Part shown: one piece after another, positions 1 through 43,050 of the stretch
Numbering within the stretch: the first letter of the stretch is position 1
Layout: the number at the start of each line of letters is the position of its first letter
Source: an uncultured Bacteroidota bacterium
GTDB lineage: Bacteria; Bacteroidota; Bacteroidia; Flavobacteriales; Flavobacteriaceae
DNA: 43,050 bases
Direction of reading: 5' to 3'
Assembly (NCBI GenBank): GCA_902519075.1
Contig: CABYIO010000008.1
Span: forward strand, 1-43,050
Notes under the pieces: generated by a model
Told to the model about the DNA's origin: nothing
The model's input: only the letters and a program-made list of their open reading frames with translations
The model's database searches: none
Position numbers and translations under genes: made by a program

Positions 1-2845
1 CTTGAGATGTTTTACCATTTAAAATTCTGTAAAGCTTTTCAACTAAAATATCTTTAAGTTCTGAGAACTTAATATCATATGAATCTTCCAACAACTTGAG
101 ATCTTCTTTATCCTGAATTCTCTTCCTTTTATCTTTAACAGATCTTGCAAACAACTTTTTATCAATTACAACTCCATTTAGAGACGGTGGAGCTTTAAGA
201 GAAGCGTCTTTAACATCTCCTGCCTTATCCCCAAAAATAGCTCTAAGCAGCTTTTCTTCTGGAGTTGGATCACTTTCACCTTTCGGGGTAATTTTACCAA
301 TAAGGATGTCACCTGCATTTATTTCAGCTCCAATTCTAATCATACCATTTTCATCAAGATCCTTAGTAGCCTCTTCAGAAACATTTGGAATGTCATTAGT
401 TAATTCTTCATTACCAAGTTTTGTATCTCTAACTTCTAAAGAATATTCGTCAATATGAATCGATGTGAAAACATCATCTCTTACAACCTTTTCAGAAATT
501 ACAATAGCATCCTCAAAGTTGTAACCTTTCCAAGGCATAAAAGCAACCTGGATATTTCTTCCCAGGGCTAATTCACCATTGTTAGTTGCATATCCCTCAC
601 ATAAAACTTGTCCTTTAGAAATTTTATCACCCTTAGATACAATAGATTTTAAGTTTACGCAAGTACCTTGATTGGTCTTTTTGAACTTAGTAAGTTTATA
701 TGTAACTTCATTAGATTCAAAACTTGTTAAAACTTCATTTTTGTTTCTATTATATTTAATAGTAATCTCATTTGCATCAACATATTCTACAACACCATCT
801 GATTCAGCATTAATAAGTACTCTAGAATCAGATGCAACCTGCTTTTCTAAACCGGTACCCACTATTGGGGACTGAGGTAACAATAATGGAACTGCTTGAC
901 GCATCATATTAGATCCCATTAATGCACGGTTAGCATCATCATGTTCTAAAAAAGGAATTAAAGATGCGGAAATGGAGGCGATCTGATTTGGAGCAACATC
1001 AGTGTAATGAACATTTGACGGCTCTGTTAGAGGAAAGTCTCCCTCTTGTCTTGCAATTACCTTTTTATCGAGAATTTTACCTGACTTATCAACACTAATG
1101 TTTGATTGTGCAATCAACTTGTTTTCTTCTTCTTCTGCACTAAGGTATAATGGATCTGACTTTAAATCAACGATACCGTCTTTAACCCTTCTATACGGAG
1201 TTTCAATGAATCCCATATTATTGATCTTAGCGAAAACTCCTAATGAAGAAATTAATCCAATATTTGGACCTTCTGGTGTTTCAATTGGGCACAATCTACC
1301 ATAGTGAGTGTAATGAACGTCACGCACTTCAAAACCAGCTCTTTCTCTAGACAGACCACCAGGACCCAATGCAGATAATCTTCTTTTATGAGTTATTTCT
1401 GCAAGAGGGTTTGTTTGATCCATAAATTGAGATAACTGATTTGTTCCAAAAAATGAATTAATAACAGATGATAAAGTCTTTGCATTAATTAAGTCAATGG
1501 GTGTAAATACCTCGTTATCACGAACATTCATTCTTTCCCTAATGGTCCTTGCCATTCTGGCAAGTCCAACACCAAATTGAGATGATAATTGTTCACCAAC
1601 AGTTCTAACCCTTCTATTTGACAAGTGATCAATATCATCAATCTCAGCTTTTGAATTAATAAGCTCGATTAAATATTTTATTATGGTTATAATATCTTCA
1701 GTTGTTAAAACCTGCTTGTCCATTCCAATATCTAAACCAAGTTTTTTATTCATTCTATATCTACCTACATCACCAAGATTATATCTTTGGTCACTGAAAA
1801 ATAATTTGTCAATAATTCCTCTGGCAGTTTCTTCATCTGGTGGCTCAGCATTTCTGAGCTGTCTGTAAATGTGTTCAACAGCTTCCTTTTCAGAATTTGT
1901 AGGATCCTTCTGAAGTGTATTGTGAATAATTGCATATTCACCTTGTTGAGTAATTTCTTTGTGAATTAATATAGTTTTTACACCAGACTCAATTATTTCC
2001 TCAACATTATCTTTATCAACTTCCGTATCCCTGTCAAGTACAATTTCATTTCTTTCAATTGATACAACCTCTCCTGTATCCTCGTCAACAAAATCTTCAT
2101 GCCAAGTATTTAGAACACGAGCTGCTAGTTTTCTTCCGTAATACTTCTTTAGATTAGCTTTAGAAACTTTGATCTCTTCTGCTAAATCAAATATTTCTAA
2201 AATATCTTTATCTCTTTCATAGCCTATAGCTCTGAATAATGTTGTAACTGGTAACTTCTTTTTTCTGTCAATGTATGCATACATCACACTATTTATATCA
2301 GTGGCGAATTCAATCCATGACCCTTTAAAAGGAATTACACGCGCAGAATACAATTTTGTTCCATTTGCATGAAAGGATTGACCAAAAAATACACCAGGAG
2401 ATCTGTGTAGCTGTGAAACAACAACTCTCTCAGCGCCATTAATGCAGAAAGTTCCACTTGGCGTCATGTAAGGAATAGTTCCAAGATATACATCCTGAAC
2501 AATTGTTTCAAAATCTTCGTGTTCAGGATCTGTACAATAAAGCTTTAATCTAGCTTTTAGCGGGACACTGTAGGTTAATCCTCTTTCAATACATTCCTGA
2601 ATGGAGTATCTAGGAGGATCAACAAAATAATCTAAGAATTCTAACACAAACTGATTACGAGCATCAGTAATTGGAAAGTTATCCTGAAATGTGTTGTATA
2701 AACCCTCTTCTCCACGTTCATCTGATTTAGTTTCTAATTGAAAGAAATCTTTAAAAGATTTAATTTGAATATCCAAAAAATCCGGATACGCACTAGCGTT
2801 TTTAATTGAAGAAAAATTTATTCTTTCAGCTAATTTCGTTGACAT
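1..2845 (-). CDS. rpoB: RNA polymerase beta subunit, partial (C-terminus cut by window start)
   Basis: Beta subunit of RNA polymerase, forming half of the catalytic cleft. The frame stays open from the ATG at 2845 to the window edge (about 948 codons; the family is usually near 1270 in this phylum), so the C-terminal quarter is missing here. The protein begins [13 protein letters not shown]. The rifampicin-binding cluster is easily read at about 1345-1450 ([16 protein letters not shown], then [14 protein letters not shown]), with the usual Asp, His and Ser positions, so nothing suggests rifampicin resistance. It is the last visible gene of the rplK-rplA-rplJ-rplL-rpoB series and follows rplL after 108 bases. 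No intein or frameshift is visible. Certain identification. Confidence 0.98.
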
Positions 2846-2953
2846 ATAGTTTTTGTTTTAAAAAATGAATAATGAAAAATCGTTTAAGTACACCAAAAGG
2901 CATAGTCATAAATACTAATCTATAACTATACCTTAATTTGATTAAAATTGAAC

Positions 2954-3334
2954 TTATTTAAGTTCAACCTCAGCTCCAGCCTCTTCTAAGGATTTTTTGA
3001 ATCCTTCAGCTTCGTCTTTGCTTACTCCTTCTTTGATTGTCTTTGGTGCGCCATCAACAAGCTCTTTAGCATCCTTTAGACCTAAACCTGTTAACTCTTT
3101 TACCAATTTTACAACTGCAAGTTTAGATCCACCTGCTGCTGTAAGAACTACATCAAATTCTGATTTTTCCTCACCTGCATCTCCAGCTGCTCCACCACCT
3201 GCTGCTGCAGGAGATGCAACTGCCGTTGCGGCTGGCTCAATACCATATTCATTTTTTAAAATATCAGCTAGTTCACTTACCTCTTTAACCGATAAATTTA
3301 CTAACTGTTCTGCGAAAGTTTTTAAATCTGCCAT
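2954..3334 (-). CDS. rplL: 50S ribosomal protein bL12 (L7/L12)
   Basis: Stalk protein of the large subunit that recruits translation GTPases. It has 126 residues, normal for the family. The N-terminal dimerisation helices (about 1-36) are followed by an Ala/Gly-rich flexible hinge (about 36-55) and the globular C-terminal domain with [18 protein letters not shown], the conserved GTPase-contact helix. It lies 36 bases after rplJ and before rpoB, the usual order. There is no Shine-Dalgarno before the ATG, only A-rich sequence. Confidence 0.98.
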
Positions 3335-3370
3335 TTTTCTGTTTTTATTTTACTTTATTATTATATTTTA

Positions 3371-3886
3371 CTATTTGTTTGATAATGTTTGAAGAATTCC
3401 TGAAAGCCTTCCTCCACTTGATGAAAGTGCAGAAACTAGATTCTTGGCTGGTGACTGTAGTAACATTATTATATCCCCAATTAATTCTTCTTTAGACTTA
3501 ATCGCAAATAATGTTTCTATTTGGTCATCACCAATATAGACATCTTCTTCAATCATAGCACCTTTCAGTATTGGTCTTTCAGATTTTTTTCTAAAATTCT
3601 TAATAACCTTAGCAGGTGCACTACTAACTTCAGCAATCATAACTGAAGTATTTCCTTTAAGCGTCTCTTTTAATTCACCAAAATCTTTTTCAGAACCATC
3701 CATTGCTTTTTCAAGCAATGTATTTTTAACAACTGATAATTTCACACCAGCTTTAAAACACATTCTTCTTAGATTTGATGTCTCAAGAGCGTTTAAACCC
3801 GAAATATCTGCCAAATAAATATTTTGATTTGACTTTAATACTTCAAGTATTTCATTAATCGCTACTGATTTTTCTTCTCTAGTCAT
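3371..3886 (-). CDS. rplJ: 50S ribosomal protein uL10
   Basis: Base of the ribosomal stalk; binds 23S rRNA and the bL12 dimers. It has 171 residues, beginning MTREEKSVAINEI, with the N-terminal rRNA-binding domain and a C-terminal helix (about 140-171) that carries bL12. Only 8 bases separate it from the rplA stop codon, so the long autoregulatory L10 leader known from enterobacteria cannot sit directly in front of it. Confidence 0.97.
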   Translation of the reverse strand: MTREEKSVAINEILEVLKSNQNIYLADISGLNALETSNLRRMCFKAGVKLSVVKNTLLEKAMDGSEKDFGELKETLKGNTSVMIAEVSSAPAKVIKNFRKKSERPILKGAMIEEDVYIGDDQIETLFAIKSKEELIGDIIMLLQSPAKNLVSALSSSGGRLSGILQTLSNK

Positions 3887-3894
3887 AATTACAA

Positions 3895-4581
3895 TTATAT
3901 TTTAGGGTCAATAGCTAAACTAGGACTCATAGTTGATGAAATAAAAATACTTTTTATGTATGTACCCTTTGATGATGTTGGCTTAAGCTTTATTAATGTT
4001 TGAATTAATTCACTTGCATTACCCACAATTTTATCAGGTGAAAAAGAAACTTTACCGATTGGAGCATGAATAATACCTGCTTTGTCAACCTTAAAATCAA
4101 TTTTTCCAGATTTAACATCAGAAACTGCTTTGGCTACATCCATAGTAACTGTACCAGTTTTTGGATTAGGCATTAAACCTCTAGGTCCTAAAATTCTACC
4201 TAATGGACCTAATTTACCCATAACACTTGGCATAGTAACGATAACATCTACATCAGTCCAACCACCTTTAATCTTGTCAATATATTCATCAAGACCAACA
4301 AAATCAGCTCCAGCTTTCTTGGCTTCATCTTCTTTATCGGGTGAAACCAAAGCAAGAACTTTCATGTCTTTTCCCGTTCCATTTGGAAGAGAAACTACAC
4401 CTCTGACCATCTCATTAGCCTTTTTAGGATCAACTCCTAATCTAACGGCTAAATCAACAGATGCATCAAACTTTGTTGTGGTAATATCCTTAAGCAATGA
4501 ACATGCTTCGTCTAAATTATATAACTTAGTTTTATCAATTTTTGCTTCCGATAATTTTCTATTCTTAGTCAATTTTCCCAT
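3895..4581 (-). CDS. rplA: 50S ribosomal protein uL1
   Basis: L1 stalk protein, 228 residues from the chosen ATG at 4581 ([10 protein letters not shown]). The frame stays open to 4620, but that longer form would overlap rplK by 29 bases and adds residues not seen in the family, so 4581 is preferred. The conserved stretch [20 protein letters not shown] is present. In many bacteria uL1 represses its own operon by binding a leader before rplK; no such leader was recognised here. Confidence 0.97.
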
Positions 4582-4591
4582 TTTGTTTAAA

Positions 4592-5032
4592 TTATTCAGG
4601 CGCTTTACCTCCCTTAACATTTATACCCATAGATCTCGCAGTTCCAGCAACCATTTTCATCGCAGATTCAATGGTAAATGCATTTAAATCCACCATTTTG
4701 TCTTCAGCGATTGCTTTGACCTGGTCCCACGTTACCTTAGAAACTTTATTAATGTTTGGCTCACCAGATCCTTTTTTAACTCTTGCTGCCTCTAAAAGCT
4801 GAACAGCTGCTGGTGGTGTTTTAATAACAAAATCAAATGATTTATCTTTAAAAACTGTTATCACCACAGGTAAAACTTTTCCTGGTTTGTCCTGAGTTCT
4901 AGCATTGAATTGCTTACAAAAATCCATTATATTTACACCGGCAGCTCCTAGTGCAGGACCTACTGGCGGGGATGGGTTTGCAGCGCCTCCTCTTACTTGT
5001 AACTTAAGAACTTTATCTATTTCTTTTGCCAT
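4592..5032 (-). CDS. rplK: 50S ribosomal protein uL11
   Basis: Part of the GTPase-associated centre. It has 146 residues, with the Pro-rich N-terminal domain ([16 protein letters not shown], about 20-35) and the C-terminal rRNA-binding domain. It starts 67 bases after nusG and ends 10 bases before rplA. No Shine-Dalgarno is visible upstream. Confidence 0.98.
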
Positions 5033-5099
5033 ATTACTAATTTAAGTTTCAATGATCCTATTATTGGAAGCTATAGTATCATTTTATATTATGTAACAT

Positions 5100-5657
5100 T
5101 TATAACTTTTCAACTTGCATATAGCTAAGTTCTAATGGCGTTTTTCTACCAAAGATTTTAACCATAACCTCAAGTTTTCTTTTTTCTTCATTTATTTTTT
5201 CAATTGTTCCATCAAATCCGTTAAATGGTCCGTCAATAACTTTAACATTCTCACCATGAATGAATGGAATTATTATATCCGATTCTTCTTGTAAGGATAA
5301 CTCGTCAACTTTACCTAACATTCTATTCACTTCACTTTGACGCAATGGAATAGGATCTCCACCTTTTGTCTCACCTAAAAATCCAATAACATTGGTTACA
5401 GATTTAATAATGTGTGGAACTTCACCTGATAAATTAGCCTTAATCATTATATATCCCGGAAAATAGGTTTTATCTTTTGTAACCTTTTTACCATTTCTGA
5501 TTTGAACAACTTTTTCAGAGGGTACAAGAATTTGCTCAATGAAGCTATCCATACCAACTCTGTTAATCTCATTTTCTATATATGTCTTAATCTTGTTTTC
5601 TTGACCACTAACAGCCCTAACAACATACCATTTAAAAAGCGAATTTTTATCAGACAT
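5100..5657 (-). CDS. nusG: Transcription termination/antitermination factor NusG
   Basis: Elongation factor linking RNA polymerase to ribosomes or Rho. It has 185 residues: the NGN domain (about 9-110, with WYVVRAVSGQENKIKTYIE and YFPGYIMIK) and a C-terminal KOW domain (about 130-185, with HGENVKVIDGPFNGFDGTI). It follows secE after 7 bases, the classic secE-nusG-rplK order. Confidence 0.98.
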   Translation of the reverse strand: MSDKNSLFKWYVVRAVSGQENKIKTYIENEINRVGMDSFIEQILVPSEKVVQIRNGKKVTKDKTYFPGYIMIKANLSGEVPHIIKSVTNVIGFLGETKGGDPIPLRQSEVNRMLGKVDELSLQEESDIIIPFIHGENVKVIDGPFNGFDGTIEKINEEKRKLEVMVKIFGRKTPLELSYMQVEKL

Positions 5658-5664
5658 AAATTAT

Positions 5665-5859
5665 TTAGCTTATAAGATTAAAAAATTCTTTAATAACTCT
5701 ACTAAACATAGAGTCTAATCCCCAAATAATCAGTGAAAAAATCACTGAAAATACAGCAACTAAAACTGTTAAATTCAATCCTTCATTAAAACTAGGCCAA
5801 CTAACATGTGACTTTAGTTCTTCAAAAGATTCTCTAACATATTTAACAATTCCTGTCAT
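5665..5859 (-). CDS. secE: Preprotein translocase subunit SecE
   Basis: Small essential subunit of the SecYEG translocon. From the ATG at 5859 it has 64 residues (MTGIVKYVRESFEEL), with an amphipathic N-terminal helix, the conserved SHVSWPS segment and one transmembrane helix near residues 36-55. The frame stays open further upstream, but that part runs through tRNA-Trp and is not coding. The single-helix form is the usual one outside enterobacteria. Confidence 0.96.
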   Translation of the reverse strand: MTGIVKYVRESFEELKSHVSWPSFNEGLNLTVLVAVFSVIFSLIIWGLDSMFSRVIKEFFNLIS

Positions 5860-5873
5860 ATTATATTTTTTTG

Positions 5874-5946
5874 CACGGGTTGAGAGACTCGAACTCCCGA
5901 CACCTGGTTTTGGAGACCAGTGCTCTACCAACTGAGCTAAACCCGT
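5874..5946 (-). tRNA. trpT: tRNA-Trp (anticodon CCA)
   Basis: A 73-nt cloverleaf: acceptor arms ACGGGTT/AACCCGT, D arm AGCTCAGTTGGTAGAGC, anticodon arm CTGGT-CTCCAAA-ACCAG giving CCA, and the T arm with GTTCGAGTC. The discriminator base is G and CCA is not encoded. It lies between tuf and secE, a position common in bacteria. Confidence 0.98.
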
Positions 5947-5957
5947 AAACATAAGTC

Positions 5958-5991
5958 AAGGTATTTTGTTTGATAACAAACAAAATACCTT
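5958..5991 (-). other. Perfect 15-bp hairpin between tuf and tRNA-Trp
   Basis: A 15-bp uninterrupted stem closed by a 4-base loop (5973-5976). On the transcribed strand it lies 22 bases after the tuf stop and 11 bases before the mature tRNA 5' end. No U-tract follows, so it is not a textbook intrinsic terminator. It may protect the tuf mRNA 3' end or act as a processing site that frees the tRNA. Confidence 0.7.
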
Positions 5992-6013
5992 AACATATAT
6001 ATTGGGTTTTTTT

Positions 6014-7201
6014 TTAGTCTAAAATTTCAGTAACCTGACCAGCACCAACAGTTCTACCACCTTCACGAATAGCAAAACGTAAACCAACATTCATTGCAAT
6101 TGGCTGTATTAACTCAACTGTAATTGTTAAGTTGTCACCAGGCATAACCATTTCAACTCCAGATGGTAACTCAATTGTTCCAGTTACATCAGTTGTTCTT
6201 ACATAGAACTGAGGTCTATAGTTATTATGGAATGGAGTGTGACGTCCACCTTCTTCTTTTTTAAGTATATAAACCTCTGCTTTAAACTTTTTATGTGGAG
6301 TTACAGATCCTTGTTTACAGATTACCATTCCTCTACTGATATCAGTTTTTTCAATACCTCTTAACAGAATACCTACGTTGTCACCAGCTTCACCTCTATC
6401 CAAGATTTTACGGAACATCTCAACACCTGTTACTGTAGAAGTTAATTTTTCTGCACCCATACCAATGATATCAACAGCGTCACCAGTGTTAGCAACACCT
6501 GTTTCAATTCTACCAGTTGCTACAGTACCTCTACCCGTAATTGAGAATACATCCTCAATTGGCATTAAAAAGTCTTTATCAACCTCTCTAGTAGGTAATT
6601 CAATCCATGAATCAACGTTTTTCATTAATTCTAAAACTGTGTCAACCCACTTTTGCTCACCGTTTAGAGCTCCTAATGCAGAACCAGCTATAACAGGTCC
6701 GTTATCACCATCATATTCGTAGAATGTTAATAATTCACGAATCTCCATCTCAACAAGTTCTAAAAGCTCATCATCATCCACCATATCAACTTTGTTCATG
6801 AATACAACAATTCTTGGAATACCAACCTGTCTTCCTAGAAGAATGTGCTCACGAGTTTGTGGCATTGGCCCATCAGTAGCAGCAACAACAAGTATTGCTC
6901 CGTCCATTTGTGCAGCACCAGTTACCATGTTTTTTACATAGTCGGCGTGACCTGGACAGTCTACATGAGCGTAATGACGATTTTCAGTTGCATACTCAAC
7001 GTGTGATGTATTGATAGTAATCCCTCTTTCTTTTTCTTCAGGGGCATTATCAATAGTATCAAAATCTCTTTTTTCAGATAAACCAGCATCAGCTAATACT
7101 GTTGTAATAGCAGCTGTAAGCGTAGTTTTACCATGATCTACGTGTCCGATAGTACCGATATTTAAATGCGGTTTCGAACGATCAAAATTTTCCTTTGCCA
7201 T
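6014..7201 (-). CDS. tuf: Elongation factor Tu
   Basis: GTPase that brings aminoacyl-tRNA to the ribosome. It has 395 residues, full length. G1 is GHVDHGKT (19-26), G3 DCPGH (about 81-85) and G4 NKVD (about 136-139); domains 2 and 3 are complete to the end [10 protein letters not shown]. It is the first gene of the tuf-trpT-secE-nusG-rpl-rpoB block and has its own promoter upstream. No Shine-Dalgarno precedes the ATG. Confidence 0.99.
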
Positions 7202-7234
7202 AATATAATATTTTAGTTGCTTTTAAAATGAGCG

Positions 7235-7266
7235 CAAATATAAATTTTTTATATCTAATTAACCAA
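7235..7266 (-). promoter_or_regulatory. Bacteroidota-type promoter of tuf
   Basis: On the minus strand a TTG (7264-7266) lies 21 bases before TATATTTG (7235-7242), matching the known Bacteroidota sigma-A consensus TTG-N17-23-TAnnTTTG. It would start the tuf transcript about 25-30 bases before the ATG. Confidence 0.6.
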
Positions 7267-7348
7267 TTTATTTGTTAATTTTTTTTTGAAGAGGCTAATC
7301 TGTAAAAAAAAACAAAGAAATTTAGATCTTTAATTATATAAAAACCAA

Positions 7349-7966
7349 CTACTTATGGTCTTTGAAAAAAATCTGATTTTCGACTGATTCCCAGAGCAAA
7401 AGACATGCAATCGAATTGTAAGGTGACCAATTTTTAGTTAGTTTTTCAATTTCACTTTTTCCCACCGACTCTAGGAGATAATTTTTCTTAATGCTATTAA
7501 TCAGCGCCAAATCCTTAGGAGAAAAAATATCTTTTCTAAATAAATTAAATATCAAAAACATCTGAGCTGTCCACTCACCTACCCCTTTAATTGAAACCAG
7601 ACAATCAATAACCTCTTTGTCTGACATTTTATTAAAATCAATAGTTTTTGAATAAAAAAAATAAAAAACATTTTTAATATACTCTGCTTTTCGGAAAGAA
7701 ATACCTATAGATTGAAGCTCAGATTTTGACATATTCATTATTTCAGATTCAGATTTTTTATCAACTATTTTTGAAAATCTCTTCTTGATTGTTATGGCTG
7801 CTTTAAAACTTATTTGTTGTTCAATTATAAGATTTGCAATGGAAAGGGCATAATTTGAATTATATCTGTTACCCCAAACAATTTTATTCCTAAACTTATC
7901 GATAAGATAGGACATAACTTTGTCATTTGACAAATGATTGTATGCCAATTTAATTGTACTTTTCAT
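7349..7966 (-). CDS. DNA-3-methyladenine glycosylase II family (AlkA-like, HhH-GPD)
   Basis: Likely base-excision repair enzyme removing alkylated purines. It has 205 residues, shorter than E. coli AlkA (282), so it lacks the N-terminal extra domain. The conserved helical start LIIEQQIS (about 46-53), the helix-hairpin-helix LVSIKGVGEWTAQMFLIF (about 123-140) and the catalytic Asp in SPKDLALI (Asp152) are all visible. No iron-sulfur Cys cluster is present, which separates it from endonuclease III and MutY. It stands 7 bases after the membrane gene upstream, so it may be cotranscribed with it. The exact substrate is not known. Confidence 0.88.
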   Translation of the reverse strand: MKSTIKLAYNHLSNDKVMSYLIDKFRNKIVWGNRYNSNYALSIANLIIEQQISFKAAITIKKRFSKIVDKKSESEIMNMSKSELQSIGISFRKAEYIKNVFYFFYSKTIDFNKMSDKEVIDCLVSIKGVGEWTAQMFLIFNLFRKDIFSPKDLALINSIKKNYLLESVGKSEIEKLTKNWSPYNSIACLLLWESVENQIFFKDHK

Positions 7967-7973
7967 CTAAATA

Positions 7974-8834
7974 TTAATAATTTTCTTCAGCTAGTTTGTA
8001 GATCCTAAGAATGATTAAACCAAAAACTACTCCAAGAATTAATAATAAAATACTGTAAAGTCCTTCTGCGCCAAAAGAAAGTCTCAGTAAAATTGTTGAA
8101 ATAATAAACCCTGTATTTCTTATTAATTGAGAATATCTCTCAGTATACTGGAAGGAAATCAATAATATAAATACATCAACTAAGATAAGAATTGTAAAAA
8201 AGTCTATAAAGAAAACACCATTTAAATTTTCATTGTAAGATTCTGATATAAACACTTGAACTACCCACTCATAAAAGTTAACAAAACATAGAATCAAAAG
8301 AGTAGGAACTAACAAAATTGACATAAGCTTCTTGTAATTAATAAACTTATTTAAATTTTTATTTGATTTACGTTTAGGAGTATTAATCCATGTTTTTTTA
8401 AATAGATATATCAGATAAAAGATAACTATTACGGCCAGCAAATCATATAGTAACTGCAAATTGTTAGCATTCAGAATAGTTGAACTATCTAAACTGATTT
8501 CTGGAATATCTTTAAATATTTTTCTAATCAGGACTAGAGAAATAATTTCATATTCTTTTGCCACTGATGTAGTAAAAGATCTTGGCAGATAATATATTAA
8601 TAAAAACGCCTCATAAACTAGTATAAAGGTGAACGGTGTATAGAGGGCTGATATAGGGTTGCTTGATAAATTTGTTTTAGATGAGAATATATCTATACCA
8701 TAATAGTTCTCAAAAAATATTAAAATCAGATGAACTATAAAACCACCAACCGCAAGAAACATAATGTTTTTCTCAAATAGCTCAACATTTTTCTGAGAGA
8801 AAACATTAGAATGTAAAGTTTCAATTCTATTCAT
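7974..8834 (-). CDS. Uncharacterised multi-pass membrane protein
   Basis: Family not recognised. It has 286 residues with six or seven hydrophobic segments (near 24-42, 64-84, 132-146, 168-188, 206-228, 238-258 and 262-280). After the last helix the tail is charged (YKLAEENY). A loop of Lys/Arg/Asn around 148-166 is probably cytoplasmic. The ATG at 8834 lies inside a long RNA stem (8816-8881), which is unusual and may control its translation; Met25 at 8762 is an alternative start outside the stem. It lies between a double-domain lipoprotein gene and an AlkA-like gene on the same strand. Confidence 0.75.
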   Translation of the reverse strand: MNRIETLHSNVFSQKNVELFEKNIMFLAVGGFIVHLILIFFENYYGIDIFSSKTNLSSNPISALYTPFTFILVYEAFLLIYYLPRSFTTSVAKEYEIISLVLIRKIFKDIPEISLDSSTILNANNLQLLYDLLAVIVIFYLIYLFKKTWINTPKRKSNKNLNKFINYKKLMSILLVPTLLILCFVNFYEWVVQVFISESYNENLNGVFFIDFFTILILVDVFILLISFQYTERYSQLIRNTGFIISTILLRLSFGAEGLYSILLLILGVVFGLIILRIYKLAEENY

Positions 8835-8881
8835 AACCAGACAATTACAATATTTATGCCGTTATGAATAGAATTAAACTT
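8816..8881 (-). promoter_or_regulatory. 21-bp stem-loop covering the start codon of the 8834 gene
   Basis: The RNA arm from 8881 to 8861 pairs with the arm from 8837 to 8816: 15 bp perfect, one bulged G (8822), then 6 more bp, closed by a 23-base loop (8838-8860). The AUG at 8834-8832 is in the middle of the 15-bp part. It lies between the stop of the lipoprotein gene (8894) and the membrane gene. It is probably a translational control structure, or else a trace of an inverted duplication of the gene start. Confidence 0.75.
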
Positions 8882-8893
8882 AAATTATTATAT

Positions 8894-9649
8894 CTATAGT
8901 ACTGGTACTCCGTTAGAAATAGTAGAAATTGGAGCTACCATGTAAATATCCTTTTTGTAGACATTAGTGTTGCTATCACCTTCAAAACCAGTCCAAAGTT
9001 CAGATAGTAAATAATCATCAATTGCTGATCTAGATGTAAAATAATAAACACCGCCATATATATTACCGTCTGTACTATTAATCATAGTCTTACCAATCAT
9101 ACCAGGGAAATTTTCATTGCTGAAAACCGGAGCATATTCTTTCACTTGACTTGATATTTCTTCATCAGTTGGATTAACCTCATTAGTATAATTTACAACA
9201 AGGATGTGAAGTCCGGATGCATCATCTGGATTAGAGGATGTTTTTCTCATGGAATGATTTCCATTTGCTAATTCAGTACCATCAAATGTTTTGAAAACAT
9301 CAGTTTTGAAGTTAACTAAATTTGGATGTGCGACCACACCTTTCCATAATTCTGATTCTAAATAAACATCAACATCTTTCTGATTTGAGAAATAATATAC
9401 ACCTCCAAAGATTTCCGTCTCTAAATTTCCTATGAATGATTTTCCAAGTAGACCTGGTACATTTTCAGATGTAAAGCTTGGAGCAACAGCACTACCCAAT
9501 TCAGCATGCTCTTCTAAAGTCATATTTTCAAGCTGATAATTTACGATTAATACCGTTTCATCTGCATAAATTGAGGTTTGGTCATTAGTATTTGAGTTTT
9601 TACAACCCATTAGCATGATAAAACAGGAGAATATTAAAAATTTTTTCAT
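8894..9649 (-). CDS. Lipoprotein with two tandem YdhR-like (dimeric alpha/beta barrel) domains
   Basis: It has 251 residues. A lipoprotein signal ends at Cys16 (FIMLMGC). Two homologous units follow, roughly 34-125 and 147-242. Each begins with a beta strand (VLIVNYQ / ILVVNYT), continues with a FPG/VPG-L/M-GK-hydrophobic segment and contains the signature GGVYYF...YL.SELW (IFGGVYYFSNQKDVDVYLES in the first copy). This signature resembles the YdhR putative monooxygenase family, small cytoplasmic proteins that pair into a dimer. Here both halves are fused and exported with a lipid anchor. Enzyme activity is unproven and no catalytic residues are known to me. The assignment to YdhR is by motif and moderately sure. 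Confidence 0.75.
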   Translation of the reverse strand: MKKFLIFSCFIMLMGCKNSNTNDQTSIYADETVLIVNYQLENMTLEEHAELGSAVAPSFTSENVPGLLGKSFIGNLETEIFGGVYYFSNQKDVDVYLESELWKGVVAHPNLVNFKTDVFKTFDGTELANGNHSMRKTSSNPDDASGLHILVVNYTNEVNPTDEEISSQVKEYAPVFSNENFPGMIGKTMINSTDGNIYGGVYYFTSRSAIDDYLLSELWTGFEGDSNTNVYKKDIYMVAPISTISNGVPVL

Positions 9650-9783
9650 TGATTTTAATTTTAAATAATTATTGATAGTTCAATTTAAACTGAATTTATT
9701 AAATAACAAAGTGAGTTTAAAAAATTAAGATAAATATTTTTAAAGTGGCACATGATTTGTTATTTGACAAGAAAAATAGTTAA

Positions 9784-10398
9784 ATGAAAAATCTAATCAT
9801 TATCGGTCATCCTTACAAGAAATCATTTTGTTATAATGGAATATTTAAAACAATTTTTAATGAGATAAATAAGTCTGGCCAAGAGTTAGAGGTGATTGAT
9901 TTATATAGAGATAGTTTTTCTAGACCTCGAACAAAACTGATAGATAAGTATAAAAACTTAGTGCTTTGGAGTGAAAGAATATATATTATTTCACCTGTAT
10001 GGTGGTTTAGGTTAACTCCAAGAATGGAAGTTTTCTTCGATGAAGTACTTACTCCGGGTTTCGCATATAAGTTTGTAAATATAACGAAGACATATGCCTA
10101 TCCAAAACCATTTTTAAAAGATAAAAAAGTACGTACTTATATTACTCACGGAGCACCAGCTTTGCCTGTTAAAACCCTTTATTTTAATTCAGTCAAATTA
10201 AGATTGGTAATGGGTGTTTATTCTTTTGTTTTTGGATGGAAACTATCACTTTGGTTTAAAACAAAACAATTTTGGTCAGTTCCTTTTGTAAGTGATAAAA
10301 AAAGAAAAAAATATTTAGGAGTGGTATTAAATGATATTAGAAATGATCTTAGAACTAAGAATGTTTTTAATCATAAACCAGCTTTACAAAATAGCTAA
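9784..10398 (+). CDS. NAD(P)H-dependent oxidoreductase, flavodoxin fold (NQO1/MdaB/KefF type)
   Basis: Probable FMN- or FAD-binding quinone or nitro reductase of 204 residues. The N-terminal strand and loop LIIIGHPYKKSFCYNGIF is the flavin-phosphate region of the Flavodoxin_2 family, and IISPVWWFRLTPRMEVFFD (about 76-94) is the typical flavin-contact loop followed by a helix. It is the first gene of a four-gene plus-strand run and ends 2 bases before the DoxX-like gene. In this pairing the membrane partner may share redox or detoxification work, but that is inference. Confidence 0.85.
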   Translation: MKNLIIIGHPYKKSFCYNGIFKTIFNEINKSGQELEVIDLYRDSFSRPRTKLIDKYKNLVLWSERIYIISPVWWFRLTPRMEVFFDEVLTPGFAYKFVNITKTYAYPKPFLKDKKVRTYITHGAPALPVKTLYFNSVKLRLVMGVYSFVFGWKLSLWFKTKQFWSVPFVSDKKRKKYLGVVLNDIRNDLRTKNVFNHKPALQNS

Positions 10399-10400
10399 AT

Positions 10401-10817
10401 ATGTTAAAGAGATTCAACACAAATGATTATTTAATCAGAATTCCCCTGTTTATTATTTTTTTCTGGTTTGGAATTTTAAAAGTACTTGATGTTTCACCAG
10501 CAACTGAATTAATAATTGATACTGTTTTTTGGATGCCGTTTTTATCTGCTAAAACATGGTCAATTGTTATAGGATATTGGGAAATGGCAATCGGGATATG
10601 TTTTTTAAATAAAAAAACAACTCTTGCAGCCGTTGTATTGATGTTTTTACAAATGACAGGAACTTTTTTACCATTAGTAATTTTACCAGAAATCACCTTT
10701 CAAGACGGAAACCCTTTGCTTCCAACTCTTGAGGGTCAATACATCATAAAAAATATAATAATAATTACTGCTGCTCTTATAATTGGCAGAAGTTATCTTA
10801 AAATTAAATTAAAATGA
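10401..10817 (+). CDS. DoxX/DUF417-like four-helix membrane protein
   Basis: It has 138 residues with four hydrophobic segments (near 13-29, 51-69, 72-92 and 112-128). The first helix FWFGILKVLDVSPA, the helix-2 pattern IGYWEMAIGICFL and the loop EGQYIIKNIII fit the DoxX/YkgB group of small redox-stress-linked membrane proteins. The stop overlaps the next ATG (ATGA at 10814-10817), indicating translational coupling. The exact subfamily is uncertain. Confidence 0.75.
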   Translation: MLKRFNTNDYLIRIPLFIIFFWFGILKVLDVSPATELIIDTVFWMPFLSAKTWSIVIGYWEMAIGICFLNKKTTLAAVVLMFLQMTGTFLPLVILPEITFQDGNPLLPTLEGQYIIKNIIIITAALIIGRSYLKIKLK

Positions 10818-10999
10818 AAAAAATAATTGAAGTTTATTACCCCATAATTTTAGCATTTATATGTCTTATATATTCTGTAGGGCTTGGATTATCAGGAAAT
10901 TCAGCCGAAGCTCAATATACCGCTCATTGGCCTGGAACAATTTTACTTTTTGCTATTGCAATTAGACAAAGAAGAAGAGACTATAATTCAAAAAAATAA
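10814..10999 (+). CDS. Small two-helix membrane protein
   Basis: It has 61 residues, two hydrophobic segments (about 8-25 and 40-50) and a basic tail RQRRRDYNSKK. Not recognised. The 4-base overlap with the gene before and the 3-base gap to the gene after support that it is real and part of this operon. Confidence 0.65.
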   Translation: MKKIIEVYYPIILAFICLIYSVGLGLSGNSAEAQYTAHWPGTILLFAIAIRQRRRDYNSKK

Positions 11000-11002
11000 G
11001 AT

Positions 11003-11191
11003 ATGTTAAGCCCATTAATGTTTATAATTGGATTTATAATTTTCCTGCTTTACATGTCTGGATTGTTATGGATGATAAAATCATCTCATGATGATCAAAG
11101 AAGAAGAAGAGAAAGGGATGAAAAGCTAAATCAATCAGATGAGAATGACTATGATGGAGGAGGAAATTGGGGTAGATTTGAAAACGAATAA
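11003..11191 (+). CDS. Small single-helix membrane protein with charged tail
   Basis: It has 62 residues: one hydrophobic helix (about 4-26), then a basic stretch QRRRRERDEK and an acidic Gly/Asp/Glu-rich end. Family not recognised. It is the last gene of the 9784-11191 operon. Its stop codon directly touches the tRNA-Thr fragment at 11192. Confidence 0.55.
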   Translation: MLSPLMFIIGFIIFLLYMSGLLWMIKSSHDDQRRRRERDEKLNQSDENDYDGGGNWGRFENE

Positions 11192-11239
11192 GAGCCAATG
11201 CCGAGAATTGAACTCGGGACCTCTTCCTTACCAAAGAAG
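11192..11239 (-). repeat. tRNA-Thr 3'-half fragment (attachment-site-like direct repeat, distal copy)
   Basis: Bases 11192-11234 are identical to 11963-12005, and identity continues to 11239 with a single mismatch at 11235. The copy covers the tRNA-Thr discriminator, T arm, variable region and the 3' anticodon arm up to the anticodon loop; the 5' half of the tRNA is absent. This is the shape left when a tyrosine recombinase inserts DNA at the anticodon loop of a tRNA gene. Confidence 0.85.
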
Positions 11240-11303
11240 ATATAAGGATATAAATCAAAATATTTTAAAGGAAAAGGTCAGCTGATTAATTTATTATATT
11301 GGT

Positions 11304-11870
11304 TTAGTTGCATCCTATATAATCCGAACAATTGGAAAAGTTAGGTTTTGGTAAATCCCAACTGTCTGTGGATGAGCAAAAATCATAACAAGAGGTTACA
11401 TTACCAACATTCCAACTACTCAAATCTTGATTAAACTGAAAAGCATTGCGAAACATATGCGTCATATTTGTAACATTCCCCACGTCCCAAGCGCTTAAAT
11501 CCTGATTAAAAGATTCTAAATGAGTAAACAAAAATGACATATTTGTAACATTTCCCACATCCCAAGATGAAATATTTTGATTAAATTCATCTTGGGGTGT
11601 GTTCAACCAAAGGCCGTGCATATTTACAATCAGTGAAGTACACACTCTTGTTAAATCATCTCCATTTTCAATCATTGTTGATAAAGTTTCCCCATCAACA
11701 ATGGTATATGTTACTCCATCTATTTCTCCTGAATCACCAGCAACAGCCCAATCTCTTGCTTTGATTGTAACTCCGTTCGCATCTAAATATAGAGGGTTAC
11801 TGTCATCACTTGAGTCTGAACTACAAGTAAAGACAAGCGGAATAAATAGTAATAGTATTAGCTTTTTCAT
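11304..11870 (-). CDS. DUF285 / BspA-type repeat lipoprotein
   Basis: It has 188 residues from the ATG at 11870; the frame is open to 11885, but the later Met gives a clean lipoprotein signal ending at Cys16 (PLVFTC). A Ser/Asp-rich linker follows, then about 70 residues with a DWAVAGDSG segment, then three tandem 25-residue repeats of the form FNQDLS.WDVGNVTNM..MF, the hallmark of DUF285 surface proteins. The last repeat is degenerate and followed by a Cys-containing end. It is likely exposed on the cell surface; function unknown, adhesion being a common guess. It sits alone inside the tRNA-Thr-bounded cassette. Confidence 0.88.
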   Translation of the reverse strand: MKKLILLLFIPLVFTCSSDSSDDSNPLYLDANGVTIKARDWAVAGDSGEIDGVTYTIVDGETLSTMIENGDDLTRVCTSLIVNMHGLWLNTPQDEFNQNISSWDVGNVTNMSFLFTHLESFNQDLSAWDVGNVTNMTHMFRNAFQFNQDLSSWNVGNVTSCYDFCSSTDSWDLPKPNFSNCSDYIGCN

Positions 11871-11892
11871 TCGAGAAAAGTACAAAAAAAAA

Positions 11893-11927
11893 CAAAATTA
11901 TATTTATCCTATTTTTATCCTTAACAA
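11893..11927 (-). promoter_or_regulatory. Promoter-like sequence of the DUF285 lipoprotein
   Basis: TAATTTTG (11893-11900, minus strand) matches the Bacteroidota -7 element. A TTG at 11925-11927 is 24 bases upstream, slightly long. It lies inside the cassette, so the gene would bring its own promoter. Confidence 0.4.
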
Positions 11928-11962
11928 AGTAAATGGAAGATTAGAAAACAGCTCTAACAGAT

Positions 11963-12005
11963 GAGCCAATGCCGAGAATTGAACTCGGGACCTCTTCCTT
12001 ACCAA
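11963..12005 (-). repeat. Proximal copy of the 43-bp tRNA-Thr direct repeat
   Basis: Identical to 11192-11234. This copy forms the 3' half of the intact tRNA-Thr(GGT). Confidence 0.85.
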
Positions 12006-12035
12006 GGAAGCGCTCTACCACTGAGCTACACCGGC
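11964..12035 (-). tRNA. tRNA-Thr (anticodon GGT)
   Basis: A 72-nt cloverleaf: acceptor GCCGGTG/CATTGGC with two G-T pairs, D arm AGCTCAGTGGTAGAGC, anticodon arm CTTCC-TTGGTAA-GGAAG giving GGT, and T arm GTTCAATTC. It is the last tRNA of a four-tRNA cluster. Its 3' half is repeated at 11192-11239. Confidence 0.97.
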
Positions 12036-12048
12036 TAGTGATTTTTTG

Positions 12049-12121
12049 AGCGGGAGACCGGGTTCGAACCGGCGACATTCAGCTTGGAAGGCTGACGCTC
12101 TACCAACTGAGCTACTCCCGC
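12049..12121 (-). tRNA. tRNA-Gly (anticodon TCC)
   Basis: A 73-nt cloverleaf: acceptor GCGGGAG/CTCCCGC, anticodon arm TCAGC-CTTCCAA-GCTGA giving TCC, and T-arm GGTTCGAACC. It is separated from tRNA-Thr(GGT) by 13 bases. Confidence 0.97.
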
Positions 12122-12130
12122 ATTATTATG

Positions 12131-12213
12131 TGGGGAGAGCAGGATTCGAACCTGCGAAGGTAAAAACCAACAGATTTACAGTCTGTCCTCGTTGGCCGCT
12201 TGAGTATCTCCCC
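12131..12213 (-). tRNA. tRNA-Tyr (anticodon GTA)
   Basis: An 83-nt tRNA with a long variable arm, as expected for bacterial tRNA-Tyr: acceptor GGGGAGA/TCTCCCC, anticodon arm CAGA-CTGTAAA-TCTG giving GTA. The discriminator base is A. Confidence 0.97.
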
Positions 12214-12236
12214 AAATTAAATATTTTAAAGAACTG

Positions 12237-12310
12237 AGCCGATGGAGGGACTCGAACCCACGACCTGCTGATTACAAATCAGCTGCTCTAGCCAGCTGAG
12301 CTACATCGGC
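12237..12310 (-). tRNA. tRNA-Thr (anticodon TGT)
   Basis: A 74-nt cloverleaf: acceptor GCCGATG/CATCGGC, anticodon arm GCTGA-TTTGTAA-TCAGC giving TGT. It is the first tRNA of the cluster. Its 3' half differs from the repeat at 11192, so the fragment derives from the GGT gene. Confidence 0.97.
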
Positions 12311-12323
12311 TTATACTTTTTTC

Positions 12324-12346
12324 AAAAAAAAGCCCGCTTTAAGCGG
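12324..12346 (-). terminator. Intrinsic terminator-like hairpin before the tRNA cluster
   Basis: On the minus strand CCGCTTAAAGCGG (12346-12334) is followed within two bases by eight U (12331-12324). It probably ends transcripts from xerC, whose stop is at 12421. It lies directly after the predicted tRNA promoter. Confidence 0.6.
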
Positions 12347-12350
12347 ATTG

Positions 12351-12379
12351 CAAATGTAAATATTTATTTTTTCAATCAA
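12351..12379 (-). promoter_or_regulatory. Promoter of the tRNA cluster
   Basis: TTG (12377-12379), 18 bases, then TACATTTG (12351-12358) on the minus strand: a good match to the Bacteroidota TTG-N17-23-TAnnTTTG consensus, placed about 40 bases before the first tRNA. Confidence 0.6.
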
Positions 12380-12420
12380 AACAAATTATATTTTTTTTTA
12401 ATCAGAAAATCAAACAAAAA

Positions 12421-13311
12421 TCAACCCTTGTTACGGGGGTGTGATTTCTTAAAAACTTTTTTGATTTCTTCAATTGATCTATTTGTATAAACCTGTGTGG
12501 CGGCAAGGCTTGTGTGGCCCAATAAATCTTTCACCGAATTTAAATCTGCACCATTATTTAAAAGATGAGTAGCAAAGGAATGACGAAGGATATGGGGGCT
12601 TTTTTTAAGCTTAGTTGAAAAACTAGAAAAATATTTTTTAGTAATTCTGTAAACCAGATTATCATAAATTTTTTTTCCTTTGGAAGTTAAAAAAAGTGTG
12701 TCGTTACTTTTTATATTTTTTAGCTTATTCCTGTATTCCAAATACTTTTTTATTGAGCTTAAACTGGAATCTATAAGCGGAATATATCTCTCTTTATTTC
12801 TCTTACCTAAAACTTTTATTCTTCTATTTGAATAATCGATATTTTGAATTTTTAAATCAATTAACTCTTGTCTTCTGATTCCTGTTGTGTATAATAGTTC
12901 TAATACAAGATAATCTCTGCATCCTTCAAAAGAGTTTTTAAAATTTTTAGAATTTAAAGTATTTAAAATCTCATTTTCAGAAAATGGTAATTGAATTGTT
13001 GATTTTGTTTTTAAAGCTTTATGCTCATTTAAGGGATTTATTTTAATATCTCCTGTCTTTAGTAAAAACTTATAATAACTATTTAGCGAAGATATTTTTC
13101 GGTTTATTGAACTATTAGATATTTTGTCAGACACGAGTGATACAATCCATGACCTAATTTGAGAATAATTTACTTTTCTTATACCTTTTTGTTCAAACTT
13201 ATCAAGGTTGAAATCGTAAAAAGTTTTCAAGTCATTTTTATAAGCAACAATAGTTTTGTCAGAGTACTTTTTCTCTAACAGTAAATAATCAAGAAATGAA
13301 TTGAATTCCAT
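12421..13311 (-). CDS. xerC: Tyrosine recombinase XerC
   Basis: Site-specific recombinase that resolves chromosome dimers at dif with XerD. It has 296 residues: the N-terminal SAM-like core-binding domain (about 1-85) and the catalytic domain (about 105-290). The active-site set is Arg146 (YTTGIRRQE), Lys170 (VLGKRN), His240 and Arg243 (HILRHSFATH), His266 (LGHTS) and Tyr275 (TQVYTN). Its place next to rpsU, which is common in Flavobacteriia, points to the housekeeping XerC, not a phage integrase, although it is only 400 bases from a tRNA-bounded cassette. Confidence 0.92.
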   Translation of the reverse strand: MEFNSFLDYLLLEKKYSDKTIVAYKNDLKTFYDFNLDKFEQKGIRKVNYSQIRSWIVSLVSDKISNSSINRKISSLNSYYKFLLKTGDIKINPLNEHKALKTKSTIQLPFSENEILNTLNSKNFKNSFEGCRDYLVLELLYTTGIRRQELIDLKIQNIDYSNRRIKVLGKRNKERYIPLIDSSLSSIKKYLEYRNKLKNIKSNDTLFLTSKGKKIYDNLVYRITKKYFSSFSTKLKKSPHILRHSFATHLLNNGADLNSVKDLLGHTSLAATQVYTNRSIEEIKKVFKKSHPRNKG

Positions 13312-13374
13312 ACCGCAAATAAATATAAATTTATAAATTATTAGTCAGTATGTTTGTGGGTTTGGAGAGATATA

Positions 13375-13569
13375 TTAAATATCTTCTTGGTCTCTAAGTT
13401 TTTGTACATGCTGAGCTTTTTGAATCACAGCTCTCCTTTTGATTGAAGGTTTTAAAAATTCTTTTCTGGTTTGTAAAGATCTTTTCGTTCCAGTTTTATC
13501 AAACTTTCTTTTGAAACGCTTCAGTGCTCTGTCGATATTTTCTCCTTCTTTAATTGGTATTATTAGCAT
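13375..13569 (-). CDS. rpsU: 30S ribosomal protein bS21
   Basis: It has 64 residues (MLIIPIKEGENIDRALKRFK), highly basic, full length. In Bacteroidota bS21, with bS18 and bS6, helps hide the 16S anti-Shine-Dalgarno. Its own gene carries a strong Shine-Dalgarno, unlike the other genes checked in the window, which fits known autoregulation in Flavobacterium. It lies between xerC and an AGCS symporter. Confidence 0.97.
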   Translation of the reverse strand: MLIIPIKEGENIDRALKRFKRKFDKTGTKRSLQTRKEFLKPSIKRRAVIQKAQHVQKLRDQEDI

Positions 13570-13576
13570 ATTACAA

Positions 13577-13583
13577 ACCTCCT
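13577..13583 (-). promoter_or_regulatory. Strong Shine-Dalgarno of rpsU (AGGAGGT)
   Basis: AGGAGGT on the minus strand, with 8 bases between AGGAGG and the ATG at 13569. No comparable motif was found before tuf, nusG, rplK, rplA or rplL. Confidence 0.9.
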
Positions 13584-13600
13584 CTCTTTAAAATTTGTTG

Positions 13601-13628
13601 CAAATATAAACTAAAAATTATCTAACAA
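13601..13628 (-). promoter_or_regulatory. rpsU promoter
   Basis: TTG (13626-13628), 17 bases, then TATATTTG (13601-13608) on the minus strand, matching the Bacteroidota consensus; about 30 bases before the rpsU ATG. Confidence 0.6.
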
Positions 13629-13647
13629 AAGATTTTATAGAGAAAAA

Positions 13648-15177
13648 TTAATTTTTTATTGCCTCTAAATATTTTTTTAATTGTTCCTTAACAATTGGGA
13701 ATAAAAAGTATAAGCCAACCATGTTTGGAAATACCATAGCAAAAATCATCGCGTCTGAGAATGCCCATATTGAATTCATACTTGCAGCAGCTCCAATTAC
13801 AACAAACATTAAAAACAGGATCTTGTATGTTAAGTCAGCAACATAACCTCTTCCAAATAAAAACTTCCAAGACTGTAATCCATAATATGACCAAGAAATC
13901 ATAGTGGAAACTGCAAATAATACAACTGCAATAGTAAGAAATATATCGGAGCCAGGAATATATTGGGCAAATGCTTTTTGGGTAATTCCAGCACCCTCAT
14001 ATACAACTCCGTCAATTAAAACTCCACCCATTCCGTCACCTCCGTAAACAAATGCTCCGGTTGAGTTAAATGTAATGATGACTAGTGCCGTCATCGTACA
14101 AATAACAACGGTATCAATAAATGGTTCAAGTAAAGCTACTAAACCTTCTGATGCTGCATACTTTGTTTTAACTGCAGAATGTGCGATTGAGGCTGAACCA
14201 GCTCCAGCTTCATTAGAAAAGGCAGCTCTCTGAAATCCAACCATTAGAACTCCAATTATTCCACCTACACCTATAGCAGTTGGATTGAAAGCTTCTTTAA
14301 TTATAAGCGCAATAGCGTCATCAATAAATGAAAAGTTTATAGCTAAAATGTAAATACATGCCAAAATATATAACAGAGCCATAAATGGAACTACTTTTTC
14401 GGTGACTGAGGCAATCCTCTTAATTCCTCCAATGATAATTATTCCCACTAATGCCGCAAGAACAACACCAATCATTGCACCTGCAAAAGTAGATTCGTAT
14501 CCAAATAAATTTTTAATTACAATTGTTGCTTGGTTTGATTGTGCCGCATTACCGCCGCCAAAAGAGCCGCCGATACAGAAAATTGCAAAGAGAGAACCTG
14601 CAATTGTTCCTAAAGTCTTAAATCCTTTGGATTTTAGCCCTTTACTTATGTAATACATTGGCCCACCGTAAACAACTCCATCCTCATCAACATCCCTAAA
14701 GTATACACCAAGAGTACACTCAACAAATTTCGTTGACATTCCTAATAAACCACAAACAATCATCCAAAAAGTTGCACCAGGCCCACCTAATGCAATTGCT
14801 AAAGCTACACCAGCAATATTTCCGTTTCCTACAGTTCCTGATACTGCAGTTGCAAGTGCTTGAAAATGGGAAACTTCACCATCTTTTGAATCTGAATCAT
14901 TTTTTTCAAGATCATCATACTTACCGCGGACGACATTAATAGCAGTCCAAAAATATTTCAAATTTGGAAACCCAAAATATATGGTAAAAAATAATGCACT
15001 ACCAACAAGTAAATATATTACAAAAGGATAGTCTCCGATTGGATAAAAAACATATTTGCTAAAGAAATCTGAAATTGGTTGAAAAGCTTCATCAATTCTC
15101 TGATCCAACCCTTTTTCTTGAGCCATCACATTAAAGGAACTTAATAGTAATAATAGCGATAAAATATATTTTTTCAT
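13648..15177 (-). CDS. Sodium:alanine (amino acid) symporter, AGCS family
   Basis: Na+-coupled uptake of alanine or glycine across the inner membrane. It has 509 residues with about 11 transmembrane helices. The AGCS signature region is clear: FQALATAVSGTVGNGNIAGV, followed by GGPGATFWM and a conserved segment near FVECTLGVYFRD. A cleavable-looking N-terminal signal (ending near NVMAQ) and a short periplasmic stretch precede the transporter core, as in many Bacteroidota members. It is monocistronic by position. Confidence 0.93.
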   Translation of the reverse strand: MKKYILSLLLLLSSFNVMAQEKGLDQRIDEAFQPISDFFSKYVFYPIGDYPFVIYLLVGSALFFTIYFGFPNLKYFWTAINVVRGKYDDLEKNDSDSKDGEVSHFQALATAVSGTVGNGNIAGVALAIALGGPGATFWMIVCGLLGMSTKFVECTLGVYFRDVDEDGVVYGGPMYYISKGLKSKGFKTLGTIAGSLFAIFCIGGSFGGGNAAQSNQATIVIKNLFGYESTFAGAMIGVVLAALVGIIIIGGIKRIASVTEKVVPFMALLYILACIYILAINFSFIDDAIALIIKEAFNPTAIGVGGIIGVLMVGFQRAAFSNEAGAGSASIAHSAVKTKYAASEGLVALLEPFIDTVVICTMTALVIITFNSTGAFVYGGDGMGGVLIDGVVYEGAGITQKAFAQYIPGSDIFLTIAVVLFAVSTMISWSYYGLQSWKFLFGRGYVADLTYKILFLMFVVIGAAASMNSIWAFSDAMIFAMVFPNMVGLYFLFPIVKEQLKKYLEAIKN

Positions 15178-15236
15178 GGTGTGTTTTTGAATGAAGTTTA
15201 CAAGATGAGAAAAAAAATAGATTTTTGAAAATTAAT

Positions 15237-16214
15237 TTACATGTAACCCATTTTAGTCATCCAATCGTCATTATATATTTTTTTTAAATATCGACTTCCG
15301 TGATCATGGAACAGAACAACAACTAAATCATCGGGTTTAAAATTTTCTTTTAACTGCAAGACTCCTTTAATCGCCGCACCAGCCGAATTTCCCAAAAACA
15401 TACCTTCTTGTTTTAACAATTCTCTGCAGAAAATAGCAGCGTCTTTGTCTGTTACTTTTGTGAAGCCGTCAATAATATCAAAGTTGATATTTTCAGGTAT
15501 CATATCTTCTCCGATTCCCTCAGTTACATAAGGATATATTTCACTTTTATCGAATACACCTGTTTCATGAAATTTTTTTAAAACAGAACCATATGCATCT
15601 ACTCCCCATATTTTAATATTTGGGTTTTGCTCTTTTAAAAATTTACCAACACCTGAAATAGTTCCACCAGTTCCTACCCCAACTACAAAATGCGTAACCT
15701 TTCCGTTTGTTTGATCCCAAATCTCTGGTCCTGTGGATTCGTAATGAGTCATTGTATTACTTGGATTATCATATTGATTTACATACCAAGAATTTTTAGT
15801 TTCTTCTGATAATTTTTTAGAAACAGAGTAATATGATCTATCATCATCAGGTTCTACATTAGTAGGGCATACTACAACTTCAGCTCCAAAGGCTTTTAAT
15901 ATGTCTATTTTTTCTTGTGATTGCTTGTCACTGGTTACAAAAATACATCTATATCCTCTAGCTATAGCTGCTATGGCCAATCCCATTCCAGTATTTCCTG
16001 ACGTGCCTTCGATTATTGTTCCCCCAGGCTTTAAATATCCTTTTTCCTCTGCATCTAAAACCATATTTAATCCAATCCTGTCTTTTACGGAGTTTCCAGG
16101 ATTAAAAGTTTCATATTTAGCCCATACTTTACAGGGCACATCCTTGGTTATATTATTTAATATTACCATTGGCGTATTCCCTATTGATTCAGTTAAATTT
16201 TTGAAGTAAGCCAT
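15237..16214 (-). CDS. PLP-dependent cysteine synthase / cystathionine beta-synthase-like enzyme
   Basis: Fold-type II PLP enzyme making cysteine or cystathionine from O-acetylserine or serine. It has 325 residues from the ATG at 16214. The frame opens at 16226, but a TATATTTG -7 element covers that ATG, and family members start like MAYFKN..IGNTPMV. The PLP lysine is in NPGNSVKDR (Lys44), the substrate loop is EGTSGNTG and the phosphate loop VGTGGTISG. There is no C-terminal CBS domain pair. The family splits between CysK-type and CBS-type; DHGSRYLKKIYNDDWM at the end favours the CBS-like group. Confidence 0.9.
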   Translation of the reverse strand: MAYFKNLTESIGNTPMVILNNITKDVPCKVWAKYETFNPGNSVKDRIGLNMVLDAEEKGYLKPGGTIIEGTSGNTGMGLAIAAIARGYRCIFVTSDKQSQEKIDILKAFGAEVVVCPTNVEPDDDRSYYSVSKKLSEETKNSWYVNQYDNPSNTMTHYESTGPEIWDQTNGKVTHFVVGVGTGGTISGVGKFLKEQNPNIKIWGVDAYGSVLKKFHETGVFDKSEIYPYVTEGIGEDMIPENINFDIIDGFTKVTDKDAAIFCRELLKQEGMFLGNSAGAAIKGVLQLKENFKPDDLVVVLFHDHGSRYLKKIYNDDWMTKMGYM

Positions 16215-16223
16215 TGCAATTTG

Positions 16224-16231
16224 CAAATATA
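16224..16231 (-). promoter_or_regulatory. -7 element before the cysteine-synthase-like gene
   Basis: TATATTTG on the minus strand, ending 9 bases before the ATG at 16214. If used, the mRNA has an extremely short leader. No clear TTG at the -33 distance was seen, so this is weaker than the tuf or rpsU promoter. Confidence 0.4.
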
Positions 16232-16258
16232 ATTTAATGTGCCATATAATCAGGCTAT

Positions 16259-17491
16259 TTAATTAAATTTAATTGAATCTTTAGGATTAACCTTTGAAAC
16301 TAATATACTAGGGGCAAAAATTGAAATTACACATAAGAAAAAAACAATTATGTTTAGGCTAATTATATGATATAATTCGATAGATACTGGAACACTTTCA
16401 ACATAATAAATTTTTGGATCTAATGAGATGATTTTATATTTATGCTGTATAAATAGAATTAATAGTCCGATTAGATTTCCAATTAATATTCCAATAAAAA
16501 TCAGATAAGAAGATGTGTAAATAAAAAATTTCTGAAGAGATTTATTACAAACGCCTAAAGCCTTCAAAATTCCAATCATATTTGTTCTTTCAAGAATCAA
16601 AACCAATAAAACTGAAATTATATTTACCGATGCAACTAATATCATAATAAATATAATTGCATAAATATTTTTATCAAAAAGCTCTATCCATTCATATATC
16701 GAATAGTATTTTTCCTTTACAGTTACCACATCAAAATCCGAAGGAGAATTTAAATATATAGATTGACTAATCGATTCCAAATATCTCTGGTCATTTAATT
16801 GAATTTCTAGAGAACTAATCTGATTTTCCTCCCATTTTGAAATTCTTCTAATCTGTTTAATATCCCCAAAAATAAATTTTGAATCTAGCTCCTCGAAACC
16901 TGAGTCATAAATCCCCACAACTACCAATTTTATTATTGAAGGATTTGAATTATCAGACTTTGAAAATAACATTTGGAAACTTTCATCTACTTTCAAATTA
17001 AGTTTATCTGCAAGTATTTTTGAAATTAGAACATCATTAGAAAAATTATCTGAAAACAATGGAATGTTTCCTTTAATAACATATTTTTTAATTCTACTAA
17101 AATCATAATTCTTGTCAAGTCCTTTAAAATATAATCCATCAAAGTCTTGAGTTGTTCTAACAATTCCAAATTTTGAAATAATCCTTTCGATATTTTTTAC
17201 TTCTGGAATAGACTTTAAATAATCTATAAAATTTAATTCTGGAGAAATTGGATTTATAGAACTTTCGTTGATTGTATTATTGAAACTTTGAATTGTAATA
17301 TGACTTTCGAAAGATGAAATTTTATCCTTAATTTCTTTTTGCATTCCATAACCAACACCAACAGAAATTATCATTACAATCATTCCAATAGCAATTGCAA
17401 TTACTCCAATTTTTATAATTGGAGCTGAAATACTATTTTTATGTGGTCTAGCACTTAAAATTCTTTTTGATAAAAAATGTTCAAAATTCAA
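16259..17491 (-). CDS. LolC/LolE-type ABC transporter permease (lipoprotein release)
   Basis: Inner-membrane permease of the lipoprotein-release or MacB type. It has 410 residues: one N-terminal helix (about 25-48), a large periplasmic domain (about 50-265), then three helices near the C-terminus (FtsX domain). The opening FEHFLSKRILSARPHKN..S.PIIKIG.IAIA.G is typical of flavobacterial LolE-like proteins. The start is TTG at 17491: the codon before is ATT and before that an in-frame stop, and no ATG fits. Its 5' end overlaps the divergent NamZ gene by 15 bases. No ATPase partner is adjacent on this strand; LolD would be elsewhere. Confidence 0.87.
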   Translation of the reverse strand: MNFEHFLSKRILSARPHKNSISAPIIKIGVIAIAIGMIVMIISVGVGYGMQKEIKDKISSFESHITIQSFNNTINESSINPISPELNFIDYLKSIPEVKNIERIISKFGIVRTTQDFDGLYFKGLDKNYDFSRIKKYVIKGNIPLFSDNFSNDVLISKILADKLNLKVDESFQMLFSKSDNSNPSIIKLVVVGIYDSGFEELDSKFIFGDIKQIRRISKWEENQISSLEIQLNDQRYLESISQSIYLNSPSDFDVVTVKEKYYSIYEWIELFDKNIYAIIFIMILVASVNIISVLLVLILERTNMIGILKALGVCNKSLQKFFIYTSSYLIFIGILIGNLIGLLILFIQHKYKIISLDPKIYYVESVPVSIELYHIISLNIIVFFLCVISIFAPSILVSKVNPKDSIKFN

Positions 17492-18685
17492 AATTCAGTT
17501 CTGTTTATAATTTTAGTAATTAATGTTAGTCTCGTAGTCTATCCAAATAACAAAACTACTAAGGATAAATCTAATGTTATTGTTGGTGCTAACCAAATAT
17601 CAAAATATGAAAATCTATTACATAACAGAAGAATTGGAGTTGTAGCTAACCACACCTCGGTTATTTTTAGAAAAGATTTAGGTTATACCCACCTTGTTGA
17701 CTCTCTGATTAAATTAGACTTTGATGTAATAAAAATTTTTGCTCCTGAACATGGTTTTAGAGGAACTCAGCCAAATGGTGCTAATATTGATGATGAAATT
17801 GATATTAAAACTGGCTTAAAAATCATTTCATTACATGGTAAAAATAGAAAATATGGTGAAATTGATGATGGAGATCTTAAAGACATAGATATTTTAATTT
17901 TTGATATTCAGGATGTGGGTGTTAGATTCTATACTCACATATCTACATTACATTATGTTATGGAAGCTTCAGCAAGAAATGATATTCCATTGATTATTCT
18001 GGATAGGCCAAACCCAAATGCTCATTATGTAGATGGTCCGGTTTTAGAATTAGAAAATAAAAGTTTTGTAGGAATGCACGAGGTTCCCATTGTATATGGG
18101 TTAACAATCGGCGAGTATGCAAATATGATAAATAATGAAGGATGGCTAGAAAATGAAATAAAATCAAATTTAATTCTCATCAAACTTGAAAATTATGATA
18201 GAAATAAAGAATATGATTTACCAATTATTCCTTCACCGAATTTACCAAACCAAAAATCTATAAATTTATATCCTTCACTTTGTTTATTCGAAGGCACAAA
18301 TGTGAGTGCTGGAAGAGGAACAGACTTACAATTTCAAATTTATGGAAGCCCTTTTTTAGATAAAAATAAAAATGAATATAAATTTACTCCAGTGAAAAAC
18401 AAAGGGTCAAAATACCCAAAACATGAAAATAAGCTATGCTTTGGAAAGATTTTGACTAATAATGAAAGACTGCATAAATTTAATTTATCTTTTATTTTAG
18501 AAGCATACACTGACACTTCTAATAAAAAAGATTTTTTTAATAATTATTTTATTAAGCTTGCTGGAACTAAAGACTTGCAAGATCAAATTATTATAGGAAA
18601 AGATAATTCTGAAATTGTTGAATCATGGCAAAAAAGGTTGAATATTTACAAGACTATGAGAATGAAATACTTAATTTATAATTGA
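17477..18685 (+). CDS. namZ: NamZ-type exo-beta-N-acetylmuramidase (DUF1343, GH171)
   Basis: Periplasmic enzyme that removes terminal MurNAc from peptidoglycan fragments during wall recycling. It has 402 residues; an N-terminal hydrophobic signal (about 7-22) has no lipobox Cys. Family blocks are clear: RIGVVANHTSV, FAPEHGFRGTQPNG, SLHGKNRKYG, DIQDVGVRFYTHISTLHYVM, ILDRPNPN, SAGRGTDLQFQIYGSP. The pathway role is from family knowledge; no transporter or MurQ gene is adjacent here. It is followed after 7 bases by ftsE. Its ATG lies inside the coding region of the divergent permease. Confidence 0.88.
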   Translation: MFKIQNSVLFIILVINVSLVVYPNNKTTKDKSNVIVGANQISKYENLLHNRRIGVVANHTSVIFRKDLGYTHLVDSLIKLDFDVIKIFAPEHGFRGTQPNGANIDDEIDIKTGLKIISLHGKNRKYGEIDDGDLKDIDILIFDIQDVGVRFYTHISTLHYVMEASARNDIPLIILDRPNPNAHYVDGPVLELENKSFVGMHEVPIVYGLTIGEYANMINNEGWLENEIKSNLILIKLENYDRNKEYDLPIIPSPNLPNQKSINLYPSLCLFEGTNVSAGRGTDLQFQIYGSPFLDKNKNEYKFTPVKNKGSKYPKHENKLCFGKILTNNERLHKFNLSFILEAYTDTSNKKDFFNNYFIKLAGTKDLQDQIIIGKDNSEIVESWQKRLNIYKTMRMKYLIYN

Positions 18686-18692
18686 AATTTTA

Positions 18693-19397
18693 ATGAAGAA
18701 AAAAGTTTTAGAATACAAAAATGTTGAAATTAAATTAGACTCTGATTTAAAAATATTGGGATTGACATTAATTGTAAATGAAGGGGAATTTGTTTTTTTA
18801 GTTGGAAAGACTGGTTCAGGAAAATCAAGCATTTTGAAATCAATGTATTCAGAAAATAAAATTTTAAACGGTGAAGCTAAAATTTCAGACACAAATCTTA
18901 AAACCATTAGTGAAAATAGTATTCCTTTTCTTAGAAGAAAAATTGGAGTTATATTTCAAGATTTTCAGCTTTTGAAAGATCGAAATGTATATAAAAATTT
19001 AGAATTTGTTTTAAATGCAACTGGATGGAGTAAACAAAATGAAAAAAAAGACAGGATTGAATCTTGTTTACAAAAAGTCCATATTTCAGATTTATCAAAC
19101 AAGTATCCAAGTCAACTTTCTGGAGGTCAAAAACAAAAGGTTGCAATTGCAAGATCTTTACTAAACCAACCTGAGATAATTATTGCTGATGAACCTACAG
19201 GAAATTTAGATCCAAAAAGTAGTATTGAAATAATGAATGTTTTAGAAGAAATTAATCAAAATGGCAATACTATAGTTATGGCCACACATGATTTCAGTCT
19301 TCTAAATAAATTCAAGGGAAGAATTTTAAGATGTAAGGACGGAAAAATTGACGAAATCCATCAAAAAGACCTAAATATTGAAACCGTTTACGAATGA
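18693..19397 (+). CDS. ftsE: Cell division ATP-binding protein FtsE
   Basis: ABC ATPase that pairs with FtsX to activate wall hydrolases at the septum. It has 234 residues: Walker A GKTGSGKS (38-45), signature LSGGQKQKVAIARSLL (about 143), Walker B IIIADEPTGNLDP and switch His in MATHD. The segment IPFLRRKIGVIFQDFQLL is typical of FtsE. FtsX is not adjacent, which is usual in Bacteroidota. Its stop overlaps the next ATG (ATGA at 19394-19397). Confidence 0.9.
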   Translation: MKKKVLEYKNVEIKLDSDLKILGLTLIVNEGEFVFLVGKTGSGKSSILKSMYSENKILNGEAKISDTNLKTISENSIPFLRRKIGVIFQDFQLLKDRNVYKNLEFVLNATGWSKQNEKKDRIESCLQKVHISDLSNKYPSQLSGGQKQKVAIARSLLNQPEIIIADEPTGNLDPKSSIEIMNVLEEINQNGNTIVMATHDFSLLNKFKGRILRCKDGKIDEIHQKDLNIETVYE

Positions 19398-20269
19398 TAT
19401 CTATTTTAATTCCATGTTTTGATTATAATGCGTATCCACTTGTTAGTATTTTAGAAAAACAAGCACTTATGCTGAAAATAGATTTTGAGATTATCTGTAT
19501 TGATGATGGATCATTCTCATCTAAGAATGATGTAAATCAAAAAATAAACCTTCTAACTAATTCAAAGTTTATTGAATCAAAAAAAAATATTGGAAGGATC
19601 AAAAACAGATTATTACTTGCAGAAAAATCTCAATATGAATGGTTAATATTTCTTGATGTTGACACTTTACCAAATGAAGATAATTTCTTGAAAAATTATA
19701 TCGATCAGATGAATAAAGGGATGATGATTATCGGCGGTTGCATATACAAAGAACCAGAAAATGAAAATTTTAGTTTAAGATATAAATTTGGTAAGCTCAG
19801 AGAGGAAATTAACAGTAATATTAGAAATAAAAATCCATACAAGTATATTTCATCTTGTAATTTTATGTGTCATAGGAATGTGTTAATTGATGTTTTATCT
19901 TCAATTAAAACCATCAGTTATGGAAATGACTATATTTTTGGATCGTTGATTAAAAAAATGGGAATTGATGTAAACCATATTGATAACCCAGTTTTAATAG
20001 ATAATATTGATGAAAATCAAATTTTTATAAAAAAAACACATCATGCACTGGATAATCTTATTAGCTCATACAATAACAAAATAATTAAAAAACACAGTAT
20101 TTCTATATTGAAGGCATATATGATTTTAGACAATCTACTATTGAAGAATGTCTTTGTTAAAATAACTGATTTGTATAAGAATTTACTTAAGAGAAATTTA
20201 TACAGAAAAGATCCTAATTTGTTTTTGTTTGATCTGTATAGATTAAATTATTTGTGTAAAATCAAATAA
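19394..20269 (+). CDS. Family 2 glycosyltransferase
   Basis: It has 291 residues with a GT-A fold. It begins ISILIPCFDYNAYPLVSIL; the nucleotide-sugar motif IICIDDGS is near residue 37 and the metal-binding DXD-type motif LIFLDVDTLP near 85. Overlap with ftsE by 4 bases couples its translation to that gene. It ends convergently 8 bases into the ketoisomerase gene. The sugar is not predictable. Confidence 0.87.
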   Translation: MISILIPCFDYNAYPLVSILEKQALMLKIDFEIICIDDGSFSSKNDVNQKINLLTNSKFIESKKNIGRIKNRLLLAEKSQYEWLIFLDVDTLPNEDNFLKNYIDQMNKGMMIIGGCIYKEPENENFSLRYKFGKLREEINSNIRNKNPYKYISSCNFMCHRNVLIDVLSSIKTISYGNDYIFGSLIKKMGIDVNHIDNPVLIDNIDENQIFIKKTHHALDNLISSYNNKIIKKHSISILKAYMILDNLLLKNVFVKITDLYKNLLKRNLYRKDPNLFLFDLYRLNYLCKIK

Positions 20270-20678
20270 GCTTAAATTGCTTAAACTGATCATAATCACG
20301 AAAATAATCAGACTCGTCAAAATTATCGGATGCCAAAACCATACAAATTGCACCCGACGAAAAGTTATCCATTTCCCTCCAAATACCCTCAGGAATCAAT
20401 AAGCCTTTATCAGGTTTATTTAACATAACTTTTTTTCTTTTTTTTCCATCATCTAATAGAACTTCAAAACTTCCACTAAGTGGAATCATTAATTGTATTA
20501 ATTTTTTATGAGCATGACCTCCTCTATATGAATCACTTGGTACATCATATAAATAGTAAACTCTTTTGATCGAAAATGGGATAACATCTTTTTCGATAAC
20601 CGAAAGCTTACCTCTTCCTTTTGGGTCTACTATTTTAGGGATATCAATTAAGACTACATCATCAATTTTAGTTTTCAT
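20262..20678 (-). CDS. FdtA/WxcM-like dTDP-4-keto-6-deoxyhexose 3,4-ketoisomerase
   Basis: Small cupin enzyme of 138 residues that moves the keto group of a dTDP-4-keto-6-deoxyhexose, a step towards 3-amino-3,6-dideoxy sugars in surface glycans. Motifs: DPKGRGKLSVIE, VYYLYDVPSDSYRGGHAHK with the likely catalytic His pair, LIPEGIWREMDNFSSGAICM and DYFRDYDQF. Its ATG overlaps the TGA of the upstream GT2 gene (20675-20678). The usual partners (RmlA, RmlB, FdtB aminotransferase) are not in this window. Confidence 0.88.
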   Translation of the reverse strand: MKTKIDDVVLIDIPKIVDPKGRGKLSVIEKDVIPFSIKRVYYLYDVPSDSYRGGHAHKKLIQLMIPLSGSFEVLLDDGKKRKKVMLNKPDKGLLIPEGIWREMDNFSSGAICMVLASDNFDESDYFRDYDQFKQFKLI

Positions 20679-21484
20679 AATGATTTAAATTTTTTAATTC
20701 CATCTAACCCAACCGTAAATTTATTAAAAACTTGTTTCCATCTGATCATATTTTTTTTCTTTAATAAATAAATATGATGTACCAGCTTAAGGTATGATAA
20801 ATATCCATAAAACTTATAAAAAATTGCAGCCCTAGCAAAAATATTTTTGTCTTTGAATGCTAGCTTTCCTGAGCTAATAGATTTATGTTGTAATATTATT
20901 TTTGGGTAAAATAATACAGTCAGGTTTTTTTGAATACAATTTCTCAAAAAAATATATTCTTCTCCTGTGTTAAAAGTAGCTCCTAGACCAAATAAAGCAT
21001 CAAATTGTATATTATTTTTTATTATTGATTCCCTTTTAAATGCAATTACAACTGAGTTTACCGATCTTATACTTCTATAATTATGCTTAATAATATTTGG
21101 ATATTTTTTAAAATGTTTTCCGCTTTCATCAACCATCATAAAAGTAATTACATCTGAATTCAAGTTTTCTTCAAATGCATCTTCAATAATTTCGTAAAAT
21201 CCCTTTTTATAAATGATATCATCATCAGCTAACAAACAGTATTTTTTTGAAGAATTTTTGATTGCCAAATTTCTACTTTTTGAAAGCCCTTTTGTATATG
21301 AATTAATTATTCTAATATTTTTTTTATCCGAACCAGTTATTTTACCTGATTGATTGACTATGACAATTGGAAAATTATGCTGATTATTTTCAAAAAAAAT
21401 ATTTTCAATAAAATCTAAATTGTTTTTTTTCGTTGTAGAAATTAATATCTCTAAATTATGTTTTTTGTCGGTTGGAATCGGCAT
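20675..21484 (-). CDS. Family 2 glycosyltransferase
   Basis: It has 269 residues. GT-A type features: N-terminal strand LEILISTTKKNN, the segment TKGLSKSRNLAIKNS and the metal-binding CLLADDDIIY near residue 85, then a GEEYIFLRNC acceptor region. It is the first of a two-gene minus-strand unit with the ketoisomerase. Its start is 36 bases from the divergent GT4-like gene, so both promoters share that gap. Confidence 0.85.
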   Translation of the reverse strand: MPIPTDKKHNLEILISTTKKNNLDFIENIFFENNQHNFPIVIVNQSGKITGSDKKNIRIINSYTKGLSKSRNLAIKNSSKKYCLLADDDIIYKKGFYEIIEDAFEENLNSDVITFMMVDESGKHFKKYPNIIKHNYRSIRSVNSVVIAFKRESIIKNNIQFDALFGLGATFNTGEEYIFLRNCIQKNLTVLFYPKIILQHKSISSGKLAFKDKNIFARAAIFYKFYGYLSYLKLVHHIYLLKKKNMIRWKQVFNKFTVGLDGIKKFKSL

Positions 21485-21520
21485 TAAAAATATATATTTG
21501 AAACAAGTGATAACAATATA

Positions 21521-22660
21521 ATGAAAATCCTACTTATTGGTGAATACAGCAATCTTCACAATTCTTTGAAGCAAGGTTTAGTAAAGAACGGACACAATGT
21601 CGTTTTATTGGGTAATGGTGATGGCTTTAAAAATTATGATGCAGATATTCTTATTAAATCTTCATTTTTTGAAAAAAAATTTTTAAAAATAATTGCTAAA
21701 ATAGTAGATAGACTTACTGGAATTAGCTTAAATGAAATTGAACTTTTTATTAAGTCATTATTTAAAGTCAGGGTACTTAAAGGATTTGATGTAGTTCAGC
21801 TAATTAATGAAAGAGCTTTTAAAACTTCTCCGTGGATGGAAAAAATTCTTTTAAAAAAATTAATTAAGAATAACCAAAAGATTTTTTTATTGGCGTGCGG
21901 AGTTGACAATAAGAGTCTTATATATGCAAATGAAAAAAAATTTAGATATTCAATTCTAACTCCATATTTTGAAAATTCATCTCTAAAAAAAGAATACAAA
22001 CAAACTTTAAAGTATTTAAGCCCTAGTTATTCGAGACTTAGTGAATATGTAAAAAATATTGTCAGTGGAATTATAAGTTCAGATTTAGATTATCATATTC
22101 CATATAGGGGAGCCGAAAAATATTTAGGAATGATACCTAATCCAATTAATATTGATAAATTAAAAAAGCCCTATTTAATAAAAAGAAATAAAATTCACAT
22201 TTTGCATCCAATTAATTCTAAAAATAAAATAAAAAAAGGGAATGAAATTTTTGAAAAATCTCTATCAATAATTGAAAAAAAATATTCGAATAAAATTAAG
22301 GTTATAAGAACTATTGATAATTCTTATTCATCACATATTAAAAAAGTTGAGGATTGTGATATTCTTCTTGATCAAGTATATGCTTATGATCAGGGTTACA
22401 ATGCCTTAGAGGCTATGGCTTTAGGCAAAGTTGTATTTACTGGTGCAGAGATTGAATGGGCTGAATATTACAAATTAGAGGAAGATTCGGTTGCCATAAA
22501 TGCTTTGCCAGATGTTTCTAAAATTACAGACAAATTATCATGGCTAATAGAAAATCCAATACATTTGGAAAATATTTCTAAAAATGCAAGGAAGTTTATC
22601 GAAGACAATCATAATTATAAAAATATTGCATTAAAATACATTGCTAATTGGGAAAAATAA
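21521..22660 (+). CDS. GT4-like glycosyltransferase
   Basis: It has 379 residues. The Rossmann-type start MKILLIGEYSNLHNSLKQGL and the C-terminal region NALEAMALGKVVFTG (about 292-306), with a Glu-containing donor motif, fit GT-B glycosyltransferases. The middle part is divergent and very Lys/Asn/Ile-rich. It is the first gene of a plus-strand trio with the sulfotransferase and flippase. Confidence 0.78.
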   Translation: MKILLIGEYSNLHNSLKQGLVKNGHNVVLLGNGDGFKNYDADILIKSSFFEKKFLKIIAKIVDRLTGISLNEIELFIKSLFKVRVLKGFDVVQLINERAFKTSPWMEKILLKKLIKNNQKIFLLACGVDNKSLIYANEKKFRYSILTPYFENSSLKKEYKQTLKYLSPSYSRLSEYVKNIVSGIISSDLDYHIPYRGAEKYLGMIPNPINIDKLKKPYLIKRNKIHILHPINSKNKIKKGNEIFEKSLSIIEKKYSNKIKVIRTIDNSYSSHIKKVEDCDILLDQVYAYDQGYNALEAMALGKVVFTGAEIEWAEYYKLEEDSVAINALPDVSKITDKLSWLIENPIHLENISKNARKFIEDNHNYKNIALKYIANWEK

Positions 22661-23565
22661 AACAACATTTTAAACCAAATTTTTTCATTCCTGGAGCTGC
22701 AAAATCAGGAACCACCAGCCTACATGAATTATTAGACACTCACCCCGACATTTCAATGTCAAAAGAAAAGGAGCCAGTTTATTGGAACAATAAGTTATTT
22801 AATGAATTTGAAAATTTAGAAATTTCAAGATATTTAAATCTGTTTGAACAAAAAGTGAAAATTAAAGGAGAATCTACAACATCATATATGTATTATGACA
22901 ACTTCATTAAAAATGTAAAAGATAATTTTCACCAACCACCAAAATTTATTTTTATTCTAAGAAATCCTATTGATAGGTTTATCTCACATTACAATTGGTT
23001 AAAAGGTCTGGGGAAAGAAAAAAGAAGAATTGATAAAATAATCGAAGAAGAAAGATGTTTAGATTTTAAAGAATATAATGACTACCCTAAACAATATTAT
23101 CAATTTGGATTATATTATAAATGGATTTCAAGGTTTATAGAAAATTTTGGAAAAGAAAATATAAAAATAGTGACATTTGAAAAACTAATCTCTGAAAGAT
23201 TAAATATCTTAAATTCTTGCTATGAATTTTTAGGCGTGAGTAAGATGGATAGTGTGAATTTTATCAAATCAAATAAAACTAATAAAGTTATTTTTCCAAG
23301 CATGTATCATTTTTTAAGAAAATCTTCAATCGGGAAAATGAAATATAAAAGTATTAGCAAGTATTTTGTTCCGAAAAAAATCAGAACGAAAATCAAAAGT
23401 CTAATGAAAATTGCTATTAAAAATTGGATTAGTATTGAATCAAAAAAAGAAATACTGTCGGATAAGCAAAGAAAAAATTTGAGAGATAAATATTTTGAAG
23501 ATGTGATGTCATTAAAAAATAAATTAAATTATGATTTTTCCGAATGGGAAGATTTTAAAAATTAG
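22648..23565 (+). CDS. Sulfotransferase (PAPS-dependent)
   Basis: It has 305 residues. The 5'-phosphosulfate loop FFIPGAAKSGTTSLHELLDT and the 3'-phosphate motif FIFILRNPIDRFISHYN are both complete, so the enzyme probably transfers sulfate from PAPS to a sugar. The start is TTG at 22648, overlapping the GT4-like gene by 13 bases; the next ATG lies beyond the PAPS loop. Together with the glycosyltransferases it suggests a sulfated surface glycan. PAPS-making genes are not in the window. Confidence 0.87.
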   Translation: MGKIKQHFKPNFFIPGAAKSGTTSLHELLDTHPDISMSKEKEPVYWNNKLFNEFENLEISRYLNLFEQKVKIKGESTTSYMYYDNFIKNVKDNFHQPPKFIFILRNPIDRFISHYNWLKGLGKEKRRIDKIIEEERCLDFKEYNDYPKQYYQFGLYYKWISRFIENFGKENIKIVTFEKLISERLNILNSCYEFLGVSKMDSVNFIKSNKTNKVIFPSMYHFLRKSSIGKMKYKSISKYFVPKKIRTKIKSLMKIAIKNWISIESKKEILSDKQRKNLRDKYFEDVMSLKNKLNYDFSEWEDFKN

Positions 23566-23568
23566 TCA

Positions 23569-24822
23569 ATGAATTTTATTAAAACTTCATTTTTATCGGG
23601 TTTAAGTACAGCAATTAGCTTATTAGCAAGGCTAATATCTACAAAGATTGTTGCTGTTTACTTGGGTACGAATGGTATGTTTTTGATGGGGCAACTAAAA
23701 GATTTTTTAAGATTAGGAAATACAATTGGTTCATTTGGAATTGAAAATGGAATTGTCAAATATGTTTCTGAATATGAAAATGAAAAAACTAAACTTAGTA
23801 ATATTATTGGAACAAGTTTTAAAATTAATTTCACAAGTGCATTAATTTTTTCAGGTTTAATTATAATATTTAAAAATCAAATTGCTGATTTTCTTCAAAT
23901 TAATTTTAGTGAAAATTTTTACTTTTTAATTTTGATTTTTTCAATAATATCAGCTTCTATACACACTTGTTTCTTATCAATATATAATGGTCTTAATAAA
24001 ATTAAACTCTATGTATTGGTTAATATTTTTTCAAATATAGTATCTGCTATAATTCTTGTATTTCTGGTTTTAGAAATGGAAATAATTGGCGCCTTTTATG
24101 CCCTAGCGATTAATCAGATATTTTCACTTTTAATAAATGTTATATTCTTTTTTATTTATAAACCATTTGAAATAAGATGGGTTTTTAAAAAATTTATTTA
24201 CGATAATTTGAAGAAATTATCAAGTTTTTCGATAATGGCTGTCATTGGTCCAACATGTTTAATAATCTCAACATTTATAGTTAGAGATTTTATATTTGCT
24301 GAATTTGGATCTGATTATGCAGGGTCTTGGGAGGCAATGTGGAGAATCTCAGCAATATATCTTTTATTTTTAATAACAACTTTTAAATTTTATTTGATAC
24401 CTACTTTTTCCAAATTAAACGATAGTGACTTAAAAAAAGAGGTTTTTAAAATTTGGAAAATAGTAATCCCAATTATTATAATTATCACTGCTGGTGTTTA
24501 TATTACAAAAGACCTAATCATAAATATTTTATTATCAGAAGAATTTATGTTAATTAATGTCATAATTTTCTTTCACCTACTTGGAGATATAATTAAAATA
24601 AATTGTTGGGTTTTGGGAAATATAATGATTTCTAAAGCTGACACTAAAAGTTTTATATTTTTTCAAATTGAATGGTCAGTTATATTTGTAATATTAACAT
24701 ATTTATTTATTGGAAAATACGGCTTTGTAGGTGTTTCAATTTCCTATTTTATAACATATATAATCCATTTTAGTTTATTAAATCTATATTTCAGGAAGCT
24801 GTTATGGATTAACGAAGATTAA
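23569..24822 (+). CDS. O-antigen/polysaccharide flippase (Wzx-like)
   Basis: It has 417 residues and about 12 transmembrane helices. The N-terminus FIKTSFLSGLSTAISLLARL with KIVAVYLGTNGMFLMGQL resembles WzxE-type O-antigen translocases. It would flip lipid-linked oligosaccharide made by the neighbouring glycosyltransferases. It begins 3 bases after the sulfotransferase. No polymerase (Wzy) or ligase gene is visible nearby. Confidence 0.85.
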   Translation: MNFIKTSFLSGLSTAISLLARLISTKIVAVYLGTNGMFLMGQLKDFLRLGNTIGSFGIENGIVKYVSEYENEKTKLSNIIGTSFKINFTSALIFSGLIIIFKNQIADFLQINFSENFYFLILIFSIISASIHTCFLSIYNGLNKIKLYVLVNIFSNIVSAIILVFLVLEMEIIGAFYALAINQIFSLLINVIFFFIYKPFEIRWVFKKFIYDNLKKLSSFSIMAVIGPTCLIISTFIVRDFIFAEFGSDYAGSWEAMWRISAIYLLFLITTFKFYLIPTFSKLNDSDLKKEVFKIWKIVIPIIIIITAGVYITKDLIINILLSEEFMLINVIIFFHLLGDIIKINCWVLGNIMISKADTKSFIFFQIEWSVIFVILTYLFIGKYGFVGVSISYFITYIIHFSLLNLYFRKLLWINED

Positions 24823-24827
24823 AATTG

Positions 24828-25898
24828 CTAGACCTTAATATATATTTTTCTCTTATATAATTGATATATAATAAAATATATAATAAGTGTATAAAATATT
24901 GCCCAACCTAAGGAAACAAGGTTGGGAGATAGACCAAATTCAATTCCATAATCCATCCATAATTCTTGAAAACCTAAAGCACCAAAAAACCTAAATTGAA
25001 ATAATATCCATAGAATTCCATGTAAAACATATGCAGTAATTGCATTAGAGCCAAAAGCAACACTAAATTTAAGATCAAAATTATAACTTTTATCATCAAT
25101 AATAAAAATTGAAATAGCTAAAATTACCATTGCTATTCCAGAAGTATACATGACATATGAGCTTGTCCAGATATGTTTGTTAATAGGAAAAACAATATCC
25201 CAAAATAAACCAATTGTTAATAAAATGAAGCCTAATAAAATCAAGTTTATAATCTTATTAGAATTATATTTTATTATTTCTCCTGTTATAATTCCTGAAA
25301 TACAAGTGACTATTGAAGGAATTGTACTAAACAACCCCTCTGGATCCCATGTTGACATATACATTCTTCCAGGCACTATGAAGCTATCAATCCATGCAGC
25401 AAAATTAATTCCTGGTTCAATTGTTCCTGCACTATACCCATCAAATGGGATATACATAAGCACAATCCAGTAAGAAATTAAAATGACACAACTTGTAATT
25501 ATTAATAAAATAAAATTTAGATTAAGATAAATTACTGAAGAAATTAAGTAAACCAAAGCTATCCTCTGTAAAACACCTGAAAAGCGCAAATTATAAAAAT
25601 CAAAATCAGGATAAAGAGATAAAAATATGCCAAGAAAAAATATGATAATTGACCTTCTAAATATTTTAAAATAGATTTTTTTATCAAAATTGAGTTTGAT
25701 TTTATGAAATGATAAAGAAATTGATACTCCTACGATAAAAAGAAAGAAAGGAAAAATCAGATCGGTTGGAGTAGCACCATGCCATTCAGCATGTCTCAAT
25801 GGAGCATAAACATAGGACCAACTTCCAGGTGAATTGACAATAATCATTGCTATTATTGTAATTCCTCTAAAAAAATCTAATGATAATAGCCTTTTCAT
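24828..25898 (-). CDS. NagX/HGSNAT-like membrane protein (DUF5009, acyltransferase-like)
   Basis: It has 356 residues and about 10 transmembrane helices. The start RLLSLDFFRGITIIAMIIVN and the loop HAEWHGATPTDLIFPFFLFI are the hallmarks of the family that includes human heparan-alpha-glucosaminide N-acetyltransferase and bacterial NagX. Members are linked to amino-sugar acylation or uptake. It starts 6 bases after the FemAB-like gene, as the last gene of the blh operon. The actual substrate is unknown. Confidence 0.83.
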   Translation of the reverse strand: MKRLLSLDFFRGITIIAMIIVNSPGSWSYVYAPLRHAEWHGATPTDLIFPFFLFIVGVSISLSFHKIKLNFDKKIYFKIFRRSIIIFFLGIFLSLYPDFDFYNLRFSGVLQRIALVYLISSVIYLNLNFILLIITSCVILISYWIVLMYIPFDGYSAGTIEPGINFAAWIDSFIVPGRMYMSTWDPEGLFSTIPSIVTCISGIITGEIIKYNSNKIINLILLGFILLTIGLFWDIVFPINKHIWTSSYVMYTSGIAMVILAISIFIIDDKSYNFDLKFSVAFGSNAITAYVLHGILWILFQFRFFGALGFQELWMDYGIEFGLSPNLVSLGWAIFYTLIIYFIIYQLYKRKIYIKV

Positions 25899-25904
25899 AA
25901 AGTT

Positions 25905-26876
25905 TTAAATCATTAGATTATTTAACTTATGAAAATTTGAAATATTGATTTCGTAAAAATCATGGGTTAAAGACCTGGCACCATATCCTTCCTTCCAATA
26001 ATTCAATCCCTTATTTATCTTCATTCCCTGCTGTTCGTGAGAATTACCAAAATCAAAGTACTTATAATTGGATAGATGTTCAGTAATTAGATTGTAAAAC
26101 AGAAAATCAAGTGATCCAAGAGAATTTTTCTCTGAGTTTGATCCGATGTACTGTACGTGAGCGACATTTTTAGTTAGAAAAACTGTAGTTCCTGCAACTA
26201 TTTGATCCTCATGATAAACATTGAATTGTTTAATATTATTATTAAAAAACCTTTTAAGTTTTTTTATATCATGCAAACTATGAACTGGATTTACATAGTG
26301 TCTATTCAATAATGTTGGTGTCAATATAGAATTCCAAAACTCATCCAAATCATCAGTTTCTTTTATTTCTAATTTATTCTTTTTACCTCTTTTGTATCCT
26401 TGAAGTCTATCTTTAGAAATTTTATTTTCATTTTGCATATCTATAACAGAAATAATATCTCTCCTATATATTTTTGCTCCAGTAACAAATGACAAATAAT
26501 CAAGTTCTCCGTTAAAATTGGAGTTATAAATGGAAGGAATTTGTTTAATGTATAGCTTCTTTATTGACTTTTCGTTAAAATACTTGAGCAAGTAAGTAAA
26601 CAATTCTAGGTACTTCAAAAATTTAAGGTCACTCTTAACTATAACTCCTCCGTAGCTAAGACCCTCGTGAGAATAAACCTCACCATCACGAATATTACAA
26701 GGAAATAATGCGATAAGATCAGAATTATAAAATATTAGCAAAGAATAATCTTCAAACTTTTCAGCATGATAATCCATAAATTCCCTTTTAAATAAAAAAG
26801 TTGAGTTTTTAGAAATATCAACAAAATTATTCCAGTCAACTTTATAGCTATCGTTGTAAGTTTTTATGGAAAACAT
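25905..26876 (-). CDS. FemAB/GNAT-like acyltransferase
   Basis: It has 323 residues. It begins FSIKTYNDSYKVDWNNFVD, with the pattern HEGLSYGGVIVKS (about 69) and in the second half a GNAT fold with AGTTVFLTKNVAHVQYIGSN and DFGNSHEQQGMKINKGLNYWKEGYG, typical of FemAB-related proteins that transfer amino-acyl or acyl groups in envelope or exopolysaccharide synthesis. It lies 11 bases after blh. The donor and acceptor are not predictable. Confidence 0.75.
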   Translation of the reverse strand: MFSIKTYNDSYKVDWNNFVDISKNSTFLFKREFMDYHAEKFEDYSLLIFYNSDLIALFPCNIRDGEVYSHEGLSYGGVIVKSDLKFLKYLELFTYLLKYFNEKSIKKLYIKQIPSIYNSNFNGELDYLSFVTGAKIYRRDIISVIDMQNENKISKDRLQGYKRGKKNKLEIKETDDLDEFWNSILTPTLLNRHYVNPVHSLHDIKKLKRFFNNNIKQFNVYHEDQIVAGTTVFLTKNVAHVQYIGSNSEKNSLGSLDFLFYNLITEHLSNYKYFDFGNSHEQQGMKINKGLNYWKEGYGARSLTHDFYEINISNFHKLNNLMI

Positions 26877-26887
26877 TAATTATAAAT

Positions 26888-27751
26888 TTATTTATCCTTA
26901 ACAAAATCCTTCATGATAAATACATGTGGAAGAGTCAAGCTTGAAATGATAATAAAAACAAATAATATTAAATTATCACTTGTAAGTAGATCATTGTTAA
27001 ATTGATATAATAAGAAACCGAAAATTATTGAAAGTATTGTGAACGGTAAAGTTTTTAAATAAAATTTTATAAAATTATCATTTTTAAATTCCTCAAATTC
27101 TAGCATTAACATTGGCAATGAATGACAAAAACCAAAATATAATGCAAAAGATGTTAATAAATCTGTATGAAAAAACACCATATAAAGAATTGTAATTTCA
27201 GCATATAGAAGGACTTTTCTTTTTATTTCAAAATTTACGATTGACAGCATTAAAATAGCAACAGAAATTAAAAGAAAGAAAACACTGTCAAAAGCTGATA
27301 AATCTAAGTTAGCAAATTCAGGAATTATATATAATATCTCTTGTAGCTCCACAATATTATTTAGGAACAAGGACAACAAAATATTTGCACCGACAACAAA
27401 ATTTAAAAGTTTATTGTCTGTCGGATTGTACCCTATAACTTGGGTTTCCCCAAAATGATAACATGAGATGATTAAAAAAACTAAAAGACCTAAAAATGGA
27501 GATATAACCCACAGTGCAATGTTAAAAACAATTAAAGATAAGTATGTTATATAAAATATTAGTTTACTATTAAACTTTCTCGCCTTGGGATTAATAAATG
27601 CAATAATATGATCTACAGATCCGTGGGGGATCCCAATTGATAACATAACAATAAGAAATAATAAAATAGAATAAGAACTCTCTAGTCCAAAAAATATGAT
27701 TGCAAATGCAAGAATTAGTCCTGCAAGTTTTGATTTAACTACGACATTCAT
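26888..27751 (-). CDS. blh: Beta-carotene 15,15'-dioxygenase, Brp/Blh family
   Basis: Cleaves beta-carotene into two retinal molecules, the chromophore of proteorhodopsin. It has 287 residues and about 8 transmembrane helices. Conserved His motifs expected to bind iron are visible: IGIPHGSVDH (about 40-50), SCYHFGETQ, GFCHSLPML and LTLPHVFIM. It follows proteorhodopsin after a strong terminator and precedes two acyltransferase-like genes with short gaps. Carotenoid synthesis genes (crtE, crtB, crtI, crtY) are not in the window. Confidence 0.93.
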   Translation of the reverse strand: MNVVVKSKLAGLILAFAIIFFGLESSYSILLFLIVMLSIGIPHGSVDHIIAFINPKARKFNSKLIFYITYLSLIVFNIALWVISPFLGLLVFLIISCYHFGETQVIGYNPTDNKLLNFVVGANILLSLFLNNIVELQEILYIIPEFANLDLSAFDSVFFLLISVAILMLSIVNFEIKRKVLLYAEITILYMVFFHTDLLTSFALYFGFCHSLPMLMLEFEEFKNDNFIKFYLKTLPFTILSIIFGFLLYQFNNDLLTSDNLILFVFIIISSLTLPHVFIMKDFVKDK

Positions 27752-27781
27752 TGGTTAGTTTGTTTAAATAAATATAAAAAA

Positions 27782-27809
27782 AAAAGGTGAGGGTTAAACC
27801 TCACCTTTT
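27782..27809 (-). terminator. Strong intrinsic terminator after proteorhodopsin
   Basis: An 11-bp perfect stem (27782-27792 with 27799-27809) with a 6-base loop. On the minus strand it is followed by a run of ten U (27785-27776, partly shared with the stem). It sits between proteorhodopsin and blh. Confidence 0.88.
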
Positions 27810-27834
27810 CTTATTAGTTAATTATTAAGCAAAA

Positions 27835-28560
27835 TTAGCTTCTTGCAGCATGCCATACAGCCATACCAAATCCAATTTTGTTAATAGCATCACCTACGTT
27901 GTAAATGATATTCATAGCTCCTTCATCGATAGCTACAAAAGCATACCAACCGTCAGTTCCTGCCATATATCCAATTGGATAAATAGCCCAACCAACAAGA
28001 ACGAACCATTGTAACATTCTACCAGCCTCTGGAATTTTTCCAGAACCACTAGCAAGGGCGTTACCTACAGCACCTGAAGGACCACCGAAGATAGATAAAC
28101 ATCCAACTTCATAAGCCATCCAGAAGTAAGCAAGACCAGAAACAGCACCCCAAGTTTGAGCGTCTAACATTCCTGTTACACCTGACTCACCGAAATATCC
28201 GGCTACTAACATTACAACTGATGCCCAGAATAATTTTCTCATTCCTACACCCGTTAAAAGAGCAAACTCAACTACCATTAGAGGTACAGTAAGAATCCAA
28301 TCTATATACCTTAATTCAGTTGGAGAAGATCCATCAAGAACCCATTGCTCTCTCATGTAAAAATAATGCACAGCTGCAATACCAGTAATAAGTGCTGCAA
28401 CAAGCATTGAATCTTTAAATTTCTTGTCAACCTGACCGTGTTGCATTAAGAACCAAACAGTCGCTGCTAACATTGAAACTGAGCCGATAAAGAACGTAAA
28501 TCCAGTAAAATCTCCTGGAGCTATGCTCGCGGCATCAAAAATAAAATTTAACATTTCCAT
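27835..28560 (-). CDS. Green-absorbing proteorhodopsin (proton pump)
   Basis: Light-driven outward proton pump, 241 residues, seven helices. Key residues from the alignment to known proteorhodopsin: proton acceptor Asp87 (RYIDW), Thr91, proton donor Glu98 (the DTE set of proton pumps), His65 pairing with the acceptor, and retinal lysine Lys228 (DAINKIGFG). The spectral tuning position (105 in the SAR86 protein) is Met95, the common green form in Flavobacteriia. It is not an NQ sodium pump. Met3 could also be the start. The gene is less AT-rich in codon use than its neighbours, fitting high expression. Confidence 0.96.
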   Translation of the reverse strand: MEMLNFIFDAASIAPGDFTGFTFFIGSVSMLAATVWFLMQHGQVDKKFKDSMLVAALITGIAAVHYFYMREQWVLDGSSPTELRYIDWILTVPLMVVEFALLTGVGMRKLFWASVVMLVAGYFGESGVTGMLDAQTWGAVSGLAYFWMAYEVGCLSIFGGPSGAVGNALASGSGKIPEAGRMLQWFVLVGWAIYPIGYMAGTDGWYAFVAIDEGAMNIIYNVGDAINKIGFGMAVWHAARS

Positions 28561-28874
28561 AATTATATAGTGTTTAATTTGTTATACACCAAAATTACAC
28601 AAAATATATGCCAAATTGTTAAAAAATTCTTAAAAAATTGAGAACTTTTCAATGTTTGTACCTAAATATTAACTATTTAACAGATAAGAAACTAATTAAA
28701 ATCAAAAATATGGCATATTTCTTTAACGGTTTTGAAAATATGAAATTTAAGCTAAAATTGATAAAATATGACCTTTTTTAAAAAAATAGACTAAATATAA
28801 TTTTTAGAAATTATTAACTAAAAACATACCTTCATTTTAAGATAATTAATGATAAATTTGTAAAAAATCTAATT
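28561..28874. other. 314-bp intergenic region between proteorhodopsin and kdsA
   Basis: Very AT-rich with no credible coding frame or RNA gene. It holds the divergent promoters: TAATTTTG at 28590-28597 (minus) for proteorhodopsin and TAAATTTG at 28853-28860 (plus) for kdsA; clear -33 TTG boxes at normal spacing are lacking for both. An 8-base inverted pair ATATGCCA / TGGCATAT (about 28606 and 28711) was noted, with no proven meaning. Confidence 0.6.
28590..28597 (-). promoter_or_regulatory. -7 element of proteorhodopsin
   Basis: TAATTTTG on the minus strand, about 30 bases before the ATG. The nearest upstream TTTG is only about 14 bases away, so the -33 box is poor; the promoter may depend on an activator. 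Confidence 0.4.
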
Positions 28875-29699
28875 ATGGATTTAAAAGTGATACCTAATTT
28901 AAAGCATTTAGAATCTGATAATTTCTTTTTGATTGCAGGACCTTGTGCAATTGAAGGTGAAGAGATGGCATTCAAAATTGCTGAAAATTGTATAAAAATA
29001 TGCGATAAATTAAAAGTCCCCTACATTTTTAAGGGAAGCTTTAAAAAAGCTAACCGAAGTAGAATTGACAGTTTTACTGGTATTGGAGATGAAATAGCAT
29101 TAAAAATTTTAAAAAAAATTAAAGATCATTTTAATATTCCTGTAATTACAGATATTCATAATGAGATTGATGCAAAGCTTGCGGCTAAATATGTAGATAT
29201 CCTTCAGATTCCAGCATTCTTGGTTAGACAAACCGATTTACTTGTTGCTGCGGCTAAAACAAAAAAGACTGTTAATCTTAAAAAAGGCCAATTTATGAGT
29301 CCTGAAAGTATGCAGTTCGCAGTTAATAAAATTATTGATTCTGGAAATGAAAATATAATGATCACAGATAGAGGAACAATGTTTGGATACCAGGATTTAG
29401 TTGTTGACTTCAGAGGAATCCCCATAATGAAATCATATGCAACTACTATATTAGATGTTACGCATTCATTACAGAAACCTAATCAGACCTCAGGTGTCAC
29501 TGGTGGTTTACCAGAGATGATAGAAACTATTGCGCGTGCTGGGATTGTTAATGACGTTGATGGATTGTTTATTGAAACCCATTTTGACCCAGAAAATGCA
29601 CTAAGTGACGGTAAGAATATGCTGCCGATTGAAAGTCTAGAAGAAATACTAGGTAGATTAGTTTCCGTTAGAAAAACAATTAACTCCTTTAAATCTTAG
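28875..29699 (+). CDS. kdsA: 3-deoxy-D-manno-octulosonate 8-phosphate synthase
   Basis: Condenses arabinose-5-phosphate with PEP to Kdo-8-phosphate for lipopolysaccharide. It has 274 residues. Motifs: AGPCAIEG with Cys24, FKGSFKKANRSRIDSF, PAFLVRQTDLL, DVTHSLQKPN, FIETHFDPENALSDG. Cys24, with His, Glu and Asp in those later motifs, marks the metal-dependent class; E. coli has Asn at this place. Its stop codon interlocks with that of the convergent M28 peptidase (TTAG at 29696-29699). Confidence 0.95.
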   Translation: MDLKVIPNLKHLESDNFFLIAGPCAIEGEEMAFKIAENCIKICDKLKVPYIFKGSFKKANRSRIDSFTGIGDEIALKILKKIKDHFNIPVITDIHNEIDAKLAAKYVDILQIPAFLVRQTDLLVAAAKTKKTVNLKKGQFMSPESMQFAVNKIIDSGNENIMITDRGTMFGYQDLVVDFRGIPIMKSYATTILDVTHSLQKPNQTSGVTGGLPEMIETIARAGIVNDVDGLFIETHFDPENALSDGKNMLPIESLEEILGRLVSVRKTINSFKS

Positions 29700-31075
29700 A
29701 GCTTTAACTTATTGACGATTCCATATTTATCTATTAGATAAACCAAAGCTGTCATAGTCGCAGCTCCTAGTTCAAGTTCTCTTTTGTGAATGGTTTCAAA
29801 AACATCATTAGCAGAATGATGATGATCAAAATATCTTTGAGAATCTGGTTTCAATCCACTAAGAACGTTGTAAGGCGTCTTTAAGGGTCCTATATCGGCT
29901 CCACTACCTCCTAATTCAAAAAAATGAATTAAATAAGGTTTAAATAATTCTTTCCAACTTTGAATTTGAGCAAAATTACTTTCATCAGTATCAAAATAAA
30001 AACCCCTTGGGGTAAATGCACCAGCATCACTTTCTAAAGCGAAGATATGGTTCTCCCCTTTTTTAAAAGCTTCCTCGGCATATTTTTTTCCTCCCCTTAA
30101 ACCATTTTCTTCATTCATAAACAGCACAACTCTAATAGTTCTTTTTGGTGTAATCCCTGAAACCTTTAATAATCTTAATACATCCATAGATTGAACACAT
30201 CCTGCCCCATCATCATGTGAGCCATCTCCAATATCCCACGAATCAAGGTGGCCACCAACTAGGATATATTCATCTGGAAATTCAGATCCAGTTATTTCAC
30301 CTATAACATTATGTGAAAGAACATCGTCCATCTGTTGGCAATTTTGTTTAAAATAGAATTGTATATCGTTGTCCATTTTTAACATAGAACTTAGCAAATC
30401 AGCATGTTGAGTACTAATGGCAGCCGAAGGAATTCTATCCTTAACGGGGATTTCACCATAAGTCATACTTCCCGTGTGTGGTAGATCATCAATTTTTAAG
30501 TTCATGGACCTGACTATAACCCCAGCTGCGCCATACTCTATAGCATGTACTGCTCCTTCATATCTTTGATTGACACATCCACCATAAGCCTTGAAGGTAT
30601 CGATTAAAGTAGCATCCATAGGTCTATTATAAAAAACAATTTTTCCTTGTATTTTATCCCTTCCAAGACTTTCAAGCTCCTCGAAACTCTTAACTTCTAC
30701 TAAGTTTGCTTTAAGTCCAGTAGCAGGGGTAGAAATTGAACCTCCTAAAGCACATATGTTTACTTGAGTTGTATTTCCTGGAGATGTTTCGATATAAGCA
30801 AATTCAGGAGCACCTCTAACCCATTTTGGTACCATAACTGGTTGAAGCCAAACCTTATCAAGACCTAAAAGCTCTAATTCTGACTTTGTCCAATTAACTG
30901 CTCTTTCCGCATTTAATGAGCCTGACAATCTGCCTCCAATCTGATTAGAAAGGTAATCTAACCACTCATAACTTTTTCCTTGGGTCAAAGAATTAGTATA
31001 AATATCTCTAAATACCTTCTCATCGGTTTGCGCAAAAGTGACAACAGATATCAAAAAAATAAATATAAGTCTCAT
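29696..31075 (-). CDS. M28 family zinc metallopeptidase (carboxypeptidase Q-like)
   Basis: It has 459 residues and a Sec signal ending near VVTFAQ. After a PA-like insert (about 110-240) the two-zinc catalytic site appears: VGGHLDSWDIGDGSHDDGAG (His, Asp), FMNEENGLRGG (catalytic Glu pair), LESDAGAF (Asp) and DHHHSANDVFETI (His). It likely trims peptides in the periplasm or at the surface. Its ATG is one base after the response-regulator stop, so the two are in one operon. Confidence 0.9.
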   Translation of the reverse strand: MRLIFIFLISVVTFAQTDEKVFRDIYTNSLTQGKSYEWLDYLSNQIGGRLSGSLNAERAVNWTKSELELLGLDKVWLQPVMVPKWVRGAPEFAYIETSPGNTTQVNICALGGSISTPATGLKANLVEVKSFEELESLGRDKIQGKIVFYNRPMDATLIDTFKAYGGCVNQRYEGAVHAIEYGAAGVIVRSMNLKIDDLPHTGSMTYGEIPVKDRIPSAAISTQHADLLSSMLKMDNDIQFYFKQNCQQMDDVLSHNVIGEITGSEFPDEYILVGGHLDSWDIGDGSHDDGAGCVQSMDVLRLLKVSGITPKRTIRVVLFMNEENGLRGGKKYAEEAFKKGENHIFALESDAGAFTPRGFYFDTDESNFAQIQSWKELFKPYLIHFFELGGSGADIGPLKTPYNVLSGLKPDSQRYFDHHHSANDVFETIHKRELELGAATMTALVYLIDKYGIVNKLKL

Positions 31076-31076
31076 T

Positions 31077-32240
31077 CTAAATTTTTATAAAATCTTTTAC
31101 ATTTTTTGCAGAGATCTCTTTATCCCCTAGAATAATTAATCTTTCGATTACATTTCTTAATTCCCTAACATTTCCTGACCAATCATATTTTTTCATCAGA
31201 TCAATTGCTTTGTTAGAAAATTTTTTAGCCTTATTCCCTTGAGAATCAGCAATGTTTTTTGCAAAGTGCTCAATCAAAAGTGGAATATCGTCTTTTCTTG
31301 AATTTAGAGGAGGCACATCAATAATAATAACTGCTAATCTGTGATATAAATCTTCTCTAAATTTTCCATTTCCGATTTCCTTTTTTAAATCTTTATTTGT
31401 TGCAGCTATTACCCTAACATCAATTTTGATGTCTTTTCCTCCGCCAACTTTTTGTATGCAGTTATCTTGTAAAACTCTTAATACTTTTGCTTGGGCAGAT
31501 AAACTCATATCTCCAATTTCATCAAGAAAAATTGTACCATTATGAGCTGCCTCAAATTTTCCAACCTTATCTTTTACTGCTCCAGTAAATGAGCCTTTAA
31601 CATGACCAAATAATTCACTCTCGATCAATTCGCTTGGTATTGCAGCACAATTAACTTCAATTAATGGCTGATGAGCTCTTCTACTGAGATTATGTATTGA
31701 TTTAGCAACAAGTTCTTTTCCTGAACCATTAGGTCCATTAATCAAAATCTTGGCATCAGTCTCAGCAACTTTATCAATCAAATCTTTTATTTCGTTAATT
31801 GCCTTACTTTTACCTATCATTTCAAAATTCTTACTGATTTTTTTTCTCAGTAATTTATTCTCTACAACAAGCTGTTTTCTATCTAACGCATTCCTAACCG
31901 TTGTTAACAATCTATTTAAATCTGGAGGTTTGGAAATATAATCAAAAGCTCCTTTTTTCATAGAATCAACAGCTAATTCTAAATCTCCATGACCTGAAAT
32001 CATGATAATTGGAGTTTCTGGAGTATTTTTCTTAGAATAATCTAGAACCTCCATTCCGTCAACCTTTGGCATTTTTATGTCAGAAATAATTAAGTCATAA
32101 GAGTTTTTCTTCACCTGATTAATTGCATCAATACCATTTTCAGCTTCATCAATTTCATGAGATTTATCTTCCTCAGAAAGGATCTTTACTAGAACTCTTC
32201 TGATGGCTGGTTCATCTTCGATTATTAAAATTTTAGACAT
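31077..32240 (-). CDS. NtrC-type sigma-54 response regulator lacking a DNA-binding domain
   Basis: It has 387 residues: receiver domain (1-120, phospho-acceptor Asp54 in IISDIKMP), then an AAA+ sigma-54 interaction domain with Walker A GPNGSGKE, the sigma-54 contact loop GSFTGA (Ser instead of the first Ala of GAFTGA), Walker B GTIFLDEIGD and sensor NVRELRNVIERL. It stops soon after at VKDFIKI, where a Fis-type helix-turn-helix would normally follow; the next ATG begins one base later, so no lost domain is hidden. It may act from solution without binding an enhancer, as proposed for FlgR. No sensor kinase is adjacent. Confidence 0.9.
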   Translation of the reverse strand: MSKILIIEDEPAIRRVLVKILSEEDKSHEIDEAENGIDAINQVKKNSYDLIISDIKMPKVDGMEVLDYSKKNTPETPIIMISGHGDLELAVDSMKKGAFDYISKPPDLNRLLTTVRNALDRKQLVVENKLLRKKISKNFEMIGKSKAINEIKDLIDKVAETDAKILINGPNGSGKELVAKSIHNLSRRAHQPLIEVNCAAIPSELIESELFGHVKGSFTGAVKDKVGKFEAAHNGTIFLDEIGDMSLSAQAKVLRVLQDNCIQKVGGGKDIKIDVRVIAATNKDLKKEIGNGKFREDLYHRLAVIIIDVPPLNSRKDDIPLLIEHFAKNIADSQGNKAKKFSNKAIDLMKKYDWSGNVRELRNVIERLIILGDKEISAKNVKDFIKI

Positions 32241-32244
32241 AATT

Positions 32245-33543
32245 TTAGTATTTAAGCCATTTAATTAACTCTTTATAGGATGGTTTTTTTCCATACATCA
32301 ATATACCAATTCTATATATTTTAGCAGCAATCCAAATAATTAAAATTACCGTTAAAAATAAAATTAGTAAAGAAACAACCTGCTCAAGAATCGGCACTCC
32401 ATTAGGAATTCTCATCATCATCACTATGGGCGAAGTGAAAGGAATCATTGAGAATATCACTGAGACAATTCCATCAGGATTTTCTGCAGTGAATATACCT
32501 ACATATAAAGCAATTATTACAATGAAAGTGATAGGTAACATGAATTGCTGAGCATCAGTTTGATTATCAACAGCTGCTCCAATAGCAGCAAACATTGATG
32601 AAAAAAGAAAATAACCACCTATGAAGTAAAATATAAAGGCAATTAATGTGTTTGCCAGAGGTAAATTAAAGAAAGACGATAACATACTAAGTGAAGCATC
32701 AGAAATGGCACTACTCTCTGCGGCTAAAATGAACTCATTATTATCATATGTTGAAGTAATACCAAATGTTGTAGATATAAAGAAGCTGAATCCATAGAAT
32801 AGTACCCCCCAAACAATAAATTGAGTAATCCCAGCCAATGAAGTACCCACAATTTTACCTGATATTAAATAAAATGGCTTAACTGATGAGACTATAACTT
32901 CAATTATCCTACTACTCTTTTCTTCAATAACACTTGCCATAATCATTCCACCATAAGCGAAAATCAGCATATATAGCAGAAAAGCTAAAAACATACCAAA
33001 AAGAAGGCCAACAAAACTGTCAGATTTGGTAGTTTTTTTCCCCTGAAATGTTTCTTGATATAAACTTACATATACTTTATTGCTATTAATCTTATTAATA
33101 TCAATATCATTGATTTTATAATTTTTGTTGGTTAAAATATTTTCTAATTGGTTTTCAATATTACCAATAACTGTGAGAGATGGAGTGTCTTCTGAATAAA
33201 AAGAAATTGTCTCAGCAATTTCTTTAGGAGATTCAAAATTTTCAATATATAATAAGCCAAAATCAGATTTAGTTTTTGATATCAATTTAGCTTCATCTAA
33301 ATTAAAATTTTCTAATTTAACATACTTTAGTGATTCAGTTGACTCTAACTTGTCAAAAATATATCCAGAATTGTCAACCACAGAAATGTTATTTACTCCA
33401 TCATTATTAACACTTGCAAACCATCCAATTAAAAAAACCAGTCCAACAAGAATTAATGGGGTAAATAATGTAGATAAAATGAAAGTTTTATTAGTTATTT
33501 TATTCAAATACTCTCTTGATGTGATAATCATAAACTTTTCCAT
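32245..33543 (-). CDS. ABC-2 type transporter permease (NatB-like)
   Basis: It has 432 residues: one N-terminal helix (about 22-44), a periplasmic domain (about 46-172), then five or six C-terminal helices, the layout of NatB/YhaP exporters. The conserved segment GGMIMASVIEEKSSRIIEVI precedes SSVKPFYLISGKIVG. It begins one base after the ATPase gene. The substrate is unknown; the family is often linked to Na+ or drug export. Confidence 0.88.
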   Translation of the reverse strand: MEKFMIITSREYLNKITNKTFILSTLFTPLILVGLVFLIGWFASVNNDGVNNISVVDNSGYIFDKLESTESLKYVKLENFNLDEAKLISKTKSDFGLLYIENFESPKEIAETISFYSEDTPSLTVIGNIENQLENILTNKNYKINDIDINKINSNKVYVSLYQETFQGKKTTKSDSFVGLLFGMFLAFLLYMLIFAYGGMIMASVIEEKSSRIIEVIVSSVKPFYLISGKIVGTSLAGITQFIVWGVLFYGFSFFISTTFGITSTYDNNEFILAAESSAISDASLSMLSSFFNLPLANTLIAFIFYFIGGYFLFSSMFAAIGAAVDNQTDAQQFMLPITFIVIIALYVGIFTAENPDGIVSVIFSMIPFTSPIVMMMRIPNGVPILEQVVSLLILFLTVILIIWIAAKIYRIGILMYGKKPSYKELIKWLKY

Positions 33544-33544
33544 A

Positions 33545-34471
33545 CTAATCGTTTTGAACTGAATTAATGAATATTTCGTTTACGTTGGGTATAACCTCCT
33601 TAAAATGAATCAATTGGGAATTACTGTTTAGTAAATTAATAAGCTTCTCAGAATTTTGGCTTAGGGCTAATCTTATATTCATTCTTAAATTATCTCCAAT
33701 TGTTCTGAATGTTGGAGCAAAAGTTTCATACTCTAATTTTAATTTGCTCTCAAGATTTTTTACGTCAGGCGCATTTACTGCTACTTCAAAAGTATTTGTC
33801 TTAAAATCTTTCTTTATTTTATCTAAATTTCCATCAAGGATTTTATTTGCCTTATTAATTAATGTAATATTTTCACACAGCTCTTCAACGGATTCCATTC
33901 TGTGAGTTGAAAATATTACAGTTGCACCTTCTTTATTTAGTTTTAAAATTTCATCCTTTATCAAATTGGCATTAATGGGGTCAAATCCTGAAAAAGGCTC
34001 GTCAAATATCAATAATTTAGGTTTATGAAGTACTGTTACAATAAACTGAACCTTTTGAGCCATTCCCTTTGAAAGTTCTGTAACTTTTTTGTTCCACCAA
34101 TCAGAAATTTCAAACTTTTCAAACCATTTTTTTAGCTCTAGCCTTGCCACTTTCCTTTCCATTCCCTTGAGTTGTGCCAAATAAATTGCCTGCTCACCAA
34201 TTTTCATTTTAGGATATAACCCACGCTCCTCAGGCAAATAACCTATTTGTTTAATATGACTCGCATTGAGCTCCTCGTTATTGAAAAATACTTTACCAGA
34301 GTCAGGTAATGAAATTTGGTTAATAATTCTGATAAGTGTTGTTTTCCCAGCACCATTAGGACCTAATAATCCATAAATACAACCTTCAGGTATATTAAGA
34401 GAAATATCATTTAGTGCAGTAAATGATCCAAAATTTTTTGAAACAGAGTCAATGGTAAGGAGATTTTTCAT
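33545..34471 (-). CDS. ABC transporter ATP-binding protein (NatA-like)
   Basis: It has 308 residues: Walker A GPNGAGKT (37-44), a signature written LSKGMAQKVQF in place of LSGGQ (common in this subfamily), Walker B LLIFDEPFSGFDP and switch His in STHR. A C-terminal DUF4162-like domain follows (about 225-308). Operon with the permease. It lies 77 bases after dnaJ. Confidence 0.9.
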   Translation of the reverse strand: MKNLLTIDSVSKNFGSFTALNDISLNIPEGCIYGLLGPNGAGKTTLIRIINQISLPDSGKVFFNNEELNASHIKQIGYLPEERGLYPKMKIGEQAIYLAQLKGMERKVARLELKKWFEKFEISDWWNKKVTELSKGMAQKVQFIVTVLHKPKLLIFDEPFSGFDPINANLIKDEILKLNKEGATVIFSTHRMESVEELCENITLINKANKILDGNLDKIKKDFKTNTFEVAVNAPDVKNLESKLKLEYETFAPTFRTIGDNLRMNIRLALSQNSEKLINLLNSNSQLIHFKEVIPNVNEIFINSVQND

Positions 34472-34548
34472 ATGATATTTAGAATAGAACTTAAATATAA
34501 TATTAAATGATAAAGTAAAATATTATGTTATAAATATTTAATAAAAAA

Positions 34549-35658
34549 TTAAGAAAACATGTCTTTAACCCTGTCAAAAAATGACTTTTCAGAATTTTCA
34601 GGCTTTGGTTCAAAATGCTCATTTTCTTTCATTGACTCAAAAAACTGTTTCTGTTTTTTGTCAAGTGTTTTTGGAGTCCAAACATTTACATGAACAAGCA
34701 AATCACCTGTGCCATAACCATTAATACTTGGCACACCTTTTCCACGAAGTCTTAGGATTTTCCCAGATTGCATTCCTGCCTCGACCTTAATTCTAACTTT
34801 ACCAGAAACTGTTTCAATATCTTTATTTGATCCAAGAATTGCATCAGGAATGCTTACATATAATTCATAGTGTAAATTATCACCTTCTCTTTGAAGTTTT
34901 TTATGTGGAACTTCATTTATTACTACTAATAAATCTCCACTTATACCATTTCCAGGCGCTTCATTTCCTTTTCCAGAAACCTTTAGCTGCATGTCATCAA
35001 CAACCCCAGCTGGTATAGGAATTTTGACGGTTTCTTCTTTAATTATCATTCCATTTGCATCTGAACCACTTGGTCTGTTGTCTAAAATTTGGCCAGAGCC
35101 ATTACAATGAGGGCAAGTGGTTGAAGTTTGCATCCTGCCTAAAATTGTATTGGTTACTTTAGTTACCTGACCGGTACCATTACAATGTGGACAGCTTGAG
35201 AATGTTGCTCCAGGCGCTAAAACCTTTCTCTTAACTTTTATTTTTTTCTCAACCCCATTACATATCTCATCAAGTGTTAAGTTTACTCTAACTCTTAAAT
35301 TACTTCCTTTCATCACTCGTCTACCTTGGGATCCACCAAAACCACCAAAACCACCAAAAGCACCTCCGAAAATATCTCCAAATTGGCTAAAAATATCATC
35401 CATATTCATTCCACCACCGAAACCAGCACCACCATTTTGGAAAGCCTGATGACCAAATTGGTCATATCTTGATTTTTTTTCTGGATTACTTAAGACATCA
35501 TATGCTTCAGCTGCTTCTTTAAATTTTTCTTCAGCAGCCTTATCCCCTGGATTTTTGTCAGGGTGATATTTAATGGCCATTTTTCTATATGCCTTTTTTA
35601 TCTCTGATGCCGATGCATCTTTACTAACCCCTAATGTTTTGTAATAATCTTCCTTCAT
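34549..35658 (-). CDS. dnaJ: Chaperone DnaJ with a reduced zinc-finger region
   Basis: Co-chaperone of DnaK, 369 residues. J domain with HPD (32-34), a Gly/Phe-rich linker (about 72-112), then the Cys-rich region, then C-terminal substrate domains. Only two CxxCxGxG motifs are present (156-163 and 182-189) instead of four, so a single zinc site is expected. This agrees with my memory of flavobacterial DnaJ. It begins 2 bases after grpE. Confidence 0.95.
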
Positions 35659-35660
35659 AA

Positions 35661-36176
35661 CTATTTCCCTATTACAACTTTTGGATATCTAATGACTTTT
35701 TCACCTAGTTTATAACCTTTTTCGATAACATCAATGATTTTTCCTTCCATGTCTTTACTTGGCGCTTGGATCTGGGTAACAGCTTCGTGGTTATCTGCGT
35801 TAAATCCATCACCTTTATTTACCTCGATTAGAGCAAGACCCTTAGATTTCAAAGAATCAAAAAGTTTATTTTTGATCAATAGAACACCTTTAAAAATCTC
35901 ATTGTCTTTATCCTTCTCTATCTCAGCTGATGCTCGATCAAAATCGTCTAAAATTGGCAATAGTGAAATCATAACTTCTTCACTTGCTGTAGAGAAAAGC
36001 TCAATTCTTTCTTTAGCTGTTCTTCTCTTATAATTTTCAAATTCCGCAAAGAGTCTTAAGAATTTATCCCTTTCTTCTTGAACCTGGTCTTCTAAATTAA
36101 CCTCCTCAACCTGATTTTCAACTGGTTCAGTATTCTTATCAATTTCAACTTTCTTTTTTGATTTTTTCTTAGCCAT
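35661..36176 (-). CDS. grpE: Nucleotide exchange factor GrpE
   Basis: Releases ADP from DnaK. It has 171 residues: a Lys/Glu-rich N-terminus, a long coiled-coil helix (about 25-110, with [17 protein letters not shown]) and the beta domain with [15 protein letters not shown]. It forms an operon with dnaJ; dnaK is not in the window. A promoter-like TAATTTTGC lies about 20 bases upstream, and no CIRCE element was seen. Confidence 0.96.
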
Positions 36177-36236
36177 CTATCTGATTTTATTTACTTATTG
36201 CAAAATTACTGCCATATTGAAATTAGTGCCAAAATG

Positions 36237-37142
36237 TCACGAAAGTATATTTTCAATTGTAGTTCTTAAGTTTTGAAATTTAAAATTAAATCCTGACTGC
36301 TCAATTTTTTTACTTGAAACTTTTTGGCTTTTAAAAAGAATAATGTGCATTTCACCAAAAATTAGTCTGAAAAGTAATCTTGGTAGAGGAGTTATAAAAA
36401 GAACATGTTTTTTGAAACTGGAAATTATCTTGGTAAACTCATAATTAGTTAATGGATTAGGTGCAACACCATTGTAAATTCCCGATAATCTATTTTTAAT
36501 TATGTGTATAAAAATTTGGGATATATCCTCAATATGTATCCACGATTGCAATTGACTACCTGAACCAAAATATACTCCAATACCAAATGACATTGGCTGC
36601 ATGGTCTGCTTTAGTACTCCCCCCCTGCTAGACAATACCAAACCTATTCTAACAATTGATACTTTATCTACGACATTTTCAAAAGATATTGTAGCTTTTT
36701 CCCATTCTTTAATGACATCTGAAAGAAAATAATTACTTCTCTCTGACTCAGTTTCATAAAATTCTTTTTTATCAGAACTTGGATATGCTCCAATACCACT
36801 TGCTGAAACAATAGAGTATATTTTAATATTATTTTCAATTATTTTTTCTCTTAAAAAGTTTAAACTCTGAACCCTACTGTTTAAAATAAGTTCTTTATTT
36901 TTTTTTGTCCAAATTCTAAAAATTGAGGCACCTGATAAATTTATGATTGAGTCAATTTCATGGAAACAATTTATATCAATTATATTTTTTTGGGGATTCC
37001 AATAAAAACCATCACATCCAGGAAGACTGTCGAGCTTATCTTTTCTAGTAGTTAAAAAATTAACTTTGATATCTCTTTCAAGACAGTCTTTAACAATTCT
37101 TGAACCAATCAAACCAGTAGCACCCGTGATTAATAGTTTCAT
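36237..37142 (-). CDS. TIGR01777 family NAD(P)-binding epimerase-like protein
   Basis: Short-chain dehydrogenase-type Rossmann protein of 301 residues from the ATG at 37142 (MKLLITGATGLIGSRIV). The open frame runs to 37367, but that extra part overlaps the divergent ilvE and lacks family likeness. GATGLIG (7-13) is the dinucleotide loop, SASGIGAYPSS holds the tyrosine region, and the C-terminal DUF1731 domain ends with SKKIEQSGFNFKF. Function in bacteria is unknown. Confidence 0.88.
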   Translation of the reverse strand: MKLLITGATGLIGSRIVKDCLERDIKVNFLTTRKDKLDSLPGCDGFYWNPQKNIIDINCFHEIDSIINLSGASIFRIWTKKNKELILNSRVQSLNFLREKIIENNIKIYSIVSASGIGAYPSSDKKEFYETESERSNYFLSDVIKEWEKATISFENVVDKVSIVRIGLVLSSRGGVLKQTMQPMSFGIGVYFGSGSQLQSWIHIEDISQIFIHIIKNRLSGIYNGVAPNPLTNYEFTKIISSFKKHVLFITPLPRLLFRLIFGEMHIILFKSQKVSSKKIEQSGFNFKFQNLRTTIENILS

Positions 37143-37155
37143 TTCTAATTTAAAG

Positions 37156-37188
37156 TTGGAGTAAATATAATTTAATTGATTAATTTTG
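37156..37188 (+). promoter_or_regulatory. ilvE promoter
   Basis: TTG (37156-37158), 22 bases, then TAATTTTG (37181-37188) on the plus strand, matching the Bacteroidota consensus; 23 bases before the ATG. Confidence 0.55.
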
Positions 37189-37211
37189 CGTGAATTTTTA
37201 TCATTTTTATC

Positions 37212-38267
37212 ATGAGTCAAAAAATCAAAATTACAAGAATTGAAAAAAGTAAAATTCAAGACGTAGATTTTAATAATTTCTCTTTTGGATCTGTATTTAC
37301 TGATCATATGTTTGAATGTGATTTTATTGATGGTAAATGGGTTAACCCAACAATTAAACCATACCAACCTATCTCTATTGAACCATCAGCAAGTGTATTG
37401 CATTATGGTCAGGCAATCTTCGAAGGAATGAAAGCTTATAAAGATGAAAATGATGAGGTGTGGTTGTTTAGACCTGATCAAAATTTTGAAAGAATTAATA
37501 AGTCAGCCGTAAGAATGGCAATTCCTGAATTCCCAAAAGAATTATTTTATGAAGCACTGACTAAATTAATTGATATTGATAGGGATTGGGTTAAGTATGG
37601 AGATGGAAGATCATTATATATTAGACCTTTTGTTATAGGTAATGAATATGCAATTCAAGCCGTTCCTTCCAAAAACTATAAGTTCATGATTATTTGTGCC
37701 CCAGCAACTCTATACTATACCAAAAAATTAAAGGTTATTGTTGCAGATAAATTTAGCAGAGCTGCTTCAGGAGGAGTTGGTTATGCTAAAGCTGCTGGAA
37801 ATTACGCTGGCCAATTTTATCCAACCAGACTTGCAAATGATGAAGGATTTGATCAAGTTATTTGGACCGATGCAAATGAGCATAGTTATCTAGAGGAAGC
37901 AGGGACAATGAATATTTTCTTTAGAATAAATGATACTTTAATAACTGCACCTACAACAGATACAATTTTAGATGGAGTAACAAGAAAAAGTCTAATTCAA
38001 ATTGCCAAGGATAATGGAATAGATGTGGAGATTAAAAAGTTAAAAGTTGACGAACTGAAAAATGCTGCTAAAAACGGAACATTAAAAGAAATCTTTGGGG
38101 CAGGAACTGCAGCTGTTATAAGTCAAATTAATGCTTTTCAGCATAAGGGAGAATTATTTGAATTGGATGAAGAGGATAATTCTTATGCAGAAAAACTCAA
38201 GTCGAATCTAGTAGGAATTCAAACCAACCAACTTGCAGACCATCATAATTGGAGGTATAAAGTTTAG
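37212..38267 (+). CDS. ilvE: Branched-chain amino acid aminotransferase
   Basis: PLP enzyme (fold type IV) that transfers amino groups between glutamate and the keto acids of leucine, isoleucine and valine. It has 351 residues. PLP lysine Lys193 is in GGVGYAKAAGNYA; other blocks are LHYGQAIFEGMKAY, SLYIRPFVIG, EEAGTMNIFF and DGVTRKSL. Length and motifs fit the long (group II, BCAT) form. Single gene; its stop interlocks with the convergent MazG-like gene (TTAG at 38264-38267). Confidence 0.95.
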   Translation: MSQKIKITRIEKSKIQDVDFNNFSFGSVFTDHMFECDFIDGKWVNPTIKPYQPISIEPSASVLHYGQAIFEGMKAYKDENDEVWLFRPDQNFERINKSAVRMAIPEFPKELFYEALTKLIDIDRDWVKYGDGRSLYIRPFVIGNEYAIQAVPSKNYKFMIICAPATLYYTKKLKVIVADKFSRAASGGVGYAKAAGNYAGQFYPTRLANDEGFDQVIWTDANEHSYLEEAGTMNIFFRINDTLITAPTTDTILDGVTRKSLIQIAKDNGIDVEIKKLKVDELKNAAKNGTLKEIFGAGTAAVISQINAFQHKGELFELDEEDNSYAEKLKSNLVGIQTNQLADHHNWRYKV

Positions 38268-38650
38268 GAATTTAATATACCCATAATATCAGGCTTAAAA
38301 TAATTAGGCCCCTTAAGAACCTTACCATCTTCACGATATATTGGATTACCATCTGCACCTAATTTACTCATATTACTATTTTGTATTTCACTAAAGATTT
38401 CATCTATTTTATGTTGCATACCGTGTTCTATAATGGTTCCACAGAGAATGTAAAGCATATCTCCAAGTGCATCAGCAACTTCAACCATATCATTGTTATT
38501 TGCAGCTTCAAAATACTCTTCATTTTCCTCCTTCATTAAATTAAATCTTAATTTATTTTTATCTACTCCCAAATCAGCTTTAGGTTCGTCTAGGTAATCT
38601 AGTTTAAAGGCTTTATGGAATTCTTTAACAGCTAATATTTTATCCTTCAT
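38264..38650 (-). CDS. MazG/PRA-PH-like all-alpha nucleoside triphosphate pyrophosphohydrolase
   Basis: It has 128 residues. The metal-binding helices show LMKEENEEYFEAA and VEVADALGDMLYI, the EExxE/ExxD pattern of the all-alpha NTP pyrophosphatases. The C-terminal segment GNPIYREDGKVLKGPNYFKP is typical of a small family whose members are often labelled phosphoribosyl-ATP pyrophosphohydrolase-like. True HisE activity is doubtful, as no his genes are near. It probably cleans up non-canonical nucleotides. Confidence 0.82.
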   Translation of the reverse strand: MKDKILAVKEFHKAFKLDYLDEPKADLGVDKNKLRFNLMKEENEEYFEAANNNDMVEVADALGDMLYILCGTIIEHGMQHKIDEIFSEIQNSNMSKLGADGNPIYREDGKVLKGPNYFKPDIMGILNS

Positions 38651-38692
38651 GACATTAAATTATTTTAATATTTATTAGTTTCGCAAAAAAAA

Positions 38693-38878
38693 ATGTTTTC
38701 ACAGGGTCAACTAGTTTTTGCAGTATTATTTACAATATTTTTTTCTATAGTACTTTTCGTAGCATATAAAAAAGATGCTAAACTTCACAAAAAATACTAT
38801 AAAGGAAGTACTTGGGTTTTGTTAGCCTTCATAGCTTTTATAGGTTTGATTGCAACTATAAAATTTATATTTGTTTAA
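38693..38878 (+). CDS. Small two-helix membrane protein
   Basis: It has 61 residues with helices near 7-24 and 41-60 and a basic Lys-rich loop between (YKKDAKLHKKYYKG). Not recognised by family name, although similar short proteins occur in Flavobacteriia. A TAnnTTTC-like sequence lies 15-20 bases upstream. Bases 38879-39001 after it show nothing recognisable. Confidence 0.6.
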   Translation: MFSQGQLVFAVLFTIFFSIVLFVAYKKDAKLHKKYYKGSTWVLLAFIAFIGLIATIKFIFV

Positions 38879-39001
38879 GATAAATTTTAAAAAATTACCA
38901 TCCTTATAATATCAAGCAATCCTTTATCAAAACTATAAAATGTTTTAGAAAATTGGATTAAAGTAATGGTCTAGTTATTAAAAAAATACAGGTATTTATT
39001 A

Positions 39002-39748
39002 TCAAATTATCCTTTCAATAAACCAAAACAAACCAATTGCAGCAATTATAAGAGATGCTGGTATTTTTATTTCATTGCTGTACCAGTTTTTTTTCATAAT
39101 TAATTTGATAAGTATAAAGGCTAAAAGTAAAACAGCCAACTGTCCAAATTCAACTCCAATATTAAATGCTAATAACATTGAAATAAAATTATCTTTTGGC
39201 AATCCATATTGGGTTAGAAGAGCTGCAAAACCAAGACCATGTAATAAACCAAATGCAAATACTATAGAATACCTCCATTTACTTGTTTCCTTAAACAAAA
39301 CATTTTCGACGGCTACCCAAACAATTGATAAAGCAATAATTGCCTCAACTATATCTCCTCTGAGTTGAACAAAACCTTGAGCCGCAAGAATTAGAGTAAT
39401 ACTATGAGCCACAGTGAATGCAGTTACTTGCCAAAGGAGTGCGCGAAAAGTTATACATGAAAAAAACAGACCAAGAACAAAAAGTATATGATCAATTCCC
39501 TGAGGAATTATATGCTCAAATCCAGCTTTGACAAAAATGTAAAACTTTTTGTAAAACGGCATAGCTGCTAAACGCCGAATCCTTTGTCTTTTTAAAGCGG
39601 CTCCATATTCGGCAGCTATTTCCTCATTTTCAAAATACATTTGACCACGCTCAATTTCAGCAATCATGAAATCTTCAGGATTATGAGAAAATGTATTATA
39701 ACTGGATAGAAAAAAGAATGAAAAAAGAATGAACCTAATAACCTTCAT
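39002..39748 (-). CDS. HupE/UreJ family membrane protein
   Basis: It has 248 residues: a signal peptide (ending near NTFS), an exported charged segment (about 22-70), then six helices with the family motifs GIDHILFVLGLFF, TAFTVAHSITLILA, FGLLHGLGFAA and FNIGVEFGQLA, which contain conserved His. Relatives are linked to nickel, cobalt or copper uptake. No hydrogenase or urease genes are present here, so the metal and role are open. Confidence 0.85.
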   Translation of the reverse strand: MKVIRFILFSFFFLSSYNTFSHNPEDFMIAEIERGQMYFENEEIAAEYGAALKRQRIRRLAAMPFYKKFYIFVKAGFEHIIPQGIDHILFVLGLFFSCITFRALLWQVTAFTVAHSITLILAAQGFVQLRGDIVEAIIALSIVWVAVENVLFKETSKWRYSIVFAFGLLHGLGFAALLTQYGLPKDNFISMLLAFNIGVEFGQLAVLLLAFILIKLIMKKNWYSNEIKIPASLIIAAIGLFWFIERII

Positions 39749-39770
39749 AATGAAATGTTAGTAAGTAAAT

Positions 39771-41918
39771 TTATTCACTTCCGTCTAATCCTCTTACCTT
39801 TAACAACGGCTCTATAACAGCTTTTCTGCCTCTAAATTTCACGAATAAATCCATTGCTTCTTCGGTTGAACCCATCGAGTAAATACTAGATCTTAGTTTT
39901 GAAGAAAGATTTGAATCAAAAACATCTCCTGCTTCTTTGAATGCTTCAAATGCATCCGAATCAAGTACTGCAGCATGAACATAGCTGTAATAGCCTGATG
40001 AGTACCCACCAGAGAAAATGTGAGCAAAATATGTAGTTCTGTATCTAGGTGCTATTTCTCCAATTAGACCAACTTTTTTCATAGATTCAGATTCAAACTT
40101 GTTAGCGTCTTTAATATCTTCGTCAGCGGAAATTGTATGCCAGTCCATGTCTAATAATGAAGCAGCTAAATATTCCGTATTAATAAATCCTTGATTGAAT
40201 TTAGAAGCATTTAATAATTTTTCAATTAATTCGTCAGGAATTGGCTCTCCAGTCTCATAGTGTGTAGCAAAAGATTTTAACACTTGAGGCTCACTTGCCC
40301 AGTGTTCAAGTAACTGAGAAGGTAATTCAATAAAATCTCTTGGACCAGATGTGCCTGCCATACTTCCGTATTTCACGTTGGTTAAAGTTCCGTGCATAGC
40401 ATGACCGAACTCATGGAATAATGTAACTACATTATCAAAACTTAATAAAGCTGGATCATCACCAACGGGCGCAGGGAAATTACAGACATTTACCACAATT
40501 GGTCGTTCTCTTCCATCAAGATTTGACTGTCCCTTAAAACTACTCATCCAAGCTCCACCACGTTTATTAGATCTAGTAAAATAATCTCCGATAAAAATAC
40601 CCAAATGACTACCATCCTTATCAGTGACCTCCCATATTCTAGCATCAGGATGATAAAGATCTATGTCAAAAATTTCAGTAAAGTTTAATCCCCACAATTT
40701 ATTAGTTGTATTGAAAACACCCTGAAGAACATTATCTAGGGATAAATAAGGTTTAATAGCAGATTCATCTAAATCGTATTTTTCTTTACGAACTTTTTCA
40801 GAATAATGCCACCAATCCCAAGCAGCTACTTTAAAATCATGTCCTTCTGCATCAGCAACAGCTTGCATATCAGCAACCTCAACCTTAGCTCTTTTGACTG
40901 CTGGTTTCCATAGCTTATTTAATAGATCGTATACTTCTTCTGGAGTTTTAAGCATGTTATCATCTAAGATAAAATGAGCATGTGTTTTGTATCCCATTAT
41001 TTGGGCTCTTTCGGCACGAAGTTTAGCAATCTGAGTAGCTGTTTTTTTATTATCAGTATCGTTATTATTATCACCACGCATCACATAAGAATTATATAAT
41101 TTTTCTCTCAAATCTCTACGTGTTGATTCTGTTAAAAACGGATACATACTACTTCTGTGTGGAGTAAAAACATATTTGTCTTTGTATTTATCTTTTTCTT
41201 CATCAGACTCGGCTGAATCCATCTTCTGTAAAGCTGCATCAGCTGCTGCCGCTATTACTCCATCTGATAAACCTTCTAAATCAGATGCTTCCAAAATAAG
41301 TTCAAAACCATTTGTTTCTGCCAAAAGGTTTTGACCAAAAGAAGTTGATAGACCAGAAATCTTTGAATTAATTTCAGAAATTCTCTCTTTTTGATCTTCA
41401 GTTAATAGTGCACCACTACGCACAAACCCCTTTCTCGTATCATTCAGTAATTTAGTTTGTTCACTTGTTAAATCAAGATTTTCTCTGTTTTGCCATATTG
41501 CATCAACACGATTAAATAAACCTTCATTCAAAGAGATTTTGTCATAATGAGCTGAAAGCATAGGGCTTAGATCACGCTGAAGTTCTTGTAATTTAGGGTT
41601 CGTATTAGAACTTGCTAGATTTGAAAATACACGTCCTACCTTAGAAAGTAATTTTCCTGTTCTTTCTAGTTCTTCAATAGTATTAGCAAATGTTGGAGCT
41701 TCAGGATTATTGATAATTACATCAATTTCTTCAAGATTTTCTTTCATTCCTTGCTCATAAGCTGGCATATAATGCTCATCCTTTATATCTAAAAACGGAG
41801 GCACCTCATAAGGTGTATTCCATTCTTGGAAAAATGGGTTAATATTTGGATCCATCTTCGATTCTTGTTGACAGCTTACAATAAAAAGTAAGGCTGTAAT
41901 TAAAATTATTCTTTTCAT
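39771..41918 (-). CDS. M3 family peptidyl-dipeptidase (Dcp-like), lipoprotein
   Basis: It has 715 residues with a lipobox ending at Cys16 (FIVSC), so it is anchored in the envelope. Mostly helical N-terminal half; zinc site HEFGHAMHG (about residue 500) with the downstream Glu in the same helix bundle. Typical Dcp blocks are NPFFQEWNTPYEVPPF, GGAWMSSFK and HIFSGGYSSGYYSY. It removes C-terminal dipeptides from peptides. The anchored form is common in Bacteroidota. It ends 22 bases from HupE. Confidence 0.93.
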   Translation of the reverse strand: MKRIILITALLFIVSCQQESKMDPNINPFFQEWNTPYEVPPFLDIKDEHYMPAYEQGMKENLEEIDVIINNPEAPTFANTIEELERTGKLLSKVGRVFSNLASSNTNPKLQELQRDLSPMLSAHYDKISLNEGLFNRVDAIWQNRENLDLTSEQTKLLNDTRKGFVRSGALLTEDQKERISEINSKISGLSTSFGQNLLAETNGFELILEASDLEGLSDGVIAAAADAALQKMDSAESDEEKDKYKDKYVFTPHRSSMYPFLTESTRRDLREKLYNSYVMRGDNNNDTDNKKTATQIAKLRAERAQIMGYKTHAHFILDDNMLKTPEEVYDLLNKLWKPAVKRAKVEVADMQAVADAEGHDFKVAAWDWWHYSEKVRKEKYDLDESAIKPYLSLDNVLQGVFNTTNKLWGLNFTEIFDIDLYHPDARIWEVTDKDGSHLGIFIGDYFTRSNKRGGAWMSSFKGQSNLDGRERPIVVNVCNFPAPVGDDPALLSFDNVVTLFHEFGHAMHGTLTNVKYGSMAGTSGPRDFIELPSQLLEHWASEPQVLKSFATHYETGEPIPDELIEKLLNASKFNQGFINTEYLAASLLDMDWHTISADEDIKDANKFESESMKKVGLIGEIAPRYRTTYFAHIFSGGYSSGYYSYVHAAVLDSDAFEAFKEAGDVFDSNLSSKLRSSIYSMGSTEEAMDLFVKFRGRKAVIEPLLKVRGLDGSE

Positions 41919-42025
41919 GTTAGGGGTATTAAGTGAACTAGTAAATATAGGGTTTTTTGATATTATTTCTTATAATAATTAATGATGATTAAACAATTAA
42001 GATTAAATTAGTTTAGACAATAATT

Positions 42026-42397
42026 ATGAAAAGTTTTCTATTAGTTTTTTTAGGTGGTGGATTGGGTAGTGGTCTTAGATATTTAGTTACCATTGCAATG
42101 AACCAATACTCAAAAGTTTTACCATTTGGCACATTTGCAGTCAATATGATTGGATGCTTGTTGATTGGACTAGTATTAGGATATGCACAAAAGGAAAATA
42201 CACTAACTTCAAACCAGACACTTTTATTAGCAACAGGATTCTGTGGAGGTTTTACAACATTTTCAGCTTTTGCCAGCGAAAATTTAGAATTAATAAGAAA
42301 TGGAGAGTTATTTAATTTTTCAATTTATGCAATTGGGTCTGTATTTGTCGGAATGTTATTAATTTTAATCGGCTACTTACTAGTAAATAAGCTCTAA
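42026..42397 (+). CDS. crcB: Fluoride channel FluC/CrcB
   Basis: Dual-topology dimer exporting fluoride. It has 123 residues and four helices; motifs GGGLGSGLRYLV, GTFAVNMIGCLLIG (conserved Asn) and GFCGGFTTFSAFASE (the Phe box and central Na+ region) are complete. It is a single gene, which suits a homodimer. No fluoride riboswitch was recognised in the 107 bases upstream. The stop interlocks with the DUF1684 gene (CTAA at 42394-42397). Confidence 0.93.
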   Translation: MKSFLLVFLGGGLGSGLRYLVTIAMNQYSKVLPFGTFAVNMIGCLLIGLVLGYAQKENTLTSNQTLLLATGFCGGFTTFSAFASENLELIRNGELFNFSIYAIGSVFVGMLLILIGYLLVNKL

Positions 42398-42996
42398 CTT
42401 TTAGAGAAATTTTTAACCCCCGACTCAACCCGAATATTTAACATGTTTTCTCTTGGAACTATAGGGCAGGAAAAGTTTTCATCATATACACACTTAGGAT
42501 TGTAAGCCCGATTAAAATCAATTAGTATTGAATCATTGTCATATAGATATAAATCTATATATCTGCCTCCACCATAAGTTTCAAATCCATTTGTTTGATC
42601 AAGAAATGGAAGAAACAAATAATTTTCATATCCCTCCACATCCAAATAATCAAGATTTTCATATACGTTTAATGTATGTTTCTCATCATCGAGATTAAAA
42701 ATTAATTTCCCATACTTTCTATAATCAGCTGGTATATTAGTCGTTGTCTTCATTTTAAAAGGAATACTTTCAGGTGTTTTTAGAATTTTAGCATAAACCA
42801 CATATAACGAATCAAATTCAAAAAAATCAAGCCCTTTAAAAATTTTTAGATCTTTAGTCTTGAGTGGGGAAACAGAAGCATCTTTAAAATAATTATTAAC
42901 CTGCTTTTGATATTCGGTTAAATTGAGGTCTTCATATCTCTTTTCACCTCTGCATGAAAAAAATAAAAAAACAATAAGAAATAATAGTAATCGCAT
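42394..42996 (-). CDS. DUF1684 lipoprotein
   Basis: It has 200 residues; the lipobox ends at Cys15 (LFFSC). The family signature is strong: LPFLDQTNGFETYGGGRYID and IDFNRAYNPKCVYDENFSCP, followed by PRENMLNIRVESGVKNF. The function of the family is unknown. The 54 bases before it to the window end hold nothing recognisable. Confidence 0.87.
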   Translation of the reverse strand: MRLLLFLIVFLFFSCRGEKRYEDLNLTEYQKQVNNYFKDASVSPLKTKDLKIFKGLDFFEFDSLYVVYAKILKTPESIPFKMKTTTNIPADYRKYGKLIFNLDDEKHTLNVYENLDYLDVEGYENYLFLPFLDQTNGFETYGGGRYIDLYLYDNDSILIDFNRAYNPKCVYDENFSCPIVPRENMLNIRVESGVKNFSKS

Positions 42997-43050
42997 GCAG
43001 TAAAATTAAAAATATACATCCAAAACAAATCAATAAATTTTAATTATTAA

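Follow-up and report, generated by a model that had tools for sequence, protein, structure and literature searches.

The window, the whole 43,050-nt stretch of contig CABYIO010000008.1 analysed here, comes from an uncultured Flavobacteriaceae bacterium and carries on its minus strand a lipoprotein gene followed by a gene for a membrane protein. The start codon of the second gene lies in one arm of an inverted repeat, and the loop between the arms contains a sigma-54 type promoter box. The features used in what follows are:

7974..8834, minus strand: gene for a 286-aa membrane protein, proposed to be the controlled gene; relatives in many Bacteroidota records; helical structure model
8816..8837, minus strand: 3′ arm of the inverted repeat, holding the first five codons of the membrane-protein gene, AUG included
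8835, minus strand: transcription start predicted from promoter geometry, which puts it 25 bases beyond the first G of the box and gives a 1-base leader
8847..8860, minus strand: sigma-54 type −24/−12 box (GG at 8860-8859, N10, GT at 8848-8847), in the hairpin loop
8861..8881, minus strand: 5′ arm of the repeat, in the noncoding stretch that separates the lipoprotein stop codon from the promoter; from the fold and identity comparisons
8894..9649, minus strand: YdhR-type lipoprotein gene (PF08803, 1.6e-16), upstream and co-directional, source of a possible read-through mRNA
9747..9759, plus strand: second sigma-54-like box, upstream of the divergent flavodoxin-fold gene, with a predicted leader of about 12 bases
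9784..10398, plus strand: divergent flavodoxin-fold gene (PF02525; tblastn)
31077..32240, minus strand: sigma-54 activator with a receiver domain (PF00072, 1.2e-30) and PF00158 (6.6e-70)
36200-36213, minus strand: consensus-like sigma-54 box TGGCAGTAATTTTGC, preceding grpE-dnaJ

The membrane protein belongs to no Pfam or NCBIfam family above cut-off, and its structure model (helical, mean pLDDT 79.6) had no PDB match at E ≤0.001. Sequence matches at E ≤0.001 were found in 26 of the 100 genomes searched, its own included, some of them weak and partial; a larger scan gave 125 places encoding relatives, of which 80 were kept. Within the genus, whose members we take to be marine, 17 of 21 genomes have a strong match, G002 and G012 have weak partial ones only, and G009 and G014 have none. 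One of the 17 (G019) has its 5′ end cut by a contig boundary, leaving 16 genomes with a readable 5′ region. The genus genomes are incomplete, and G005 has ambiguous bases; the genome of the window (G000) is 71.55% complete, its 69 contigs adding up to 1.24 Mb. The AUG at 8834-8832 is very probably the real start, judging by the aligned homologues: residues F12, S13 and E21, all ahead of Met25, show no or almost no change across 34 sequences, and homologues of 48-67% identity begin, by eye, at this AUG or within a few codons of it. A start at Met25 is rejected on these two grounds. Several genus genomes also have an open frame of ~660 aa (e.g. G000:C1:19362-19577) to which residues ~20-94 of the protein are weakly similar (E 7e-5 to 1e-3); this frame possibly carries a related membrane domain.

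The initial annotation of the window described a long stem burying this start codon, and the stem is as it described: on the minus strand 8861-8881 pairs with 8816-8837 over 21 bp around a 23-base loop, with a perfect block of 15 bp (8823-8837 with 8861-8875) and the AUG within the stem. It also held chance to be an improbable source, which shuffling and repeat counts bear out; the stem is real and well beyond chance. The segment 8790-8900 folds at −23.9 kcal/mol (z −4.09), a value that none of 200 shuffles equalled. Two perfect 15-bp inverted repeats whose loop is 60 bases or shorter lie in the window; 40 dinucleotide-shuffled versions average 0.10, one of them reaching three. Among the 35 window genes scored, the membrane-gene start ranks lowest both in folding energy and in unpaired probability. 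An unpaired probability of the AUG below 0.02 occurs in five of the 35, this gene included, so a buried AUG is not unique by itself. The mirrored copy of the gene start reported on the plus strand (ATGAATAGAATT at 8864) is present as a consequence of the repeat, and opens a frame of 11 codons only. A dispersed repeat is rejected: the 15-mer of the stem has one forward and one reverse match in its own, incomplete genome (71.55%), both at the hairpin. A search of the window with Rfam 15 at gathering score returned five tRNA matches and no RNA family at the hairpin. The only other perfect 15-bp inverted repeat of the window, at 5958-5991, lies just after the EF-Tu gene and is perhaps its terminator.

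In sigma-54 promoters ten bases separate GG from G[CT], and the surrounding sequence resembles TGGCAY-N5-TTGC. The box in the hairpin loop departs from this in having C rather than T before GG and, as its last base, T or A rather than C, and is thus weaker than consensus. The form GGCAY-N5-TTG stands upstream of the ATG in all 16 genus genomes with a readable 5′ region; the distance from the first G of the box to the A of ATG is 26 bases in 13 of these and 28-29 in the other three. In a scan of 79 of the 80 kept membrane-protein loci the box was present in 15, all of them genus loci, and absent in 64, which makes it a feature of the genus. RpoN was found in 19 of the 21 genus genomes, the exceptions being the genome of the window (71.55% complete) and G008. 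PF00158 matches all 21 genus genomes but all 14 control genomes too, and the count was therefore confined to strong matches; an activator at E <1e-60 is present in 19 of 21, G012 and G016 being without one. The protein encoded at 31077..32240 would be a candidate activator of these promoters. The pattern GGCAYA-N4-TTG occurs 18 times in the genome of the window against 8 for the reversed pattern, several of the 18 lying inside genes, and is therefore not specific by itself. We infer that the loop box is used by sigma-54, with a start at 8835.

Transcription from −24/−12 promoters begins some 25 bases downstream of the box's first G, about 12 bases beyond the −12 element. By this geometry the predicted leader is 1 base in 13 of the 16 genomes and 3-4 bases in the other three. 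With its predicted start one base before the AUG, the gene's own mRNA would lack the upstream arm, and only read-through mRNA from the lipoprotein gene could form the stem. On the predicted sigma-54 mRNA of the 12 genomes with the lipoprotein gene upstream, the A of the AUG is unpaired with a probability of 0.81-0.99, the other two bases going down to 0.21 in some. The predicted leaderless mRNA pairs all three bases of its AUG in G010 and G018 and two of them in G007, which argues against easy translation there.

The neighbour of the membrane gene differs within the genus. The lipoprotein gene is upstream, co-directional and 54-59 bases away in 12 of the 16 genomes; G007, G008, G010 and G018 lack it there, and the divergent flavodoxin-fold gene adjoins the membrane gene instead. 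No conserved promoter of the lipoprotein gene is evident by eye. The initial annotation had named the preceding lipoprotein gene as relevant, and the stem does track it: in folds of 100 bases of read-through mRNA the AUG is buried in all 12 genomes that have the lipoprotein gene (each base unpaired ≤0.04) and in none of the four without it (unpaired 0.41-0.99). Among the 12, the z-score of the stem is −3.2 or lower in nine, −1.9 in G016, −1.6 in G017 and 0.2 in G005; the modest stems of G016 and G017 were equalled by 11 and 23 of 300 shuffles. In a context of ~330 bases the AUG is buried in 11 of 12, with an unpaired probability of at most 0.010 from 4 to 37°C, the exception being G005 (0.93 at 37°C). 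Opening by temperature, one of the releases suggested in the initial annotation, is not supported by these folds, since none of the 11 melts in silico over that range. In the gene tree G008, without the lipoprotein gene at this place, is sister of G016 with support 100/100. The link between stem and neighbour thus needs at least two changes on the tree, and two changes are what it rests on.

We propose that the inverted repeat brackets the membrane gene's own sigma-54 promoter and insulates the gene from its lipoprotein neighbour, and put the probability of this at about 0.5. RNA polymerase with sigma-54 and an activator would start near 8835. The mRNA, with a single base ahead of the AUG, would be almost leaderless, would lack the upstream arm and would have its start codon exposed. 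Read-through mRNA from the lipoprotein gene would have both arms and fold into the 21-bp stem, with no initiation at the AUG. Translation would then be limited to mRNA from the gene's own regulated promoter. The proposal builds on the observed stem, box, conserved spacing, stem-lipoprotein link and arm conservation (below); it supposes in addition that the read-through mRNA exists and that the stem would block its translation. The initial annotation had expected a strong block of translation unless the stem is opened. The block part stands for mRNA with both arms, on which the AUG is buried; opening appears unneeded, the predicted start of the loop promoter being at the AUG.

A broader reading takes the short leader as the general feature. 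The pattern GGCAYA-N4-TTG-N{11,18}-ATG matches at 114 places across the 21 genus genomes, the reversed pattern at 7. A spacer of 13 accounts for 48 of the 114; the next most frequent, 14, accounts for 20, of which 16 are one family judged coding by eye. After removal of that family, of a second family of 6 also judged coding, and of the 16 membrane-gene matches, 76 remain; 35 of these have spacer 13 and no other length exceeds 9. From 40 chosen places that were fetched, 34 have an exact 1-base leader and an opening frame of 109-165 aa, although in some of them the box also falls inside a long open frame (six frames checked). By eye the 34 loci form three families, named from a scan of one member each: DUF6150, a thioredoxin-like lipoprotein and a TonB-plug-like lipoprotein. 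Examples of the 26-base box-to-ATG register are G000:C26:1056-1084, G000:C6:33-61 and G004:C13:14416-14444. The bases between box and ATG are variable in the three families (identity 0.43-0.65), while the length is constant. When T is required before GG and the spacer is fixed at 13, the 21 genus genomes give 34 matches (control 0) and the other 79 genomes 19 (control 7). Of these outside loci seven were fetched; one (G024) has a frame of 80 aa and the rest have at most 48 aa, and a leaderless geometry beyond the genus is not upheld.

The same box-to-AUG spacing in these three families predicts leaderless sigma-54 mRNAs. Slightly short of an even chance, in our judgement, is the fuller statement that the genus has a leaderless sigma-54 regulon, in which several unrelated envelope genes have their AUG at the second mRNA base and, at the locus described here, a hairpin built by selection lets only the leaderless mRNA be translated. 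The hairpin is not a general companion of leaderless sigma-54 genes, a possibility that we reject. The mean unpaired probability of the AUG is 0.05 or lower in 4 of the 34 loci. Their nearest upstream frames, found mechanically, are co-directional in 7 and divergent or antisense in 23, with no frame in 4; the seven co-directional cases, all thioredoxin-like with the frame 103-255 bases away, include one that buries its AUG. Insulation is thus no general need of such genes.

The link to the lipoprotein gene also fits a hairpin that belongs to the lipoprotein mRNA, marking or protecting its 3′ end as a barrier to 3′-5′ exonucleases or as a stem used with Rho, the covering of the AUG being a by-product. 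In the window the hairpin begins 12 bases past the lipoprotein stop codon, and genomes that lack this gene upstream do not have the hairpin. Against this, a search for intrinsic terminators (a G+C-bearing stem, a short loop and a T run) found no site in 8600-9900, and an intrinsic terminator reading of the hairpin is rejected on that count. The one lipoprotein homologue found away from this place, in G018, runs up to a convergent frame and is followed by no comparable hairpin, which argues, as one case, against the hairpin being simply the lipoprotein 3′ end. Neither the exact coincidence of the 3′ arm with the start region nor the near lack of variation in codons 2-5 would be explained. We regard a 3′-end role as unlikely, at something like one chance in five.

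Conservation is unusually high in both arms. The 5′ arm has, over the 12 genomes, a mean pairwise identity of 0.861, against 0.626 for the neighbouring spacer; in the same 8-9 genomes it has 0.80-0.82, against 0.44-0.51 at matching distance upstream of the box in the three other sigma-54 families. Codons 2-5 have an identity of 0.94-0.95, compared with 0.41-0.76 in those families. Among the 12 genomes, synonymous variation is present at 247 of the 277 codons of the gene, but at one of the four codons 2-5; 4 of 259 four-codon windows are as poor in it. The 12 genomes show two kinds of change in codons 2-5 (AGA/AGG and AAT/GAT), both of which by eye keep a pair with U; G008, without the lipoprotein gene there, has three changes in these codons, all by eye at broken pairs. 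Changes in the 5′ arm that break a pair occur in single genomes (G017, G011, G004 and G005). Covariation, to which the initial annotation looked for support, is absent: none of 18 pairs has changed on both sides, and 88.8% of cells are paired against 88.6% in shuffles (18 pairs, with G008 among the genomes). Since the 3′ arm codes for protein and hardly varies, this comparison has low power. That annotation would have counted an upstream arm absent or variable in relatives against the stem; in genomes with the lipoprotein gene the arm is there and does not vary freely, and it is the missing covariation that stands on that side.

Missing covariation and pairs broken in single genomes are what would be expected of a neutral inverted repeat, arisen by template switching when the lipoprotein gene arrived and kept by common descent. 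Such a repeat would leave the conservation of the arms unaccounted for, since the noncoding arm and codons 2-5 both exceed comparable sites in the same genomes and so few windows are equally poor in synonymous variation; we hold it to be improbable, though not to the point of dismissal. Marginally less probable again is a DNA-binding regulator with one half-site in each arm, on either side of the sigma-54 promoter. A near-perfect dyad around a promoter with conserved arms would suit such a regulator, but the promoter is kept and the dyad absent in four of four genomes without the lipoprotein gene there, and no other copy of the 15-mer was found in the own, incomplete genome. Very improbable is the idea of the initial annotation, that the usual transcript of the gene carries a switch which a protein, a small RNA or temperature opens. 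It would suit the burial of the AUG when both arms are present but is at odds with a normal mRNA predicted to start inside the hairpin, with the lack of melting in silico in 11 of 12 genomes and with the lack of an Rfam family here, and nothing in the data hints at a protein or small-RNA switch.

Insulation by a promoter placed in the hairpin would have parallels in known systems. The transposase genes of IS10 and IS50 are protected from read-through by external mRNA that folds over the start. The proposed fold of external mRNA is similar; unlike those cases, no transposase or insertion element is seen here. Closer in layout are phage genes: hairpin control is described for the T4 late genes I-TevI, I-TevII, I-TevIII, segB, soc and e and for mobE of Aeh1, in passages of PMC2988022 that name soc and e for sequestration. 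According to the same passages, the late promoter of I-TevI is placed so that the short mRNA lacks the stem sequence, and the arrangement is similar for I-TevII, I-TevIII, segB and mobE (PMC2988022). Our locus would share with these genes a stable stem over the initiation site on a long upstream mRNA, here seen in silico, and a promoter placed so that the gene's own mRNA lacks an arm, here deduced from the DNA. The T4 and Aeh1 cases are phage genes with phage promoters, with intron-encoded endonucleases that have a Shine-Dalgarno site; ours is a chromosomal gene of a bacterium, its promoter is of sigma-54 type and its predicted leader is one base long. The mRNAs of the phylum lack Shine-Dalgarno sequences, and initiation in F. 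johnsoniae is partly tuned by structure around the start codon, as stated in parts of PMC6847099, so a 21-bp stem should matter. If our reading is true, it would put the T4 late-gene device on a bacterial chromosome, coupled with leaderless initiation, and genomes with and without the neighbour, and with and without the hairpin, would be a natural experiment in keeping a regulated gene independent of an adjacent gene. The fixed box-to-AUG spacing in four gene families can be put to a direct test, as it predicts sigma-54 mRNAs beginning at the AUG; in F. psychrophilum 5.5% of mRNAs are leaderless overall, and the sections of PMC9723704 concerned draw no tie between leaderless mRNA and sigma-54.

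The genus has sigma-54 boxes at other genes as well. The regulon of F. psychrophilum, in the relevant sections of PMC9723704, has −24/−12 promoters before dnaK, grpE-dnaJ, a thioredoxin-family protein and lipoproteins, and the genus resembles it in promoter type and in having such genes among the likely targets. With grpE taken as an independent check, the TGGCAGTAATTTTG box, in the form GGCAGTAATTTTG, precedes it in 12 of 14 loci with a frame found (17 scanned), the first ATG following 36-38 bases after GG in 11 of the 12; a box is also found ahead of dnaK, with DnaK recognised by eye. groES is a sigma-54 target in F. psychrophilum; in the genus a groES box was found in none of the 11 loci with a frame found by script (16 scanned, 17 matches), which counts against the proposal. 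Within the window a sigma-54-like box, GGCATATATTTTG, lies at 28600-28612 on the minus strand ahead of a proteorhodopsin gene (27835-28560). In 15 genus loci scanned (16 matches) the corresponding sequence is GGCA-N6-TTG in 12, has GGTA in two and is neither in one, and this may be a sigma-A type box instead.
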